A DNA stretch of 64,000 nucleotides, from contig NZ_SNZE01000002.1 in assembly GCF_004363775.1 (NCBI RefSeq), positions 1-64,000 of the forward strand, given 5' to 3'. The stretch is from Hydromonas duriensis (lineage in GTDB: Bacteria; Pseudomonadota; Gammaproteobacteria; Burkholderiales; Burkholderiaceae). Position numbers and translations under genes: made by a program. Below, in pieces: positions 1 to 64,000 of this stretch. The notes beneath the pieces were generated by a model. That model made no database searches, was not told where the DNA came from, and saw only the letters and a list, made by a program, of their open reading frames with translations. Within the stretch, counting starts at the first letter, position 1; the number at the start of each line of letters is the position of its first letter.

Positions 1-266
1 ACCCAGACTTTGCCTTTGTTGGGGAGGTTGAGGACTTTGGTGAGCGGTCGGACAACAGCAGGGGCTGCAGGGGCTGCTTGTGCCGTGGCTGCCGCGCCTT
101 TGTCATTCGCTTGCGCAACTAGAATCGCTTCATGGCTTGCCGCCGCTTGCGTTTGTCCCGCTACATCCACACTCCCAGCGACCACTTCTTGCGCGTAACT
201 GGGTAATACTCCCGATGAAATTAATAAACACATCGACAAAGACAATCTTATCCTATCTCGGTACAT
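1..266 (-). CDS. Secreted protein, N-terminal part only (runs off the window)
   Basis: This is the first 88 complete codons of an open frame that continues past the left edge. It starts at an ATG preceded by AAGG six bases upstream. The N-terminus is a typical Sec signal peptide: positive residues (RDRIR), a hydrophobic stretch (LSLSMCLLISSGVL) and a plausible AxA-like cleavage site near SYAQE. The following ~50 residues are low-complexity Ala/Gln/Pro, probably a flexible linker, ending in a motif around NLPNKGKVWV. The product is probably periplasmic or outer-membrane. No family can be named from this fragment; the domain that would identify it lies outside the window. Confidence 0.7.
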   Translation of the reverse strand, partial: MYRDRIRLSLSMCLLISSGVLPSYAQEVVAGSVDVAGQTQAAASHEAILVAQANDKGAAATAQAAPAAPAVVRPLTKVLNLPNKGKVW

Positions 267-620
267 TTCAAACCTTATAAATTAAAACTAAAAATATGTG
301 GCTAAAATTTACTATTTATAAATCACAGACAACATAAAAAACACTTTTATCAACTAACGAGTTAAAAACATTGCCTCTCCAAGGCAACAAGGCCTTAAAT
401 AAACTCGCAAAAAAGTGATTGGAAAGCCCTAGGCAGCATCGTTCTAAGTTACCCTTTTAAACGAACCCCCTCTGCAAACCAGCAGCCGCAACAATCGTGG
501 CAATTGGTCGTGGGCAATAAAAAAATATACAGTGCAATTAACAAAGTAAATATTATTGACATTTGGTAAAATAAAGCCGCTATTAAAGCCGCAAAGCACT
601 ACTAAGGACTCGCCTTTCAT

Positions 621-648
621 TTGAAGAGTCTTTAGATAAGGCTACAAT
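621..648 (+). promoter_or_regulatory. Sigma70-type promoter, probably for the LysR gene
   Basis: TTGAAG at 621-626 and TACAAT at 643-648 are separated by 16 bp. Transcription would start near 655 and give a leader of about 165 nt that contains the 669-698 hairpin before the lysR ATG at 821. Confidence 0.5.
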
Positions 649-668
649 AAAAACAAATATTAATCGTC

Positions 669-698
669 AGATTGCCTGCTTGAGCTTGCAGGTTATCT
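669..698 (+). repeat. Leader hairpin upstream of lysR
   Basis: Inverted repeat AGAT-tg-CCTGC / GCAGG-tt-ATCT with an 8-nt loop. It lies between the predicted promoter and the LysR gene. There is no U-tract, so it is not a simple terminator. It could be an operator or an mRNA structure. Confidence 0.4.
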
Positions 699-820
699 AA
701 ACATCCAACAAATATAGAATTTTTGCTTTTTTCATTTAGATAATAATTTTTAATTTTAATTCATTGAGTGAATAACAATTATGAATTAAAATAATTTAAT
801 TTATTCTAAAATGGAATGGT

Positions 821-1711
821 ATGAATTTAAAAAACTTGAATGCGTTTATAGCGCTCGTTCAGTGCAAGAGCTTTACTGCAGCGGCAGATGCGTTATGTGT
901 CACACAACCGACCATTAGTAAACAACTTCGTCAGTTAGAAGATGCTTTAGAGGTGAAACTTTTTATACGCCAAGGCCATCACTTAGAATTAACCCCTGCT
1001 GGGCAAGTTCTATATGAAAAAGGAGAGGAGATTCTGTATAAGACCAAGCAACTTAAGCTTGAGCTTAACGAGTTCAAAAATCACATAACAGGAAAAATCA
1101 AGCTAGGGCTGCCTCCAACAGTGGGAAGCTTTTTCTTTGGGCCGTTATTGGCAAAATTTGGTGTGATGTATCCCGGCATTCAAATTCAGCTTATTGAAGA
1201 TGGTGCAGAAGCATTGACGAAGCAAGTGTTAGATGGTCATGTAGATGTCGCAGTTGCGATGTTACCAACCCACTCCATGCTTAATTTTCATGAGTTTATT
1301 TGTGATGATTTATATTTTATCAGCTTAAAGCCCAGCTCATGGCAGGCTCGCGAAGTGGTTAAACTTGAAGACATCACAGAAGAAGAGTTTGTTTTATTTA
1401 ATGAAAATTTTATGTTGAGTACTCAGCTTGCGTCGGCTTTTAGTCTACGCAAACGACCATTGAAGGTGAATGCACGAAGCTCCAATTGGCAGTTTTTAGT
1501 TGCGCTTGTACAAGCTGGACGTGGTTGTACTGTTTTACCAGATACAATTGCAAAACAACTTGATGACTCAATATTTCACAAAGCATTTTTAGATGAGGAT
1601 GGACAAAAATGGCATTTGGGCTTAATTTGGTCTCAGCAATCGTTTATTAGCAATGCTCTGATGGCATGGTTGGAGTATTGCAAAATACACCTACCCACTT
1701 TATCAAAATAA
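821..1711 (+). CDS. LysR-family transcriptional regulator
   Basis: This is a 296-residue protein of usual LysR length. Residues ~1-60 form the winged helix-turn-helix (FTAAADALCVTQPTISKQL is the recognition region), followed by a linker helix (~60-90) and a periplasmic-binding-protein-like effector domain from ~residue 90 (GKIKLGLPP...) to the end. It should be a cytoplasmic, DNA-binding, effector-dependent activator or repressor. The target is unknown. The only divergent neighbour is the secreted-protein gene more than 550 bp away, and LysR proteins often control their divergent neighbour. The long structured upstream region suggests regulated expression. Family assignment is firm; regulon and ligand are not. 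Confidence 0.9.
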   Translation: MNLKNLNAFIALVQCKSFTAAADALCVTQPTISKQLRQLEDALEVKLFIRQGHHLELTPAGQVLYEKGEEILYKTKQLKLELNEFKNHITGKIKLGLPPTVGSFFFGPLLAKFGVMYPGIQIQLIEDGAEALTKQVLDGHVDVAVAMLPTHSMLNFHEFICDDLYFISLKPSSWQAREVVKLEDITEEEFVLFNENFMLSTQLASAFSLRKRPLKVNARSSNWQFLVALVQAGRGCTVLPDTIAKQLDDSIFHKAFLDEDGQKWHLGLIWSQQSFISNALMAWLEYCKIHLPTLSK

Positions 1712-1723
1712 ACAAACTCAGGC

Positions 1724-1912
1724 TTAAATTGTTTTTTTCATCATGGCATCTACTTTTGCGCGTACATTTTCGACACATTCTTTAAAGTCCAATGGTTGAA
1801 ATGCTGGCGTAGTTTGCTGCGCTCTTTGCTTAAATGCGTCTACTTTGACTCGAATGTCTTGTACGCACTCTTTAAAATCTAAGGGTGTGAAAATTGTTTG
1901 TTTTTGACTCAT
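1724..1912 (-). CDS. Tandem-repeat microprotein (62 aa), function unknown
   Basis: This is a short open frame with a good ribosome-binding site (AAAGGA about 7 nt before the ATG). The protein is almost entirely two copies of a ~23-residue unit built on PLDFKECV-x2-(I/V)R-x-KVDA: copy one at about residues 9-31, copy two at about 40-59, joined by a QQTTPAFQ-type linker. Each unit carries one conserved Cys and looks amphipathic-helical. There is no signal peptide or membrane segment. The duplication is visible in the DNA too (similar CTTTAAA-containing segments about 90 bp apart). It lies convergent to lysR with a 12-bp gap and 162 bp downstream of rng on the same strand. I do not recognise a family. 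Confidence 0.65.
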   Translation of the reverse strand: MSQKQTIFTPLDFKECVQDIRVKVDAFKQRAQQTTPAFQPLDFKECVENVRAKVDAMMKKTI

Positions 1913-1992
1913 GACAGTTCCTTTCGAAAATTAATCCGTTTAACCCCGTTGGAGTTCTGTCACCTCAGCACCTCTTATTTTGTTATGTGTGC

Positions 1993-1998
1993 ATTATA
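1993..1998 (-). promoter_or_regulatory. -10 element upstream of the repeat microprotein
   Basis: A perfect TATAAT on the minus strand lies 81 bp before the microprotein ATG. No convincing -35 is found at the normal distance, so the call rests on the -10 only. It would make the microprotein independent of rng transcription. Confidence 0.35.
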
Positions 1999-2074
1999 TT
2001 GCATTGCAACAAAAAAGGCACGCTCTTCTATTTCGTTTGTATTTTTTTAGCACTTTTGGTACTTTTAGCTGCTT

Positions 2075-3562
2075 TTACATCAAAATAATGTCGTATTGCT
2101 CTTGAAAGAACATATTTTGTGTTTGTAGAGAAATAGGCTTGGCAATTTGACTCGAGACGGCTGCCAAATGAGGTGCAACCTCATCGAGTAGCATGTCAAC
2201 CACATCTGGATGAGCGACCACTCGGAATGCCGTGGCATTGAATTGACAGGCCTCTCGGCGAATTTCGCGCAAGATTTCATAGCATATTGTGCGAGTGGTT
2301 TTTATGACGCCTCGACCAGAACACATCGGACATGGTTCGCACAACAATTGCGCTAGAGATTCTCTGGTGCGTTTACGCGTAACCTCAATTAAACCCAATG
2401 GAGAAAATGGATATACGGCTGTGCGTGTTCGGTCTCGAGCAAATTCTTTTCGCAAAGTGTCCATGACGCTTTCGGCGTGTGTCGGATTACTCATGTCTAT
2501 AAAGTCTAGAATAATCATACCGCCTAGGTTACGCAAGCGCAGTTGGTGCACTATTTCGCGGGCCGCTTCCAGATTGGTTTTGAGAATGGTGTCGGCAAAG
2601 TTTCGCCCTGACACATAAGAACCAGTATTGACATCAATAGTGGTCATGGCTTCCGTGGCTTCAATCACTAAATATCCACCAGACTTTAAGTCAACCCGCA
2701 GTTGCAAGGCGAGATTGATTTCTTCTTCCACTTTATAGGCGTCAAACAATGGTCGTTCAATCGGAGCCAACATGAGTTTGCCCGTCACTGAGGGCGTGTA
2801 TTGTTCAGCGAACTCTTGTAATTCAGCTAAGGTTTGCGCGTCATCGGTGACCACCGATGCGGTATCTGTTGTGACCATGTCCCTTAAAACACGTTGCGCC
2901 AAACTCAAATCTTTATGAATTAAGTAAGGTGCGGGGTGTTTTTGCGCCAGTTGTTGAATATTTTTCCATGCGCAGTTTAAGTAGTTGATGTCGTTTTGCC
3001 ACTCGTCAATCGGTGAGTCGCATGCGGCCGTTCGGATGATGTACCCACCTTGCGCATTGTTCTTATTTGTACCCAATAAATCAATCAAGCGGTTTTTCAA
3101 AGCCCAACGTTCTTCGTCATCTTCCACTTTTTGAGTGACGCCAATGCCCTGTTCTTTGGGTAGGTGCACCAAGAGCCGCCCAGCAATGCTGATTTTAGTT
3201 GAAAGCCGTGCGCCTTTTGTACCGATGGGGTCTTTGATGACTTGCACGAGTACTGTTTGACCATCAAATAAAATGGTTTCAATCGGCGGCAATGTATTCC
3301 CAGTGGAAACCTGACTGGCAGATGGACTGTGCGCGGCAACAACCATGTCCGCCACATGCAAAAACGCGGTACGTTCTAAACCAATTTCGATAAACGCTGA
3401 TTGCATCCCAGGTAAAACACGGACAACTTTACCCAAGTAAATATTGCCAACCAAACCAAGATTGCTTTGTCGCTCAACATAAACTTCTTCTACACGGCCA
3501 TCTTCAAGAATCGCAACGCGGGTTTCAGCACTATTGGTGTTAATAAGAATGTCTTGTTTCAT
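2075..3562 (-). CDS. rng: Ribonuclease G
   Basis: RNase G is a cytoplasmic endoribonuclease of the RNase E/G family that trims 16S rRNA 5' ends and starts mRNA decay. The protein starts MKQDILINTNSAETRVA, matching the family N-terminus. The S1-like RNA-binding region follows (VGNIYLGKVVRVLPGMQSAFIEIG). The DNase I-like catalytic part contains TTIDVNTGSYV and ILDFIDM (metal-binding Asp residues), and the Zn-link motif CEPCPMCSGRG lies near the end. Length from this ATG is 495 residues, usual for Rng and lacking the long RNase E scaffold tail. A GTG 33 bp upstream is in frame but adds residues the family does not have. It follows nrtR on the same strand after 77 bp. Confidence 0.95.
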   Translation of the reverse strand: MKQDILINTNSAETRVAILEDGRVEEVYVERQSNLGLVGNIYLGKVVRVLPGMQSAFIEIGLERTAFLHVADMVVAAHSPSASQVSTGNTLPPIETILFDGQTVLVQVIKDPIGTKGARLSTKISIAGRLLVHLPKEQGIGVTQKVEDDEERWALKNRLIDLLGTNKNNAQGGYIIRTAACDSPIDEWQNDINYLNCAWKNIQQLAQKHPAPYLIHKDLSLAQRVLRDMVTTDTASVVTDDAQTLAELQEFAEQYTPSVTGKLMLAPIERPLFDAYKVEEEINLALQLRVDLKSGGYLVIEATEAMTTIDVNTGSYVSGRNFADTILKTNLEAAREIVHQLRLRNLGGMIILDFIDMSNPTHAESVMDTLRKEFARDRTRTAVYPFSPLGLIEVTRKRTRESLAQLLCEPCPMCSGRGVIKTTRTICYEILREIRREACQFNATAFRVVAHPDVVDMLLDEVAPHLAAVSSQIAKPISLQTQNMFFQEQYDIILM

Positions 3563-3639
3563 GGGCAGCTTTAATATGTTTAATGTGTGAAGCACTTTTA
3601 ACGGCTTGAATATGTTTTGTGAATTGCGTGGCTTTAGTG

Positions 3640-4371
3640 TTATAACGCCCTTGGAAACTCGAAGTTTTCTGCCATATCGCCAACTCGATAAAGTTGAGCA
3701 TCTCGTTTACCACTTCGTTTATAGCATTCGGTGGGTTGTAAAACCCCCGCATCCAGCACTCGGCGACGAAAAGATTTTTTATCTAACTCATGCCCCAAAA
3801 TAACTTCAAAAATACTTTGCAATTCTGTGAGCGTAAATAATTCAGGCATTAACCCAATGGGCAAGGCTGTGTATCGCGTCTTACTTTTTAACCTTGCGAT
3901 GGCCTTTAGCAATAATTGGCTATGGTCAAAAGCCAATTGCAATTGAGTTGCCTCGCCAATATCCAGCCACTGCACTTCTGCTTTTGCACCATTTGCTTGA
4001 TTTATCATGATATCTGAATAATCAATCAATGCAAAATACAAGACCGTCAATGACCAGCCTCTTGGGTCTCGGTGCACATCTCCGACAGTTTGCACCTGCT
4101 CAAGATAGGGTGAGCGTATGCCTGTTTTTTCAAAGAGTTTTCGGTGCGCAGTATCATCCAAGGTCTTGTCCTGATTGACATCGATGAAACCGCCAGGCAA
4201 AGCCCACTGCCCAAAGCTCGGATGTTCGTTGCGCCGAGTGAGTAAAACATGCAGCTTGTGTTGAATAATGGCAAAAATCACCATATCCACACAAGCCAAC
4301 GGGATGTCGTAATCATGAATATTGTATTGACTTAAAAATTCAGCTTCACTTTTTAGCACTTCATTTGTCAT
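3640..4371 (-). CDS. nrtR: NrtR-type regulator (inactive Nudix domain plus winged helix)
   Basis: NrtR proteins bind ADP-ribose through a Nudix domain that has lost hydrolase activity, and repress NAD-salvage genes. Here the Nudix fold occupies residues ~20-150 (DMVIFAIIQHKLHVLLTRR..., WALPGGFID). Its signature is degraded: the RE-x2-EE-x-G core reads RKLFEKTG, so catalytic Glu positions are Lys. This supports a sensor rather than an enzyme. A winged-helix C-terminus (LTELQSIFEVILGHELDKKSFRRR) follows. The ATG was chosen because GGAG lies 6 nt upstream; a TTG 21 bp earlier is less likely. It is downstream of nadV and the Prs-like gene in one operon, a setting known for NrtR. Confidence 0.88.
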   Translation of the reverse strand: MTNEVLKSEAEFLSQYNIHDYDIPLACVDMVIFAIIQHKLHVLLTRRNEHPSFGQWALPGGFIDVNQDKTLDDTAHRKLFEKTGIRSPYLEQVQTVGDVHRDPRGWSLTVLYFALIDYSDIMINQANGAKAEVQWLDIGEATQLQLAFDHSQLLLKAIARLKSKTRYTALPIGLMPELFTLTELQSIFEVILGHELDKKSFRRRVLDAGVLQPTECYKRSGKRDAQLYRVGDMAENFEFPRAL

Positions 4372-4421
4372 TACGACTCCGCATTCAATCAAAGCAAATC
4401 ATGGTTGGTTTGCCTAATCAC

Positions 4422-5912
4422 TTAGACTGACAACAATGTGCGAATCTCGTCTAAACTGACTTCTTTAACCAAGCGACCATTTTCAAAAACAACGTCTAAA
4501 GCACCTTGTTTTTCTTGTTCAGCTGTTTGTTGGTCGTGCAGTTCAAATCCGTTCTGATTCGCTTCGACACGCAGCAAGCCTTTTGCCGATTTTTTAGTGC
4601 CACTGTCCGTGATGGGGTCTTTAAATAGCTCTCGCCCAACACCTTTAACTTGCCCCCATGTGGCTTTCATAGCGAAGCCAAAACTGTCTCGGGTGTTGTA
4701 TTGGTAAGTAAAACTGCCTATGCCAAAAACCAAGTTGCTTGAAGCATAGCCCTTTGCTTTCAGACCTGCCAAAATGGCTTGCGCTCTGGACAAAGTAATT
4801 GAATCGCCATAAATTAAACCCACCCTTTCATGCAATTGTCTAAACCCTTTATCGGTCATTGTGCCGCCAAAGACTTCCCACAAACATTCAACCGCACCTT
4901 TATAAGCAGGACTGCCTTCTGGTGCTTCAGGGTCGCCACAAATAATTTTTACAGGGTCGCCACTGTCGGGACGAAACACTACTTTAGCCAAGCCCAAGGC
5001 ATTGGGTTGACGATTTAAAATCGTCTGTTTGAGCTCTTTAGCAAAAACGGTGAGCACTTGCCAAAAATCCCACGTATCGGAGACGATGCTCACTATGCCT
5101 GACGGGTATAAATCTGTAACCAAACGGCGGAATGTGCTTAACTCATCATCCTGCGTACCCATGCACATGACACTATGCTCGGTTGCGGGGACGGAGACAC
5201 CGACCACACCCGTGGCGTTGTAGTATTGTTCTGCATAATCAATCGCAGAAACGGCATCTGTGCCTATAAAGCTGGTTAAATGCCCCACTGCTGATTGAGT
5301 CGAATCATAAATACCACTCATGCCACGACAACTAAAATCATGGCCTTGCAATGACACAAAATCTAAAGGTGCACCCGTATCTTGCGCGTATTGCGTGAGT
5401 AAACGTTTATACTCGTAGGCAATGCTCGCGGTCGTGCATGACTTCCACAACTCCGCGCTCATCACGGTCTCAATGTAATTGGTCAACCAAAAAAAATCAG
5501 GATGCGTGTTCACAAGCGTGAGCATCGGCACTTTAACATTCACCCGACTGCCCTCAGGCAACGCTTTGATTTTTAAAGGCAAATAGCCCAAATCATGCAA
5601 TGCTGCAATGTGGTCTACAGGCACAGCCCCCTCGCCCAATGAAGCATCCATACGCCGTTTGTAAGCGGCAAGCACTTTATCTTTAGGCTGTTTGAAAAAC
5701 TCATCATTCCAAGTTTCAATTAAAAAATGCTTAATAAACCCCTGTAAACCAAAGAAAACAACCCGACCATCAAAATCGTCAAGCACAGGAGCCAAACGCG
5801 CTGAACGTGGGGTTAAATTTGAGTACACGTATTCTGTACCTTCTGGATACTGGCGGCGATGATCAGCTTTATAAAAATCAATGGCGTGAAGAGGATTGAT
5901 GCGAATACCCAT
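4422..5912 (-). CDS. nadV: Nicotinamide phosphoribosyltransferase (NadV/NAMPT family)
   Basis: NadV joins nicotinamide to PRPP, giving NMN for NAD+ salvage. At 496 residues it matches the eukaryotic NAMPT length. Conserved landmarks are DFYKADHRRQYPEGTEYVYSN at the N-terminus, LQGHDFSCRGMSG then FIGTDA (Asp ~219, contacts nicotinamide in the family), VPATEHSV with the phosphorylatable catalytic His ~246, and FRPDSGDP (phosphoribose contact). The C-terminus VFENGRLVKEVSLDEIR also parallels NAMPT. It starts 9 bp after the Prs-like gene and precedes nrtR, so substrate supply and regulation are co-transcribed. A NadV-like protein paired with a Prs-like protein could instead act on ADP-ribose pyrophosphate (see findings). 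The family is certain; the exact substrate is less so. Confidence 0.92.
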   Translation of the reverse strand: MGIRINPLHAIDFYKADHRRQYPEGTEYVYSNLTPRSARLAPVLDDFDGRVVFFGLQGFIKHFLIETWNDEFFKQPKDKVLAAYKRRMDASLGEGAVPVDHIAALHDLGYLPLKIKALPEGSRVNVKVPMLTLVNTHPDFFWLTNYIETVMSAELWKSCTTASIAYEYKRLLTQYAQDTGAPLDFVSLQGHDFSCRGMSGIYDSTQSAVGHLTSFIGTDAVSAIDYAEQYYNATGVVGVSVPATEHSVMCMGTQDDELSTFRRLVTDLYPSGIVSIVSDTWDFWQVLTVFAKELKQTILNRQPNALGLAKVVFRPDSGDPVKIICGDPEAPEGSPAYKGAVECLWEVFGGTMTDKGFRQLHERVGLIYGDSITLSRAQAILAGLKAKGYASSNLVFGIGSFTYQYNTRDSFGFAMKATWGQVKGVGRELFKDPITDSGTKKSAKGLLRVEANQNGFELHDQQTAEQEKQGALDVVFENGRLVKEVSLDEIRTLLSV

Positions 5913-5921
5913 TTACAGCTC

Positions 5922-6785
5922 CTATTTTTTAAAATTAATATTCTTAAAATTAATAACGGTCAATTTAATTGAAGATTGACTCATGTTATGTGAAAAACTA
6001 TCTGTCGTGTAAATGCGGTCAATCAAGCCTTCAAATACAGATAAACCTTTACTAAAAATACCGTGAGTGACGTATAAAACAATGTGCGCACAGCCGATTT
6101 TACGTAAGGCTTGCGCAATGCCGATAAACGTCATGCCGCCATCACAAATATCATCCGTAATCACCGCCGTTTTACCTGATAAATCATCAGTTAACACGGT
6201 TGTTTCTAAAATTTTCCCACTCACGGGGTCTCGCTTTTTTTCACAAAAAACAATTTGCTTTAAGTCAAATGCTCTAGCAATCGCCTCGCTGCGTGGTTTT
6301 GCCCCTTTATCTGGACAAATTAAAACGGTATTTGTATCTTGTAAAACGTCGACCAATTCAGGGCTATTACCAATTATTTGCCAAGACTCAATGTTAATTG
6401 CATCCAGTAACTGGCTACCAACACTGCTGTGACAATCCCAGACCGTTACACTTTTTTTGGGGCGAAGTCGCAACATTTCCGCCATTAATTGCATTGAAAA
6501 AGCCTGCCCTACCGCGCACACTCTATCCTGTCTGGCGTATGGTAAATAAGGAATTTCAAGGTTGATGGCAATGTCTGGATTGTGCTGAAATAAAGCATTT
6601 TCAAGCAAGAGATAGTCCATCAAATCATTTGATGAGCGAATATTCGCTTGAATATTCACAGTTTGAATGGGCTGTTCGGGCAAAAGCCCAATTTGTACAT
6701 GACGCTCACCGCCCGAAAATTCTGAATACTGAACGTCTAAAATGCGGTTATTTTCAGACCATGACACTTTTATGCTTGAGTTCAT
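5922..6785 (-). CDS. Divergent ribose-phosphate pyrophosphokinase-like protein
   Basis: This is a 287-residue Prs homologue, shorter than the usual ~315. Canonical Prs makes PRPP from ribose 5-phosphate and ATP. Visible motifs are the ATP-contact YARQDR (85-88 core), a flexible-loop-like KKRD (183-186) and the phosphoribose-binding loop VITDDICDGGMTF (208-220), where ordinary Prs has a DDxxDTxGT-type loop. The T-A/G-G-T portion is therefore altered to DGGMT. It is first in the operon with nadV and nrtR, so it probably supplies NadV with its pyrophosphorylated co-substrate. It is unlikely to be the cell's main Prs. It may prefer ADP-ribose over ribose 5-phosphate; sequence alone does not settle this. 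Confidence 0.8.
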   Translation of the reverse strand: MNSSIKVSWSENNRILDVQYSEFSGGERHVQIGLLPEQPIQTVNIQANIRSSNDLMDYLLLENALFQHNPDIAINLEIPYLPYARQDRVCAVGQAFSMQLMAEMLRLRPKKSVTVWDCHSSVGSQLLDAINIESWQIIGNSPELVDVLQDTNTVLICPDKGAKPRSEAIARAFDLKQIVFCEKKRDPVSGKILETTVLTDDLSGKTAVITDDICDGGMTFIGIAQALRKIGCAHIVLYVTHGIFSKGLSVFEGLIDRIYTTDSFSHNMSQSSIKLTVINFKNINFKK

Positions 6786-6816
6786 ATCATTTCAACTTTT
6801 GCTGTTAATTATTGGA

Positions 6817-6834
6817 ATGTCGATATATTGGCAT
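6817..6834. promoter_or_regulatory. Candidate NrtR operator
   Basis: ATGTCGATATATTGGCAT is an imperfect 18-bp palindrome: 14 of 18 positions match its reverse complement, with a GATATAT-like core. It lies 32 bp upstream of the Prs-like start codon, just downstream of a minus-strand TTGACT. An operator here would overlap the -10 region, fitting repression. I have not matched it to a curated NrtR motif. Confidence 0.45.
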
Positions 6835-6848
6835 AAAGCCACTATATA

Positions 6849-6854
6849 AGTCAA
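6849..6854 (-). promoter_or_regulatory. -35 element of the prs-like/nadV/nrtR operon
   Basis: TTGACT on the minus strand (AGTCAA as written on the plus strand). A -10 at 18 bp would be CAATAT, inside the candidate operator; it is a weak match, so the promoter is tentative. Confidence 0.35.
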
Positions 6855-6992
6855 GATTAAAATTTAAAAACTTTTCTGATGCATTGCAGACTAAACAACA
6901 AGGTCTTATTTAGTTTTAACAAAACACCAAGAATCTCAAGCCCCGCAAAAACAAACGCAAGCATATACCTCGTACACGCTGGCACTTTATTT

Positions 6993-7001
6993 TGCTAAAA
7001 T
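6993..7001 (+). promoter_or_regulatory. Extended -10 promoter for the DsbA-like isomerase gene
   Basis: TGCTAAAAT is an extended -10 (TG-n-TAAAAT). No -35 is needed for this class, and none is obvious. Transcription would start about 30 bp before the ATG at 7038. Confidence 0.45.
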
Positions 7002-7037
7002 GCCGCCTCGCATATTGAATATGAACAAAGGTTATAC

Positions 7038-7640
7038 ATGGCAAGCGCACTCAATTTTTATTTTGATTTTTCGTCACCTTATGGTTATTTTGCCAGCACA
7101 CGCATCAATGAATTGGCACAAAAATATGGTCGTCGCGTCGACTGGCACCCATTTGCGGGGGCTCCTCTTAAACCATTAAACAGCGGAACCTCTTTAGTAC
7201 ATAACCCTGCCAAAAAAGCCTACACCGAGAGAGACTACGTGCGAACGGCCGCTTTTCATGCCATTCCATTTAAACTGCCCACTTTATTTCCCCTTGATAC
7301 ACGTTACGCCTCGCGTGCGACCATGTGGGTAGAAAGCACACAAGGCGAGGACAAAGGCATTGAATTTGCCCAAGCCATTTTTAAAGCCTATTATGTGAAT
7401 GACCTGAATATTGGCGACCCAGCCGTCATCGTCACCATTGGCGAATCCATCGGATTAAACACTGAACAACTGACAGCTGGCATGCATAACTCATTTACCA
7501 AAGAACAGTTGCGTGCTGAAATTGATTTGGCCTCGGCCAAAGGCGTCTTTGGTTCACCTTTTGTTTTACTTGATGGTGAGCCCTTTTGGGGATTCGACCG
7601 CTTCGACCAACTCGAAGCTGCATTAAAAGCCAAAGCATAA
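7038..7640 (+). CDS. 2-hydroxychromene-2-carboxylate isomerase family protein (DsbA-like)
   Basis: This is a 200-residue member of the kappa-class GST/DsbA-fold family. It starts MASALNFYFDFSSPYGYFAS, the signature N-terminus in which the first Ser (SSPYGY) takes the place of the thioredoxin Cys. The central helical insertion follows (residues ~35-150), and the thioredoxin-fold end contains KGVFGSPFVLLDGEPFWGFDRF with the cis-Pro. Known members isomerise chromene carboxylates in a glutathione-dependent manner during naphthalene breakdown, but most genomic copies have unknown substrates. Here it sits 7 bp before nth, with no aromatic-degradation genes nearby. AAAGG precedes the ATG. Confidence 0.88.
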   Translation: MASALNFYFDFSSPYGYFASTRINELAQKYGRRVDWHPFAGAPLKPLNSGTSLVHNPAKKAYTERDYVRTAAFHAIPFKLPTLFPLDTRYASRATMWVESTQGEDKGIEFAQAIFKAYYVNDLNIGDPAVIVTIGESIGLNTEQLTAGMHNSFTKEQLRAEIDLASAKGVFGSPFVLLDGEPFWGFDRFDQLEAALKAKA

Positions 7641-7647
7641 ACCGTCT

Positions 7648-8277
7648 ATGAAACCAGCAGCGCGACAAGAGATATTCACTCGCTTTCGGGATTTAAATCC
7701 ACATCCCACGACAGAACTCGTCTATAAAAGCCCTTTTGAATTGCTCATTGCCGTGGTTTTATCGGCACAAGCCACAGACGTCGGTGTGAATAAAGCCACA
7801 GCAAAGCTTTTTCCGATTGCCAATACACCCGAAACTATTTTGGCTCTTGGGGAAGAAGGCTTAATCCCTTTTATCAACACCATTGGGCTGTTTCGCAGCA
7901 AAGCCAAACATGTCATCGGCTTGTGCGCCATGCTGATTAACAAGCATAACGGCCAAGTACCCGACGACCGCGCATCACTCGAAGCCCTCCCTGGCGTCGG
8001 TCGAAAAACAGCGAATGTCATTCTCAATACAGTTTTTAGACAACCCACCATGGCGGTGGATACGCACATTTTTCGCCTTGGCAATCGAACGGGACTTGCA
8101 ACGGGTAAAACCGTACTGGACGTTGAAAAAAAACTCCTGAAAAATATTCCCAAAGAATTTTTACTCGATGCGCATCACTGGTTGATTTTGCACGGGCGGT
8201 ACGTGTGCCAAGCACGTAAGCCCAAATGCGGCGAGTGCATCATTCACGACTTATGTGATTACAAAGCAAAATCTTAA
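7648..8277 (+). CDS. nth: Endonuclease III
   Basis: Nth is a DNA glycosylase/AP lyase that removes oxidised pyrimidines in base-excision repair. At 209 residues it is of normal length. The helix-hairpin-helix reads LEALPGVGRKTANVIL, with the catalytic Lys in GRKTAN. The catalytic Asp is in VDTHIFRLGNR. The [4Fe-4S] cluster Cys pattern C-x6-C-x2-C-x5-C is complete at the C-terminus (CQARKPKCGECIIHDLC). All required residues are present. It is probably translated with the preceding isomerase gene, whose stop codon is 7 bp upstream. Confidence 0.97.
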   Translation: MKPAARQEIFTRFRDLNPHPTTELVYKSPFELLIAVVLSAQATDVGVNKATAKLFPIANTPETILALGEEGLIPFINTIGLFRSKAKHVIGLCAMLINKHNGQVPDDRASLEALPGVGRKTANVILNTVFRQPTMAVDTHIFRLGNRTGLATGKTVLDVEKKLLKNIPKEFLLDAHHWLILHGRYVCQARKPKCGECIIHDLCDYKAKS

Positions 8278-8351
8278 TTTTTGCAGCATTAACATCCAAA
8301 TAAGCCCCTGCTTTTTCACGCCGCCACATGGTGTTCTTGCCCCATGCCCGC

Positions 8352-8357
8352 TATAAT
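8352..8357 (+). promoter_or_regulatory. -10 element upstream of gltX
   Basis: A perfect TATAAT lies 34 bp before the gltX ATG at 8392. The -35 region at 17 bp (TGGTGT) is a poor match. It also lies inside an in-frame upstream extension of gltX, which argues that the extension is not translated. Confidence 0.4.
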
Positions 8358-8391
8358 GTCGCCTTACCGACGTTTTTTTGTAAAGGCATTC

Positions 8392-9813
8392 ATGAGCACC
8401 TCTACCACTCCCATCCGCACCCGCTTTGCTCCTAGCCCCACTGGTGCTTTGCACATTGGCGGCGCACGCACTGCACTATTCAGCTGGGCTTTGGCCAAAC
8501 ATTTTGGCGGCACATTTGTACTGCGCATTGAAGACACCGATGTTGAACGCTCAACACCTGAAAATGTAGCTGAAATTCTTAATGCTATGAAATGGCTGAA
8601 TTTGGCGCATGACGACGGCCCTTATTATCAAATGCAACGCATGGATCGTTATCGCGAAGTCATCGCACACATGCTAAAGGATGGTTCAGCATACTATTGC
8701 TACACCTCAAAAGAAGAGCTTGAAGCCATGCGCGAAGCACAAAAATTGCGTGGCGAACGTGAAAAATACGACGGCACTTGGCGACCTGAAACAGGAAAAC
8801 AATTGCCTACGCCACCAGCGGGCGTACAACCTGTTGTTCGATTTAAAAATCCATTAACAGGCAAAACTTCTTGGACGGATGTCGTCAAAGGCGAAATTTC
8901 GTTCAACAATGAAGAACTAGACGACCTCATCATCGCCCGTCCCGATGGCACGCCTACTTATAATTTTTGTGTTGTTGTTGATGACTGGGACATGGGCATC
9001 ACCCACGTCATTCGAGGCGACGACCATGTTAACAATACGCCGAAACAAATCAATATTTTAAAAGCCTTGGGCGCGCCCCTACCCTTTTATGGGCATATCC
9101 CAATGATTCTTGCTCCAGACGGCTCTAAATTATCCAAACGCAAAAATGCAACTGCGGTCATGGATTACGAGCGCATGGGATATTTGCCAGAAGCCTTGTG
9201 TAATTATTTAGCCCGTCTTGGTTGGGGACATGGCGATGATGAAATTTTTTCACGTGAACAATTCATCGAATGGTTCAGCGTTGAACACCTGTCTTCCTCA
9301 TCATCTCAATGGGATCCGAAAAAACTCAACTGGATTAACAACCACTATATCAACCAAAAAGACAACGCTGAGTTGACCGACTTAATCGCTCAACGCCTTA
9401 CCAAACGCTTAGAAAGTCAGGCAGGTACTGTGCCTTTGGACTCTTACTCCTTGGCAGCCATCGTTGAACTATATAAATCACGTTGCGACACTTTAGAGGA
9501 CGTCACGTCAGCCGCCGAAGGTTTTTATCTCAAATACACGCCCAATGCAGTGCTCATCGCTGAACACGTTAACGATGCGAATCGCCCAGCTTTACTTGAC
9601 TTCGCTAACAAACTAAAAGAAATTGACTGGAGCAAAGACACCATCAATGCCCTTATCAAGAGCACTTTGGCTGAGCACAATTTAAAAATGCCCGCGTTCG
9701 GCGTTCCTTTGCGCGCCATCCTTCTGGGGCAAACACAAAGCCCTTCATTGGATGCGATTGTGCATCTCTTAGGTCGCTCCGAGTGCGTTTCTAGAATTCT
9801 GAGCGTTATTTAG
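8392..9813 (+). CDS. gltX: Glutamyl-tRNA synthetase
   Basis: GltX charges tRNA-Glu and is a class I aminoacyl-tRNA synthetase. From this ATG the protein has 473 residues. The HIGH-type motif is HIGG in [22 protein letters not shown] at the N-terminus, and the KMSKS-type motif is SKLSKRKNA. The anticodon-binding helical domain fills the C-terminal third. The open frame extends 16 codons upstream, but the family starts just before [13 protein letters not shown] lies 6 nt before this ATG, and a TATAAT lies in the upstream part, so the later start was chosen. Confidence 0.97.
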
Positions 9814-9959
9814 TTTAGTCTTAGCATTCAAGTACACCAGCTTTTTCTGACAGCTCAATGGCGGTTCGCACGGTTGTTTAGCAAAGCCTGTACAATGTTA
9901 ACTCTGTCTATAAAAGGCAGCCCATTTTTATTTATTTTTGATTTACTTTGGAGGTACTT

Positions 9960-10562
9960 ATGGCCGTTTTAGTAGGAAAACCAGCACCAGACTTTACAGT
10001 AGCCGCCGTTTTAGGCACAGGTGAAATCGTCAATGACTATACGTTCTCAAAAGCATCCAGTGGCAAATATGCCATGGTTTTTTTCTACCCTCTTGACTTC
10101 ACTTTTGTTTGCCCTTCAGAACTCATCGCCTTAGACCACAAAATGTCTGAATTTACAGCACGCGGTGTTGAAGTGGTCGCCGTTTCAGTCGATTCAGAAT
10201 TCACTCATAATGCATGGCGCAACACCCCTATCAACAACGGTGGCATTGGCGCTGTCAAATACACCATGGCTGCGGACATCAAACGCGAAATCCAACAAGC
10301 CTATGATGTTGAATCAGCCGATGGCGTGGCATTCCGTGGTGCGTTCATCATTGATAAAAATGGCATCGTGCGCTCACAAATTGTCAATGATTTGCCACTT
10401 GGCCGTAGCATGGACGAGCTTTTACGCATTGTTGACGCTTTGCAATTCACCGATGAGCACGGCGAAGTGTGCCCTGCCAACTGGCAAAAAGGCGACAAAG
10501 GCATGACGGCCTCTCCAGAAGGCGTGGCGGCTTATTTGTCAGAACATGCTGACAAACTATGA
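9960..10562 (+). CDS. 2-Cys peroxiredoxin (AhpC/TSA family)
   Basis: This thiol peroxidase reduces H2O2 and organic hydroperoxides in the cytoplasm. It has 200 residues. The peroxidatic Cys (~51) is in FYPLDFTFVCPSE, and the resolving Cys is in EHGEVCPANW near residue 172, so it is a typical 2-Cys enzyme. GGAGG lies 5 nt before the ATG, which fixes the start. A strong terminator follows. There is no adjacent ahpF or oxyR, so the electron donor (thioredoxin or AhpF/AhpD type) cannot be told from the window. Confidence 0.95.
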   Translation: MAVLVGKPAPDFTVAAVLGTGEIVNDYTFSKASSGKYAMVFFYPLDFTFVCPSELIALDHKMSEFTARGVEVVAVSVDSEFTHNAWRNTPINNGGIGAVKYTMAADIKREIQQAYDVESADGVAFRGAFIIDKNGIVRSQIVNDLPLGRSMDELLRIVDALQFTDEHGEVCPANWQKGDKGMTASPEGVAAYLSEHADKL

Positions 10563-10615
10563 TTGAACTGTAATTGTTATGTGTGTTTATCCACACCATT
10601 CACAGTGTTACAGAT

Positions 10616-10645
10616 AAAAAATGCAGCCTTGGGCTGCATTTTTTT
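10616..10645. terminator. Bidirectional intrinsic terminator
   Basis: AAAAAATGCAGCC ttg GGCTGCATTTTTT: a 12-bp or longer stem with a 3-nt loop and T/A tracts on both sides. It serves the peroxiredoxin gene and the convergent DUF2892 gene. Confidence 0.9.
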
Positions 10646-10713
10646 AACCGACTAAGCGAACAAGAAGTTATTAATAAATTCAAGCTCCCCAAAAAAAGTT
10701 TCAAATTGTTGAA

Positions 10714-10920
10714 CTAATCTTTCGGGCAGTTTTTATTCACGCCAAACAATGTGTACACAGGGCAAAACCTCATTAAACCCGTAAACAAAAGGATTATGCC
10801 CAGCCAGCCCCACGCACCAATTTGACCAAACATAGCCAGCAAAATCAATACAGCACCCACAACGACTCGCAAGACACGATCTACTCGACCTACATTTGAT
10901 TTATTTGCATTCGATTCCAC
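10714..10920 (-). CDS. DUF2892 small inner-membrane protein
   Basis: This 68-residue protein has two predicted membrane helices (VLRVVVGAVLILLAMFG and GWLGIILLFTGLMRF) and the family ending FCPVYTLFGVNKNC with paired Cys. DUF2892 modules occur alone or fused to rhodanese (YgaP); their role is unclear. The GTG start was chosen because GGGGAG sits 7 nt upstream; the open frame reaches 36 bp further with only TTG codons. It is convergent with the peroxiredoxin and divergent from hemJ. Confidence 0.75.
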   Translation of the reverse strand: MESNANKSNVGRVDRVLRVVVGAVLILLAMFGQIGAWGWLGIILLFTGLMRFCPVYTLFGVNKNCPKD

Positions 10921-10993
10921 GATATTTCTCCCCAAACTAGATTGCTTGACGGCCAACTCGTGATTTTATTTTACACTTTTTTAACAATGAAGC

Positions 10994-11056
10994 AAGCATT
11001 TTTTACGTTGTTCTACTTATATCTTAAAAAATAATTTATGAAATAAAAAAATGCTT
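10994..11056. repeat. Inverted repeat, 11-bp arms
   Basis: AAGCATTTTTT at 10994-11004 and AAAAAATGCTT at 11046-11056 are perfect inverse copies, 41 bp apart, in the otherwise featureless AT-rich gap between the DUF2892 gene and hemJ. No terminal duplication or coding content points to a mobile element; it may be an mRNA or DNA structure. Confidence 0.4.
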
Positions 11057-11222
11057 TATGAGCGTATTGATTCATCGTCCATTTTTTTAAAAATTTAGAC
11101 GAACGGCTGTTTTTAACTCAACACCAAAATATCTACAAAGCTTTTCACTCAAACTGCCGTACAATATAGACCTAGCGTAAAAAAACACCCTGATTCAACA
11201 CCACTTTTGAAAGCTCACGTCT

Positions 11223-11645
11223 ATGCTTTATGCTTGGTTAAAAATATTTCACATCGTCTTTGTCATGTCTTGGTTTGCAGGTTTATTCTATCTACCACGA
11301 ATTTTTGTGAATTTAGCGCAAGAAACTGAAGCATCGGTACAACAAAGATTAATCTTAATGGCAAATCGACTCTACCGTTTTATGCATATTCTTGCTGTAC
11401 CTGCCATTGGCTTCGGACTCGCCTTATGGTTGTTGATTGGTTTTAAAGGCGGTTGGATTCACATCAAACTCACACTGGTATTGTTGGCATTAGCTTATCA
11501 TCTGTTCTGCGGCAAGTTACTCAAAAAATTTAGTCTCAATCGCAATACACACCCTCATGTTTGTTATCGCTGGTTCAATGAAATTCCCGTTATATTGATG
11601 CTTGCCATCACGGCATTAGTGGTCATCAAGCCATTTTCCTCATAA
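11223..11645 (+). CDS. hemJ: HemJ-type protoporphyrinogen IX oxidase
   Basis: HemJ oxidises protoporphyrinogen IX to protoporphyrin IX, the penultimate haem step, in the inner membrane. At 140 residues with four predicted helices it has family size. The N-terminal signature WLKIFHIVFVMSWFAGLFYLPRIFV carries the conserved His and Arg. Later conserved parts are RLYRFMH and the helix containing GGWIHIKL. It could also be described as a CopD/UPF0093 membrane protein. It ends 17 bp before the RlmL-like gene and is probably co-transcribed with it. Confidence 0.85.
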   Translation: MLYAWLKIFHIVFVMSWFAGLFYLPRIFVNLAQETEASVQQRLILMANRLYRFMHILAVPAIGFGLALWLLIGFKGGWIHIKLTLVLLALAYHLFCGKLLKKFSLNRNTHPHVCYRWFNEIPVILMLAITALVVIKPFSS

Positions 11646-11662
11646 TTTTTAAAGATTGTTTT

Positions 11663-12814
11663 ATGTCGTTATCATTTTTTGCCCCCTGCCCGCGCGGCTT
11701 AGAGCCTTTATTGGTACAAGAATTACAACAACTCAATGCGCAATACATCAAAGCCACACATGGCGGCGTGGCTTTCGCGGGCGATATTGCGCTGATGTAT
11801 CGCGCCAACTTACACTCACGCATTGCTTCAAGGATATTACTTAAACTTAATCAAGCGGGTTATCGAAACGAGGATGATATTTACAAACTCGCCTCGCGCA
11901 CACCATGGAGCAGCTACTTTACGCCAGACCACTCGATTAAAGTTGAGGTCAATGCCATCAAGTCGCCTTTGCGTAGTTTAGAATTTATCACCTTGCGCAT
12001 AAAAGATGCGGTATGTGACTATTTCCGTGACCTCATGGACCGTCGTCCAAGCGTTGATACAGCCTATCCAGACGTTCGCATTTATGCCTTTTTAACAGAG
12101 TTTGAAGCCACACTTTATCTTGACACATCAGGAGAGGCCCTTTTTAAACGAGGCTGGCGAGAAGATAAAGGTCGAGCCCCTTTACGCGAAAATTTGGCAG
12201 CAGGACTTATTATGCTATCAGGTTGGCAGCCAAACCAACCCCTGTTTGACCCCATGTGCGGTAGCGGGACACTGGTCATAGAAGCGGGACTGATGGCCGC
12301 GAATATTCCACCAGGTTGGCAACGTCCTTTTGCTTTTGAGAACTATCACGGTTTTGACAAGACTTTATGGCATAAAATTTTAAATGATGTCAAAATCGAC
12401 AAAACCCCGCGTGCATTGTATGCGTCCGATATCAGTGCCCACGCTGTAAATGACATTGCGCACAACTTAGAACGAGCGGAGTTGCCTTTCGCTGTTGCTT
12501 TTGAACAGCAAAATGTCCTCAATGCCATGCCGCCAGGTGAAAATGGCGTATTGGTCTGCAACCCCCCTTATGGTGAACGAATTGACGTGACAACATCTGA
12601 GGAATACTCTGTCTTTTTTAAACAATGGGCCGATCACTTGAAAGCGCATTTTTCAGGCTGGAATGCCTATATTTTAACGTCAGATCGCGACACACCAAAG
12701 TACATGCGTTTATCGCCATCGAAAAAAACACCGCTATTTAATGGTGCTTTGGATTGCCGTTTGTTTGAATTCAAGATGGTTCAAGGTAGCGCGCGTAAAG
12801 AAAAACCAAATTAA
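11663..12814 (+). CDS. rlmL: THUMP-domain 23S rRNA (guanine-N2) methyltransferase, RlmL type
   Basis: This 383-residue protein combines an N-terminal THUMP RNA-binding region (residues ~1-150, starting SFFAPCPRGLEPLLVQEL) with a class I SAM-dependent methyltransferase domain. The SAM-binding motif is FDPMCGSGTLVIEAGLMA and the catalytic motif is NPPYGERI. It matches the RlmL half of E. coli RlmKL, which makes m2G2445 in 23S rRNA; the fused RlmK half is absent, as in many bacteria. It follows hemJ by 17 bp and is closed by a terminator. Confidence 0.88.
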   Translation: MSLSFFAPCPRGLEPLLVQELQQLNAQYIKATHGGVAFAGDIALMYRANLHSRIASRILLKLNQAGYRNEDDIYKLASRTPWSSYFTPDHSIKVEVNAIKSPLRSLEFITLRIKDAVCDYFRDLMDRRPSVDTAYPDVRIYAFLTEFEATLYLDTSGEALFKRGWREDKGRAPLRENLAAGLIMLSGWQPNQPLFDPMCGSGTLVIEAGLMAANIPPGWQRPFAFENYHGFDKTLWHKILNDVKIDKTPRALYASDISAHAVNDIAHNLERAELPFAVAFEQQNVLNAMPPGENGVLVCNPPYGERIDVTTSEEYSVFFKQWADHLKAHFSGWNAYILTSDRDTPKYMRLSPSKKTPLFNGALDCRLFEFKMVQGSARKEKPN

Positions 12815-12864
12815 CCACTCTAAACATGTACTGTATATAAACCGTTACTAAAATTTTTTAAAAT

Positions 12865-12899
12865 AAAAAGCCCACATATTTTGCTATGTGGGCTTTTTT
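12865..12899. terminator. Bidirectional intrinsic terminator
   Basis: AAAAAGCCCACATA / TATGTGGGCTTTTTT with a 6-nt loop, between the convergent rlmL-like gene and ompW. Confidence 0.92.
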
Positions 12900-12921
12900 A
12901 CAAACGTCACTTACGTGATTT

Positions 12922-13530
12922 TTAGAACGAAAAACGACGTCCGATACCTACACCAAAGACCAAAGGATTGACTTTTAAGCTACCTAAATTAGTAGAACCA
13001 ATGTTGGCATTGGTACGAATATTCAAATACTTAACGTCAAAGTTAACAAAATATTTATCATTTAACATGACATCCGTACCTGCTTGAAATGCCAAGCCAA
13101 AGCTATTGTTATTAATTGAAACAGGCGTGCCTGCAACATTCAAGTCATTGTTGTAAAAATGTGTATAGTTGATACCTGCGCCAATGTATGGACGTATTTT
13201 GGCATCAGGTGAAAAGTGGTATTGCACGGTCAAAGTTGGTGGCAACACACTAACTTTACCCAAGCCACCCAAGTCACTAGACAAACTGTGGCGTGACGTG
13301 CCTAAAATCAACTCTGCACCAATATTTTTGGTTACCATATAAGTGAAGTCAAGCTCTGGCACTACTTTTGTATCTACAGAAGCATTAACAGTCGACAAAA
13401 CACCCGCAGTACTATCTTGCGGCGCAACGGTGATGACACGCCCACGCACAATCAAATCACCTTGATCCGCCATCACGGTCGGTGCAAACAAGGCCAATGC
13501 TGACAAACCAGCGAGTACCGATTTTTTCAT
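12922..13530 (-). CDS. ompW: OmpW-family outer membrane protein
   Basis: This 202-residue eight-stranded beta-barrel has a clear signal peptide (MKKSVLAGLSALALFAPTVMA, cleaved before DQGD). OmpW features include FTYMVTKNIGAELILG, the long TVQYHFSPDAKIRPYIGAGINYTHFYNN segment and the C-terminal aromatic ending (FGVGIGRRFSF) recognised by the BAM complex. OmpW channels are linked to small hydrophobic solute passage and stress or oxygen responses. The start was set at the ATG with GGAG 7 nt upstream; the frame extends 13 codons more without signal-peptide character. A 7-3-7 palindrome lies ~120 bp upstream. Confidence 0.92.
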   Translation of the reverse strand: MKKSVLAGLSALALFAPTVMADQGDLIVRGRVITVAPQDSTAGVLSTVNASVDTKVVPELDFTYMVTKNIGAELILGTSRHSLSSDLGGLGKVSVLPPTLTVQYHFSPDAKIRPYIGAGINYTHFYNNDLNVAGTPVSINNNSFGLAFQAGTDVMLNDKYFVNFDVKYLNIRTNANIGSTNLGSLKVNPLVFGVGIGRRFSF

Positions 13531-13611
13531 AACACACTCCAAAAATATTGAAAATAAACCGAAAAACAACTCTTATAAACAGCGTTTTTCAATGGCGAGT
13601 GTAAACACATA

Positions 13612-13632
13612 AACCACTTCAACCATGTGGTT
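13612..13632. repeat. Inverted repeat upstream of ompW
   Basis: AACCAC / GTGGTT with a 9-bp spacer, 82-102 bp upstream of the ompW start. A possible regulator site; no consensus recognised. Confidence 0.35.
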
Positions 13633-13648
13633 ATTATGCATCATTTCC

Positions 13649-13665
13649 ACATAAATGATTTATGT
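13649..13665. promoter_or_regulatory. Perfect palindrome upstream of ompW, candidate operator
   Basis: ACATAAA-TGA-TTTATGT has perfect 7-bp arms and a 3-bp centre, in the 292-bp gap between ompW and the ABC ATPase gene. The size suits a dimeric regulator. It does not match FNR or CRP consensus well. Confidence 0.45.
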
Positions 13666-13822
13666 TTTTTTAAACATTTCAGAAATTAGTGAAATAAACC
13701 AGGTGGTTTTGTACGGTTCACGTTAAAAATGAGACATAAAAAATACACTCGTGATTGCTATGAAACGATGGAATTGATGAATTTAATTTTTAATAATGAA
13801 AAACAATGCCATACCGCAGTAT

Positions 13823-14593
13823 TTATGATTCGACTTGCCACCAGCAGCCTTGCTCTGCTTGAAGATAATTAAGTTGAACACCATACGCTTGACTCAAGAT
13901 ATCAATCTGCATAACTTCATCCAAAGTACCCGCTTTAATGACCTGAGCGGATTGATTGACGTTTTTTTTGATTAATAAAACGTGCGTTGCAAATTGTGAA
14001 ACCTGATTCAAATCATGTACAGCAGCGATTACTGCGCATGGCGCACTATCCAAATACTTTAATAATGTGTCCTGCCAAGCCAAATCTTGCGCGGCAAAAG
14101 GCTCGTCCAATAACCATAGTTGTGTCTTTGCAGTCAACCGTGCCGCGCTCATTGCCCATGTTAAACGCTGCCGCTCCCCGCCAGACAAAGTGTGCACCCA
14201 GTGGTGAGCACGCTCAAATAGGCCATATTGTTTTAATATCAAGTCTGCAGCTTCTTGGTTCAAATCATCCGTCATGCAATTTAAAGCTTGCGCCACAGTT
14301 AGCGTAAAAGGCTCTTCATAACGCTGAGGCACCCACATCCTTAACTCGGCCTGCTGGCGTACTGACATTGTGTTTAGTTTGTGCCCATTCAATCGAATTT
14401 TTTGGGCTGATGGCGCATGAATACCTAATAAAGCATGCAAAATGCTGGTTTTACCTGCACCATTGGCACCTAAGATAGCCCAACGCTCACCCGTTTGTAC
14501 GACCCAGTCAAAAGGTTCTAATATCATTTGTGCACCATGTTGAATGGATAACTGCTCAACCTGCAACAATGGCGAATCGCTGATTAAATTCAT
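13823..14593 (-). CDS. ABC transporter ATPase, FecE/BtuD type
   Basis: This 256-residue nucleotide-binding subunit powers an iron-chelate, haem or cobalamin importer. Walker A is GANGAGKTS, the Q-loop region is WVPQRYEEPF, the signature is LSGGERQR, Walker B is LWLLDEPFA and the switch His is in AVHDLN. It overlaps the upstream permease gene by 4 bp (ATGA), so the two are translationally coupled. No periplasmic binding protein or TonB receptor is next to them, so the substrate cannot be read from context. Confidence 0.9.
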   Translation of the reverse strand: MNLISDSPLLQVEQLSIQHGAQMILEPFDWVVQTGERWAILGANGAGKTSILHALLGIHAPSAQKIRLNGHKLNTMSVRQQAELRMWVPQRYEEPFTLTVAQALNCMTDDLNQEAADLILKQYGLFERAHHWVHTLSGGERQRLTWAMSAARLTAKTQLWLLDEPFAAQDLAWQDTLLKYLDSAPCAVIAAVHDLNQVSQFATHVLLIKKNVNQSAQVIKAGTLDEVMQIDILSQAYGVQLNYLQAEQGCWWQVES

Positions 14594-15597
14594 ACCGCCC
14601 CACTTTCACGCGCCCGAATAATCAATTGCCATGCTAAAAAAGGAGCCCCCAACAATACGGTAAACAATCCCACAGGTAATTGTGTAGGGGCAAATAACAA
14701 TCGAGCCACCACATCTGCCAACACCAACAAAATCCCGCCCCACAAAACGCATAACGGTAAAATCAAGCGCATGTTTGCACCAAAAAAACGCCCGCCCAAA
14801 GACTTGACCATATGCGGCACAAGTAAACCGACAAAACCAATAGCGCCCGCCTCCATTACCGCGACAGCGGTTGCCAAACCTGCCAACAACAAAAGCTGCC
14901 AACGTAATCGCGTCACGTCAACACCGACACTATGAGCCATCACAGCACCGCGCATCAAAACCGCCATTGGTCGCGCCAACCCCAAGGCCAATGCCAAAAT
15001 CAACCAAACGCTACACCATGCAACATAATGAGAACCTGCGCCCGCTAAATCGCCCATCATCCAAAACAACGCGCTGCGTACATTGCGATCGGGCAAGACC
15101 AATAAAACTCCGCTGACCAAAGCATTAAGCAAAGCAGATAACACAATCCCCAATAATAACAACACCGTGACATCACCTTCTAAACGCGAATAGCGACGTA
15201 GAACCCACAACATCAGCCCTAAAGCAACCAAAGCCCCAAACAAAGCCAAACTTTGTTGCAGCCACCAAGAACCGCCCATTAACATGCCCAATAATACGCA
15301 AAACGATGCCCCAGAAGCCGCACCCAGCATGTATGGCTCAGCCAAAGGATTGCGTAATAGCACTTGCAACATCAAGCCCGCTAGAGCAAGCAACCCACCC
15401 ACGCCAAATGATGCCAAGACACGGGGTAAGCGCAGCTGCCAAAAAACAGCCTCTGATAAATCAAGCGCTCCCGCCGTCAGCCCCAATACAATCACCGATA
15501 TGGCAATCAATATGGACACAAACAGCACCACACCCGTACGGGCGTATGGTGGTGGTTTGATAAAATTAGAGTGATGAGAGTGGTCTGTAGGGCGCAT
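14590..15597 (-). CDS. FecCD-family ABC permease
   Basis: This is the membrane subunit of the importer whose ATPase follows. It has 335 residues from this ATG and about ten hydrophobic segments. FecCD hallmarks are LRLPRVLASFGVGGLLALAG, LQVLLRNPLAEPYMLGAASGA, and GAIGFVGLLVPHM (the ATPase-coupling region). BtuC, FhuB-half and FecCD proteins share these, so cobalamin and ferric-siderophore uptake are both possible. An in-frame ATG eight codons upstream is an alternative start. No cobalamin riboswitch is visible in the 106 bp before it. Confidence 0.88.
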   Translation of the reverse strand: MRPTDHSHHSNFIKPPPYARTGVVLFVSILIAISVIVLGLTAGALDLSEAVFWQLRLPRVLASFGVGGLLALAGLMLQVLLRNPLAEPYMLGAASGASFCVLLGMLMGGSWWLQQSLALFGALVALGLMLWVLRRYSRLEGDVTVLLLLGIVLSALLNALVSGVLLVLPDRNVRSALFWMMGDLAGAGSHYVAWCSVWLILALALGLARPMAVLMRGAVMAHSVGVDVTRLRWQLLLLAGLATAVAVMEAGAIGFVGLLVPHMVKSLGGRFFGANMRLILPLCVLWGGILLVLADVVARLLFAPTQLPVGLFTVLLGAPFLAWQLIIRARESGAV

Positions 15598-15659
15598 TGG
15601 ATAGAAAAGAAATATCAACAAATTCAGTCATTCATCCTCACCGAACCATCATGACAGAA

Positions 15660-15687
15660 AATAAAAAAATAGTGGGCATAGCCCACT
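15660..15687 (-). terminator. Intrinsic terminator after the DUF4149 gene
   Basis: On the minus strand AGTGGGC-tat-GCCCACT is followed by ATTTTTTTATTTT. It separates the greA/DUF4149 unit from the ABC importer downstream. Confidence 0.88.
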
Positions 15688-15703
15688 TTACGACCTTAAA
15701 GGC

Positions 15704-16171
15704 TTATTTTGGACGCGACAATCGCCGCCATAACAAAAACACCAAGATGCTACTTTGTAGCAAGTAAATCACTTGTGAAACGGCATGTAATCGCCCGAAT
15801 GAAGCCATCGCATACGCATCTGGAAATAAAATTTTAAGGGCTGCCATTTTTGGGGCAAGTCCTACATACTGAACCAAGACTAAAAACACCAAGCCAAGCA
15901 GCCACCATACTTCAGGTTGGTGGTGCAACCGTTGACTGAAACGCAGGCGTAAATCCAGCACCACCACCATGGCACAAGCCAACCCCATGACATTCACGGC
16001 TTTGAACATGACACCTGCCGCTTCACCCGCCAAAGCCGTTGGGAAAGATGCAAATAAAGCTGGGGCAAACACATAACCCGCCCCCCAAGTGGCTCCCGCC
16101 CACAACACCAGTGCAAAATGAGCGACAAGACTTAAAGCACCTTGGATTCGACTGGTTGTGGTTTCTTTCAT
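15704..16171 (-). CDS. DUF4149 membrane protein
   Basis: This 155-residue inner-membrane protein has four hydrophobic segments (around residues 10-35, 50-72, 88-106 and 130-150). DUF4149 proteins are commonly encoded beside greA in betaproteobacteria, as here, 46 bp downstream of greA. The biochemical role is unknown. Conserved-looking charged residues (DLRLRFSQR between the second and third helices) face the cytoplasm in a simple topology prediction. It is closed by a terminator. Confidence 0.78.
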   Translation of the reverse strand: MKETTTSRIQGALSLVAHFALVLWAGATWGAGYVFAPALFASFPTALAGEAAGVMFKAVNVMGLACAMVVVLDLRLRFSQRLHHQPEVWWLLGLVFLVLVQYVGLAPKMAALKILFPDAYAMASFGRLHAVSQVIYLLQSSILVFLLWRRLSRPK

Positions 16172-16217
16172 TGTTCAGCACCCATTTTGATGGTAAAACA
16201 AATCCGTATTAAAAGTA

Positions 16218-16694
16218 TTAAACGTATAAAACATCAATGATTTCATACTCACGTTTGCCAGATGGTGCTTGAAACTCAACCTCATCGCCTGCGTACTTGC
16301 CAATTAAGGCACGAGCAATCGGTGAGCTGATGGATATTTTACTCAGTTTAATATCGGCTTCATCGTCACCAACGATTTGATAACGCACTTCTGCGCTGTT
16401 ATCCAAATCCTCAAGCACCACCGTCGCGCCAAAAACCACACGTCCTTCGGCATCCAACTCACTTGGGTCGATAATTTGGCAGTTGGACAACTTTGACTCC
16501 AACTCTAAAATTCGCCCCTCTACGAAGGCTTGCTTTTCTTTAGCCGCGTCGTAATCTGCATTTTCAGATAAGTCGCCCTGCGCACGCGCTTCTGCAATCG
16601 CATTAATCACCCAAGGGCGTTGCACAGATTTCAAATCGTGTAACTCATCTTTTAGCATTTGTGCACCGAGTTTGGTAATCGGAATGGCTGCCAT
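16218..16694 (-). CDS. greA: Transcription elongation factor GreA
   Basis: GreA rescues backtracked RNA polymerase by stimulating transcript cleavage through the secondary channel. It has 158 residues, the usual length. The N-terminal coiled-coil carries GDLSENADYDAAKEKQAF with the conserved acidic tip (Asp/Glu), and the FKBP-like C-terminal domain has ISSPIARALIGK and the end REYEIIDVLYV. It probably heads a two-gene unit with the DUF4149 gene. The terminator of the que operon lies just upstream. Confidence 0.97.
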   Translation of the reverse strand: MAAIPITKLGAQMLKDELHDLKSVQRPWVINAIAEARAQGDLSENADYDAAKEKQAFVEGRILELESKLSNCQIIDPSELDAEGRVVFGATVVLEDLDNSAEVRYQIVGDDEADIKLSKISISSPIARALIGKYAGDEVEFQAPSGKREYEIIDVLYV

Positions 16695-16737
16695 ATCTAA
16701 TCCTTTAAATCTTGTTTCTGAACTTTAAATATACTCT

Positions 16738-16772
16738 AAAAAAAGCACCGCAGCCCTATGGGTTGCGGTGTG
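16738..16772 (-). terminator. Intrinsic terminator of the que operon
   Basis: On the minus strand CACCGCA..CCC-ata-GGG..TGCGGTG is followed by C and seven T. It lies 70-104 bp after the queF stop codon. Confidence 0.88.
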
Positions 16773-16841
16773 CATGTGATGGTGTATTGTACACAATTTT
16801 GCGCGAAAGGCTCAAGTGGATTACAAATTTTCAAATGCACG

Positions 16842-17273
16842 TTACGGTTGACGATATTCTGCTGACGGCCATAGTGGAATGCCACCGCGCGCGGTAAAAC
16901 GCCCTTCAACTTTAATCCATTTGGGCTGTAACAATGTCACCAAGTCATTGCAAATACGACAAATACAAGATTCATGAAACTCGCCATGCATGCGAAACGA
17001 GCCTAAATATAATTTCAAAGATTTGGACTCAACACACCATTGGTCAGGTTGCATATCAATCACGATGGTTGCAAAATCAGGTTGACCCGTCACAGGGCAA
17101 AGACTGGTGAATTCAGGACATACCATATTTAAAGTCCCTGTCACACCATTTGGATTGATGTTGGCGTGAGCAAAAGGATTGGGAAAACGTTCGAGTAAAG
17201 AGGCATCTGGCTCGTCATAACGATATTGAGTCTTTTTATTGCCCAGCGATTGTAAATTTGCGTGTAGTTCCAT
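16842..17273 (-). CDS. queF: NADPH-dependent 7-cyano-7-deazaguanine reductase
   Basis: QueF reduces preQ0 to preQ1, the last free-base step of queuosine synthesis. At 143 residues it is the short, unimodular (YkvM-like) type rather than the two-domain E. coli type. The nucleophilic Cys is in PEFTSLCPVTGQPDFA, and the QueF signature ESKSLKLYLGSFRMHGEFHE supplies substrate- and NADPH-binding residues. It is the last gene of queC-queD-queE-queF, three bases after queE. Confidence 0.95.
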   Translation of the reverse strand: MELHANLQSLGNKKTQYRYDEPDASLLERFPNPFAHANINPNGVTGTLNMVCPEFTSLCPVTGQPDFATIVIDMQPDQWCVESKSLKLYLGSFRMHGEFHESCICRICNDLVTLLQPKWIKVEGRFTARGGIPLWPSAEYRQP

Positions 17274-17276
17274 GAT

Positions 17277-17903
17277 TTATCGTATTCCTGTTAATTTGTG
17301 GGTCTGTAAAGAGAGCTGCCATTGGGGATGCGCCATGCAGTACTCAATACAAACTTGAGTATTATTAATGCCCGCTCTGTCATCAAGTGGCTGAATATAA
17401 AAGTGCTTAAAATCCAAATTTTCGAATAACTCAGGTTGAGCATTGAGTTGTGGATACACCAATTTCAGTTCTTGCCCTGAAGTTTGTACAAGTTTGGCGC
17501 TTCCTTTCGGGCTGACACACAACCAATCAATGCCTGTGGGCGCTGCTATCGTGCCATTGCTTTCAACACCAACTTCAAAACCCATGCCATGCATAAGTTC
17601 AATCAAAGCCTTGTCTAATTGCAACAACGGCTCTCCACCCGTAAACACCACATAAGGCACACCGCCCTCACCTTTCCACGTCGAACCAATACGAGAAGCT
17701 AAAGCCTCTGCTGTAGCGAACTTCCCGCCATCTTGTCCTGTGCCTATAAAATCAGTATCACAAAATGTGCATAGGGAAATAAGTCGGTCATCTTCGCGAC
17801 CATTCCATAAGTTGCAACCTGAAAAACGACAAAATACCGCTGCTCGTCCTGCCTGTGCGCCTTCGCCTTGCAAGGTATAAAAAATTTCCTTAACAGTGTA
17901 CAT
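17277..17903 (-). CDS. queE: 7-carboxy-7-deazaguanine synthase
   Basis: QueE is a radical-SAM enzyme that turns 6-carboxytetrahydropterin into 7-carboxy-7-deazaguanine. From this ATG it has 208 residues. It starts MYTVKEIFYTLQGEGAQAGR. The cluster-binding Cys residues are in FCRFSGCNLWNG...LCTFCDTDF; the first Cys spacing is the enlarged QueE form rather than plain CxxxCxxC. VFTGGEPLLQ follows. GAGGAG lies before the chosen ATG; an upstream in-frame start would add 16 residues. The start overlaps the end of queD by 14 bp, indicating coupling. Confidence 0.94.
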   Translation of the reverse strand: MYTVKEIFYTLQGEGAQAGRAAVFCRFSGCNLWNGREDDRLISLCTFCDTDFIGTGQDGGKFATAEALASRIGSTWKGEGGVPYVVFTGGEPLLQLDKALIELMHGMGFEVGVESNGTIAAPTGIDWLCVSPKGSAKLVQTSGQELKLVYPQLNAQPELFENLDFKHFYIQPLDDRAGINNTQVCIEYCMAHPQWQLSLQTHKLTGIR

Positions 17904-18894
17904 CGCAGCTCCTCTGCACATAAGCGGCCGCTCCGCGTTGCTCACTTTCAAAAACTTCTACCGCCCTCAGCTCAGGCAAAGTATCGTTCAATTGACCCAC
18001 CAGCCATGCGGCCAAACTGCCGTTGTCATAAGTAGACAAATCGGAAATACAATCCAGCGCATAATGGTCCAGTTGCTGATAAATAGGCTTGAATATTGCT
18101 TTCACCTCAGCAAAATCCCTCAACCAGCCCGCATGCACATCCAGTTGCGAACCATGCAAGTACAAACGAGTCAAATAGCTGTGACCTGTATAACGTCCTG
18201 CATCATCAAACGGGCAAGCCGCTTCAAATCTCAACTCTTTCCAAATCGTAAAGCCAGAAGCATCACGACGAGAACCCGCTGTCGATGTTTCAAACACTTC
18301 CACGGCTCGCATCGGCAGCGCAGCACCTAAACGTTGCCATAGCCACTCTGTTAAATGTTCACTTGTTGGATTTTCAAGCCCTTCGATGTGGTTTAAGTAG
18401 GCATGGTGTAACTGCGCGCGCACATCCAACCATGCTTTTTCTAAAGCACTGGCATCCGATAAACGTGCATCGGCCCACAGTTTCACTTTAAAACCATGCC
18501 CATGCAAACGACCACATTGATGTCCCTCAGGTACATTGGGTAAGTAATGCGCTGCAGAAAAAGATGCGGTCAAGCCGTGAAAAATGGCATTTTCTGTACA
18601 AGCAACCCACACGTCAGGCGATGAACGCAACTCGACCTTCACAACTTGCCCCAACTGTTGCTGTAGCGTATCTGCAATGTGTTGTGCAATCAGAACGTCT
18701 GTCGGATTTGAAAAAAATGCATTTAAATCTTGCATCTGCCACGGCTGACAAACATCAGCCAAGGATTGTTCAAGCACATCTTGCTCAACACGGGCACGCG
18801 CCGTCACCTTAAAACTGTGACCATGTGTCGACGCAACGGATGAGAGCGTGCGTGCAGCTTCAAAATTGAAGCAACAAATAGATTCAATCGTCAT
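17890..18894 (-). CDS. queD: Triplicated QueD / 6-carboxytetrahydropterin synthase-like protein
   Basis: QueD makes 6-carboxytetrahydropterin from 7,8-dihydroneopterin triphosphate and is normally ~120-140 residues. This protein has 334 and three repeats of the fold. Repeat 2 (~105-205) is nearly canonical: FSAAH (His116), QC (Cys127), HGH (131-133), then NPTSEHLTEW and a Glu near EVFET; its LDH-type catalytic site reads LHH. Repeat 1 (~5-100) keeps HGH but lacks the first His and Cys. Repeat 3 (~220-320) lacks the Zn His set but keeps DFAEVK, LDH and EVFES. The ATG at 18894 is 8 bp after the queC stop; a GTG at 18909 is an alternative. It sits between queC and queE. Confidence 0.85.
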   Translation of the reverse strand: MTIESICCFNFEAARTLSSVASTHGHSFKVTARARVEQDVLEQSLADVCQPWQMQDLNAFFSNPTDVLIAQHIADTLQQQLGQVVKVELRSSPDVWVACTENAIFHGLTASFSAAHYLPNVPEGHQCGRLHGHGFKVKLWADARLSDASALEKAWLDVRAQLHHAYLNHIEGLENPTSEHLTEWLWQRLGAALPMRAVEVFETSTAGSRRDASGFTIWKELRFEAACPFDDAGRYTGHSYLTRLYLHGSQLDVHAGWLRDFAEVKAIFKPIYQQLDHYALDCISDLSTYDNGSLAAWLVGQLNDTLPELRAVEVFESEQRGAAAYVQRSCDVHC

Positions 18895-18902
18895 GGGCAC
18901 AC

Positions 18903-19643
18903 TCAGCACAAAGTCAATTGATTGACAGTCTCATCGGCACGAGCCCGCCCCGTGCGTTCAATCAATGGGTCTATCGCCCCCGCTTGAGCAAAGCCTTGTG
19001 CACGCAACAAACAGGCAGCGCACTCACCACAAGGTGGCACCGCTCCGTTGTAACAAGTATGGCTCAATGCCAAAGCAGACATTGCCCCCACATCCTGCGC
19101 CAAGTGAACTGTTTGTGCTTTCGTCAGAAACATCAACGGCGTGTGCAAAGTCACGCGACTGTCCATGCCTAAGCGCAAAGCAAGTTCTAATGATTTAAGT
19201 GTGTTTTCACGACAATCGGGATAACCTGAATAATCGGTTTGTGCCACACCCGTTACAACGTGGGCAAGGCCTTTTTGATAAGCAAACGCAGCCGCGAATG
19301 TTAAAAAGATAAGGTTCCGTCCAGGAACAAAAGTATTGGGTAAGGCTGCATCATCGTCAGCACGAACCCCAGACTCAGGGATGATGTCGTCCGTCAAGGC
19401 GTTGCCACCCATACGTGCGAAAGTATCAATCGGCAATACCGTCTGACGCACGCCTGCCAACTCGGCGATAGCGCGGGCAGAGTCCAACTCAACGCGATGC
19501 CGCTGCCCGTAGTCAAAAGTCAAGGCTTGAACACGCTCTCGCCCCCAACGTTGAATGGCCCAGTACAAACATGTGGTTGAGTCCTGACCACCAGACAAGA
19601 CCACCAGCGCGCCTTCATCTGGCGCGTTTTTAATTAAATTCAT
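18903..19643 (-). CDS. queC: 7-cyano-7-deazaguanine synthase
   Basis: QueC converts 7-carboxy-7-deazaguanine and ammonia to preQ0 with ATP. The N-type ATP pyrophosphatase loop is VVLSGGQDSTTCLYW. Further family landmarks are FDYGQRH, FVPGRNLIFL and VAQTDYSGYPDCR. The Zn-binding Cys set is in CYNGAVPPCGECAACLLR near the C-terminus. The second of two adjacent ATGs is used because GAGG then lies 7 nt away; the family starts shortly before VVLSGG. First gene of the operon; a minus-strand TATAAT lies 72 bp upstream. No preQ1 riboswitch was recognised. Confidence 0.95.
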   Translation of the reverse strand: MNLIKNAPDEGALVVLSGGQDSTTCLYWAIQRWGRERVQALTFDYGQRHRVELDSARAIAELAGVRQTVLPIDTFARMGGNALTDDIIPESGVRADDDAALPNTFVPGRNLIFLTFAAAFAYQKGLAHVVTGVAQTDYSGYPDCRENTLKSLELALRLGMDSRVTLHTPLMFLTKAQTVHLAQDVGAMSALALSHTCYNGAVPPCGECAACLLRAQGFAQAGAIDPLIERTGRARADETVNQLTLC

Positions 19644-19714
19644 CATATGTCCTCGAAAACAGTCGAAGTAAAAAAACACGCCACCACTCAAGTTATCGCG
19701 GGGCGCGCAGGCGG

Positions 19715-19720
19715 ATTATA
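19715..19720 (-). promoter_or_regulatory. -10 element of the que operon
   Basis: Perfect TATAAT on the minus strand, 72 bp upstream of the queC start. The -35 at 17-18 bp (CAAAAT/ACAAAA) is weak, so an activator or another start may be involved. Confidence 0.4.
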
Positions 19721-19740
19721 AAACAAAAGACAAATCAATT

Positions 19741-19767
19741 TTGTTTATTGTTCATCATAATAAACAA
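19741..19767. repeat. Perfect 9-bp inverted repeat between calB and queC
   Basis: TTGTTTATT / AATAAACAA with a 9-bp centre, in the 150 bp between the aldehyde dehydrogenase stop and queC. It could end calB transcription weakly or be an operator just upstream of the que promoter; the stem is AT-only, which argues for an operator. Confidence 0.4.
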
Positions 19768-19793
19768 GCAAAGCCTTAATCTAGGTCAACACA

Positions 19794-21191
19794 TCAACGC
19801 AGCAAAAATTTAATAATCAACTCAAACCGCTTCCCGTAAGGCGGCATCATCCATTTAATCCCCGAAAAAGCAGGTTGTCGATAAATTGGGCGCAATTTAG
19901 AAAAAGTCATAAACCCCTCCTTGCCATGGTAATGCCCCATACCACTGGCGCCCACGCCACCAAATGGCATATCGTGCTGCGCCACATGAAACAAAGCATC
20001 ATTTACCGTCACCCCGCCAGACATGATTCGAGAAATCAAAAAACGAATGGCTTTGTCATTGTTTGAAAATGGATAAAACGCTAAAGGACGGGGACGCGCA
20101 TTAATGTAATGCACAACATCATTGATATTCTCAAAACCCCGAATGGGCAAAATCGGACCAAAAATCTCTCGCTGCATCAGCTCGCAATCCTCTGGGGCAT
20201 TTAAAACAATGTGTGGCGCAATTTTACGATGCTCAGTATTCCAAGGCTCACCCTCAGTCAACTGTATCAAGGTGGCACCTCTATCTTTCGCCTCTTCTAA
20301 AGCCTGAATCAGTCGCGTAAAAGATTTGTCATCAATGATTGAGGTGTAGTCTGGCGATGCGATACTAGGGTAACGTTGAGAAACAATCTCTTTCGCCAAA
20401 GTCACAAACGCGTCAATGCTCTGGCTGGGTAAACATAAATAGTCAACGGTTGTGCAGATTTGCCCTGCATTCAAGTACTTAACAAATAAAATTCGTTCCG
20501 CCGCCTTGCGCAAGGAATAGTCCTCCAACACCACAGCAGGCGACTTCCCCCCTAACTCTAAAGTCACAGGGCATAGGTTTTTCGCCGCAGCGGCCATCAC
20601 TGCCTGCCCTGTTTGCCCTGAACCTGTAAACAAAAGGTGGTCAAAAGGCAATTGTGAAAAAGCGATGCCAACATGCCCTGTTTCTTCAAAAATTTGTAAT
20701 TTTTCAGGTGAAAAATAAGCGGGCAATTTATCAATCAGCAACCTTGCCAAAACACCAGAGTTTTCCGACATTTTAACCATCGCCCTATTGCCCGCAGCAA
20801 AAATAGAAATGAGGGGGACAAACGTTAAAAAAACTGGGAAATTCCAAGGCACAATCACACCCACCACGCCTAAAGGTTGTGGCACTGCTATGTTACGCCC
20901 ACCAAAAAACATCTTAAAATCAACAGCTCGTCGTTGTACTTTCATCCATTTTTTTAGCTGTCTTTTGGCATATTTAATCCCCTCCAATATCGGCACAATT
21001 TCAGCAAATAAGGTCTCATGACGAGAGCGATGACCATAGTCTTGGCTCATTGCCAGCACAAGGTCATTTTGATTTTCTCTGATTAAACGTTCTAAGGTTT
21101 TTAAGTCCGCCATGCGCTGAATATAACTGGGCTCAGGCTGCTCAAAATAAGCCGCTCGTTGTAACGCCAATGCTTCTGTCAATTGTTGCAT
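19794..21191 (-). CDS. calB: Aldehyde dehydrogenase, coniferyl-aldehyde dehydrogenase type
   Basis: This is a 465-residue NAD(P)-dependent aldehyde dehydrogenase. The catalytic Cys is in AGQICTTVDY, the general-base Glu in TLELGGKSP, the cofactor contacts in PWNFPVFL and FTGSG, and the C-terminal oligomerisation part in PFGGVGASGMGHYHGKEG. DYGHRS near the N-terminus is typical of the coniferyl/medium-chain aldehyde group (CalB, YfmT-like). There are no lignin-phenol genes nearby, so a general detoxification role is equally plausible. The clpA terminator lies only 35 bp upstream, so its promoter must sit in or before that terminator region. Confidence 0.85.
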   Translation of the reverse strand: MQQLTEALALQRAAYFEQPEPSYIQRMADLKTLERLIRENQNDLVLAMSQDYGHRSRHETLFAEIVPILEGIKYAKRQLKKWMKVQRRAVDFKMFFGGRNIAVPQPLGVVGVIVPWNFPVFLTFVPLISIFAAGNRAMVKMSENSGVLARLLIDKLPAYFSPEKLQIFEETGHVGIAFSQLPFDHLLFTGSGQTGQAVMAAAAKNLCPVTLELGGKSPAVVLEDYSLRKAAERILFVKYLNAGQICTTVDYLCLPSQSIDAFVTLAKEIVSQRYPSIASPDYTSIIDDKSFTRLIQALEEAKDRGATLIQLTEGEPWNTEHRKIAPHIVLNAPEDCELMQREIFGPILPIRGFENINDVVHYINARPRPLAFYPFSNNDKAIRFLISRIMSGGVTVNDALFHVAQHDMPFGGVGASGMGHYHGKEGFMTFSKLRPIYRQPAFSGIKWMMPPYGKRFELIIKFLLR

Positions 21192-21225
21192 ATCTACACC
21201 TCACGTCACCGATTCTTTCATATAA

Positions 21226-21258
21226 AAAAACACCACCAAAAAAATGGCGGTGTTTTTA
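21226..21258 (-). terminator. Intrinsic terminator of clpA
   Basis: Minus strand AAAAACACCGCC / GGTGGTGTTTTT around a T-rich loop, followed by more T. It lies within 40 bp of the clpA stop and could work in both directions. Confidence 0.85.
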
Positions 21259-21264
21259 AATTTT

Positions 21265-23586
21265 TTAAGCATCAGCATCAATCGTTTCAAGTTTTTCACT
21301 GGCTTTTTTTCGTGAAGATTTGATGCTCAACTTCACCGCCCGTGCCTCACCATCATAATCTACAGTGACAACACCGCCGTGCACCAGCTTACCAAACAAC
21401 AACTCATCAGCCAAGGCTCGCCGCACCGTATCTTGAATCAAGCGCGACATTGGACGTGCCCCCATAAGCGGATCAAAACCTGCTTGAGCCAAATGCTTGC
21501 GCAAGCCCTCCGTGAAATGAATATCGACTTTTTTCTCATGCAATTGTTGCTCAAGCTGCATGAGAAACTTATCAACCACTTGCATGATGATTGTTTCGTC
21601 CAAGGCTGCAAATGGTACAACGGCATCCAAACGATTACGGAACTCGGGACTAAACGCCCGTTTGATTTCTTCACCATCGTCTTGGCTCACGCTTGACTTA
21701 GTGAAACCCAAACTGTGTTTCTGTGTTGCACTCGCCCCCGCATTGGTCGTCATGATTAAAATCACATTACGAAAATCAGCTTTGCGCCCATTGTTGTCGG
21801 TCAACGAGCCATGATCCATAACTTGTAAAAGGACATTAAAGATATCTGGATGGGCTTTTTCAATTTCATCCAATAAAAGAACCGCATGTGGCTTCTTAGT
21901 CACAGCATCGGTCAATAAGCCGCCTTGATCAAAACCGACATAACCTGGTGGCGCACCAATTAAACGGCTAACGGCGTGCCGCTCCATGTACTCCGACATA
22001 TCAAAACGAATCAGCTCAATTCCCAAAACGAATGCCAATTGTTTAGCCAACTCAGTTTTACCCACGCCCGTTGGACCGCTGAATAAGAATGAACCAATCG
22101 GGCGGTCAACTTTACCCAAGCCTGCCCGACTCATTTTAATTGCGGCTGCAACTGCACTGATGGCTTTATCTTGACCAAACACGGTCGACTTGAGGTCGCG
22201 CTCCAAATGCTTCAATTGGGTGCGGTCATCTGAATTGATGTTTTTCGGCGGAATACGGGCAATTTTTGCAATCAACTCCTCAATATCAACCTTAGTGATA
22301 CTTTTTTTACGCTGCGCTTCAGGCAATACACGTTGCGCAGCGCCCGCCTCATCAATCAAATCAATCGCTTTATCTGGCAAAAAGCGGTCATTCATATATT
22401 TCGCCGACAATTCAGCGGCCGCCACAATGGCAGAAGGCGCGTATTTGATGTGATGATGGCTCTCAAATTGTGATTTAAGTCCTTTCAAAATCGTAATCGT
22501 CTGCGCCACCGTTGGCTCTACAACATCGATTTTATGGAATCGACGCGCAAGAGCAGCATCTTTTTCAAACACACGGCGATATTCATCAAAAGTGGTCGCT
22601 CCAATACAACGTAAAGCTCCTGTCGCCAACGCAGGTTTAAGCAAATTACCCGCATCCATCGCACTGTTGCCTGTCGCCCCCGCACCGATGAGCATGTGAA
22701 TTTCGTCAATGAAAAGAATCGCATCCTTCATCTCGCTCAGTTCGTCCACTAAGTCTTTTAAACGTTGTTCAAAATCTCCTCGATACTTCGTACCCGCCAT
22801 TAATGCGCCCATATCAAGGGCATACACTCGCGCTTCTTTCAAGACGTCTGGGACTTCTTGCTTAACTATTTTCCACGCCAACCCTTCAGCAATCGCGGTT
22901 TTACCCACACCCGCCTCACCAACCAACACGGGATTATTTTTGCGGCGACGAGACAAAACTTGAACGGTGCGGATAATTTCAGCCTCGCGCCCGACCAGCG
23001 GGTCTAGTTTCCCTTCCTGCGCCATGCGATTTAAATTTAAAGCATATTTACCCAATGCCGTATTCGCCTCTTGGGCACGCGCCATCTCAGCCAGTTTTTC
23101 AGGGCTGGCCTCTTCTTTTGAACCATCAAAAAACTCTTCTTGCTTAGGTTCTTTACGGATGCCATGCGCAATGTATTGAGTCACATCCACACGTTCAATG
23201 CCTTGTTTACTCAAAAAATAAACCGCATGAGAATCTTTTTCACCAAAAATAGCCACTAAAGCATCAACGCCCGTAACCTCTTTTTTGTCATTCCCACCCG
23301 ATTGAACATGCATAATCGCACGCTGCATCACACGCTGGAAACCAAGGGTCGGCTGCGTATCCACATCCGCTGAACCATCAGCCATAGGGATATTTTGAGC
23401 GATAAATCGCGACAACTCCTGCTTGAGCTCAGAGATACTTGCTCCACATGCCCTCAAAACATCAGAAGCCAGTGGATTATCAAGCAAGGCCAACAATAAA
23501 TGCTCTAAAGTCAAATATTCATGTCGCGCTTGCCGCGCCTCAACAAAAGCCAAATTTAAAGTTACTTCTAAATCTTGGGCAATCAT
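21265..23586 (-). CDS. clpA: ClpA, ATPase subunit of the ClpAP protease
   Basis: ClpA unfolds substrates, including N-degron proteins handed over by ClpS, and feeds them to ClpP. The 773-residue protein has the N-terminal Clp repeat domain (~1-145, binds ClpS), AAA+ module 1 with Walker [14 protein letters not shown] and Walker [10 protein letters not shown], and AAA+ module 2 with [12 protein letters not shown] and [12 protein letters not shown], then the small C-terminal domain. Lack of a long middle coiled-coil separates it from ClpB. clpS is not adjacent as in many bacteria but lies ~30 kb away in the window. It is preceded by 420 bp without a gene. Confidence 0.96.
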
Positions 23587-24006
23587 ATAGATATCCCTAT
23601 AAAATCATATATTTACAATAAAAATCAATCTACAAACATTACAAATCAGCATCTCTACAACCCAGTACTGGCCTGTGCTTCGTAACTTTTGCAGAACAAA
23701 ATCATCACTTTTTTTCTATTGTAACGCATATCGTGACAAGGCATAAATTTGACATTAATGTATCTATTTAAACGCCATACAATACTTATAAATTATGCTT
23801 GGAACTAGCGATAATTCGACATCAACTCATCATCGTATGAGTTAAGTCGGTTGGCACAAATGGTAAGGCAAAAAATGTCAAAAAGATGTCATTACTTTGT
23901 TTTCTATGGCATACCATTCTTGGGCAGATTCTACTTTTATCTATAAAGGATTACATAAAAGCACCTTGCTTACCATCAGAAAAAAACTGAACCAGCCATT
24001 TAACGA
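23587..24006. other. 420-bp gene-free region with hairpins
   Basis: AT-rich region between the nitroreductase stop and clpA; it should contain the clpA promoter, but I could not place one with normal spacing. It holds a strong imperfect hairpin at 23817-23848 and a long-range 7-bp inverse pair (AATGGTA near 23859, TACCATT near 23910). A plus-strand TTGACA at 23749 has no -10 at proper distance. A small RNA is possible but not demonstrated. Confidence 0.4.
23817..23848. repeat. Hairpin CGAC..AACTCAT / ATGAGTT..GTCG
   Basis: A perfect 7-bp stem (23824-23830 with 23837-23843, 6-nt loop) is extended outward by CGAC/GTCG after a small internal loop. There is no U-tract on either side. It lies 250 bp upstream of clpA. 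Confidence 0.5.
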
Positions 24007-24645
24007 TTAAGACAATTCCGAGATAAATTGCTCACGCGAGCGACGGACCTTTTTCAAATTGACCAGCCAATCATTTTCGCTCTCTCGGTATCCTAAAGGC
24101 AAAATCACAACACTTCTCAAACCACGGCTGCGCAAATCTAAAATTTCATCCAATGCCTCGGCATCAAAGCCCTCCATCGGTGTGCTATCAACTTCAAGTT
24201 CAGCTGCCGCGAGCAACGCTGTTCCCAAACCAATATAAGCTTGACGCGCTGCATGTTGGAAATTATCCGCTGCGTCTCGCTGAGGATACGTGCTTAACAA
24301 TTTTTGGCGATACGCCTCCCACCCTTCATTCTTCATTTGACGCTCTTCATTCACAAGGTCAAACATCATGTTAATGCGCTGCTCTGTGTAATCATCCCAT
24401 GCGGCAAAAACCAATAGATGTGAACCTTCTGTAATTTGCGACTGATTCCAAGCAATGGCGCGAATTTTTTCACGTACTTCAGGTTGTGTCACCACAATGA
24501 TTTCATACGGTTGTAAACCGCTTGAGCTGGCGGTCATGCGAACTGTTTCAAGAATGTATTCTACTTTTTCAGCAGGCACAGGACTGTTTGGGTTCATTTT
24601 TTTGGTGGCATAACGCCATTTAAGCAAATCAAGTAGTTTTTTCAT
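24007..24645 (-). CDS. NAD(P)H-dependent nitroreductase family protein
   Basis: This is a 212-residue FMN flavoprotein of the NfsB/Frm2-like nitroreductase superfamily. The N-terminal FMN-binding Arg motif is LKWRYATKKM; ASSSGLQPYEIIVV is the conserved Ser/Gln region, and the C-terminal RGLRSVVILPLGYR contacts FMN. The usual role is two-electron reduction of quinones or nitro compounds. The physiological substrate cannot be inferred. The ATG was preferred over a GTG three codons upstream. It is divergent from the DUF1304 gene. Confidence 0.88.
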   Translation of the reverse strand: MKKLLDLLKWRYATKKMNPNSPVPAEKVEYILETVRMTASSSGLQPYEIIVVTQPEVREKIRAIAWNQSQITEGSHLLVFAAWDDYTEQRINMMFDLVNEERQMKNEGWEAYRQKLLSTYPQRDAADNFQHAARQAYIGLGTALLAAAELEVDSTPMEGFDAEALDEILDLRSRGLRSVVILPLGYRESENDWLVNLKKVRRSREQFISELS

Positions 24646-24863
24646 ATTTCTCACTTTAAAATATTATTTTTAATCAAAAAACACAATACACAATACACAA
24701 ACAACTGTAGCAGTTCATTGGCATTCAATAATTATAGCAGCCTTTAAATCTACCCACTTTAGACTAAATTTTTACGCTACAACGATTTGAGCCTCCACTC
24801 AAAGCCAACATCGCTCGATAAGGTCTGCTATCATCAAGCTCTCATAAAAAACACTGGAAAACC

Positions 24864-25226
24864 ATGTCTACTCTCAGCATTTTTATTATTACGCTCATCG
24901 CACTCTTACATATCTATATTCTTGTTTTAGAAATGTTTTGGTGGAACACACCCAAAGGACAAAAAGCCTTTAATGTCAGCCCAGAAATGGCGGCACAAAC
25001 CACCGTTTTAGCTGCCAATCAAGGGTTGTACAATGGTTTTCTCTCCGCGGGCTTGTTTTGGTCGTTATTTCACCCCAACCCGATGTTTGCAAAACAAATT
25101 GCGATTTTTTTCTTACTCTGTGTTGCTATCGCTGGAATTTACGGAGGATTAACCGCCGCAAAAAAAATCATTTATATTCAAACAGTTCCAGCTATTTTAG
25201 GGCTAACAGCTATTCTTTTTGGATAG
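24864..25226 (+). CDS. DUF1304 membrane protein
   Basis: This 120-residue protein has four predicted transmembrane helices. The motif LIALLHIYILVLEMFWWNTPKGQKAF near the N-terminus and NQGLYNGFLSAGLFW in the middle are the DUF1304 signature. The function of the family is unknown; it is widespread in Gram-negative and Gram-positive bacteria. It is divergent from the nitroreductase and followed at once by a short terminator. Confidence 0.85.
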   Translation: MSTLSIFIITLIALLHIYILVLEMFWWNTPKGQKAFNVSPEMAAQTTVLAANQGLYNGFLSAGLFWSLFHPNPMFAKQIAIFFLLCVAIAGIYGGLTAAKKIIYIQTVPAILGLTAILFG

Positions 25227-25250
25227 TTTTGCGCAAAAACGCAATTTTTT
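25227..25250 (+). terminator. Short intrinsic terminator after DUF1304
   Basis: TTGCG-caaaaa-CGCAA followed by TTTTTT. The stem is only 5 bp but the position, directly after the stop codon, and the T-tract support it. Confidence 0.55.
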
Positions 25251-25372
25251 GTGCAAGGCAACAACAAAAACGGCATAATAAGAAAACCATCTTTATACTA
25301 GATTGACCAAAGACAGCGCAATTCGCTAAGATTAACATCGCTTTTGCATATCTTTACTAAGGAATATCAATC

Positions 25373-26968
25373 ATGCTTTATCAAGTTCGTGAATGGCAAC
25401 GTGCCTTCCTAAAACCACTGACCAATGCTGCCCATCATGTGGCGCAATTTGCCTCAAACCCTCTCAATCCTTGGGCTTACACCACAGCGGGTCAACACAT
25501 TTATGCTGGTTTTGAATTACTGCATCGACTTGGTAAAGATTATCAAAAACCAGCTTTTGGCATTGATTCCGTCGAAGTTAACGGTAAAACAGTGGCGATT
25601 CACGAGCGCGTGGCTTTGTCACACCCCTTCTGTCACTTGATTGAATTTTCACGCGATGTACCTGAGAACGTAGCTAAAAACAGTCCAACGATTTTAGTTT
25701 GCGCACCATTGTCTGGGCATCACTCCACTTTATTGCGCGATACGGTGCGCACCTTGTTGCAAGACCACAATGTATTTATCACCGACTGGATTGATGCACG
25801 AATGGTGCCTCTCGCACAAGGCTCTTTTGGCTTAAACGATTACATTCATTACATTCAAGACTTTATTCGTCACATTGGTAACCGTAAAGTGCATTTGTTG
25901 TCCGTATGTCAGCCAACGGTTCCCGTTTTAGCCGCAGTATCATTGATGGCGAGCAATAAAGAATACTTGCCTTTATCCATGACGATGATGGGTGGCCCGA
26001 TAGATACTCGCCAAAGCCCGACTGAGGTCAACGATTTAGCCACTGAACGCCCACTGTCTTGGTTTCAAACCAACGTCATTTATACCGTTCCTGCGAAATA
26101 CCCTGGCTACATGCGCCATGTCTACCCTGGTTTTTTACAACATGCGGGTTTTGTGGCCATGAACCCCGGCCGTCATGCAAGTTCTCATTGGGATTATTAT
26201 CTCAACCTGCTCAAGGGCGACGATGAAGACACCGAGCAGCACCGCCGTTTTTATGATGAATACAACGCAGTCTTGGATTTACCTGCTGAATTTTATTTAG
26301 ATACGATTCAAATTGTATTCCAAGAACACGCATTGCCACGAGGCACTTGGCACGTCAATGGTCAACGCGTTGCGCCCGAAGATATTCAAGGCGTCGGCTT
26401 ATTGACCGTTGAGGGGGAGTTGGATGACATTTCAGGACCAGGTCAAACCAAAGCCGCGTTGGACTTGTGCAAAGGCATCAGCAAAACAGACAAGCGTCAC
26501 TACACCGCAAAAGGTGCGGGTCATTATGGTATTTTCTCGGGTCGTCGTTGGCGTGAGCAGGTTTACCCTGAAATACGCTCTTTTATTGCGACATTTGAGC
26601 AAAAATCGAATGGCTCAAACGCCACAACAAGCGGTGCTAAGACTCCCCGAGCACAAACGCCCGCAAAACAAATCACAAGCAAAATCAACGCTAAAAAAGA
26701 CGCTTCAGACACAATTAAAACGGCACAGCTGAAGCCGACACAACCTCTCTCAACGCAAAAAACGACTCAAAAAGCCGCTTCGCTGGCAGTACAGTCTAAA
26801 AACAAACCCGAATCAAAAACAGCTCAAATCAGCAAGCCTGCACCAGTCAAAACGAAAGCCGCTGCGAGCGTCAACAAAAAAGCGTCCCCAGCACCTGCTA
26901 AATCTGCTGTTAAAATAGATTACGCCGCTATTGCAAACATCAAAGAAGAAACAAAACCGAAGAAGTAA
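25373..26968 (+). CDS. phaZ: Intracellular PHB depolymerase with a basic C-terminal tail
   Basis: Intracellular PhaZ mobilises carbon from polyhydroxybutyrate granules. Residues ~1-410 form the complete depolymerase: N-terminal LYQVREWQRAFLKPL, the lipase-box-like LLSVCQP with nucleophilic Cys179 (Cys in place of Ser, as in PhaZ1-type enzymes), FITDWIDARMVPL, and the catalytic His in GAGHYGIFSGRRW. Family members usually end near here. This one continues for ~121 residues (411-531) of low-complexity Lys/Ala/Thr/Pro sequence, about one-fifth Lys, with TPAK- and APAK-type motifs like histone H1 or the PhaM tail. No phaC, phaP or phaR is in the window. Confidence 0.92.
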   Translation: MLYQVREWQRAFLKPLTNAAHHVAQFASNPLNPWAYTTAGQHIYAGFELLHRLGKDYQKPAFGIDSVEVNGKTVAIHERVALSHPFCHLIEFSRDVPENVAKNSPTILVCAPLSGHHSTLLRDTVRTLLQDHNVFITDWIDARMVPLAQGSFGLNDYIHYIQDFIRHIGNRKVHLLSVCQPTVPVLAAVSLMASNKEYLPLSMTMMGGPIDTRQSPTEVNDLATERPLSWFQTNVIYTVPAKYPGYMRHVYPGFLQHAGFVAMNPGRHASSHWDYYLNLLKGDDEDTEQHRRFYDEYNAVLDLPAEFYLDTIQIVFQEHALPRGTWHVNGQRVAPEDIQGVGLLTVEGELDDISGPGQTKAALDLCKGISKTDKRHYTAKGAGHYGIFSGRRWREQVYPEIRSFIATFEQKSNGSNATTSGAKTPRAQTPAKQITSKINAKKDASDTIKTAQLKPTQPLSTQKTTQKAASLAVQSKNKPESKTAQISKPAPVKTKAAASVNKKASPAPAKSAVKIDYAAIANIKEETKPKK

Positions 26969-26983
26969 ATTGTTTTAAAATCG

Positions 26984-27018
26984 TAGCTCTGCACATATTC
27001 ACGTGCAGAGCTATTTTA
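26984..27018 (+). terminator. Intrinsic terminator after phaZ
   Basis: TAGCTCTGCAC-atattcac-GTGCAGAGCTA followed by TTTTA. The 11-bp stem is strong; the T-tract is short. The hairpin covers an in-frame GTG of the next gene, which argues for that gene's ATG start at 27024. Confidence 0.75.
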
Positions 27019-27023
27019 CTGCC

Positions 27024-27677
27024 ATGCACACACACGACCTCGAAGAACTCTCAGCCCGCATCAATGATGTCCTGCCACAAACCCAATGTACGCAATGCGG
27101 GTTTTCAGGTTGTGCGCCCTATGCGCGCGCCATCGCTTTTGATAACACGCCGATTAATCAATGCCCACCTGGTGGAACCGCGGGCATCAAATTATTGGCT
27201 CAAATCACTGGGCGAGACTTTGTGCCATTGAACCCTGAGAATGGATTGGAAATACCTCGGCATGAAGCCAAAATTATTGAAGCGGACTGTATCGGTTGCA
27301 CCAAGTGCATCCAAGCCTGCCCAGTGGATGCCATTATTGGCACATCAAAGCACATGCACACTGTGCTTAGCGACCTGTGTACAGGTTGCGGGCTTTGCCT
27401 GCCGCCCTGCCCTGTGGATTGCATCGACATGATACTGGCGCAAGACTCTGGTTGGAGTCAAGAACAAGCCCTGCAAGCCCGTCAGCAATTTGAATTCCGA
27501 AACATGCGTCTACAGCGCGAGAAAAATGAGCTGAACGAACAACGCATTAAAAAGTCTCAAGCCAAACACGCCCAACTATCCGCACAAAGTGGGCATGTTG
27601 ATGAAGACACAGCTCGCAAGCTGTCGATTGTCGAAGCGGCCCTAGCAAGAGCGCGGGCGCGCCGACAATCTATTTAA
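27024..27677 (+). CDS. RnfB-like ferredoxin with three Fe-S cluster motifs
   Basis: This 217-residue protein has an N-terminal RnfB-type 4Fe-4S domain ([15 protein letters not shown]...NQCPPGG, ~residues 20-52) and two bacterial ferredoxin motifs ([16 protein letters not shown] and [16 protein letters not shown], ~residues 92-135). A charged, helical C-terminal extension follows. True RnfB has an N-terminal membrane anchor, absent here, and no rnfACDGE genes are nearby. It is the soluble RnfB-like ferredoxin seen in many Burkholderiales, often near nth; here nth is ~19 kb away. The electron partner is unknown. Its stop overlaps the convergent GH42 stop by 4 bp. Confidence 0.85.
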
Positions 27678-29620
27678 GCGGACACATAACGTGTTTCAAA
27701 AGCACTGAGTGTTTGACCCAAAGCCTCTTGTTCGATTGGATGATGATTGAGCATGATGCGTTTGTCTTGGCGTTCAATCAACTCAACACCCGCTGGCGTG
27801 TCCAAAGCAGCTATGCCTTGCTCTTTTAACACCTGCGCCATCAAGTCAAACAAGACGGCTTCATCCACACCTGCCCCGACAACATAAGCGTGTCCCGAGC
27901 CAAATACATTGCGTGCAATGCACGTCTTGTCCTGATAAAAAGCATCGGCGTAATGATACAAAGGCGTTGCTGTCGTCACGTCCAGCATGTCTCGCCAGAC
28001 GCTCACAACACCATTTTTGCCCGCATATTCGCCCGCGCCAACGATACCGACGGTGCTATCAACCAAAGCTTCGCCTTCATGTGCCGTCACACCCAAGACC
28101 TGCCCAATCAGCGCAGGGGCTGACGTTAATAAATGTAAATTATTATCACGATTTTTAATCGCCGTTCTGAAACCTGTGACCAACGTGCCGCCTTGCTCAA
28201 CAAAATCTATCAATCGAGCCGCGAACTCCTCGTCCATGATTTGCATCGCAGGCAACACAAGCACTTTATAGCCAGAAAAATCTTTATCAATACTCAACAC
28301 ATCCGTCATGACATTGTGCGCGTGAAACGGCGCGTACAAACGCATGAACTCTTGCGTAAAGTCAAAACGAGCGGATTGCTGCTGAATCGCCCACGATTGA
28401 ATATTGTCATAGTCGTACAAGAGCGCAACTTGCGCTTGAATAGGGCTGTGTAACACGCTCTCTTGAGACTTGGTTTCAGAGATGAATGCTTGAACCTCGG
28501 AGAGTTTTCGATTGTCTTGATTATCCATATCCAAAATACCCAAGCAAAACTGCTCTGCGCCACGATCCATGCCGCGCCAACGGAAGAACAGCATGTGTTC
28601 GCAACCGCGCGCCATCGCCTGATGCGCCCAAAGTTTGGCCTGATTAGGACGTGGTAAAAAACCAATGTGGTTGTGCCCTTGCGCCCCCATGAGCTCTTCA
28701 ACAATCCAAAAATTCTTCTGTTTCAGACCCCGTATATAATCCAAAGTCATGGCAATGTGTGCAGGCGCAATCGGTTGAGTCAGCCCCCCCCAGACAGGGT
28801 AGTTGTCATAGGATACAAAATCGAGTTCTTTCGCCATGACATTTTGGTCATACGCCACATTAAAAAAACCACCAAAAAAATTATGTGTCACTTGTTGATG
28901 CGCACCGCGTAATGATTTGACGGTGGAGATTTGAATGTTGGCAAAATCATTCAGGCTTTGCGAACGAAACCGCGCCCAATCTAAGCGCAACGCAGGGTTG
29001 TGCGTGGTAATGGTCGCTGTGGGCATGGGGATTTCGATGAAATCATTATATGTTTGTCCCCAAAAAATACTGCCATAGGCTGCATTTAAAGACCGAATAT
29101 CGTGATTGAATTTGTCACGCAAAAAGGCTTGAAACGAGCGATGACACTGGTTGCAATAACACTGGTCAGAACCTTCATGACCAATTTCGTTATCAATTTG
29201 CCAAGCAATAACGGCAGGTTCGTCTGCGTAATGCGCCACCAAGCGTTTCACTATACGCCGTGTGTATTCGCGATACACAGGCGAGTTAAAACAATATTCA
29301 CGCCGACCACCAAATGCGTGAGTTTGACCTTGGGCATTGGTTGATAAAATGGACGGATGCGCTTTTGCCAACCACGCAGGAAAGGTCGCCGTAGGCGTAC
29401 CAAACATCACGGATAAACCATGCTTTTTCGCCTGTTTAATCACGCCATCAAAAAAAGAAAAATCAAACTGCCCTTCTTTAGGCTCCATCAGATGCCACGC
29501 AAACTCGCCAATTCGGATGATATTCATGCCCGCTGCTCGCATACGCGCCATGTCTTCATCAATGATGTGTTCGCCCAAATGCACCCAATGTTCAGGGTAA
29601 TAATCAACGCCTAAATACAT
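27674..29620 (-). CDS. GH42 beta-galactosidase
   Basis: This 648-residue glycoside hydrolase family 42 enzyme cleaves terminal beta-galactosides. The N-terminal TIM barrel starts [10 protein letters not shown] and includes [10 protein letters not shown]. The acid/base Glu is in [11 protein letters not shown], followed by the Zn-cluster Cys residues CYCNQC. The nucleophile Glu is in [15 protein letters not shown]. The trimerisation domain ([15 protein letters not shown]...) and a C-terminal beta domain follow. There is no signal peptide, so it acts in the cytoplasm on imported galactosides. Last gene of the gal cluster, 15 bp after galM. Confidence 0.94.
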
Positions 29621-29635
29621 ATAATTCCATCACTT

Positions 29636-30685
29636 TTAAAAATGTTCAAAACAAAATGTCGTGTTTTGTTGATATGTTTGCTCAGGATAAAGCGCAAACG
29701 CATGATTGCCGTTGTCCGATTTTTTGTGAGGCAATTGCTGTGTTTCAATACACAACGCATCGTGCATTTGACCGATACCGCCATGACGCAACGCTTCTTG
29801 TCCTGCATAGTTATGAGCATACAGCACCACCGATGGTTGATCGGTAAAAACCCGCACCCGTCGTCCACTGATTTTATCTGACAATACAATCTGCGGCTCA
29901 GCCTCTTGGGCTGCATTTAAAATAAAATAATGGTCTAACCCACACGCCAGTTGAATACGCTCATCGGCACTCCGCAAAGCAGGGGCAAGTGGTCGCGCCA
30001 CTCGAAAATCAAAATCACTGCCCGCCACATGCCATTCATCGCCTGAAACCAATAAATCTTCATCCATCGCGCACAAACGCTCCGCTTGAACTTGTAACTC
30101 ATGCTCATGAATCGTTCGCTGCACGTTACCCGACAAATTAAAATACACATGATGGGTCAAATTGCACAGCGTTGGCGCATCCGTGTTTGCGCGATAAGCA
30201 ATATGCAAGCGATTTTCGGCATCCAAAGAATAAGTGACCGAGACACAGAGCCGTCCTGGATACCCGTTTTCACCAGCATGGCTGTCATAAGTGAACTCGA
30301 CCTTATCGACGCCACCCGTAGACTCAACCGCCGTCACCAGCCATAGCCGATGACTCATGGCCTGCGAACCACCATGCAAGTGATGCGCTCCTTGATTGAT
30401 CGGCAGTTGATAATCACGCCCAGCCAAATGAAAACGACCATGAGCAATGCGCCCCGCCACACGCCCCACTATGCAACCAAAGTATGGGGCATTGTCAGCG
30501 TAGCGGTCTAAATCTGCATGCGCCAAGGTGATGCTTTGACTGACTCCTGCACGGTCGGGCATTTGAATGTCCAACACGCTCGCGCCCCAATTGCTCAATT
30601 CGACCACGCCGCCTTTCGCATTTTGCAATACAAAAAGCTGCGCCTGCTGCCCCGCAATATGGATGCTAGATTGAGTGATGCTCAT
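29636..30685 (-). CDS. galM: Aldose 1-epimerase (galactose mutarotase)
   Basis: GalM interconverts beta- and alpha-galactose, giving GalK its alpha substrate after GH42 cleavage. It has 349 residues from this ATG. The fold's active-site regions are visible: NPLG-like APYFGCIVGRVAGRI, INQGAHHLHGG (substrate-binding His), LTHHVYFNLSGN (catalytic His) and the Glu-containing LCIETQQLPH at the end. The ATG directly after the galT stop is preferred; one 12 bp upstream overlaps galT and has no usable spacing to a ribosome site. Confidence 0.92.
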   Translation of the reverse strand: MSITQSSIHIAGQQAQLFVLQNAKGGVVELSNWGASVLDIQMPDRAGVSQSITLAHADLDRYADNAPYFGCIVGRVAGRIAHGRFHLAGRDYQLPINQGAHHLHGGSQAMSHRLWLVTAVESTGGVDKVEFTYDSHAGENGYPGRLCVSVTYSLDAENRLHIAYRANTDAPTLCNLTHHVYFNLSGNVQRTIHEHELQVQAERLCAMDEDLLVSGDEWHVAGSDFDFRVARPLAPALRSADERIQLACGLDHYFILNAAQEAEPQIVLSDKISGRRVRVFTDQPSVVLYAHNYAGQEALRHGGIGQMHDALCIETQQLPHKKSDNGNHAFALYPEQTYQQNTTFCFEHF

Positions 30686-30686
30686 T

Positions 30687-32186
30687 TTAAAACTCATTTC
30701 CCAAAAAACGTTTAAATGCGGTCACACCTGTAGGCGTTGTTTTGAAAACCCCCGCGTGCATTAAAACCTGCTCGAACACACGCCCAACTTCCGTGCGCAA
30801 AAATACTTGGGCCGATGTATTTGGCTGATAACCTTGTCGAATATGCTCAAACCACTCCGCGTGAGCCGAAAGCTCTGGATACGCATTCAAATCTTGTTGA
30901 TTCTCTAAGCACGTCTGCATCACGTTTAACGCTGTGGCCAAGCGGTCTGGCAAAACCGCTAAACCCATAACTTCAATCAAGCCGATGTTCTCTTTTTTGA
31001 TATGGTGCAATTCACGGTGCGGATGAAAAATGCCCAATGGGTGCTCGACAGATGTACGGTTATTGCGCAAGACTAAATCCAACTCAAAAACGCCGTCTCG
31101 TTGACGTGCAATCGGTGTGATGGTGTTATGCGGCGTATCGCCTGTAAAAGCGTGAATATCTACCGACTCATCGCTGTAGTTGCGCCAGTGGTGAAGCAGT
31201 TGGCTGGCGACGGTCTTAATGCCCTCTTGATTTGCACTGCTCAAACGCACGACGGATAGTGGCCAATGCAATATCTGCACAGTCAAATCGCTGTATTGAC
31301 TGGATATTTGACTGTGAATCACGCGCGCATTGGCCATAGCGAACGTATGACGTCCGCCTTGAAAATGGTCATGACTTAAAATAGAGCCGCCCACAATCGG
31401 TAAATCGGCATTTGAACCCATAAAATAATGCGGATATTGCGATACAAACGACAATAACCGCTCAAAGGTCAATTCAGAAATGGTCATCGGTTCATGTGTT
31501 GCTTTCAAAACAATGCAATGCTCGTTGTAATATTCGTAAGGTGAATATTGCAAAAACCACGGTTCATCATTCAAAGACAGAGGCATTAAACGCAAGTTGT
31601 GCCGTGCAGGATGATTCACGCGCCCCGCATAGCCTTCATTTTCTCGACACAACACACACTGCGGATAGTTTTCGCTCGCCTTCGCGCCTTCGGCAACAAT
31701 CGCTTTAGGGTCTTTTTCGGGCTTGGATAAATTAATCGTGATGTCCAAATCGCCGAATTCGCTTGGATAAGTCCATCTTAAATTTTTAGCCACCCGCGCC
31801 ACGCGCACATAATTACTCGCCCGTGAGTGTTGATAGAATTCGCTGGTCGCTTGCACGGGTGACTGTTGATAATTCGATGCAAATCGTGCTTGTACAACCG
31901 AAGGCGGCGGCAGTAAACAATCCATCAAAGCGGTATCAAACAAATCTTTTTGTGTAATACCATCATTGGGCAACACCTGATGCTCGACAGCGTAAGTCAA
32001 CAATCGGTCGAGAACCTGTTGTATTTGCCCAAAAGCAGGTGTATCGACAGAAGCCATCGACTCAACCCATGTGTCAATTTTTAACAGACTCATCAAACGA
32101 TGCCGCACATAAAACACATCACTTGGCTGACACAAATTCTGCGCCACACCATAGTTCACCAACCGCGCAATGTCATCACAGACCAT
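30687..32186 (-). CDS. galT: Galactose-1-phosphate uridylyltransferase, class II
   Basis: GalT exchanges UMP between UDP-glucose and galactose 1-phosphate in the Leloir pathway. At 499 residues, with GGSILSHDHFQGGRH as the active-site His segment, it is the class II form (GalT2) typical of Firmicutes; the class I enzyme of most Proteobacteria is ~350 residues with an HPH motif. NYPQCVLCRENEGYAGR lies mid-protein. The galK stop and this ATG overlap as TGATG, so they are translationally coupled. The cluster has no galE. Confidence 0.94.
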   Translation of the reverse strand: MVCDDIARLVNYGVAQNLCQPSDVFYVRHRLMSLLKIDTWVESMASVDTPAFGQIQQVLDRLLTYAVEHQVLPNDGITQKDLFDTALMDCLLPPPSVVQARFASNYQQSPVQATSEFYQHSRASNYVRVARVAKNLRWTYPSEFGDLDITINLSKPEKDPKAIVAEGAKASENYPQCVLCRENEGYAGRVNHPARHNLRLMPLSLNDEPWFLQYSPYEYYNEHCIVLKATHEPMTISELTFERLLSFVSQYPHYFMGSNADLPIVGGSILSHDHFQGGRHTFAMANARVIHSQISSQYSDLTVQILHWPLSVVRLSSANQEGIKTVASQLLHHWRNYSDESVDIHAFTGDTPHNTITPIARQRDGVFELDLVLRNNRTSVEHPLGIFHPHRELHHIKKENIGLIEVMGLAVLPDRLATALNVMQTCLENQQDLNAYPELSAHAEWFEHIRQGYQPNTSAQVFLRTEVGRVFEQVLMHAGVFKTTPTGVTAFKRFLGNEF

Positions 32187-33373
32187 CAAACTGCTCCCAA
32201 AAACCGTGCACCTTCACCAATACTGACATCGTAAAATGTTGCGCTTAAACCCGTTTTAGCTTGGTAATCTGAATTCACTTGTGCTTTAAATGTGTGAAGC
32301 GCATGGGTTTTAACAATCATGACGGTACAGCCGCCAAACCCCGCTCCCGTCATGCGAGCACCAACAGCGCCATGTGTCCAAGCGGCATCCACCAACGCAT
32401 CCAAATGCTCACCCGTCACTTCATATAAGTCACGCAAAGACACATGCGACGCATTCATCAAACGACCAAAAGCCGCTATGTCACCGCTTTTAAGCACGTT
32501 GACGGCCTCTAATGTGCGTTGATTTTCAGCCACAGCATGTAAAGCACGTTGGCGTTGCGTGGTATTTGTCATTACATCGGCATGATGTTCAAACTGCTGG
32601 AGGCTCAATTCACACAAGGCTTTAATCGGTAAAACGGTTTGCAGAGCAGCCAAGGCAGCATCGCATTCAGCACGGCGTTCATTGTATTTTGAATCGCTTA
32701 ACTCACGCCGTTTGTTGGTGTTGGCAATCAATAACGTATGTTCCGCCCCCAAATCAAGGGGCACGTATTGGAAGTCCAAAGTATGTGTGTTCAATTGCAT
32801 CGCATGCATCGCTCGCCCCATGCCGCTGGCGAATTGATCCATGATGCCGCAGTTCATGCCATTGAATTGATTTTCAGCCCGTTGAGACAATTTAACCAGC
32901 TCAATTTGCGGCCAATTCAGCTCAAACATATGATTGACCAGTACCGCAGTCACCAATTCAATTGAGGCCGATGAAGACAAACCCGCACCATTCGGAATGT
33001 CACCAAAAAATAAAATGTCTAGGCCATGCTCAATCGGCGCACCATCATCTAGCATCATTTTAAACACACCCGCTGGATAATTGGCCCAATCATTTTTTTC
33101 ATCATACAGCAACGCATTGAGTGGCAAATCAAGCACACCTAACGCTGAAAAATTATCCGAATACATCCGCAAGCGCTTATCTTCTCTGACACGCACCAGC
33201 GCGTATGTACCGACATTCAGCGCACATGGAAAGACGTGACCGCCATTGTAATCAATGTGTTCGCCAATCAAATTCACACGGCCTGGCGCAAAGAACGCAT
33301 GCGTCGCCTTTGCATCAAATTGCTGTTGAAATATTGATTGAAGGTGCTGTAAAAGGTTTTCCGAGTTTTTCAT
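32186..33373 (-). CDS. galK: Galactokinase
   Basis: GalK phosphorylates alpha-galactose at C1. From this ATG it has 395 residues. GHMP-kinase motifs are the galactose signature FFAPGRVNLIGEHIDYNGG, the ATP-binding IPNGAGLSSSASIE, the catalytic Asp region GMNCGIMDQFASGMG, and MTGAGFGGCTVMIV near the end. The ATG was chosen by family N-terminus; upstream residues are encoded inside a terminator hairpin. There is no clear Shine-Dalgarno, and an intrinsic terminator ends just 9 bp before the start codon, an unusual arrangement. Confidence 0.95.
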   Translation of the reverse strand: MKNSENLLQHLQSIFQQQFDAKATHAFFAPGRVNLIGEHIDYNGGHVFPCALNVGTYALVRVREDKRLRMYSDNFSALGVLDLPLNALLYDEKNDWANYPAGVFKMMLDDGAPIEHGLDILFFGDIPNGAGLSSSASIELVTAVLVNHMFELNWPQIELVKLSQRAENQFNGMNCGIMDQFASGMGRAMHAMQLNTHTLDFQYVPLDLGAEHTLLIANTNKRRELSDSKYNERRAECDAALAALQTVLPIKALCELSLQQFEHHADVMTNTTQRQRALHAVAENQRTLEAVNVLKSGDIAAFGRLMNASHVSLRDLYEVTGEHLDALVDAAWTHGAVGARMTGAGFGGCTVMIVKTHALHTFKAQVNSDYQAKTGLSATFYDVSIGEGARFLGAV

Positions 33374-33382
33374 AATTTTTTC

Positions 33383-33418
33383 AAAAAAAGAAGGCGTTGA
33401 TGTCTGCACCAACGCCTT
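33383..33418 (-). terminator. Terminator hairpin immediately before galK
   Basis: Minus strand AAGGCGTTG-N10-CAACGCCTT followed by CTTTTTTT. The T-tract ends 9 bp before the galK ATG, leaving no room for another promoter. galK-galT-galM-GH42 must therefore be reached by read-through from mglC, or this hairpin is a regulated attenuator. Confidence 0.88.
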
Positions 33419-33455
33419 ATGGCGACCCACAATCATACACTTGCTTGTTAGACTT

Positions 33456-33481
33456 AAAGGGCTTTTAAGAAAAAGCCCTTT
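33456..33481 (-). repeat. Hairpin between mglC and the galK terminator
   Basis: AAAGGGCTTTT / AAAAGCCCTTT, an 11-bp perfect stem with a 4-nt loop, 56 bp after the mglC stop. There is no T-tract on the minus strand, so it may be a processing or 3'-end stability structure that protects the mgl mRNA. Confidence 0.6.
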
Positions 33482-33536
33482 GTCGTCAAATCAGATTCGA
33501 TTGCAGATAACAAACCTGATTTGCCTCATCTATGTT

Positions 33537-34568
33537 TTAGTTTTTCTTCAAATACTTGCGCGTATCAATCGCTACCGCTGCAATGATAATCAAACCTTTG
33601 ATAATGTACTGCCAATAAGGGCTGACGCTAGAGAAGTTCAAACCATAGCTGATAATTTGAAACATTAAAACACCAATAATAACGCCACCAATTTTACCAA
33701 TACCGCCTGTAAAAGACACGCCGCCGACCACACAAGCCGCAATCGCGTCTAATTCATACATATTGCCCGTATTATTGGTCGCTGTGCCAATGCGAGCCGC
33801 TTCTAAAGTACCCGCGAAACCATACAATACGCCAGCCAAAGTGTACACACCAATCAATGTCTTTTTAATATTTACACCTGAAACAATCGCTGCTTCAGGA
33901 TTACCACCCACGGCAAACATATTTTTACCAAACCGTGTTTTATTCCAAACAATCCACATCACGATGGTGGTGAGTACCGCATACACCAACAAATAAGGCA
34001 GACGGAAACCACCTAAGTCAATGCCGCCCTGAGCAAACTCAGTAAAACTGGGAATAAAGCCGCCAATCGGTTGAGCGCCATTGGGTTCTCTATCAACGTA
34101 CATTGATGACAAACCATATACAATCGTCATTGAACCCAGCGTGGCAATGAACGGCGTGACTTTTAAATGCGCAACAACAACACCATTTAAAAACCCTAAG
34201 AAGCCGCAGACGATACACGCGATAATTAACGCCACAATAATGAACTGGCTGGATAACACGGGCGGAAGACTTTGATACATGCGGCTCACGTTCTCAGGTG
34301 ACTGCAACAATGACGCTGAAATCACCGCCGCCAATCCGACTTGGCGACCTGCCGACAAGTCCGTGCCTTGTGTGACAATCAAACCCGCAACACCAAGGGC
34401 GATGATGATATTGGTTGAAGCTTGAGACAAAATATTGCTGACATTGGTCAAAGATAAGAATGCAGGATCTTTAATCACAAAGCCAATTAATAACACCAAC
34501 ATCACTAAGATAATCGCATTATCCATCAATAACTGACTGGTACTTTTGCGTGTTAAATCTCTACTCAT
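33537..34568 (-). CDS. mglC: Galactose/glucoside ABC permease MglC
   Basis: This is the membrane subunit of the MglBAC importer. It has 343 residues with about ten hydrophobic segments. Family landmarks include ALGVAGLIVTQGTDLSAGR, GFLNGVVVAHLKVTPFIATLG, YVDREPNGAQPIGG and the coupling region VWNKTRFGKNMFAVGGNPEAA. GSVSFTGG-like CVVGGVSFTGGIGKIGG follows. GGAG lies before the ATG. It follows mglA after 14 bp. Xylose or ribose permeases are relatives, but the neighbouring binding protein points to galactose. Confidence 0.93.
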   Translation of the reverse strand: MSRDLTRKSTSQLLMDNAIILVMLVLLIGFVIKDPAFLSLTNVSNILSQASTNIIIALGVAGLIVTQGTDLSAGRQVGLAAVISASLLQSPENVSRMYQSLPPVLSSQFIIVALIIACIVCGFLGFLNGVVVAHLKVTPFIATLGSMTIVYGLSSMYVDREPNGAQPIGGFIPSFTEFAQGGIDLGGFRLPYLLVYAVLTTIVMWIVWNKTRFGKNMFAVGGNPEAAIVSGVNIKKTLIGVYTLAGVLYGFAGTLEAARIGTATNNTGNMYELDAIAACVVGGVSFTGGIGKIGGVIIGVLMFQIISYGLNFSSVSPYWQYIIKGLIIIAAVAIDTRKYLKKN

Positions 34569-34582
34569 TTTATTCTCCTGAG

Positions 34583-36112
34583 TTATAAATATTTGGCGGA
34601 TAAAGCCATGATTTCTTCTTGGTTGGTTTTTGCTGTTTCAACAATACCCGCCACACGACCATTGCTCATGACAAGAATGCGGTCGGTTGTACCAATTAAT
34701 TCAGGCATTTCTGATGAAATCATAATAATGCCTTTACCCTTACTGGCCAAATCATTCATCAACTGATAAATTTCATATTTAGCACCAACATCAATCCCAC
34801 GCGTCGGCTCGTCAAGCATCAACACTTCAGGCTCGGTCAATAACCAGCGGCCCAAAATAACCTTCTGCTGATTACCACCAGAAAGCGAACCAATCGCGGT
34901 TTTTTGCGTGGGTGTTTTTACGCTCATGGAATCAATGACCCATTTGGTATCTTTACCGCGCTGTGAATCATTGAGCAAGCCAAACTTGCCAATGTATGAA
35001 TTGAGGTTGGCAATGGTGGCGTTAAATGCAATGTCCAAAATCCCAAAAATACCAGTTTGACGACGTTCTTCTGTCACTAACGCCAGTCCATTGGCAATTG
35101 CTTCTTGTGTGTTGCGGTTGGCAACCACCTTGCCATGCACTTTAATTTCACCCGCCGCATAAGGACGTAGGCCAAACAAGGTTTCCACAATCTCTGTGCG
35201 TTTTGAACCCACTAGACCTGCGATACCCAGAATCTCACCTTTATGCAAATTGAAACTCACATCGTTAATCGATGGTTGATTCACCGCCGTTAAACCCTTA
35301 ACCTCCAAAATGGTTTCACCAATATTGTTATTTTTAGGCGGGTATCTATCCGTTAAATCACGCCCCACCATCAAATTAATGATACGGTCCATCGTCAACG
35401 CTTTGGCAGGCTCAGTGGCCACCCATTTGCCATCGCGCATAATCGTCACATCGTCAGAGATTTTTAAAATCTCTTCCATTTTGTGAGAGATATAAATCAC
35501 GCCTACGCCACGGGCTTTGAGCGTATCAATAATTTTAAACAGATGATTAACTTCTTTTTCAGTAAGGGACGAAGTGGGCTCATCCATCACTAAAACTTTT
35601 GAGTTGAACGACACCGCTTTAGCGATTTCGACCATTTGCATTTCCGACACCGATAGTTTTTCGACTTTGGTTCTCGGGTCGATATTGATGTCTAACGACT
35701 CAAAAATTGTCTTGGTGTCGTTATAGGCTTTCACTTCGTCTGTAAAAAGCCCTTTTTTTGGAAAACGTCCCAGCCAAATATTGTCCAAAATACTGGCTTG
35801 GCGCACTTGGTTCAACTCTTGATGCACCATTGCCACGCCTTGCTCAAGCGCTTGTTTGGCTGAGATGAACTTGATGGGTTGACCCTCTAAAAAAATTTCG
35901 CCTTCGTCTGGATGATACATCCCGAACAGGCTTTTCATGAGTGTGGATTTTCCTGCACCATTTTCGCCCATCAGCGCATGCACCGTACCAGCACGCACGG
36001 TCAAGCTGACTTTATCAAGGGCTTTAACGCCAGGAAAGGATTTTGAAATATTGCGCATTTCAAGCAACTGCGCTTTTTTATCGCCAGCATGCTGGCTGCT
36101 GTTTTGGCTCAT
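34583..36112 (-). CDS. mglA: Sugar ABC transporter ATPase MglA
   Basis: This is the double nucleotide-binding subunit (509 residues) of the sugar importer. Half 1 has Walker [13 protein letters not shown], signature [12 protein letters not shown] and Walker [12 protein letters not shown]. Half 2 has a degenerate Walker A region ([12 protein letters not shown]), LSGGNQQKV and [11 protein letters not shown]. One intact and one degenerate ATP site is normal for the RbsA/XylG/MglA group. GAGGAG precedes the ATG; the open frame extends 34 codons upstream without homology. A partial terminator separates it from mglB. Confidence 0.94.
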
Positions 36113-36316
36113 CAGACACTCCTCATTCCACGCTCTATCTTTGTTTATTTTTTTATAAAAACAACACACGCAGATTAGTGACAACAGAATCCGTACAAAA
36201 ACAGGGAGCCTCAAGTACTCACGCTCATCAATCGGCTATCATTGACAACCAAGCATCTCAAACTCATCTTTAACTAAGCTTTAAACGAGCCATGCTGCCA
36301 TGCTGTACGGATGACG

Positions 36317-36345
36317 AAAAAGAGGATGCATTGACTGCATCCTCT
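36317..36345 (-). terminator. Attenuating terminator between mglB and mglA
   Basis: Minus strand AGAGGATGCA-gtcaa-TGCATCCTCT followed by TTTTCGT. It lies 15 bp after the mglB stop. Such a leaky hairpin fits the usual excess of binding protein over ATPase and permease. Confidence 0.75.
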
Positions 36346-36360
36346 AATTCTTGACACAAA

Positions 36361-37425
36361 CTAATTGTAAGCGTCTTCTGCTACTTTCAAATTGTCTTTA
36401 TTAATCAAAACATAAGGCACACGAACTGATTTTTTATCATCAAATTTCCAAGTCGTGCCATCCAATGGGTCTTTGCCGTTGGCTGCATTCAAAGCCAATT
36501 GGAATGTCGCCAAACCTTGATTTTTTGCATCGTTCAGTACAGAACCGACCATCACGCCTTCTTTGATTTTTGCCAAAGCATCTGGAATGGCATCCACGCC
36601 AACCACGGGCATGAATTTCTTAGGATCTTTAAAGTAGCCTTTGCCTTGCAATGCATTGATTGCGCCCAAAGCCATACCATCATTGTTGGCAATCACGTAT
36701 TCAATTTTATCGCCATGTTTAGCCAACCAAGCATCCATCAAGTTATTTGCTTTAGCCGTATCCCACATGCCTGTTTGCAATTCGAGCTGCTCTGTTTGAA
36801 CGCCTTCTTTGTTCAGCTCATCAATGACAAATTTTGTACGCGCTTCAGCATCTGGGTGGCCTGGCTCACCTTTTAACAGTACAAATTGAATTTTACCGTC
36901 TTTATTTTTATCCCACTCTGGGTGAGCTTTCCAAGACTCGGCAATCAATTTACCTTGCATAATGCCTGACTCAGACGAAGTCGTACCAACATACCAACAT
37001 TTTTCACAAGACTTCAACACATCAGCCATTGGTTCTTTATTAAAGAAAACCACAGGAATTTTTGCTGCTGATGCTTTGCTCACAATGGTTGCTGCCGCTT
37101 GTGGGTCAACCAAATTAATCGCCAATACTTTTGCACCTTTAGCAATCAAAGCGTCCACTTGACCGTTTTGTTTGCCTTGATCATTTTGAGAGTCTTGCAT
37201 TGATAATTCTGCTTTGCCGCCAGCAGCACCTTCAATCGCACGACGCACGAACGACATGAAGTTATCATCGTATTTATAGATGGTCACGCCCACCAAAGGC
37301 ATTCCAGCTGCAGCGGGCGCACCTGCTGCAGGTGCTGCATCTGCTTTTTTCTCTGGTGTTTTTTGACATGCCATCAAAGTCACTGCACTTGCCACTGCCA
37401 AACCCATTGCTAACATTTTTTTCAT
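36361..37425 (-). CDS. mglB: Galactose/glucose-binding protein MglB, predicted lipoprotein
   Basis: This is the substrate-binding subunit of the importer (354 residues). The galactose-binding-protein Ca2+ loop is visible as [21 protein letters not shown] (starting near residue 175), together with [13 protein letters not shown] and [11 protein letters not shown], all strong MglB matches. Unlike the soluble E. coli protein it has a lipobox, LMAC, with Cys20 as the likely lipid-anchored residue, followed by an Ala/Pro-rich linker. The second of two adjacent ATGs has GGAG at 6 nt. A promoter (TTGCAT-17-CATAAT) lies ~105 bp upstream. Confidence 0.93.
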
Positions 37426-37530
37426 CATAGTCTCCATTGTTACAATCAAAAATAAAACAGACAACACCATCCTTTGACGCATGCCACCAGTTGCACAGCA
37501 GCTGATAGGCAGAACAGTAAAGCCTCAATC

Positions 37531-37559
37531 ATTATGGGTACAACTGTTTTTTTATGCAA
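37531..37559 (-). promoter_or_regulatory. Promoter of the mglB operon
   Basis: Minus strand TTGCAT (37554-37559) and CATAAT (37531-37536) separated by 17 bp. The -35 is weak, consistent with an activated or derepressed sugar promoter; the 37561-37592 inverted repeat abuts it. Confidence 0.45.
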
Positions 37560-37560
37560 C

Positions 37561-37592
37561 AAAATCATTCCACAATGTGTGAGAATGATTTT
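37561..37592. repeat. Inverted repeat upstream of the mglB promoter
   Basis: AAAATCATTC-N12-GAATGATTTT, perfect 10-bp arms. The half-site ATTC/AATGATT resembles the palindrome before xylB (39196-39210), so it may be an operator of the local ROK regulator. As RNA it could instead help end xylB transcription. Confidence 0.5.
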
Positions 37593-37730
37593 GTATTGAG
37601 TCTCGTTGTCGCAGGCAAGCTTGTAAAACAGCCACACAAGCGGCTAACGATGGCGTATTAAGCAACAGCTTCATTCATCTTGTCAACATTTAATTGCTGA
37701 AAAATACAAATTTTTTACGCTTTTGTTCAT

Positions 37731-39182
37731 CTATTTAAACAGCGGATAAAGTGCTTGGTATATCTTTTTATACTTATCATAACGCGCCAATAACCCGTCT
37801 GAGCGAGAGCGGTGTTTATAGGTATTGGCAATCGGAGGTTTTTGACACATCTGCGCCTCTGAACACCCAGCAGCCATCGCCCCCAAACGTGCAGCCCCTA
37901 AAGCTCCTCCCGCTTCGCCTCCAACATGCGTATGAATCGTCACTTGCAGGACATCTGCAAGCAATTGCGCCCAATACGCGCTGCGTGCACCACCCCCAAC
38001 CAAAGACAATTCGCTAACGGTCGTACCCGCTGCACGTAAAGCATTTAAGCCATCGAGCAAACCAAAAGCCACGCCTTCAAGCACAGCGTAACCCATATGT
38101 GCCTGTGTACAATCATGGCTCAAACCAAAAAACACACCCTGCGCGTGTGGGTCGTTATGCGGCGTGCGCTCACCCGATAAATAAGGCAAAAATATCGGCG
38201 CAGCACTTAAATCTACAGTGTGTTCAATATCCGACAGCAACTCGGTTTCATGTAAATTCACTGTTTTACAAAACCACCTCAACGCACTCGCGGCGGACAG
38301 CATGACTGTCATTTGATGCCAACGGTTCGGTAAGGCGTGACAAAAAGCATGCACCGCATCATTAGGATTCGGTGAGTAACGCTCATTGACAACAAACATC
38401 ACGCCCGATGTGCCTAGTGAGATAAAGCCATCGCCATCATTAACCGCTCCGATACCAACGGCACTGGTGGCATTATCTCCCCCGCCCCCTGCGACAATGA
38501 TGCGCGCCGACAAGCCCAACTCCGAAGCGACGGCGGGACTAAGCTGCGCCGAGGGTTGATTGCCTTCAACCAACCGAGGCATATTTGCCCGCGTCAAGCC
38601 ACACGCCCCCAATAACTCATCGGACCAATCTCTTTTCGCGACATCAAGCCATAAAGTACCTGCCGCATCAGACATGTCACTCACGGCCTCACCCGTCATG
38701 CAGTAACGAATATAATCTTTAGGCAGGAGTACTTTATCAATACGGGCATACAGTTCGGGTTCATGTTTTTTGAGCCATAATATCTTGGGCGCGGTGAAAC
38801 CTGGCATCGCTAGATTGCCAGTTATGTCCAAAAAATTAGGAATTGAACGCGCCAGTTCTTCGCATTCGTCGAAGCTGCGCACATCGTTCCATAAAATCGC
38901 TGGGCGCAGCACTTGCCCGTGTTTATCTAACAACACCGCACCGTGCATTTGCCCAGATAATCCAATGGCACGTGCCTGTTTATACGCGATAGGTGACTGT
39001 TCTGATAATTTGGCTAAAGACGCTCGCATGGCCTGCCACCAATCAGCTGGATTTTGTTCAGACCACATGGGCTGAGGCCTCGACACGCTCAACGGCACAC
39101 CACAACTGGCCTCAATCTGCCCATTTTCATTCATTAATAACGTTTTTACTTCTGACGTCCCAAAATCAATACCTATAAACAT
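37731..39182 (-). CDS. xylB: Xylulokinase
   Basis: XylB phosphorylates D-xylulose to xylulose 5-phosphate. This FGGY-family kinase has 483 residues. N-terminal ATP-binding GIDFGTSEVK, sugar-contact GLSGQMHG, the catalytic Asp region in LPKDYIRYCMTG, and the ATPase-core motif LVGGGARSAYWAQLLAD near the C-terminus all match XylB better than glycerol or gluconate kinase. GAGGGG precedes the ATG. No xylA is in the window, so the xylulose source must be elsewhere, or the enzyme acts on another ketopentose. It lies upstream of mglB, same strand, divergent from the ROK regulator. Confidence 0.9.
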   Translation of the reverse strand: MFIGIDFGTSEVKTLLMNENGQIEASCGVPLSVSRPQPMWSEQNPADWWQAMRASLAKLSEQSPIAYKQARAIGLSGQMHGAVLLDKHGQVLRPAILWNDVRSFDECEELARSIPNFLDITGNLAMPGFTAPKILWLKKHEPELYARIDKVLLPKDYIRYCMTGEAVSDMSDAAGTLWLDVAKRDWSDELLGACGLTRANMPRLVEGNQPSAQLSPAVASELGLSARIIVAGGGGDNATSAVGIGAVNDGDGFISLGTSGVMFVVNERYSPNPNDAVHAFCHALPNRWHQMTVMLSAASALRWFCKTVNLHETELLSDIEHTVDLSAAPIFLPYLSGERTPHNDPHAQGVFFGLSHDCTQAHMGYAVLEGVAFGLLDGLNALRAAGTTVSELSLVGGGARSAYWAQLLADVLQVTIHTHVGGEAGGALGAARLGAMAAGCSEAQMCQKPPIANTYKHRSRSDGLLARYDKYKKIYQALYPLFK

Positions 39183-39195
39183 GACAAGCCCCTCG

Positions 39196-39210
39196 ATTCA
39201 TTTAATGATT
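39196..39210. promoter_or_regulatory. Palindrome before xylB, candidate ROK operator
   Basis: ATTCATTTAATGATT contains a 5-1-5 palindrome (TCATT-T-AATGA), 14-28 bp upstream of the xylB start. Position and shared half-sites with 37561-37592 suggest repression by the divergently encoded ROK protein. Confidence 0.45.
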
Positions 39211-39302
39211 TAATTTTATGATGGATGCAGCCTCAATGCACTCCTAAATTATAGGGCATTCAAGGCTTTAAATAACCGCTCATCGCTTCATGTCTAAAAA
39301 TA

Positions 39303-39341
39303 ATCAATTGATAATAAATAGTTTATATTGACAATTAATTG
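39303..39341. promoter_or_regulatory. Two palindromes in the ROK gene promoter
   Basis: ATCAATTGAT (39303-39312, extended to 14/16 as ATAATCAATTGATAAT) and CAATTAATTG (39332-39341) lie at and inside the predicted ROK promoter. They may be autoregulatory sites. Confidence 0.4.
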
Positions 39342-39350
39342 GTTTAGAAT
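39322..39350 (+). promoter_or_regulatory. Promoter of the ROK regulator gene
   Basis: TTTATA (39322-39327), 17-bp spacer, TAGAAT (39345-39350); transcription would begin ~25 bp before the ATG. Confidence 0.45.
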
Positions 39351-39382
39351 CAAAAACAAATACAAAAAAAGAGACAAATATC

Positions 39383-40603
39383 ATGGCCTTCACCAGCAAC
39401 CACAGCGATTTAAAACACATCAATCGACTTGCCGTCATTAACTTGGTTAAAACCCAACCAGGTTTATCGCGCGCAAGCATTGCCAAGCAAACAGGGTTAA
39501 ACAAATCAACCATTGGCAAACTGGTACAAGACTTACTTGATGAACACTGGCTGGAGGAAGAAAATACGCCAACACCGCTTGATGGTGCAGGCCGCCGTCC
39601 AACAGGATTAAAACTCAAGAATAAAGTCCTAGCGCTCATTGGGGCTGAAATTGGCGTTGATTTTTTGACGGTGTTGGCCTGTACCATCACTGGAGAAATT
39701 CTGTTTAACAGGACAGTCCCTTATGTGCACATCGACACAAGCGACACGCTCAATCAATTAACAAGCCTACTTGATGAGGCTTGGGGCATCATGGACGACA
39801 CTGGGCATCACGTATTGGGCTTAGGGGTCGCCGTGCCAGGGCTCGTCAATGCGACCGATGAAAAAATCATTACATTGCCCAATCTCAATTGGCACGATTT
39901 GAATTTAACAGCATCAATTGAACAACACTTGCATGATAAAAATCGACCGCCCATCCCTGTCAGCATCATCAATGATGCGAATGCAGCCGCATTATCTGAA
40001 TTCGTTTTCGGGCACAGCCAGTATCGACGGCATGCACTGATTTACTTCACCATCGGCGTCGGTTTTGGCGCAGGCATCATCACCGATAAGGGACTATACA
40101 AAGGTCACGACGGCTGCGCGGGGGAAATTGGGCATTCAACCTTACAACCCATCGGAGGCCGACAATGCGCCTGCGGTCAATTTGGCTGCGTTGAAACATT
40201 GGTCTCTCAACGCGCCCTTAGCCATGCAGCCACAGATGATAATCAAATACTGTCAATAGACAATTTGCAGCAACGACTCGCCCAAGGCGATGAAAAAGTT
40301 CAGCAAGGCTTAGAGCAAGTGGCATTTTTTTTGGGCATCGTCATGCGCAATATCGCCAATATTTTAAATCCGAAAACGATTGTCATTGGCGGCCCCATGA
40401 GTCAATTTGGTAATCAACTCATCCATCCCGCGATTGAAAGTCTCAAACAACACACGGGGCGCAATCTTGGCTTGCCGAATGTGCAATTGTGTGAATTTGG
40501 CATCAACGCGGCCGCCCTCGGTGCGGCCGCCGCTGTCCTCAATCAATTATTAGAACCAATTGGCACGCCAACGCACTTAAGTCACAAAGGTTTAATGAGA
40601 TAA
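39383..40603 (+). CDS. ROK-family transcriptional regulator, XylR/NagC type
   Basis: This 406-residue regulator has an N-terminal winged helix-turn-helix (residues ~15-75: RASIAKQTGLNKSTIGKLVQDL) and a ROK sugar-binding domain. The ROK Zn motif CxCGxxGCxE appears as CACGQFGCVE, preceded by EIGHSTLQPIGG. The kinase-like IGVGFGAGII and catalytic-region NDANAAALSE are retained. It should bind a free sugar and release DNA. Its divergence from xylB-mglBAC-gal suggests it controls that locus; D-xylose or galactose/glucose are possible ligands. A strong terminator follows. Confidence 0.9.
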   Translation: MAFTSNHSDLKHINRLAVINLVKTQPGLSRASIAKQTGLNKSTIGKLVQDLLDEHWLEEENTPTPLDGAGRRPTGLKLKNKVLALIGAEIGVDFLTVLACTITGEILFNRTVPYVHIDTSDTLNQLTSLLDEAWGIMDDTGHHVLGLGVAVPGLVNATDEKIITLPNLNWHDLNLTASIEQHLHDKNRPPIPVSIINDANAAALSEFVFGHSQYRRHALIYFTIGVGFGAGIITDKGLYKGHDGCAGEIGHSTLQPIGGRQCACGQFGCVETLVSQRALSHAATDDNQILSIDNLQQRLAQGDEKVQQGLEQVAFFLGIVMRNIANILNPKTIVIGGPMSQFGNQLIHPAIESLKQHTGRNLGLPNVQLCEFGINAAALGAAAAVLNQLLEPIGTPTHLSHKGLMR

Positions 40604-40634
40604 AAAAAGAAAAGCATTCAGCTTTTCTTTTTTT
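40602..40634. terminator. Bidirectional terminator between the ROK gene and leuA
   Basis: AAAAAAAGAAAAGC-attca-GCTTTTCTTTTTTT: a 14-bp stem with T/A tracts either way; serves both convergent genes. Confidence 0.9.
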
Positions 40635-40679
40635 GACGCTCTTAGCGACCTATCAACCAACTATCAACTATCAACGAGT

Positions 40680-42410
40680 TTAACGGTCTATCAGCACACC
40701 ACTGCGATTCATAGCCGATACCACCGCCAATAGCGACGCAGTGACAATATTTTCATGAATCCCCACGCCATACGCGGGCGCAAAATCAGCATGCGCAACC
40801 TGAACATAGCACGCTGCCTGAGCATCCTCACCCGTTTGGTCACTGTGAATATCATGTTCAGAATAATGCGCGACAGAAAACTTAGTGCCCAATTTTTGGT
40901 TCAAAGCATGTACAAACGCAGACAAAGGCCCATTGCCCGTCCCCTCAATCACAGTGCTTTCACCCTTAATTTCAATCTGTGCCCGTAAAGTTTCAACACC
41001 CGTGTGATGCGAGATGGTGTGGTCAATGTATTGGATGGGCGTAGCGCGCTCGACGAACTCATCCACAAACACTTGATGAATCTGCTCACTATTTAACTCT
41101 TTACCCGTTTCATCAGCCAACACCTGTACAGCGCGTGCCACATCGACCTGCAAAATACGGGGCAGCGTCAACCCATAATCACGCTCAAGTAAATAAGCCA
41201 TCCCGCCCTTGCCTGATTGCGCATTAACACGAATGACAGCTTCATAACTGCGACCCAAATCAGCTGGATCAATCGGCAAATACGGCACTTCCCACATGAT
41301 GGTCTCACCATTGGCAGATTGTTCACGGTCTTTTTGGCGCGTTAAACCTTTTTTGATGGCGTCCTGATGCGAACCTGAAAAAGCAGTGAAGACCAATTCG
41401 CCCGCCCAAGGATGACGCGCACCAACAGGCAACTGCGTGCATTCTTCGGCGATGCGAATCACCTCATTAATATTGGAATAATCCACCCCTGGATGAATGC
41501 CTTGAGACCACAAATTCACCGCCAAATTAACCAAACACACATTGCCTGTGCGCTCGCCATTGCCAAACAAACAACCTTCCACTCGATCCGCGCCCGCCAA
41601 AATGGCCAACTCTGCACAAGCCGTTCCCGTGCCACGGTCATTGTGTGGATGCACACTGATAATCGCTGACTCACGGTTGTCCAAATGCCGATGCATCCAT
41701 TCGACCTGATCTGCAAAGACATTCGGCGTGGCCACCTCAATCGTGGTGGGCAAGTTCAAAATCACTTGATTCTCAGGCGTCGCTCCCCACTCTTGCATGA
41801 CGGCTTCACAAATTTCTTTAGCAAAATCAAGCTCAGTCATGCTGAAAGTCTCGGGTGAGTACTCTAAACGCCAGTTTGTCTGTGCTCGCACATCCGCTGG
41901 CAATGCCGCCAATGCTGCTTTAATGTCTTTAATGCCATTGACTGCAATTTCGATTGTTTCAGCTTTGCTTTTGTTATACACCACTTCTCGAAACAAAGGG
42001 CTCGTTGCATTGTAAACATGCACGATGGCGTTTTTAGCACCCACCAACGATTCAACCGTACGATTAATTAAATCCGTGCGAGCTTGCGTCAATGCTTGGA
42101 TGCTCACGTCCTCTGGAATACGGTTTTCTTCGATAAGTCTGCGCACAAAATCAAACTCGATTTGTGACGCCGATGGAAAACCAACTTCAATTTCTTTGTA
42201 ACCCAACTGCACCAACAAATCAAACATTTTGAGTTTTTTATCAATATCCATCGGGTCAATCAGAGACTGATTACCATCGCGTAAATCGGTACTCAACCAA
42301 ATCGGCGGCTTGACGAGCACATTATCGGGCCATTGACGATTGGGCAAATCAATTTGTGGATATGGACGGTATTTTTTGGATGGGTCCATTGTTTTGAAGG
42401 TGGTATTCAT
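40680..42410 (-). CDS. leuA: 2-isopropylmalate synthase
   Basis: LeuA condenses acetyl-CoA with 2-oxoisovalerate, the committed leucine step. At 576 residues with N-terminal YRPYPQIDLPNRQWPD it belongs to the LeuA group shared with Actinobacteria and many Burkholderiales. Catalytic-domain landmarks are LSTDLRDGNQSL, the metal-binding HPHNDRGTG and LFGNGERTGNVCL. The C-terminal regulatory domain (from ~residue 440) contains VEGTGNGPLSAF-like IEGTGNGPLSAFVHAL, which binds leucine. AAGGA precedes the ATG. Upstream lie a Leu-codon leader peptide and an attenuator. Confidence 0.96.
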   Translation of the reverse strand: MNTTFKTMDPSKKYRPYPQIDLPNRQWPDNVLVKPPIWLSTDLRDGNQSLIDPMDIDKKLKMFDLLVQLGYKEIEVGFPSASQIEFDFVRRLIEENRIPEDVSIQALTQARTDLINRTVESLVGAKNAIVHVYNATSPLFREVVYNKSKAETIEIAVNGIKDIKAALAALPADVRAQTNWRLEYSPETFSMTELDFAKEICEAVMQEWGATPENQVILNLPTTIEVATPNVFADQVEWMHRHLDNRESAIISVHPHNDRGTGTACAELAILAGADRVEGCLFGNGERTGNVCLVNLAVNLWSQGIHPGVDYSNINEVIRIAEECTQLPVGARHPWAGELVFTAFSGSHQDAIKKGLTRQKDREQSANGETIMWEVPYLPIDPADLGRSYEAVIRVNAQSGKGGMAYLLERDYGLTLPRILQVDVARAVQVLADETGKELNSEQIHQVFVDEFVERATPIQYIDHTISHHTGVETLRAQIEIKGESTVIEGTGNGPLSAFVHALNQKLGTKFSVAHYSEHDIHSDQTGEDAQAACYVQVAHADFAPAYGVGIHENIVTASLLAVVSAMNRSGVLIDR

Positions 42411-42511
42411 CGAAAATCCTTAGATTTACAGTGCTTGCTAGGGGTGTCCTCGCAAAACAGTTATCAATCAAAAACAACAGGTCTTGTTGCTCTTGAACCA
42501 AAACAAATGCA

Positions 42512-42559
42512 TAAAACAAAAAACCTCGGCACAGCATTTGCTGAATTAAGCCGAGGTTT
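42512..42559 (-). terminator. Attenuator terminator of leuA
   Basis: Minus strand AAACCTCGGC / GCCGAGGTTT (perfect 10-bp stem) followed by TTTGTTTT, with an inner CAGCA-aa-TGCTG hairpin in the loop. It lies 18 bp after the leader-peptide stop and ~100 bp before leuA, the position expected for a transcription attenuator. Confidence 0.85.
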
Positions 42560-42577
42560 GATGCTAAACGGTAAAAC

Positions 42578-42664
42578 TTACACAGTGGGTTTCACGAGCG
42601 CAAACAACGGCTGGCTGCTTAGTAATAAAGCAGCCAGCGAAAGTAGTAAAGCGAATGTGTTCAT
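42578..42664 (-). CDS. Leu-rich leader peptide of leuA (28 aa)
   Basis: This is a short frame between the leuA promoter and the attenuator. Nine of 28 codons are Leu, including runs TTA-CTA-CTT and TTA-TTA-CTA, which use infrequent Leu codons. Ribosome stalling at low leucyl-tRNA would disturb the 11-bp leader hairpin (42610-42638) inside the frame and change folding of the terminator. The start is either the ATG at 42664 or an in-frame ATG at 42676, which would sit almost at the predicted transcription start. No clear Shine-Dalgarno is seen. The peptide also resembles a signal sequence (hydrophobic run, then SSQPLFA), but it ends six residues later, so a secreted product is unlikely. Confidence 0.72.
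   Translation of the reverse strand: MNTFALLLSLAALLLSSQPLFALVKPTV
42610..42638 (-). repeat. Leader hairpin inside the Leu peptide frame
   Basis: GCTGGCTGCTT / AAGCAGCCAGC, a perfect 11-bp stem with a 7-nt loop; the second Leu run is coded in the loop and 5' arm. It likely acts as the pause or alternative structure of the attenuator. Confidence 0.75.
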
Positions 42665-42683
42665 CACCGTTATCATGGGCTTC

Positions 42684-42712
42684 ACTATAAATCAGAACTT
42701 CATAAATTTCAA
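42684..42712 (-). promoter_or_regulatory. Promoter of the leuA leader
   Basis: TTGAAA (42707-42712), 17-bp spacer, TATAGT (42684-42689) on the minus strand. The start point would be near 42677, leaving almost no untranslated leader before the peptide. Confidence 0.65.
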
Positions 42713-42802
42713 GCTTTTATGTTCATCTGCTCGTTTTCGTTTAAAAATCACGCTTCGATGACAGTTTGAACGTACATGTTTAAAAAATGGGTGCTTTAAA
42801 CT

Positions 42803-43633
42803 TTAAACTGGGCGCCCCATAGTCAAGCCAACTGACAACACATCAATCAACGCCAACTGCAAAATTCGTGTCAGCATGGCGGGCTTGGTTTGCCGCTCCT
42901 CATCCGTGTTAATGACGATGACTGCATCCGACTTACGCGCCAAAGGGGTTTTAGCAGGAGCAAGCGATAAAATTGTTGCCCCTTCTGCTTTAGCGAGATT
43001 CGCTGCCTCAATCAACTCGGGGGTTTGCCCTGATCTCGATATAAACATCGCCACATCTTCCCGCCCTAAGCGAGCTGCGCATAGACTCATCATGTAAGCA
43101 TCGGTTCGCGCCGATGCGTTGATACCTGCACGAATCAGCTTATATTGGGCATCATCCGCGACAGAGGATGAGCTACCTAAAGCAAACACATCGACTCGGC
43201 GTGCAGTTTTTAGTATGTCAATGGCTTTTTCAAGCGAGCTCGGATTGATTTCTTCACGCAAGCTGAGTAAGGCATTGGCGGTATTACCCAACACCTTTTC
43301 ACTGATGCTGCCGATGCTGTCGTCTTGTTCAACCTGTGTAAAGCTGATGGTTGAATCCGCATTTAATGTACCTGAAAGCTTCAACTTAAAATCATGCAAA
43401 CCCTCACAGCCCAAACTGCGACAAAATCGAATCACGGTCGGCTGGCTGACTTGAGCCGCTTTAGCTATTTCAGTGATTGGGCTACTGACAAACAGGCGCG
43501 GGTCTTTTAAAACCAACTCGGCCACTTGTGCTTCGGAGCGGCTTAAGTGCAAACGTGCACTTTGAATGCGCATCAACATGGCGCCCGCGTTAGTCACAAC
43601 GCCTATTTCAGGATGTTTTTGTACACGTGTCAT
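42803..43633 (-). CDS. hexR: HexR, RpiR-family repressor of glucose catabolism
   Basis: HexR binds KDPG and controls zwf, edd and eda. From this ATG it has 276 residues. The N-terminal RpiR helix-turn-helix (~residues 10-85) contains ITEIAKAAQVSQPTVIRFCRSLGCEGLHDFK, and the SIS sugar-phosphate domain has DVFALGSSSSVADDAQYK and FISRSGQTPELIEAANLA. The start is set by family N-terminus; upstream in-frame residues lack homology. It is downstream of zwf on the same strand, behind the zwf terminator. Confidence 0.9.
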   Translation of the reverse strand: MTRVQKHPEIGVVTNAGAMLMRIQSARLHLSRSEAQVAELVLKDPRLFVSSPITEIAKAAQVSQPTVIRFCRSLGCEGLHDFKLKLSGTLNADSTISFTQVEQDDSIGSISEKVLGNTANALLSLREEINPSSLEKAIDILKTARRVDVFALGSSSSVADDAQYKLIRAGINASARTDAYMMSLCAARLGREDVAMFISRSGQTPELIEAANLAKAEGATILSLAPAKTPLARKSDAVIVINTDEERQTKPAMLTRILQLALIDVLSVGLTMGRPV

Positions 43634-43818
43634 ACCGTTATCTCTCTTTTTTTGTTGTGTAATCACTGCGCATACTGCCCATGCTGCCACTGCTAATGAA
43701 AACAATCAGAAGTTTATTCTAATTGTGTTTAATTCAGTTTTTTGGTGCGAACATATTGTATCGCCTGACTTAAAAAAAGTGAATCCAATGAAAATAATAT
43801 ATTTTTAATTTTATTTAT

Positions 43819-43848
43819 AAAAAACCTGTGCAAAAACACAGGTTTTTT
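43819..43848 (-). terminator. Terminator after zwf
   Basis: AAAAAACCTGTG-caaaaa-CACAGGTTTTTT, 15 bp after the zwf stop; its A/T tracts allow function on either strand. Confidence 0.9.
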
Positions 43849-43863
43849 AATCCAATTTTAAAC

Positions 43864-45309
43864 TTAAAGCTCTTCATGCCAGTTAAAACCGTCACGGGCA
43901 ACTAAAGCATTGGCAGCGGGCGGCCCCCAAGTACCTGCCATATAAGTTTTTGGAATCACATTCAAATCCTGCCACGCATTGATAATCGGCTCAACCCAAC
44001 GCCACGCCTGCTCTTGCTCATCGCGGCGCACAAACAAACCAAGCTGACCATTAATCGCATCCAGTAACAAACGCTCATAACCGTCCATGCGACGCTCTGA
44101 GAAAAAGTCCTCGGAATCCATATCCAAATGAACGGGGGCTAAACGCATTTGATTTCCTGGGCGTTTTGATAAGAAATACATTCTTAAAGACTCCTCAGGT
44201 TGCAACTGAATCACCAAGCGGTTGGAGCCAGCAGGCACACCACCTAACAACTCATAAGGTACAGGCTTAAATTGCACGACGATTTCCGCCATGCGTTTTG
44301 GCATGCGTTTGCCTGTACGCAAGTAAAAAGGCACCCCAGCAAAGCGCCAACTATTTATTTCGGCTTTTAATGCCACGTACGTTTCCGTCGTGCTGCCTTT
44401 TTTAATACCCTCTTCTCCTACATACGCTGGAACTTCTTTACCACCAACTGTGCCTGTGGTGTACTGACCGCGCACCACATTGTGCAACACCTCATCTGGC
44501 GTCATTGGCTTAAGCGAACGCAACACAGCGAGCTTGGCATCACGAATCGCGTTTGCATCCATAGATGCAGGTGGCTCCATCGCCACAATACACAACAATT
44601 GCAATAAATGATTTTGTACCATGTCGCGAATGGCACCTGTTTCATCATAAAAATCGCCACGTTTTTCGATGCCCAATTCTTCAGAAATGGTAATTTGCAC
44701 ATTTGCAATTCGCTCACGCCGCCAAATCGGTTCAAAAAAACTGTTGCCAAAACGCAAAGCCATCAAGTTTTGTACCGACTCTTTGCCTAAATAATGGTCA
44801 ATACGGTAGATTTGATTTTCTTCGAACGCACGACCAATCACATCATTGATTTCTTGGCAAGACTGCAAATCATGCCCAAGCGGCTTTTCAACCACGATGC
44901 GCGCGTTTTGATTCAAGCCATGATGAGCCAAACCTTGACAAATCGGCTCAAAAATCGAAGGCGCAGTGGCAAGGTAATACACGCGCTCATCGTTGTTTTC
45001 GTCCAGTTTGGTTTTTAGTGGGATGAAACTATCTAAGTTATTGGCATCTAGCTTCAGATAATGAATGCGCGTCAAAAAAGCCGCCCACTGCGCGTCATCT
45101 AAGCGTTCTTTAACGTACCCTTTTACATTGTCGTTCATCCATGCGCGATAGGAGTCATCCGAAAACTCACTGCGCGCGACACAAATCACACGGCTGCTGG
45201 GTTTAAAACCACCATCCACGTAACTTTGATACAACGCTGGCAACAGTTTGCGCATCGTCAAGTCACCTGTTCCACCAAACAAAACCAATGAAAATGCGGG
45301 AGTATTCAT
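43864..45309 (-). CDS. zwf: Glucose-6-phosphate 1-dehydrogenase
   Basis: Zwf oxidises glucose 6-phosphate to 6-phosphogluconolactone. It has 481 residues. The dinucleotide-binding site is LVLFGGTGDLTMRKLLPAL, the substrate motif is YRIDHYLGKE, and FYLRTGKRMPKR follows. AAAGG precedes the ATG. It is divergent from edd-eda, and a HexR-like box overlaps its predicted promoter. It supplies the Entner-Doudoroff pathway; no 6-phosphogluconolactonase of the classical Pgl type is adjacent. Confidence 0.97.
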   Translation of the reverse strand: MNTPAFSLVLFGGTGDLTMRKLLPALYQSYVDGGFKPSSRVICVARSEFSDDSYRAWMNDNVKGYVKERLDDAQWAAFLTRIHYLKLDANNLDSFIPLKTKLDENNDERVYYLATAPSIFEPICQGLAHHGLNQNARIVVEKPLGHDLQSCQEINDVIGRAFEENQIYRIDHYLGKESVQNLMALRFGNSFFEPIWRRERIANVQITISEELGIEKRGDFYDETGAIRDMVQNHLLQLLCIVAMEPPASMDANAIRDAKLAVLRSLKPMTPDEVLHNVVRGQYTTGTVGGKEVPAYVGEEGIKKGSTTETYVALKAEINSWRFAGVPFYLRTGKRMPKRMAEIVVQFKPVPYELLGGVPAGSNRLVIQLQPEESLRMYFLSKRPGNQMRLAPVHLDMDSEDFFSERRMDGYERLLLDAINGQLGLFVRRDEQEQAWRWVEPIINAWQDLNVIPKTYMAGTWGPPAANALVARDGFNWHEEL

Positions 45310-45379
45310 AAAAAACCCTTTCTAATTTCCTTTTATTAACGCGCTATAAATGTCTCGTGAACAGAAATATGCCGCAAAA

Positions 45380-45394
45380 TGTAGGAAAAGTAAA
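45380..45394. promoter_or_regulatory. HexR-like box 1 (zwf side)
   Basis: TGTAGGAAAAGTAAA resembles the palindromic HexR pattern TGTAGT-N3-ACTACA (left half strong, right half degraded). It overlaps the minus-strand zwf promoter (TTGTCA-18-TACATT). Confidence 0.55.
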
Positions 45395-45400
45395 TATATT

Positions 45401-45429
45401 TTGACAATTTTTTTTAGTTTTACTACAAT
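45401..45429 (+). promoter_or_regulatory. Promoter of edd-eda
   Basis: Perfect TTGACA (45401-45406), 17-bp spacer, TACAAT (45424-45429). The leader would be ~220 nt and contains a CACTATC-cga-GATAGTG hairpin at 45609-45625, just before the ribosome site. Confidence 0.8.
45413..45427. promoter_or_regulatory. HexR-like box 2 (edd side)
   Basis: TTTAGT-TTT-ACTACA: one perfect and one 5/6 half-site of a TGTAGT-N3-ACTACA palindrome. It covers the spacer and -10 of the edd promoter, ideal for repression by HexR. Confidence 0.65.
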
Positions 45430-45608
45430 CATCTTCACCGTTAGCAGCAGATGCATTAACACGCATCATATAACGATTTGAATTCACTCACTCACGCCCT
45501 TTTAACGAAAAAAGGACAACATTTTTTTAAATGTATTGATAATATCGCTCAATCGCTCATAATCAACAAGCCAGCAAACACCGCGATTAAGACTCAATAC
45601 ATGACATA

Positions 45609-45625
45609 CACTATCCGAGATAGTG
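45609..45625 (+). repeat. Hairpin in the edd leader
   Basis: CACTATC-CGA-GATAGTG, perfect 7-bp stem, 31 bp before the edd ATG and upstream of GAGGAGAGG. A possible translation-level or mRNA-stability element. Confidence 0.5.
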
Positions 45626-45656
45626 CCATATAGCATTCCCAAGAGGAGAGGACGAC

Positions 45657-47480
45657 ATGACCCAACCACTACATCCCGCCATCGCCCGCATCACCACGCG
45701 ACTTGCTGAACGCTCGAAAGACAGCCGCGCACGTTACCTCTCTCGCATCGCCACCAGCGGCCAGCTCAAACCCTCTCGCGAGCAGATGGGTTGTGCCAAC
45801 CTTGCACATGCCTACGCGGCGGCGGGCAAAGACCAGTTGCGCTTGCGCGTTGAACGCCAACCCAATATTGGCATCATCACCGCGTACAACGACATGCTAT
45901 CGGCGCATCAGCCTTACGCCCAATACCCTGACCGCATCAAAACCAAGGCTCGCGCCCTCGGTGCAACCGCGCAAGTCGCAGGTGGCGTACCCGCGATGTG
46001 CGACGGCATCACTCAAGGCTATGCGGGCATGGAGCTGTCTTTATTTTCACGCGACGTGATTGCCCAAGCCACAGCAATAGGTCTGTCACATCAGGTATTT
46101 GATGCTGCCTTAATGCTCGGTGTATGTGACAAAATTGTGCCTGGTTTACTCATGGGTGCTGCTGCATTTGGGCATTTACCTGCGATTTTTGTACCCGCAG
46201 GACCAATGACCACGGGCATTGCCAATGATGCCAAAGCCAAAGTGCGCCAACGTTATGCCACAGGCGACGCAACCCGCGAGGAGTTACTTGAGTCCGAGTT
46301 GAAAGCCTATCATTCTGAAGGCACCTGCACGTTTTATGGCACGGCCAACTCCAACCAGATGATGCTTGAATTTATGGGCTTGATGTTGCCAGGCAGTGCA
46401 TTTATCAACCCAAACACACCTTTACGCGCCGCCTTGGACGATGCCGCCGTCGCGCAAGCGCTCGCCATCAGCGGCAAACCCGAGTACAGCATGGCGCAGT
46501 TGCTCAATGAAAAATCCATCATCAATGGTGTGATTGGTCTGCTCGCCACAGGCGGCTCAACCAACCACACCTTACACATCGTTGCCATCGCCCGCGCCGC
46601 AGGCATCGAACTGCGCTGGGAAGACATGGACGAACTCGGCCAAGTGATTCCATTGCTCGCACGGGTATATCCAAATGGTTCAGCCGATGTCAATCAATTT
46701 CATGCCGCTGGCGGCTTAGGCTACGTCATCGACCAACTGCGCCAACAAGGCTTACTGCATGACGACGTCAACACCGTGGTCGGTCACGGCATGGCGGCCT
46801 ATACACAAGAGCCTTATTTAGCCAACGGCACACTCGCTTGGCGCGCGGGCACAGACAAGAGCCTCGACGAAAACATTATCCGTCCCATCGGCAACCCTTT
46901 CGCTCCTGACGGAGGCTTAAAATTACTACAAGGCAACCTCGGTCGTGGCGTGATAAAAACCTCTGCGGTTAAAGCCGAACACCGAATCATTCACGCCCCC
47001 GCCAAAGTATTTGAAAGCCAAGCCGCCATGCAAGAGGCGTTTAAAAATGGCGAATTGGACAACCAAGATTTTGTTGCCGTTGTGCGTTTTCAAGGGCCCA
47101 AAGCCCTCGGCATGCCCGAATTACACAAACTCACACCGCCACTTGGTGTACTACAAGACCGCGGGCAAAAAGTCGCCCTCATCACCGATGGCCGCATGTC
47201 GGGCGCATCAGGCAAAGTCCCATCCGCCATTCACCTCTCACCCGAAGCTTTGGACGGTGGCTTGATTGCCAAAGTCATGGACGGCGATATGATTACGCTT
47301 GATGCAGTTACAGGCGTAGTCAATTTAGAAGTGGATGCCGCCACCCTCGCCGCCCGCCCCAATGCCACGCGACCACACGTTGAAAGTGAAAACTGGTTGG
47401 ATATGTTCGCTGTCGCCCGCGACAATGTGGGACGTGCGGAATTGGGCGCGACGTGGTTAATAAAAGATAGCGACATTTAA
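45657..47480 (+). CDS. edd: 6-phosphogluconate dehydratase
   Basis: Edd dehydrates 6-phosphogluconate to KDPG, the first specific Entner-Doudoroff step. It has 607 residues, IlvD/Edd family. The Fe-S Cys residues are seen in [11 protein letters not shown], and ANSNQM and [18 protein letters not shown] near the C-terminus are the family's active-site signatures. A strong GAGGAGAGG site precedes the ATG. Codon use looks more GC-rich than flanking genes by eye. It heads an operon with eda and probably three more genes. Confidence 0.97.
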
Positions 47481-47484
47481 ACTC

Positions 47485-47554
47485 GTAGGGTGGGCACTAC
47501 CCACCACTCATGAAAGCACCAAACAATATTATCGGTGGGCAATGCCCACCCTAC
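47485..47554. repeat. 70-bp palindromic repeat with GTAGGGTGGGCA ends
   Basis: The element begins GTAGGGTGGGCA and ends with its exact inverse TGCCCACCCTAC (12-bp terminal inverted repeats), each flanked inside by smaller inverse copies (CTACCCACC, GGTGGGCAA). This layout is that of a REP/MITE-like non-coding repeat. It sits between edd and eda, ending just before the eda ribosome site. No target-site duplication is evident. Only one copy is in the window. Confidence 0.7.
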
Positions 47555-47571
47555 ATCACAAAGGAGACATC

Positions 47572-48204
47572 ATGCAACAACTCAAAGCCGGACTCGCCCA
47601 ATGCAAAATCGTTCCCGTCGTCGTCGTTAAAGACCTCGCCCACGCAGTACCACTCGCCAACGCACTCGCCAACGGCGGCTTAACCGTGGTTGAAGTGACC
47701 ATGCGCACGCCTGCGGCGCTTGACGTCATCAGCGCGATGGTTAAGGCACGCCCAGACCTCGTCACTGGTGCAGGCACGGTGCTCAACGCGCAGCACTTGC
47801 AACAAGCGCGAGACGCAGGGGCGAACTTTGGTGTTTCGCCCGGCACCAGCCCTGCCTTGCGCGATGCCATTCTCGCTTCAGGTTGGAACTTTATCCCTGG
47901 CTGCGCCACGCCGTCCGAAGCCATGACTTTGGCGGATGCGGGTTTTGAAGTGGTGAAACTATTCCCCGCCGAAGTGGTCGGCGGCTTAAACATGCTCAAA
48001 TCACTCGCCGCGCCATTGCCACACATCAAATTCATGCCCACTGGCGGCGTGCGTCTCGAAAAAGTCGCGGAATACGTTGCACAACCCAACGTCGCTGCAC
48101 TCGGTGGCACATGGATTGTGCCGCCCGCGTTGCTCGAAGCGGGAGACTTCGCGGGAATTGAGAAACTCGCGCGTGAGGCGTATGAGGCGGCTAGCCAAAA
48201 CTAA
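47572..48204 (+). CDS. eda: KDPG aldolase (2-keto-3-deoxy-6-phosphogluconate aldolase)
   Basis: Eda splits KDPG into pyruvate and glyceraldehyde 3-phosphate. It has 210 residues. The Schiff-base Lys is in FEVVKLFPAEVVGG, the catalytic Glu in VVEVTMRT, and substrate-binding parts are GAGTVL and PTGGV. The AAAGGAG site fixes this ATG; an in-frame ATG 30 bp earlier lies inside the 47485-47554 repeat and is unlikely. The product KDPG link to HexR closes the regulatory loop. Confidence 0.96.
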   Translation: MQQLKAGLAQCKIVPVVVVKDLAHAVPLANALANGGLTVVEVTMRTPAALDVISAMVKARPDLVTGAGTVLNAQHLQQARDAGANFGVSPGTSPALRDAILASGWNFIPGCATPSEAMTLADAGFEVVKLFPAEVVGGLNMLKSLAAPLPHIKFMPTGGVRLEKVAEYVAQPNVAALGGTWIVPPALLEAGDFAGIEKLAREAYEAASQN

Positions 48205-48276
48205 GCCAAAAAAACATAGGCAGAAATCAATCTTTCCACTTATGCTTCTCGTCTACATGCACAAACTATCTTGGCT

Positions 48277-48789
48277 ATGAGAAACGACATACATTTAGAT
48301 CAGCTATCTACACTTGAACTGCTCAAACTACAAACACAGGCTATTCAAGAGCTACGTAAGCGAAACATTGTGCGAACAAAAAACAACCCCATCGGTGATT
48401 ATGCCGAATGGTTGGTTGCGCATACGTTTAAGTTAACTCTAGTTAACAATTCCACATCTGGGTTTGACGCATTTGAGTTCGATACAAATGGCCATCAACG
48501 CAAAATTCAAATCAAAGCACGACGCATCACATCTGAGAGCCCCTCTCGGCAACTCAGTGCCATTCGAAACCTAGGTGCAAATGACTTTGATGAACTCTAT
48601 GCTTTAATCTTTGATGAGGATTTTGAATTGTTAGAGGCCTATGCCATTCCACATCACATTATTCAAGAATATGCCAAACATAATAAACATACCAATTCAC
48701 ACATCCTACACTTAAAAGGGACTTTATTGAGAGACTCGAGAATAAAAGACATATCAGCATCACTGCAAAAAGAACATCAATCAGCATGA
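48277..48789 (+). CDS. Hypothetical protein, PD-(D/E)XK nuclease-like
   Basis: This 170-residue protein is one I do not recognise by name. Residues ~40-82 hold a nuclease-like pattern: GDYAEWLVA (Glu44), GFDAFEF (Asp64) and IQIKAR (Gln78-x-Lys80), the E...D...(E/Q)xK order of restriction-endonuclease-like folds. An N-terminal helix (LSTLELLKLQTQAIQELRKR) may be coiled-coil. It overlaps the next gene by 4 bp (ATGA) and follows eda by 72 bp. It looks more AT-rich than edd-eda, so it may be an insertion into the operon. Nuclease activity is inferred only. Confidence 0.6.
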   Translation: MRNDIHLDQLSTLELLKLQTQAIQELRKRNIVRTKNNPIGDYAEWLVAHTFKLTLVNNSTSGFDAFEFDTNGHQRKIQIKARRITSESPSRQLSAIRNLGANDFDELYALIFDEDFELLEAYAIPHHIIQEYAKHNKHTNSHILHLKGTLLRDSRIKDISASLQKEHQSA

Positions 48790-49190
48790 CACAACCCATC
48801 TCAAACCTCCCCACCCTGCTGCGCAGCATGTCCCCGACACTCCATGATGACGTATACGCGTATTGCGCCGCACCTCATGATTTTGACCTTCGGACGATTA
48901 ATTTTGTCGGCGTATTTCGTGAAGTCGAAGGTCTGACTTTGATTGTGAGCGAGGCAGAGGCGATGCGCTTAGAGTTGCCCATTGTGTTTCGTTGCGCATG
49001 GATTTCACTTACCGTCCATTCTGATTTACAGGCAGTCGGTCTTACAGCGGCTTTTGCTGCGGCTTTGGGCAAGGCGGGCATCAGTTGTAATGTGGTGGCG
49101 GGCGTGTATCATGACCATATTTTTGTGCCTTACGCGCTGGCCGATGCGGCGATGGAGGCACTCTATCATTTGCAAAAGGACTCTTCATGA
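48786..49190 (+). CDS. ACT-domain protein, DUF2241 (COG3602) family
   Basis: This 134-residue protein matches the family of small ACT-fold proteins: LPTLLRSMSPTLHDDVYAY at the N-terminus, REVEGLTLIVSEAEA, FRCAWISLTVHSDLQAVGLTAAFAAAL, and AGISCNVVAGVYHDHIFVP. ACT domains bind small ligands, often amino acids. No partner domain is present. It overlaps its neighbours on both sides by 4 bp, so it is translated with the nuclease-like and SMP-30 genes. The role in this locus is unknown. Confidence 0.85.
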   Translation: MTQPISNLPTLLRSMSPTLHDDVYAYCAAPHDFDLRTINFVGVFREVEGLTLIVSEAEAMRLELPIVFRCAWISLTVHSDLQAVGLTAAFAAALGKAGISCNVVAGVYHDHIFVPYALADAAMEALYHLQKDSS

Positions 49191-50158
49191 CGTTTACTTC
49201 AATTTATGGACAAGCCCCTGAAACACGCTCAGGTTTAGCCGAGTCGCCCGTTTGGGATGACCACGCATTGTGTTGGTATTGGATTGACATTCCTAAGCGG
49301 TTGATACATCGACATGATTTGAATCATGCGCACACCGTCTGGCAACTCCCCCAAAACGAGGCACATGACCCAGGGGCTTTGTGCATCGCTGAAGATGGTC
49401 AATTAATGTTAGCGTTACGAGCAGGATTAGCATTGTTTGATACCGCTGCGCCCCAAGGTTTGATTGAACCGAAGATTTTCATTGAAGCCCCTTACGATAC
49501 GAGCACCATGCGCTTTAACGATGGCGGTGTGGATGCACAAGGGCGATTCTGGCTAGGCACGTTGTTTTCACCGAAGACCCATGCGGGCGCATCGTTGTTT
49601 TGTCTCGACAAAGGCAGGTTACACGCGGTGCTGGGTGAACACGCGAATGATGCGCCCTACACCGATTGGGGCGTGACCACATCGAATGGCTGGGCGATGT
49701 CATTGGATGGAAGCCACATGTTCCATGCCGACACTCAAGCGCATGCGGTGTACCGTTACGATGTCAACCCAGAAGCCCCCATCACTCACGCCTTATCGAA
49801 TCGCACGGTGTTTTACCATACGCCCAACCAACAGGCCTCGAGCGAAGCAGGTATCGCTTACCAAGGTCGCCCAGACGGGGCCGCAGTGGACCGCGAGGGG
49901 ATGTATTGGAATGCGCAATTCGAGGGCGGACACATTTTGAAATTTTCACCCAGTGGCGATATTTTAGAACGCATAGCCCTGCCCGCTCGTTGCCCAACAA
50001 TGCTGTGCTTCGGTGGCGAAGACCTTAAAACCATTCTCATCACAACCACAGGTAATCGGCCTGAAGCGGAGCTGGCCGAGTACCCGAGTAATGGTTTGAT
50101 TTTAACCATGCGCAGTGAAATTGCAGGCTTACCGACACGACGATACCAATTTCGCTGA
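49187..50158 (+). CDS. SMP-30/gluconolactonase family protein
   Basis: This 323-residue six-bladed beta-propeller lactonase has metal-ligand positions in GLAESPVWDDH (Glu), MRFNDGGVDAQGRFWLGT (Asn) and GRPDGAAVDREGMYW (Asp). Family members hydrolyse sugar lactones (glucono-, galactono-, xylono- or arabinonolactone). Being last in the edd-eda operon, and with no pgl nearby, it may hydrolyse 6-phosphogluconolactone or a free aldonolactone. It has no signal peptide, so it is cytoplasmic. A terminator follows. Confidence 0.87.
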   Translation: MTFTSIYGQAPETRSGLAESPVWDDHALCWYWIDIPKRLIHRHDLNHAHTVWQLPQNEAHDPGALCIAEDGQLMLALRAGLALFDTAAPQGLIEPKIFIEAPYDTSTMRFNDGGVDAQGRFWLGTLFSPKTHAGASLFCLDKGRLHAVLGEHANDAPYTDWGVTTSNGWAMSLDGSHMFHADTQAHAVYRYDVNPEAPITHALSNRTVFYHTPNQQASSEAGIAYQGRPDGAAVDREGMYWNAQFEGGHILKFSPSGDILERIALPARCPTMLCFGGEDLKTILITTTGNRPEAELAEYPSNGLILTMRSEIAGLPTRRYQFR

Positions 50159-50170
50159 TAAAAAATACTG

Positions 50171-50202
50171 TGGAGTGCTGCTCAGTGGCATTCCACCTTT
50201 TT
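50171..50202 (+). terminator. Terminator of the edd operon
   Basis: TGGAGTGC-N9-GCATTCCA (8 bp, one G-T pair) then CCTTTTT. It lies between the convergent SMP-30 and flavoprotein genes. Confidence 0.7.
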
Positions 50203-51451
50203 AAAGTCGCTCGCTCACCGCACGTCCTGCTGCAACACCACTCGACCATGCCCATTGAAAGTTATATCCCCCCAACCAGCCTGTGACATCGACGACTTCA
50301 CCGACAAAATACAAACCATCGCATAGTTTCGATGCCATTGTGCCATTGTGCAGCTCTTTGACGCTCACGCCGCCGCGCGTGACTTCGGCTTTTTTATAAC
50401 CTTCTGTGCCACTGGGCATCAATGTCCAATGGTTAAAATGCTGCGCCAGTTGTCGCAAAACTTTATCCGATACGTCGGCCCATTTATGTTTAGCATATTT
50501 TTCAAATTCAGGTCGAGTCAAGATGTGGTTCAAAAGCCGTTTAGGTACGTTGGGCAATAATTGAGACAACGCCGTATCCAATTGAATTTTGGCACCCAGT
50601 TTACCATCGCATAAAAGCTGCTCGAGATGAGCATCCGATTGTATATTAAGGGCGATGCTCGTATTGGCTTGCCAATAACTGGAAATTTGCAAAACAGCAG
50701 GCCCTGTTAAGCCTTTATGACTGAACAAAATGTCTTCATCAAAAGACATGATTTTTTTACCCTCACCCGTACTGATACGAACAGGCAAAGACAAACCTGC
50801 CAATTCAGCCCAGCCATTTTTTGACCACTCAGCAAAAGTCAAAGGCACGAGTGCGGGCGCAGTAGGCACGATGGTGTGTTTAAACTGCTCCGCCAGAGCA
50901 TAGCCAAAACCACTTGCACCTATCGCGGGAATTGACAAACCACCCGTAGCAATAATGAGATTGGCACAACGCCAAGTACCCGCCGTGCTGGTGTCCAGCT
51001 CAAAGCGCATGCCCAAGCTGTCATTTATCATTCGCACACCCGTCACCGAACAACTGGTTCGCCATTGGACATGCCCTTTATCGCATTCGACCCGCAGCAC
51101 ATCAATAATATTCTGCGCAGAATCATCACAGAACAACTGCCCCTTGTGCTTCTCGTGATAACGCACCCGATGCGCTCGTAAGATATGCATAAAGTCTTGT
51201 GCCGTGTATGCAGACATGGCAGGACGAACAAAACGCGGATTTTGTGACACAAAAAACGGCGAAGCATCGCTGCCATCTAAAGCCATATTGGTGAAATTAC
51301 AGCGCCCCCCGCCAGAGATTCGGATTTTTTCCCCGATTTTAGCCGCATGGTCAATCAGCAAAACTTTAGCCCCACGCTGCCCAGCAACCGCCGCAGCCAT
51401 CATGCCCGCTGCGCCTGCACCGATGATGATGGTGTGAATGGATTGTTTCAT
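50201..51451 (-). CDS. HI0933-type FAD-dependent oxidoreductase (YhiN family)
   Basis: This 416-residue flavoprotein has the N-terminal FAD-binding GAGAAGMMAAAVAGQRGAKVLLID and family motifs GRCNFTN and FSHKGLTGPAVLQISSYW, and ends FVGEVVDVTGWLGGYNFQWAWSSG (the second FAD contact). The family is found in most bacteria under names such as YhiN or aminoacetone oxidase-like, and its reaction is not firmly established. It is convergent with the edd operon and is not clearly part of any unit. Confidence 0.88.
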   Translation of the reverse strand: MKQSIHTIIIGAGAAGMMAAAVAGQRGAKVLLIDHAAKIGEKIRISGGGRCNFTNMALDGSDASPFFVSQNPRFVRPAMSAYTAQDFMHILRAHRVRYHEKHKGQLFCDDSAQNIIDVLRVECDKGHVQWRTSCSVTGVRMINDSLGMRFELDTSTAGTWRCANLIIATGGLSIPAIGASGFGYALAEQFKHTIVPTAPALVPLTFAEWSKNGWAELAGLSLPVRISTGEGKKIMSFDEDILFSHKGLTGPAVLQISSYWQANTSIALNIQSDAHLEQLLCDGKLGAKIQLDTALSQLLPNVPKRLLNHILTRPEFEKYAKHKWADVSDKVLRQLAQHFNHWTLMPSGTEGYKKAEVTRGGVSVKELHNGTMASKLCDGLYFVGEVVDVTGWLGGYNFQWAWSSGVAAGRAVSERL

Positions 51452-51724
51452 TAGACACCAAGTATTAAAAATAATCTGAGCATTCTACAGTAAAGCCTAG
51501 CCTGATATGACGTGAAGATGAGTGTAATCCCGATTCTCAGCACCATGTCAAAGTAGAATTTAAACTACTTCAATCATGTGCCTTGGCGAAAAAGTAGCGA
51601 TGGCAAAATGAGGTCTCACCTTGTTGTAAATTCAAAACCACAGTGTCGCCAAGTGTTTGGTTCGGGAATTTTTTTATGTTACTTTTATTTTTTAGCGCTG
51701 CATCAGGATAAACTTTCGCAAATA
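51452..51724. other. 273-bp gap without a recognisable gene
   Basis: Two minus-strand genes flank it. No open frame with a ribosome site, clear promoter or hairpin terminator was seen. Confidence 0.4.
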
Positions 51725-52552
51725 TTAATGCAGATGTACGGCTTCACATACTTGTCGACTCATGCCTTTCAAAGGGACTTGTTTGAAACTTTTAAGCTGC
51801 TCTAAACTAATCTTGCAGTCCATTCCTTCAATTTCATTGGTGCTGTCTCTTATGATTATTGCGTGCTCAAACAGTTTAAGATAATCGCTCATGGCTTGTT
51901 CCAAAAGCAGGTTTGAAGGGTATTGTTCACGCGAATAACAGCTCAGCAGACTCAACCATTTTTCTTTAGTTTTTTCACCAACAGCACTTACAAATATTTT
52001 CCCTGTATCTGGTCCCAGTTTAACTTTATCCCAAGCATAAACATCTTTGCTTCCATTGTAACTTTTAAGATACTCAATTCTACATGCTTTAGGTACGAAG
52101 CTTAGCATTCGGCCAGTCTTATTTGATTTAGAATCAGTCGGTATCTTGGATAACTTACAATAATCTTTTCCATAGCTTGATAATGCTTGATACAGCTTCT
52201 CTAGGCTAGGCGAATCAAGAAAATAATTCTTTTTTGTCATTTGCTGGATAAGACATCCACTGTATCCCCAAGACCAAGGCTCATCACCAGACTCACCGAA
52301 CCATGGCGAATATGCTGAGAAATTACTGAATAAACCGATATTACGCAGAATTTTTTCTCTAAACTCACTGTATTGCTCCTTCACCTCAATTTCATTCGGA
52401 GGACTGCTACTAGCGTAATTTTTGTCATAAAAATGATAATGTGACAACACGTCGATTACATAACTAGGTTCAGGTTGTTTTGACATAACAGTTTGGGGTA
52501 AAAGCAAAATCGAGCCAATCAAACCAATGAGCCAAATTTTTAGCATAAACAT
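51725..52552 (-). CDS. Secreted hypothetical protein, six cysteines
   Basis: This 275-residue protein belongs to no family I recognise. The N-terminus is a signal peptide (MFMLKIWLIGLIGSILLLPQTVMS), with likely cleavage before KQPEPS. The mature part holds six Cys (in SGCLIQQ, DYCKL, KACRIEY, LSCYSR, MDCKIS and QVCEAV), enough for three disulfides in the periplasm, and is rich in Ser, Tyr and Lys. AGGGG lies 6 nt before the ATG. It has no operon partner: 273 bp separate it from the flavoprotein and 178 bp from the UmuD-like gene. It looks like an accessory gene of narrow distribution. Confidence 0.7.
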   Translation of the reverse strand: MFMLKIWLIGLIGSILLLPQTVMSKQPEPSYVIDVLSHYHFYDKNYASSSPPNEIEVKEQYSEFREKILRNIGLFSNFSAYSPWFGESGDEPWSWGYSGCLIQQMTKKNYFLDSPSLEKLYQALSSYGKDYCKLSKIPTDSKSNKTGRMLSFVPKACRIEYLKSYNGSKDVYAWDKVKLGPDTGKIFVSAVGEKTKEKWLSLLSCYSREQYPSNLLLEQAMSDYLKLFEHAIIIRDSTNEIEGMDCKISLEQLKSFKQVPLKGMSRQVCEAVHLH

Positions 52553-52730
52553 ATTTAACCCCTGTTAAAAATATGAGAAGTCAGCTGAAATATCTGCTTC
52601 AGTACTATGCTCAAATAAATCTTTCTCGTTATTTTAATGACAGGCTGGTTGCGCAAACTCGGCTAATAAGCACCGTCGCAAGACGCATCAAAGCAATTGC
52701 CATCGATGAGAGCAAACATAAATTTGTGCT

Positions 52731-53288
52731 TTATTTAAACTTTTTAATGACGCTCATCACCACACCCACTACGGTAATGATGCTGCCATAGCCAGGGCGT
52801 AGAATCGGAAAGTCGTCGTTTTCAGGGTGAAGCTCAACACCTGTGGCCGTGCGCACCAAACGCTTAACAGTGAACTCCCCATCCAGTTCAGCGACCACAA
52901 TATCGCTATGTAAAGCCTCAACTGAGCGGTCAACAATGAGAATATCGCCCTCATCGATACCCATTTTAATCATAGATTGACCTTTGACGCGGACAAGTAT
53001 GGTTGCGGCCTCATTGCTGATGAGATACTCATTCAAGTCGATATAATCGTCGAGGTAAGGCGCGGCTGGCGACGGGAAGCCCGCTTGCACGCCCTCAGTG
53101 GCTAGGGGTATTTGCATGTGTGTTTTAGCCATGACGTGCATGACATCGGCGGGCAAGTTGCCTTTATACGTCGCTATCACTTTGTCGATATGGTCGACCA
53201 GTTTGATGGGTACACGTTTTACAATTGTGTCCTCGCCCTTTTTGCGCCCTGCGCCTTTGCGTGCGCCGCCATGTTTATTCTCGGACAT
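52731..53288 (-). CDS. UmuD-like S24 self-cleaving peptidase with N-terminal extension
   Basis: This is a 185-residue LexA/UmuD-superfamily protein. The predicted self-cleavage site is Ala69-Gly70 in VQAGFPSPA, followed by the catalytic Ser105 (GQSMIKMG) and Lys142 (FTVKRL). The 36- and 37-residue spacings equal those of E. coli UmuD. Unlike UmuD it has a ~65-residue N-terminus with a basic GGARKGAGRKKG motif and a segment (VKRVPIKLVDHIDKVI) resembling a ribbon-helix-helix strand-helix. No umuC follows. It could be an orphan polymerase V subunit or a damage-cleaved repressor. AAGGTGGT precedes the ATG. Confidence 0.82.
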   Translation of the reverse strand: MSENKHGGARKGAGRKKGEDTIVKRVPIKLVDHIDKVIATYKGNLPADVMHVMAKTHMQIPLATEGVQAGFPSPAAPYLDDYIDLNEYLISNEAATILVRVKGQSMIKMGIDEGDILIVDRSVEALHSDIVVAELDGEFTVKRLVRTATGVELHPENDDFPILRPGYGSIITVVGVVMSVIKKFK

Positions 53289-53323
53289 TTTCACCACCTT
53301 TGAAATATGTTTTGCTTTTCAAG

Positions 53324-53353
53324 AGTATAGTCAAAGTCGTTTCAAAATGACAA
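53324..53353 (-). promoter_or_regulatory. Promoter of the UmuD-like gene
   Basis: Minus strand TTGTCA (53348-53353), 18-bp spacer, TATACT (53324-53329). No canonical CTGT-N8-ACAG LexA box overlaps it; an ACAATTGT palindrome lies at the -35. Confidence 0.55.
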
Positions 53354-53502
53354 TTGTTTTATTAATATTTATTTTTGCGACAACTTACCAATCAGATTGA
53401 TTCAACGAATAAAGGTGTCAAATACCGCGCACCATTTTTTAGAATCACTGTGCGCCAGCCCTTTGTAGTTAGACAGCGTGCCATTATTACTGCTATTTCC
53501 AA

Positions 53503-53841
53503 TCATACCCCCTCCATCACGCATTGTAAGGGGTGACCATGCGCACGCGAATATCGCGCAACACGCATCACCTTGGTTTCCGCAACATCACGCGGATATT
53601 CGCCACACACGGCTTTACCTTCATGATGCACTTTCAGCATAATCTGCTCTGCTTCTTCAGCATTTTTGTAAAAAAAATCAGTCAACACCTCAACCACAAA
53701 ATCCATTGGGGTGTAGTCATCATTAAGCAACCAAACTTTGTATAAAGGAGGCGGCTCAACTGCCACCGTCCGCTCAAGTTCCAAAACATCGCCATGTCCT
53801 TGACTTTGCTGTTCTCGTGTTACATTTTCATTACTACTCAT
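53503..53841 (-). CDS. clpS: ClpS, N-degron adaptor of ClpAP
   Basis: ClpS binds N-terminal Leu/Phe/Tyr/Trp and delivers substrates to ClpA. It has 112 residues. The flexible N-terminal extension is followed by the core [21 protein letters not shown] (DDYTPM lines the N-degron pocket) and [19 protein letters not shown] (His residues contact ClpA and substrate). All signature residues are present. clpA is at 21265-23586, not adjacent, unlike the usual clpS-clpA pair. Confidence 0.95.
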
Positions 53842-54188
53842 ACAGCCTCTTGTACCGTGTTTGACATTTTATGCACACTGAGGTGCAATTCAACAATCTA
53901 AATTGGACTCATGTTAACTCAAAAATAATATTTTTGCTCCAAACCAAAAACAAAAACGCATTCAAACCCGCATATTTTTCGGCTATTTCTTACGAATAAG
54001 AATTAAATAACGGGAAACCTGCATAATTTCAACGTTTTGACTTGACAAGACTGATAAAAGCGTCAACAATCATAACATGCGTGAACAAAAGGCACGCAGA
54101 AGTGGTTCTCAAGGCTTGACAGATGGGTATTTCCTAAAGTTGGCGGAGGATGTTTAATTGGTTTTTTTTAAAGGGATGGCTACGTATT
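53842..54188. other. 347-bp divergent region between clpS and the cold-shock gene
   Basis: AT-rich, with no open frame of note. It contains the cold-shock promoter (54042-54070) and a ~110-nt leader region expected for csp mRNA; a second TTGACA at about 54117 has no matching -10. Confidence 0.5.
54042..54070 (+). promoter_or_regulatory. Promoter of the cold-shock gene
   Basis: TTGACA (54042-54047), 17 bp, AACAAT (54065-54070). The resulting leader of ~110 nt fits the long, temperature-responsive csp leaders. Confidence 0.55.
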
Positions 54189-54392
54189 ATGGCTACCGGT
54201 ACAGTAAAATGGTTCAACAATAGCAAGGGTTTTGGCTTCATTACTCCTGATGGCGGCGGCGAAGATTTGTTCGCTCACTTTTCTTCAATCACAATGGATG
54301 GCTACAAAACATTGCGCGAAGAACAACGTGTAACTTTTGACATCGTTGATGGTCCAAAAGGTAAACAAGCTGCAAACATCAAAGAAGCGTAA
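54189..54392 (+). CDS. Cold-shock protein, CspA family
   Basis: This 67-residue single CSD domain is a nucleic-acid chaperone. RNP1 is KGFGFI in [22 protein letters not shown]2 is reduced to DLFAHFSSI (usual DVFVHFS). The C-terminus [10 protein letters not shown] is typical. The family N-terminus [10 protein letters not shown] sets this ATG; the frame runs 13 codons further upstream without homology. It is closed by a strong terminator. Confidence 0.96.
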
Positions 54393-54408
54393 TTTTTACG
54401 GTTTTTGT

Positions 54409-54441
54409 AAAACGTCTGAAGTTATTTTCAGGCGTTTTTTT
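54409..54441 (+). terminator. Terminator of the cold-shock gene
   Basis: AAAACGTCTGAA-gttatt-TTCAGGCGTTTT then TTT; one G-T pair in an ~11-bp stem. Confidence 0.9.
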
Positions 54442-54854
54442 ATATCTTGTCCAAACTCAACACTAACAATATAATAACTTGAAACTGTGAAACTGCTTAA
54501 AAAACATCACTTAGACAAAAATACTTACCACCAAGTGTAAAAATCACCACCAACTTAGCAAACTTGTGTAATAATGCTCGCTGTTGTCTCGACAACATTC
54601 GTTTCATCGTCCCCAGTTTTTGCTTTGCGCTTATTATATTGAGTTTTACAGCATGTGCAAATTTAAGTTTGCATTTATATAAGCCCACATCTTATACTTT
54701 CTCATTTTGAAGAGAAGAGTTCCTTATTCTGACGGTCGATGTATTTTTTGATTCGTCAGTGCGTCTACCACCGCATTTTGTTCGCTTTATTGATGTTTAT
54801 ATCATAAACATTGATGTTTTTTGCGTGCGTGACAAATTTATAAGGTCACTTATT
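54442..54854. other. 413-bp upstream region of the RNA helicase gene
   Basis: Mostly AT-rich sequence. A promoter (TTGCAT-18-TATACT, -10 at 54693-54698) would give a ~150-nt leader containing CTGACG/CGTCAG and a perfect 8-3-8 hairpin at 54793-54811. No gene is credible in it. Confidence 0.45.
54793..54811 (+). repeat. Hairpin in the helicase leader
   Basis: ATGTTTAT-atc-ATAAACAT, perfect 8-bp AT-rich stem, 44 nt before the helicase GTG. A cold-stable, heat-labile structure of this kind could affect translation with temperature. Confidence 0.5.
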
Positions 54855-56573
54855 GTGTCAAATACTTCTTTTTCAAAACCTTCTTCTGAAGCCATTACGA
54901 CAACAGCCCCAACAATCACTACTTTTGCTGAAATGAACTTGGCACAGCCATTTTTAGATGCAATTAATGTATTGGGTTTTACCGCACCAACGCCCGTACA
55001 AGCACACGTTGTACCTGCAGCCTTATCTGGCGGGGACTGGATTGTGGCTTCGCAAACAGGCAGTGGTAAAACTGCAGCATTTTTACTCCCGACCTTACAA
55101 CAGACTTGGAATGCCCTACGCAGCGGTACAAACAACCCTTCTGACGCTCCTTACACACTGATTTTATGCCCAACGCGTGAGTTGGCTCAACAAGTTGCAG
55201 CGGATGCAATTAATTTTGTCAAACAAACAAAAGGTATTCGCATCGCGACCGTTGTTGGTGGCACACCGTATCATAAACAACGCAGTGCACTCAAAGGTGC
55301 TCATTTGGTCGTAGCAACCCCAGGTCGCTTGCTCGACTGGATTCAACAAGGTGGCATCAACTTATCTCGTTTACACACTTTAGTGTTAGATGAGGCCGAC
55401 CGCATGTTGGATTTGGGCTTCATGGACGAAATCACATCGATTCACGAAGCGTGCGAACATCGTCAACAAACTTTGATGTTCTCAGCAACCTTCACCGCTC
55501 GTGAAACTCGCTTGGCGGGTGCTTTAATGGCTGAGCCTCAACGAATCACGTTGGCGACCGCTCAAGAAAAACACACAAATATCACTCAACATTTACAGTG
55601 GGCGGACAATAGCCATCACCAACATCAATTGTTGATGCACTGGTTGGCACAAGATGACTTGACTCAAGCCGTTGTTTTCGCTTCGACTCAAGTCGAAACA
55701 GACCGCTTGGCTGATGAATTGGTTGCTCAAGGCATCTCCGCCTCCTCTTTGCATGGCGCCATGCCGCAGGTTTTACGCAATCGCCGTTTAGACGCATTGC
55801 GTAATGGTCGCACTAAAATTTTAGTGGCCACGGATGTTGCAGCACGCGGCATTGACGTACCGAATATCAGTCACGTTTTCAATTTTGGTTTACCCATGAA
55901 AGCTGAAGATTATGTGCATCGTATTGGCCGTACAGGTCGCGCGGGTCGTGAAGGTGTATCTGTTACCTTTGCACAACGCCAAGACACCCATAAAATTCGC
56001 GCCATTGAGCGTTACATCAACCGCTCTATTAACGTCACCACAGTTGCGGGTTTAGAACCACAAGTTTCGGCAGAAGAATACCGCGCACGCCAAGGGCGAG
56101 GCAAACCGCAACGTGGGCGTAGTGGTGCAAACTCTCGTGGACACTTCAACGACCGTAACGAGCGCAGTTATAGCCGCCCGTATGATGCAAAACCTCGTGG
56201 TGATTTTGGTGCGCCCCGCCGTGAGTTTGACTCAAAACCACGCGGCGAGTTTGGAGCACCCCGCTCTGAGCGCGCGGATCGTCCACATTCAGATCGTTTT
56301 GAACGACGCGCCCCTCATGCGGGTGAGCCGCGCCGTGCATTTGGTGGCGATAGCGCACCTCGGACTGAACGTGCTCCTCGTCGTGATTTCGATAAACCTC
56401 GCAGCAGCTTTGGTGATGCACCTCGCCGTGAGTTTGACAAGCCTCGTCGTGATTTTAGTGCGCCCCGTACAGACCGCCCTGCTGCAGACCGTCGCCCTTC
56501 TTTTGGCGATAAACCTCGCAGTAATGAAGGCGGCTATGGCAAGCCACGTGCTGCACGTAAATCATCGTACTAA
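54855..56573 (+). CDS. rhlE: DEAD-box RNA helicase, RhlE type, with long basic tail
   Basis: This ATP-dependent RNA helicase should act in ribosome assembly or mRNA decay. From this GTG it has 572 residues. Motifs in order: TPVQAHVVPAAL (Q motif), ASQTGSGKTAAFLLP (I), PTRELAQQ (Ia), VLDEADRMLDLGFM (II), SATF (III), VATDVAARGIDVPN (V) and HRIGRTGRAGR (VI). The last ~170 residues are repeats of PRREFD-, PRGEFGAPR- and PRRDF-type units, an RNA-binding tail. The GTG with AAGGT at 8 nt was chosen; the frame extends upstream into the structured leader, and an ATG at 54933 is also possible. Confidence 0.9.
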   Translation: MSNTSFSKPSSEAITTTAPTITTFAEMNLAQPFLDAINVLGFTAPTPVQAHVVPAALSGGDWIVASQTGSGKTAAFLLPTLQQTWNALRSGTNNPSDAPYTLILCPTRELAQQVAADAINFVKQTKGIRIATVVGGTPYHKQRSALKGAHLVVATPGRLLDWIQQGGINLSRLHTLVLDEADRMLDLGFMDEITSIHEACEHRQQTLMFSATFTARETRLAGALMAEPQRITLATAQEKHTNITQHLQWADNSHHQHQLLMHWLAQDDLTQAVVFASTQVETDRLADELVAQGISASSLHGAMPQVLRNRRLDALRNGRTKILVATDVAARGIDVPNISHVFNFGLPMKAEDYVHRIGRTGRAGREGVSVTFAQRQDTHKIRAIERYINRSINVTTVAGLEPQVSAEEYRARQGRGKPQRGRSGANSRGHFNDRNERSYSRPYDAKPRGDFGAPRREFDSKPRGEFGAPRSERADRPHSDRFERRAPHAGEPRRAFGGDSAPRTERAPRRDFDKPRSSFGDAPRREFDKPRRDFSAPRTDRPAADRRPSFGDKPRSNEGGYGKPRAARKSSY

Positions 56574-56617
56574 ATTAAAACCCATACCATCATCATGTTT
56601 TTATGGCGATGGTACCC

Positions 56618-56650
56618 AAAATAAAAAGCCCTTGATGGGCTTTTTATTTT
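56618..56650. terminator. Bidirectional terminator between rhlE and panC
   Basis: AAAATAAAAAGCCC-ttgat-GGGCTTTTTATTTT, strong stem with T/A tracts both ways; shared by the convergent genes. Confidence 0.9.
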
Positions 56651-56670
56651 GATGATTGATTAGAGGCTTT

Positions 56671-57561
<891 letters not shown>

Positions 57562-57647
57562 TTAGCTACAGTACATTTGTTAGACACGGAACTGAAAACG
57601 TACCGCAACGTGCAACCTTGTCGCGGATAAAACTCGACAAATAAATT

Positions 57648-58517
57648 TTAAGCCCCTGTAAAGCCATGTTCAGGTTGCGGAAACGCGCCCGTTTTTACAG
57701 CCTGTACATACGCATCAATCGCTCCCGAAATGCTGGTTTGGCCTTGCATAAAATTTTTCACAAACTTGGCTTTTTTGCCTGGAAACACATCCAGCATGTC
57801 ATATAAAACCAAAACTTGACCATCGGTATCTTTTCCTGCGCCAATACCGATACACACCATTTCAACCTGCTCGGTCACGTGTTTACCGACATGCATTGGC
57901 ACTGCTTCAAGCACCAACATCGACGCGCCCGCCTCTTGCAAGACCAACGCCTCTTGGAGTAATTGAGCCGCAGCCGCCTCTGTTTTTGCCTGAACCTTAA
58001 AACCACCCAATTGATAGACAGACTGAGGCGTCAAACCCAAATGAGCACAAACAGGAATGCCATTGCGCACCAATGTACGCACGGTATCAGCCAACCACGC
58101 TCCGCCCTCAATTTTAACCATGTGCGCTCCAGCTTGCATCAGCTGGACGGCATGATGCAACGCGTCCTCGGTATTGCCGTAACTGCCAAACGGCATGTCG
58201 GCGACCACCCAAGCACGAGAGGTTGGGCGTGTGTATAAGCCTCGCAATACCGCTTTGGTGTGATAAATCATGTCTGCCATGCTCACAGGCAAAGTTGTGC
58301 GCTGCCCTTGAATGACATTACCAAGCGAATCACCGACCAATAAACAATCAACATGATGCAGGTCGAGCAATGCTGAAAAAGAGGCATCGTAGCAAGTGAG
58401 CATGGCTATTTTTTCACCATTCTTTTTCATTTCCTGTAGCGTAGTGAGCGAAATGGGTTTAATCGGTTTGGCAGTCTCGGTGACCGAGTTGACATGTCCA
58501 TAAGCGGCTTGGTTCAT
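57648..58517 (-). CDS. panB: Ketopantoate hydroxymethyltransferase
   Basis: PanB transfers a hydroxymethyl group to 2-oxoisovalerate, the first pantothenate step. It has 289 residues. Conserved regions are [28 protein letters not shown] (Mg-binding Asp), [15 protein letters not shown] and [13 protein letters not shown]. The C-terminus [19 protein letters not shown] is also family-typical. It shares its substrate with the leucine pathway (leuA lies upstream in the window but is unlinked). It is followed by panC after 125 bp. Confidence 0.96.
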
Positions 58518-58555
58518 CAGAAAAACCTTTAAAAAAATATTTTAATAACAATCTA

Positions 58556-59077
58556 TTAGATAAAATTTGGGTTGTGATTCGTCAATCGACTGACATCTTG
58601 ACCATTCACCAAAGGCAATAATTGAGATAAGACCTGAATCTTGCCATCGGCTGCCAGCCACGTCAACTCGGAGGCAATTTCAGCCAAGGGCAAAAGGACA
58701 AAACCTCGCTCACACATGCGTGGATGCGGCACTGTTAACCGCTCATCATGCAAGCAGGCATTACCATACAACAATATATCCATATCTAAGGTACGCGGGG
58801 CATTGCGATAACTGCGTTCACGTCCGTGTTCACTTTCGATTTGTTGTAATTCATCGAGCAATTCGTGTGCGGTTAATTCGGTTTCAAGCTGCACCACGGC
58901 ATTGATGTAATTGGGGCCGTCAGCCCCATCACCCACTGGCGCACTGCCATAGAGTGACGAGACAGCAAGTACTTGCGTGTCATGCAATTGACCCAATGCG
59001 TGTATGGCAACACGTACGGTCTGAGTCGGCTCGCCTAAATTTGCGCCTAGACCAATATACGCACGTACTTTATTCAT
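58556..59077 (-). CDS. folK: HPPK: 6-hydroxymethyl-7,8-dihydropterin pyrophosphokinase
   Basis: FolK transfers pyrophosphate from ATP to the pterin in folate synthesis. It has 173 residues. Motifs are AYIGLGANLGEP at the N-terminus, SSLYGSAPVGDGADGPNYINAVVQLET (pterin site) and RNAPRTLDMDILLYG (Mg-binding Asp pair), then VPHPRMCERGFVLLPL. It starts 3 bp after the pcnB stop, so it is probably coupled. Confidence 0.95.
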   Translation of the reverse strand: MNKVRAYIGLGANLGEPTQTVRVAIHALGQLHDTQVLAVSSLYGSAPVGDGADGPNYINAVVQLETELTAHELLDELQQIESEHGRERSYRNAPRTLDMDILLYGNACLHDERLTVPHPRMCERGFVLLPLAEIASELTWLAADGKIQVLSQLLPLVNGQDVSRLTNHNPNFI

Positions 59078-59080
59078 CGT

Positions 59081-60580
59081 TTACGCACTTTCGCCATGTG
59101 TTTGAGGCGTACCCATTGTGTCTTCTTTTGATTTTTTAGAATTGCTTTTACGGCGACGACGGCGTTTTTTAGCCTGCTCGCCGCCTCCACTCAATGTTGA
59201 GCCGCGCTTAATTGGTTGGCTGCGCAAAATTGCAACCGTTTTATCACGCATCTCTGGAGTTGCAAAGTGAAAATCCTCCCACCACTGGGCTAAAGGCAAG
59301 CCCTCTTCGCCCAAATGGCCCAATTGTGCCCGCAACAATAAAAAATCATAAGCGGCACGAAAACGCGGATGTTCGACCAAACCTATGGCTTGACGTGGCA
59401 AACGGCGCTCTAAACGGGGCTGCAAACTCCAAATTTCACGCATATCGGCCACAAAGCGTTTGGTGATTGTAATTTGCTCGTTATTTTGATTAACCACTTC
59501 TACAATCGCTTGGTCCAACGCAACAATAGAAGGCGAACCTTTGCTTTGAAAAAACTGCCAACGCTCTTCAATTTTGGGCCACATTAATGCGGCAAATAAA
59601 AAACCTGGCGAAATCGATTTATCCTCGTTCACCCGAGCATCGGTTTGTGCCAAAACACGATGTACCCACGCCGCGCCCTTCTCAGTTTGCATCACTTCGT
59701 GCAATACGGGCATTAAATAGCGAGTGAAATCATAGTCTTGCAGAGCATCCAAACTGGCGGCAGCATGACCTGTAGTGAAAAACTTCAAAGTTTCGTCAAA
59801 CAATCTCGCCTGAGGAATATTGCCTAAAAGAGGCTTACAGCTCTCCATTGCATCTTCAGTGTATTCATCAACTGAAAAATCGAGCTTGGCCATGAAGCGC
59901 AGTACGCGCAACATACGCACGGGGTCTTCACGAAAACGCGTGACGGGGTCACCAATAATGCGCAACATGCTGTCAGCCAAATCCTGCACACCGCCATGAA
60001 AATCCAGCACGGTTTGATGTTTGACATCGTAATACAACGCATTGATTGACAAATCACGACGCACCGCGTCATCGGTCAAAGTGCCATAAACATTGTCACG
60101 CAAGACACGTCCATGCTCATCGACCTCTTGGTCATCCAAATCGGCAGAACGAAAAGTCGTCACTTCAATTAAGTCACGTTTGTGCTGCACATGCACAATG
60201 CGAAAACGCCGCCCAATAATGCGAGCACGACGAAATAATTTGACAACTTGCTCAGGCTTGGCATTGGTTGCGACATCAAAATCCTTGGGTTGCAAGCCTT
60301 GCATTAAATCCCGCACCGCTCCGCCGACAACATAGGCCTCAAACCCTGCATCCGTTAAAGTGCGTGTGACCATGACCGCCGCTTCCGGGATGTATTTTGG
60401 ATTGATGCCATGTTTTTTTACAGGATACGCATTCGCCTTATGCGAAACGGTTTTCAATGACAGTTTTTTTCTCGGCACACGCGTATCTTCTTTAACGGAT
60501 TTAGCCGCTGTGGTATGTTTTGTGTGACTGTTTTTGTCTTTTTTAGGCGCAAACAGTTGTTTAATAAATTTGGTAATCAT
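59081..60580 (-). CDS. pcnB: Poly(A) polymerase I
   Basis: PcnB adds 3' poly(A) tails that promote RNA decay. It has 499 residues. The class II nucleotidyltransferase core is AYVVGGAVRDLMQGLQPKDFDVATNA (catalytic Asp pair), then RRFRIVHVQ and DDAVRRDLSINALYYD. PRDLSIN and the C-terminal basic tail KKRRRRRKSNSKKSK separate PcnB from CCA-adding enzyme. A ~60-residue Lys-rich N-terminal extension precedes the core. It is downstream of the HAD phosphatase by 12 bp and upstream of folK by 3 bp: one operon. Confidence 0.95.
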   Translation of the reverse strand: MITKFIKQLFAPKKDKNSHTKHTTAAKSVKEDTRVPRKKLSLKTVSHKANAYPVKKHGINPKYIPEAAVMVTRTLTDAGFEAYVVGGAVRDLMQGLQPKDFDVATNAKPEQVVKLFRRARIIGRRFRIVHVQHKRDLIEVTTFRSADLDDQEVDEHGRVLRDNVYGTLTDDAVRRDLSINALYYDVKHQTVLDFHGGVQDLADSMLRIIGDPVTRFREDPVRMLRVLRFMAKLDFSVDEYTEDAMESCKPLLGNIPQARLFDETLKFFTTGHAAASLDALQDYDFTRYLMPVLHEVMQTEKGAAWVHRVLAQTDARVNEDKSISPGFLFAALMWPKIEERWQFFQSKGSPSIVALDQAIVEVVNQNNEQITITKRFVADMREIWSLQPRLERRLPRQAIGLVEHPRFRAAYDFLLLRAQLGHLGEEGLPLAQWWEDFHFATPEMRDKTVAILRSQPIKRGSTLSGGGEQAKKRRRRRKSNSKKSKEDTMGTPQTHGESA

Positions 60581-60592
60581 AAGTCTCTATTG

Positions 60593-61303
60593 TTATGCGG
60601 CATATTCGCTGTGAAACAGCTCAATGAATGGCCAATGGCGCTTTTTAGCTTCCTGTGCGAGGCGTTCATCGGGATGAATCACAACAGGAAAAGTTGCTTG
60701 CTCCAACAAAGGTAAATCATTGATAGAGTCGCTATAAAAATAGCTGGCGGCAACGGTATCCAACGACAACCCTAAGCCCTCCAGCCAAGCATTCACATTG
60801 ATGATTTTGCCACTTTGAAAATTAGGTGTGCCTGCGACTTTACCTGTGTAACGACCAGCCACCATCTCCGCTTGAGTGGCAATCAAGGTATCGAATCCTA
60901 AAGCCTTGGCTATGGGCGCCGTGACAAAGTCATTGGTCGCAGTCACCAACGCACACAAATGACCTGCGTCACGGTGTTTTTTAACCAAAGCAACCGCCTG
61001 CGGACGAATCATGGGAGCAATAATAGTCGCCATATACTCATCGCGCCATTCATTTAAAGTCATTAAATCGTTGTCCGCCAAAACTTTGAACGAAAATTCA
61101 CAATACTCATAAATGTTCAATGTCCCAGCTTTATATTGTCCATAAAAATAATCGTTTTTACTCTCATAAAACGCATGATCCACATAACCGCGATCCACTA
61201 AGAACGAGCCCCAGCCATGATCAGAATCCCCTGGAATCAAGGTGTGATCCAAATCAAATAAGGCCACCGTTGGTGCTGTTATGGGTTTAGTTGTGTTCAT
61301 CAT
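60593..61303 (-). CDS. HAD-superfamily (SerB-like, IB) phosphatase
   Basis: This 236-residue HAD hydrolase has motif I FDLDHTLIPGD (nucleophile Asp and acid Asp), motif II in LCALVTATNDF, the motif III Lys near FQSGKIINV, and motif IV YFYSDSINDLPLL. HAD-IB members near hda and pcnB are common in Burkholderiales and are annotated as SerB-like or histidinol-phosphatase-like; the substrate is not established. The start may be the first or second ATG (adjacent). It overlaps the hda stop by 17 bp. Confidence 0.85.
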   Translation of the reverse strand: MMNTTKPITAPTVALFDLDHTLIPGDSDHGWGSFLVDRGYVDHAFYESKNDYFYGQYKAGTLNIYEYCEFSFKVLADNDLMTLNEWRDEYMATIIAPMIRPQAVALVKKHRDAGHLCALVTATNDFVTAPIAKALGFDTLIATQAEMVAGRYTGKVAGTPNFQSGKIINVNAWLEGLGLSLDTVAASYFYSDSINDLPLLEQATFPVVIHPDERLAQEAKKRHWPFIELFHSEYAA

Positions 61304-61964
61304 GTAACCATTCTTTAAGAAGCGGCAAGGTCAACGCCCTTTGTCGTTCTAGACTATACGTGTCTAAATGTTGTAAAAAATTGTTTAACTGTGACAAGTC
61401 GCGAGTTAGGTGTCGCAACATATAAGGCACGACATCCGCCGACAAGGAGAGTCCCCGCTCTTGTGCACGCTGTTGCAAAACCTGCGCTTTATCTTCATCG
61501 GTCAAAGCATGCAATTGATAAACCAAATCCCACGCCAAACGTGTTTTTAGATCGGGCAAAAAATCAACGGGCAGATGGGCGGGGGCAACATCCGCCGCCA
61601 ATACCAATACAGTGCCTTTATGCGCCCGCACATGATTATAGAGGTGAAACAGGGCTTTTTGTTGCGCTGCATCTAATAAATGTACATTATCAAGCACATA
61701 AATCCGCGCAGTCTCATCATAATTTTGGCCATCCAAAACTTGTGGTGTCAACCAAGCCGAGTGCGGCAAAAGTGCCAAGCTACTGAGCACATGAGTTTTA
61801 CCTACGCCCGCTGCCCCCCAAAGGTACAATGCCGCGTGTGAAAATTCGCCTCGTGCCACTTCAGTCACTTGGGCCATGGCCTCGCCATTTTGCCCCACTA
61901 TAAAATTATGCAGGCTCGGCTCATTAGACAAACTCAATGGCAAAGCCAATTGCGGGTGAATCAT
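61287..61964 (-). CDS. hda: DnaA regulatory inactivator Hda
   Basis: Hda, with the sliding clamp, stimulates ATP hydrolysis on DnaA to stop re-initiation. It has 225 residues. QLALPLSL near the N-terminus is a clamp-binding motif (QL-x-LPL). The AAA+ core follows: Walker A LWGAAGVGKTH, Walker B-like IYVLDNVHLLD, and the arginine-finger region in LPDLKTRLAW. It starts inside the end of the AI-2E permease gene (ATGA overlap). DnaA itself is not in the window. Confidence 0.92.
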   Translation of the reverse strand: MIHPQLALPLSLSNEPSLHNFIVGQNGEAMAQVTEVARGEFSHAALYLWGAAGVGKTHVLSSLALLPHSAWLTPQVLDGQNYDETARIYVLDNVHLLDAAQQKALFHLYNHVRAHKGTVLVLAADVAPAHLPVDFLPDLKTRLAWDLVYQLHALTDEDKAQVLQQRAQERGLSLSADVVPYMLRHLTRDLSQLNNFLQHLDTYSLERQRALTLPLLKEWLHDEHN

Positions 61965-63058
61965 GGCGAAACCTTGCCTTCATTATAAAAAGAGCTTTCA
62001 AGATATTTTCTGCGCATCTGACGCATCAACACCACAATCACTGCGGATGCAGGCAAAGCAAAAATAATACCAACAAAACCAAATAAAGCACCAAAGACCA
62101 TTAAAGCAAAAATCACCGCAACGGGCGAAAGACCAATGCGTTCACCAACCAAGCGTGGCGTGAGCACATAACTTTCCAAGACCTGCCCCACCCCATAAAT
62201 AGCCAATACTGCAAAAAATGGAGTGTTAAACCCAAACTGCAACATCGCTGACAGCGCCCCAAGCAACAGCCCCAAACTAAAACCAATGTAAGGGACAATC
62301 ACAAAACAACCCGTCAAAATACCAACCGAGACCGCCACATCCAATCCAGTCAAACTTAATGCAATTGCATAATAAGCCGCCAAGCTGACTATCAATAAAA
62401 ATTGCCCACGAACATATTGAGACAACACGGCATCCATTTCGTCACCCAACAAAAACACTTCAGCACGCCAACGCACAGGAATCAAACGACGCCACATTTT
62501 GACTGTTGAAGGCCAATTCGCAAGTAAATAGTATGTAATCAGCGGTAACAACGCCACCCACGTCAAAATATTCAAAATCACTGAGCCACCTTTCATCAAT
62601 ACGCCAAAAACCTGATGGCTGATATTGGAGAAATTGACATTATCGACAACGAATTGGCTGATATGTTCAAACCACGCCGCGATATCACCATCACCAAAGG
62701 ATGGAACGACATTTTTTACCGTCAACAATACCGAAGAGGACGTGATTGTGTGTTGTAAATTATCGAGCATCAACGGCAACCGAGCCTGCAAGACAATCAA
62801 TTGCTGGCTTAAAATGGGCCAAGGAATAAAAGCCACTAAGAAAAATAGCAATAAAAAGCTCAACGAAGCCAAACCCGCTGCAAGCGAACGGCTCACCCCA
62901 TGCACGCCCAGTTTTTTTACAATCGGATTAAGCAAATACGCCAACAAAGCTGCAAAACCAAATGGAATCAGGATGCTTTTTATCGTCCAGACCAACCAGA
63001 AAAACGCTACAATAACGGCCAAAGCCAACGCAGCCTTAACAATCTGTGTCCATTTCAT
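61961..63058 (-). CDS. AI-2E family transporter / PerM-like permease
   Basis: This 365-residue protein has about eight membrane helices in the family pattern: two N-terminal helix pairs (IVKAALALAVIVAFFWLVW, then FGFAALLAYLLNPIVKKL with the family's PIV motif), a soluble middle part (~residues 95-150), and a C-terminal helix set (IVPYIGFSLGLLLGALSAML, GVGQVLESYVLTPRLVGERIGLSP). GGGGA precedes this ATG; one 12 bp earlier is less well spaced. The substrates of family members vary and are often unknown. It is divergent from purM. Confidence 0.88.
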   Translation of the reverse strand: MKWTQIVKAALALAVIVAFFWLVWTIKSILIPFGFAALLAYLLNPIVKKLGVHGVSRSLAAGLASLSFLLLFFLVAFIPWPILSQQLIVLQARLPLMLDNLQHTITSSSVLLTVKNVVPSFGDGDIAAWFEHISQFVVDNVNFSNISHQVFGVLMKGGSVILNILTWVALLPLITYYLLANWPSTVKMWRRLIPVRWRAEVFLLGDEMDAVLSQYVRGQFLLIVSLAAYYAIALSLTGLDVAVSVGILTGCFVIVPYIGFSLGLLLGALSAMLQFGFNTPFFAVLAIYGVGQVLESYVLTPRLVGERIGLSPVAVIFALMVFGALFGFVGIIFALPASAVIVVLMRQMRRKYLESSFYNEGKVSP

Positions 63059-63154
63059 ATTTTTCCCCATTTTTTATCATTTGCCCCAACACAATCGGTA
63101 CACACTCAGTCCACTGTACCCAAGGGGCGTATTTTATAGGAGTTTTAGGGCATC

Positions 63155-64000
63155 ATGGTAGAACAAACATCAGGATTATCGTATAAAGACGCTGGGGTCG
63201 ATATGGAGGCAGGCGACGCGCTGGTTGAACGCATCAAGCCTTTTGCAAAAAAAACCATGCGCGAAGGCGTATTAAACGGCATCGGCGGCTTTGGTGCATT
63301 GTTTGAAATTTCTAAAAAATACGACAACCCCGTACTCGTTTCGGGCACAGATGGTGTCGGCACAAAACTCAAACTCGCTTTTGAATGGGGCTTTCACGAC
63401 ACGGTCGGTATTGACTTGGTCGCCATGAGCGTCAATGACATTCTCGTTCAAGGCGCAGAACCTTTATTTTTTCTTGACTATTTCGCATGTGGCAAACTTG
63501 ATGTCGATACAGCGGCCGATGTCATTAAAGGCATTGCATACGGTTGCGAGCAGTCCAATGCGGCACTGATTGGCGGCGAAACCGCCGAAATGCCGAGCAT
63601 GTACCCAGACGGCGAATATGATTTAGCTGGCTTCGCGGTCGGCGCGGTTGAAAAATCCAAAATCATCACGGGAGCAGACATCAAAGCAGGCGATGTCGTG
63701 CTTGGTTTGCAATCCAATGGTGTTCACTCCAATGGCTTTTCATTGGTGCGCAAAATTTTGGATGTGTCAAAAGCAGATTTAAATCAGGAAGTGGGCGGAG
63801 TCAGTTTGAAAAAAGCCATCAGCGCACCCACACGCATTTATGTCAAACCGATTTTAGCTGCATTGCAGCACGTTACCATCAAAGGCATGGCCCACATCAC
63901 AGGTGGCGGCTTGACCGAAAATGTGCCCCGTGTTTTGCCCGAAGGTACGCAAGCGGTACTCGAACGCTCAAAATGGACTTTACCTCCGCTTTTCCAATGG
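63155..64000 (+). CDS. purM: Phosphoribosylformylglycinamidine cyclo-ligase, N-terminal part
   Basis: PurM makes 5-aminoimidazole ribonucleotide in purine synthesis. The frame is open to the right edge (282 codons), so ~60-70 C-terminal residues are missing. Landmarks are [22 protein letters not shown] at the start, [15 protein letters not shown] (ATP/substrate loop), [33 protein letters not shown] and [15 protein letters not shown]. The adjacent divergent AI-2E gene with hda is a common betaproteobacterial order. Confidence 0.96.

Follow-up and report, generated by a model that had tools for sequence, protein, structure and literature searches.

A Prs-like gene, nadV and nrtR lie head to tail on the (-) strand of a 64,000-nucleotide stretch of Hydromonas duriensis DNA (contig NZ_SNZE01000002.1, positions 1 to 64,000; hereafter the window), and raise the question of whether they serve classical NMN salvage or rebuild NAD+ from ADP-ribose. 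In the work of Rodionov 2008 and Huang 2009 on Shewanella and others, NrtR reportedly has a degenerate Nudix box, responds to ADP-ribose as effector and controls NAD salvage genes, and a prs-nadV-nrtR operon is said to have been read there as PRPP/NMN salvage. The Adps-Namat pairs called NARP1 suggest a different reading. Bacterial NARP1 is already published: the chromosomal pair of Paenibacillus foliorum converts ADP-ribose and nicotinamide to NAD+ in vitro and neutralises SPARSA toxicity in E. coli, and what chromosomal NARP1 does physiologically is described there as an open question (PMC12774641). NrtR control of NARP1 was not found in that paper.

Operon, operators and regulator

ORF inspection of the window recovered all three genes where the preliminary description had placed them (Table 1). 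Only 9 bp separate the Prs-like gene from nadV, so that an operon is the natural reading, and the two genes stand together as those of NARP1 do.

Table 1. Features of the operon and its upstream region (window coordinates).
Feature	Position	Strand	Remarks
nrtR	3640..4392	(-)	250 aa; Nudix-derived repressor, degenerate Nudix box; TTG start at 4392, more likely ATG at 4371
nadV, Namat-like gene	4422..5912	(-)	496 aa; predicted to convert ADP-ribose pyrophosphate + nicotinamide to NAD+
Codons for GSFTYQYNTRD	4686..4718	(-)	adenine-selectivity helix (clamp, SCH motif); same sequence as residues 390-400 of SPbetaL1 Namat
Codon for R39	5796..5798	(-)	corresponds to R40, the clamp arginine in SPbetaL1 Namat
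Adps-like gene (family name: ribose-phosphate pyrophosphokinase)	5922..6785	(-)	287 aa; predicted to convert ADP-ribose + ATP to ADP-ribose pyrophosphate
Codons for DDICDGGMTF loop	6126..6155	(-)	ribose-phosphate loop; commonest Adps-type form among rows shown
Operator copy 1, GTCGATATATTGGC	6819..6832	.	core of palindrome 6817-6834; this kind of motif recurs before related genes
Operator copy 2, GCCACTATATAAGTC	6838..6852	.	top-scoring window site of the fitted motif
Weak promoter-like site TTTAAA-16-TATAGT	6841..6868	(-)	9/12 consensus matches; overlaps operator copy 2

The 18-bp palindrome noted earlier upstream of the operon is present but imperfect, matching at 14 of 18 positions, and on its own does not exceed chance; when the 200 bp upstream were dinucleotide-shuffled 500 times, 193 of the shuffles equalled it, and we discarded it as evidence in its own right. 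The operator motif found before the same gene in relatives does beat chance, with a summed score of 304 versus 199.5 +/- 5.2 in 20 shuffled sets. This motif, fitted on 23 rows (the window and 22 relatives, L016 being left out), occurs in two copies upstream of the operon in the window; no convincing operator was found by the fit in several relatives (L004, L010, L015, L017 and L021, all below 6 bits). The promoter-like site is not significant alone, as 11 sites of that quality occur in the region versus 7.9 +/- 2.9 expected.

The regulator carries a Nudix domain (PF00293 NUDIX, 54.1 bits) fused to the NrtR winged helix (PF21906 NrtR_WHD, 73.6 bits) and matches 3gz5, which we take to be the Shewanella NrtR, at 178 bits; its alignment with NF050029 spans positions 3-238 of 245 and scores 333.3 bits, below the cut-off of 400. 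The active Nudix box follows the consensus RExxEExG. The window protein instead reads RKLFEKTG, much as 3gz5 reads RKLAEKTA, in agreement with the earlier observation that its Nudix catalytic residues are lost. The conserved operator before the operon would be the site at which this putative repressor binds. The locus resembles the Shewanella NrtR regulon in combining a degenerate-Nudix NrtR with NAD salvage genes and differs from it in that the window pair reads as ADP-ribose recycling.

The two enzymes compared with phage NARP1

Profile searches scored the Prs-like protein at 255.6 bits with phrog_619 versus 131.1 bits with TIGR01251, whose broad cut-off of 113 bits it nevertheless passes. 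An Adps profile, of which the protein is itself a row, gave it 341 bits, compared with 127.7 for the housekeeping Prs of the same genome. In a 67-protein tree, the test that the preliminary description had set, it groups with phage Adps, including that of Bacillus phage SPbetaL1, and a branch with SH-aLRT 100 sets the 16 housekeeping Prs apart; phage and bacterial Adps-type members are interleaved. Its structural model is predicted to adopt the fold of PRPP synthetases (pLDDT 90.8). The altered loop DDICDGGMTF singled out earlier spans residues 211-220 and turns out to be part of a clade-wide pattern, DDICDGGxTF being found in 8 of the 12 Adps-type rows shown, and a second loop, K-x-R-(D/N)-x-x-(T/S)-G, also follows the Adps pattern. 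The loop DD(M/I)(I/V)DT(G/A)GT of housekeeping Prs (four rows shown) is absent from the protein, which thus has neither the grouping nor the loop expected of a PRPP synthetase and is an Adps-clade enzyme distinct from PRPP-making Prs. Because it shares only 26% identity with SPbetaL1 Adps, the nearest assayed Adps in the compared set, and because the corresponding SPbetaL1 loop reads DDLSSFGGTF, it is by its clade that the protein is assigned to Adps.

NadV is closest to Namat 9w5x (547 bits, versus 214 for human NAMPT and 200 for 7yqo, presumably the Xcc enzyme), and its model superposes on 9w5x with a predicted TM-score of 0.93. A NadV tree likewise puts it in the Namat clade. The adenine-selectivity motif of Namat was defined in PMC12774641. 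In the window protein GSFTYQYNTRD and R39 supply the adenine clamp GSX..X..X.TRD and the SCL stacking residue, and 19 of the 20 NAD+-contact residues of SPbetaL1 Namat are identical, the exception being A362, replaced by S371. The NAMPT-type helix (GG[AG]LLQ and the like), devoid of adenine-binding residues, is not found in it. H. ducreyi NadV (9ke8, solved with NMN) and NAMPT-type NadV (human, Xcc) share the fold and catalytic core of the window protein; unlike it, they lack the aromatic clamp residues, and no Adps partner was found for them. The H. ducreyi enzyme, which reads GAQTYQRNTRD, served as the non-clamp negative control, and Adps was not found in the fetched stretch of eight Pasteurellaceae loci on its branch.

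The window pair thus resembles SPbetaL1 NARP1 in its Adps-Namat gene order, Adps-clade kinase, identical SCH motif and NAD+ contacts. It differs in the divergence of its Adps and in being chromosomal, among apparent housekeeping genes, with nrtR and a conserved operator. Like the P. foliorum pair it is host-encoded; unlike that pair it is proteobacterial and NrtR-linked, the text of PMC12774641 mentioning no transcriptional regulator of the two genes.

Co-inheritance of clamp-type NadV and Adps

Among 80 relatives, Adps lies within the fetched stretch near 68 of 70 clamp-type nadV genes versus none of 10 others, kinship not being factored in. One of the two misses (L037) has Adps just past the fetched stretch; the other (L025) is a 6.4-kb fragment of a metagenome-assembled genome in which no Adps was found. 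In a blind Bacteroidota set of 23 loci (L223-L245, 14 clamp and 9 not), Adps accompanies all 14 clamp loci and none of the 9 non-clamp loci, again irrespective of kinship. These 23, together with two follow-up stretches of loci from the first set (L246, L247), make up the Bacteroidota row of 25; three weak Bacteroidota matches below the cut-off (L219-L221) fall outside the blind set. Across 62 genomes, taken without regard to kinship, the Adps profile was positive in 23 of 24 with clamp-type NadV, 6 of these 23 having supplied rows of the profile, versus 0 of 38 others, with scores of 263-341 in the positive genomes and at most 153 elsewhere. A NadR adenylyltransferase was found in 6 of the 7 non-clamp genomes examined (5 above the cut-off, 1 at 260.6 bits).

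Enzymes handling ADP-ribose lie beside 12 of 14 clamp loci versus 2 of 9 non-clamp loci in Bacteroidota, the only set in which this association is significant (6/70 vs 0/10 in the 80-locus set and 1/5 vs 0/23 in the wide set of Pseudomonadota are not). An NrtR of at least 100 bits occurs in 55 of 70 clamp loci versus 0 of 10 others in the 80-locus set. Since NrtR-like genes of at least 100 bits are also carried by 6 of 9 NAMPT-type Bacteroidota loci, NrtR linkage alone was ruled out as a mark of NARP1.

An enzyme pair that uses PRPP and ADP-ribose pyrophosphate to much the same extent, making the operon a general nicotinamide scavenger, would overlap with ADP-ribose recycling. Although Namat accepts both donors in vitro, the same study states its strong preference for ADP-ribose pyrophosphate (PMC12774641). 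Both the co-inheritance with Adps and the differing clamp residues in its absence argue for the ADP-ribose route as the one under selection; we consider evenly dual use unlikely.

Phages carry the pair too, which invites the view that a phage counter-defence pair was kept on the chromosome by chance and has no host role, a view compatible with ADP-ribose chemistry. NadV is patchy, occurring in one of five other congeneric genomes searched, and the window neighbours (up to ~16 kb) were not found beside the Formosimonas limnophila operon (12-13 kb compared). Against this, the neighbours look by eye like housekeeping genes, the ORFs are intact, the clamp residues of NadV are kept across phyla, and NrtR of at least 100 bits, so frequent in the bacterial loci, appears within the stretch of none of 13 clamp-type phage loci. 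A chance remnant therefore strikes us as highly improbable. The 16 phage loci were hand-picked rather than random, from 60 + 15 listed rows of 1,936 records. One of them, in Prevotella phage Lak-B5 (L189), has F at position 3 and V at position 7, with no Adps in reach. 'Acinetobacter phage MD-2021a' was rejected as a phage with the operon because the annotations on its flanks are those of bacterial genes for transport and metabolism, and the record was taken to be a mislabelled bacterial contig.

Probable regulated ADP-ribose recycling and its alternatives

The names given by NCBIfam and Pfam, ribose-phosphate diphosphokinase and nicotinate phosphoribosyltransferase, speak for classical salvage, in which the Prs-like protein would make PRPP, NadV would make NMN, and NMN would reach NAD+ through PncC and NadD/NadE or through a promiscuous NadD. 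The low identity to the nearest assayed Adps is in keeping with such a route, as is the NMN-forming activity that Namat keeps (PMC12774641). The genome encodes a PncC NMN deamidase, which leaves a route open by which NMN could be handed on, and a ribosylnicotinamide-kinase-like domain indicates some NMN traffic. However, a separate, full and ordinary housekeeping prs is also present, as the preliminary description had held an ADP-ribose reading would need. The Adps clade and Adps-type loops of the Prs-like protein, the exact adenine clamp of NadV and the lack of Adps in all 38 genomes having only non-clamp NadV likewise speak against classical salvage. It is further weakened by the failure to find in the genome a dedicated NMN adenylyltransferase, NadM or NadR, the only match (22 bits over 69 NadR positions) being probably another nucleotidyltransferase. 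We therefore reject PRPP/NMN salvage as the main reading and judge it very unlikely.

The locus is very likely a chromosomal NARP1-type operon under NrtR that recycles ADP-ribose to NAD+. The two-enzyme ADP-ribose chemistry proposed earlier draws support from the Adps-clade placement, the second prs and the published Namat clamp in NadV. NrtR bound to the tandem operators would keep the operon off. When NAD+ is broken down to nicotinamide and ADP-ribose, the latter would bind NrtR and release it, an induction suggested by NrtR homology and the conserved operator. The Adps-like enzyme would then convert ADP-ribose and ATP to ADP-ribose pyrophosphate, from which, with nicotinamide, the Namat-like NadV would form NAD+ directly, without NMN. 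It counts against this reading that no NADAR or macrodomain gene, a candidate source of ADP-ribose, was found in the genome. In its favour, a NADase toxin in Pseudomonas turns on NrtR-controlled salvage genes (PMC11535050). As judged from sequence, these bacteria probably recycle ADP-ribose directly to NAD+ when NAD+ is destroyed.

The presence of an ADP-ribose-sensing repressor in the operon, together with the enzymes that release ADP-ribose and lie near the pair in other phyla, suggests a specific role for chromosomal NARP1, inducible ADP-ribose recycling, which would also give NrtR a reason to sense ADP-ribose. We think it likely that such regulated salvage is widespread in bacteria, with NrtR sensing ADP-ribose and turning on Adps and Namat, the Bacteroidota pair forming the NAD+-rebuilding end of a gene island, and phage NARP1 being a borrowed host pathway. 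Nucleic acids, proteins or RNA repair would be the sources from which the other genes of that island (NADAR, KptA, macrodomain, PARG, ADP-ribosylglycohydrolase) liberate either ADP-ribose or its phosphate. Many Bacteroidota loci, with an NrtR-type regulator and ARG, Macro and NADAR genes, resemble the ADP-ribosylglycohydrolase-centred systems with Nudix/WYL regulators described in PMC9503650; unlike them, those systems are presented in section 3.8 of that paper without mention of a NadV or Prs-like gene, and phosphatases, not NAD+ rebuilding, are proposed there for the fate of ADP-ribose.

Clamp-type loci were found in Klebsiella, Citrobacter, Bacteroidota, Nocardia and cyanobacteria. Both NadV types fall under a single current equivalog model, NF006629, so that genomes across all these groups probably carry wrong annotations of their NAD metabolism, and if ADP-ribose salvage is indeed widespread, many prs-nadV salvage annotations need a new name.

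The operon and its two enzymes

The gene row of Prs-like protein, NadV and NrtR put forward in the preliminary description was recovered as three minus-strand genes arranged head to tail. Its flanks resemble chromosomal housekeeping genes, and the genome spans 2.43 Mb (99.8% complete). One of five other congeneric genomes searched (G456) encodes NadV. In Formosimonas limnophila (locus L003, 7506-9512), a 668-aa ORF with pentapeptide-like repeats, recognised by eye, separates nadV from nrtR; the window has no counterpart there.

Features of the operon, its flanks and a domain elsewhere in the same genome
Feature	Location	Strand	Remarks
rng-like gene	2075-3595		flank of operon, named by eye
nrtR	3640-4392	-	head to tail with nadV
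nadV	4422-5912	-	head to tail, between Prs-like gene and nrtR
Prs-like gene	5922-6785	-	head to tail with nadV, nrtR
nth- and gltX-like genes	7648-9813		flank of operon, named by eye
Stand-alone ribosylnicotinamide-kinase-like domain	G000 (window's genome), C10 72059-72541		NadR positions 160-321, without adenylyltransferase

Judged by its clade, the Prs-like protein is a predicted Adps, the enzyme producing ADP-ribose pyrophosphate in the phage NARP1 pathway. It matches phage family phrog_619 at 255.6 bits versus 131.1 bits for the general model of ribose-phosphate diphosphokinases. A tree of 67 proteins sets 16 housekeeping Prs on one side of a branch with an SH-aLRT of 100, and the window protein groups with Adps-type proteins from bacteria (38) and phages (12), including Adps of Bacillus phage SPbetaL1; several phage rows have long branches, and phage and bacterial members are interleaved. 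The protein shares only 26% identity with SPbetaL1 Adps. It retains R85, D87, R88, D117, H119, K183, R185, D211 and D212, conserved in both clades and presumably catalytic. The altered loop noticed earlier, DDICDGGMTF, taken as the ribose phosphate holder, is indeed present, and the clade displays Adps-type loops; the other loop, K-K-RD-P-V-SG, fits the Adps pattern K-x-R-(D/N)-x-x-(T/S)-G. Since SPbetaL1 Adps has DDLSSFGGTF in place of DDICDGGMTF, the exact loop does not set Adps identity. The predicted model adopts a PRPP-synthetase fold (pLDDT 90.8, TM about 0.8 to 6nfe). A TIGR01251 search of 16 genomes found one Prs of at least 348 bits in each; copies of Adps type, scoring 67 to 159 bits, turned up in 11/11 genomes with clamp-type (Namat-like) NadV versus 0/5 others; G003 and G043 hold an additional match (88 and 78 bits).

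By sequence, the window NadV is a putative Namat, which would form NAD+ from ADP-ribose pyrophosphate and nicotinamide. Crystal structures and mutants showed that an adenine clamp sets Namat apart from NAMPT, combining a helix motif GSX..X..X.TRD, aromatic at positions 3 and 7, with a loop residue such as R40 (PMC12774641). The window helix, GSFTYQYNTRD, is identical to that of SPbetaL1 Namat, R39 takes the place of R40, and 19 of 20 NAD+-contact residues named in PMC12774641 are identical (A362 is replaced by S371). The model structure, of low confidence in clamp residues 404-408, matches Namat 9w5x (TM 0.93) better than Haemophilus ducreyi NadV (0.90) or human NAMPT (0.83-0.87). Even with clamp columns masked, the NadV tree places the window protein with Adps-linked and phage NARP1 members, apart from 13 NAMPT-type proteins and three phage NadV that lack an Adps partner; two of these three adjoin annotated adenylyltransferase genes. 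The single NCBIfam 'equivalog' model NF006629 (PRK09198.1), named nicotinate phosphoribosyltransferase, matches both NAMPT-type and Namat-type proteins; annotation therefore does not separate them.

Co-occurrence of clamp and Adps

The clamp and Adps travel together, as raw counts that include shared ancestry. Among 80 loci retrieved with the window NadV, 70 are of clamp type, defined by an aromatic at position 3; Adps lies in the fetched stretch of 68 of these versus 0/10 others. One miss, L037, has Adps beyond its stretch, and the other, L025, is a 6.4-kb fragment. With wide flanks, Adps accompanies 5/5 clamp versus 0/23 non-clamp Pseudomonadota loci. In the Bacteroidota sample, drawn solely by family search, it accompanies 14/14 clamp loci (11 within stretches of up to 15 kb, three just outside) versus 0/9 non-clamp loci, whose flanks were less extended and which a genome-wide Adps-profile search covers. 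That profile, built with rows from 6 of the 23 matching genomes, matched 23/24 clamp versus 0/38 other genomes (62 in all) at 263 to 341 bits, the next best match scoring 153 bits. Among 16 phage loci chosen by hand, Adps is present in 12/13 clamp versus 0/3 non-clamp loci.

The Pasteurellaceae NadV branch, a useful natural control for this link, falls within the Namat-like half of the tree. Where the aromatic pair would be, its members carry Q..R or R..S, and no Adps was found beside them; the helix of H. ducreyi NadV, an enzyme crystallised in complex with NMN (9ke8), is of this kind (GAQTYQRNTRD).

Taken together, the Adps clade, the Namat clamp and their co-occurrence support ADP-ribose-based NAD+ rebuilding better than classical NMN salvage, the two readings weighed in the preliminary description, and the window enzymes would be new members of the known NARP1 kind.

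Adps-linked NadV of L088, L090, L094 and L122-L125 have unusual clamps (GSWGFLKNASRD, GSYANLQNNTRD, GSYSLNMLSRD, GSYTYNM(L/V)SRD), aromatic at position 3 and not at 7, and their donor preference may differ. Chitinophaga rupis (G017 C16 1007535 and 1051513; L229, L247) encodes two NadV at a distance of 44 kb, one of NAMPT type and one of Namat type.

Fate of NMN and sources of ADP-ribose

Classical salvage would pass through NMN, and NadR and NadM were sought in 45 genomes (the window's and those of 44 of the 80 loci). NadR with an adenylyltransferase part occurs in 6/7 non-clamp versus 9/38 clamp genomes, the latter being eight Enterobacterales and Geminocystis; two of these 15 NadR, from Abiotrophia and Geminocystis, score below cut-off. 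NadM exceeded the cut-off in 0/45, and profile search of the window's genome found neither NadM nor NadR adenylyltransferase. This distribution fits an NMN-skipping pathway but is no proof, because many genomes are draft or metagenome-assembled and the window's encodes PncC and a ribosylnicotinamide-kinase-like domain, a stand-alone pattern shared with F. limnophila and Chitinophagaceae-type genomes.

Enterobacterales (Klebsiella, Citrobacter, Kosakonia, Enterobacter and others; L031-L033, L035, L036, L038-L061, L065) carry clamp-type nadV, Adps and a divergent NrtR-like gene, and all eight genomes examined also have NadR. The Citrobacter pair of L036 has no near match in E. coli genomes.

Pfam identified NADAR, KptA/Tpt1, macrodomain, microbial PARG, ADP-ribosylglycohydrolase and DUF4291 genes in three clamp-type loci (L012, L027, L037), whose proteins served to score the remaining loci by tblastn. 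According to PMC11833690 and PMC9503650, enzymes of the NADAR, KptA, macrodomain, PARG and ADP-ribosylglycohydrolase types release ADP-ribose or its phosphate from modified nucleic acid, protein or RNA ends. In the Bacteroidota set, 12/14 clamp loci contain one or more of these genes (NADAR, KptA, macrodomain/PARG, ADP-ribosylglycohydrolase) within the stretch, versus 2/9 other loci; differences in the 80-locus set (6/70 versus 0/10) and the wide Pseudomonadota set (1/5 versus 0/23) are not significant. Next to the operon itself, the window shows no obvious ADP-ribose-releasing gene, and searches of its genome found neither NADAR nor macrodomain.

Many Bacteroidota loci of the L223-L247 group (e.g., L246 1-16001, L249, L250) are islands with Namat-type NadV, NADAR, KptA, macrodomain, PARG, ADP-ribosylglycohydrolase and DUF4291. 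They hold Adps in the same cluster and look like ADP-ribose release-and-recycle islands.

NrtR and relation to published NARP1

The window NrtR shows the architecture typical of the family, with a degenerate Nudix box, in agreement with the loss of catalytic residues claimed earlier. Upstream of the Adps-like gene in the window and 22 relatives, some of them close to one another, the palindromic motif GcCAtTAtATATaTAaTGgC reaches a total score of 304 versus 199.5 +/- 5.2 (highest 208) in 20 dinucleotide-shuffled sets; L004, L010, L015, L017 and L021 score below 6 bits. Two tandem copies occur in the window, as in F. limnophila. From position and linkage, we infer that the motif is an NrtR site. 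NrtR of at least 100 bits accompanies 55/70 clamp versus 0/10 other loci of the 80-locus set. As 6/9 NAMPT-type Bacteroidota loci also carry an NrtR-like gene of at least 100 bits, NrtR is not exclusive to NARP1-type pathways. In Pseudomonas aeruginosa, active NADase toxin NatT derepresses NrtR-repressed salvage genes (PMC11535050), the same behaviour as proposed for the window operon.

Chromosomal NARP1 has already been shown for Paenibacillus in PMC12774641, which cites Tesson 2024 for surveys and states that its physiological role needs investigation. A search of titles and abstract beginnings, with most subscription papers outside it and an earlier mention thus possible, found no publication linking NrtR with NARP1. 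Section 3.8 of PMC9503650 describes ADP-ribosylglycohydrolase systems with Nudix regulators and does not include NadV. The link to nrtR in this operon, together with the ADP-ribose-releasing genes that neighbour the pair in a different phylum, points to a concrete, testable role.

Window-like Prs-like, nadV and nrtR genes also occur in L083 (CAKLQF020000015.1), filed as 'Acinetobacter phage MD-2021a', which looks like a bacterial contig. In the plasmid collection, two records from Acinetobacter baumannii, each about 4 Mb long, likewise contain a 79% identical NadV.
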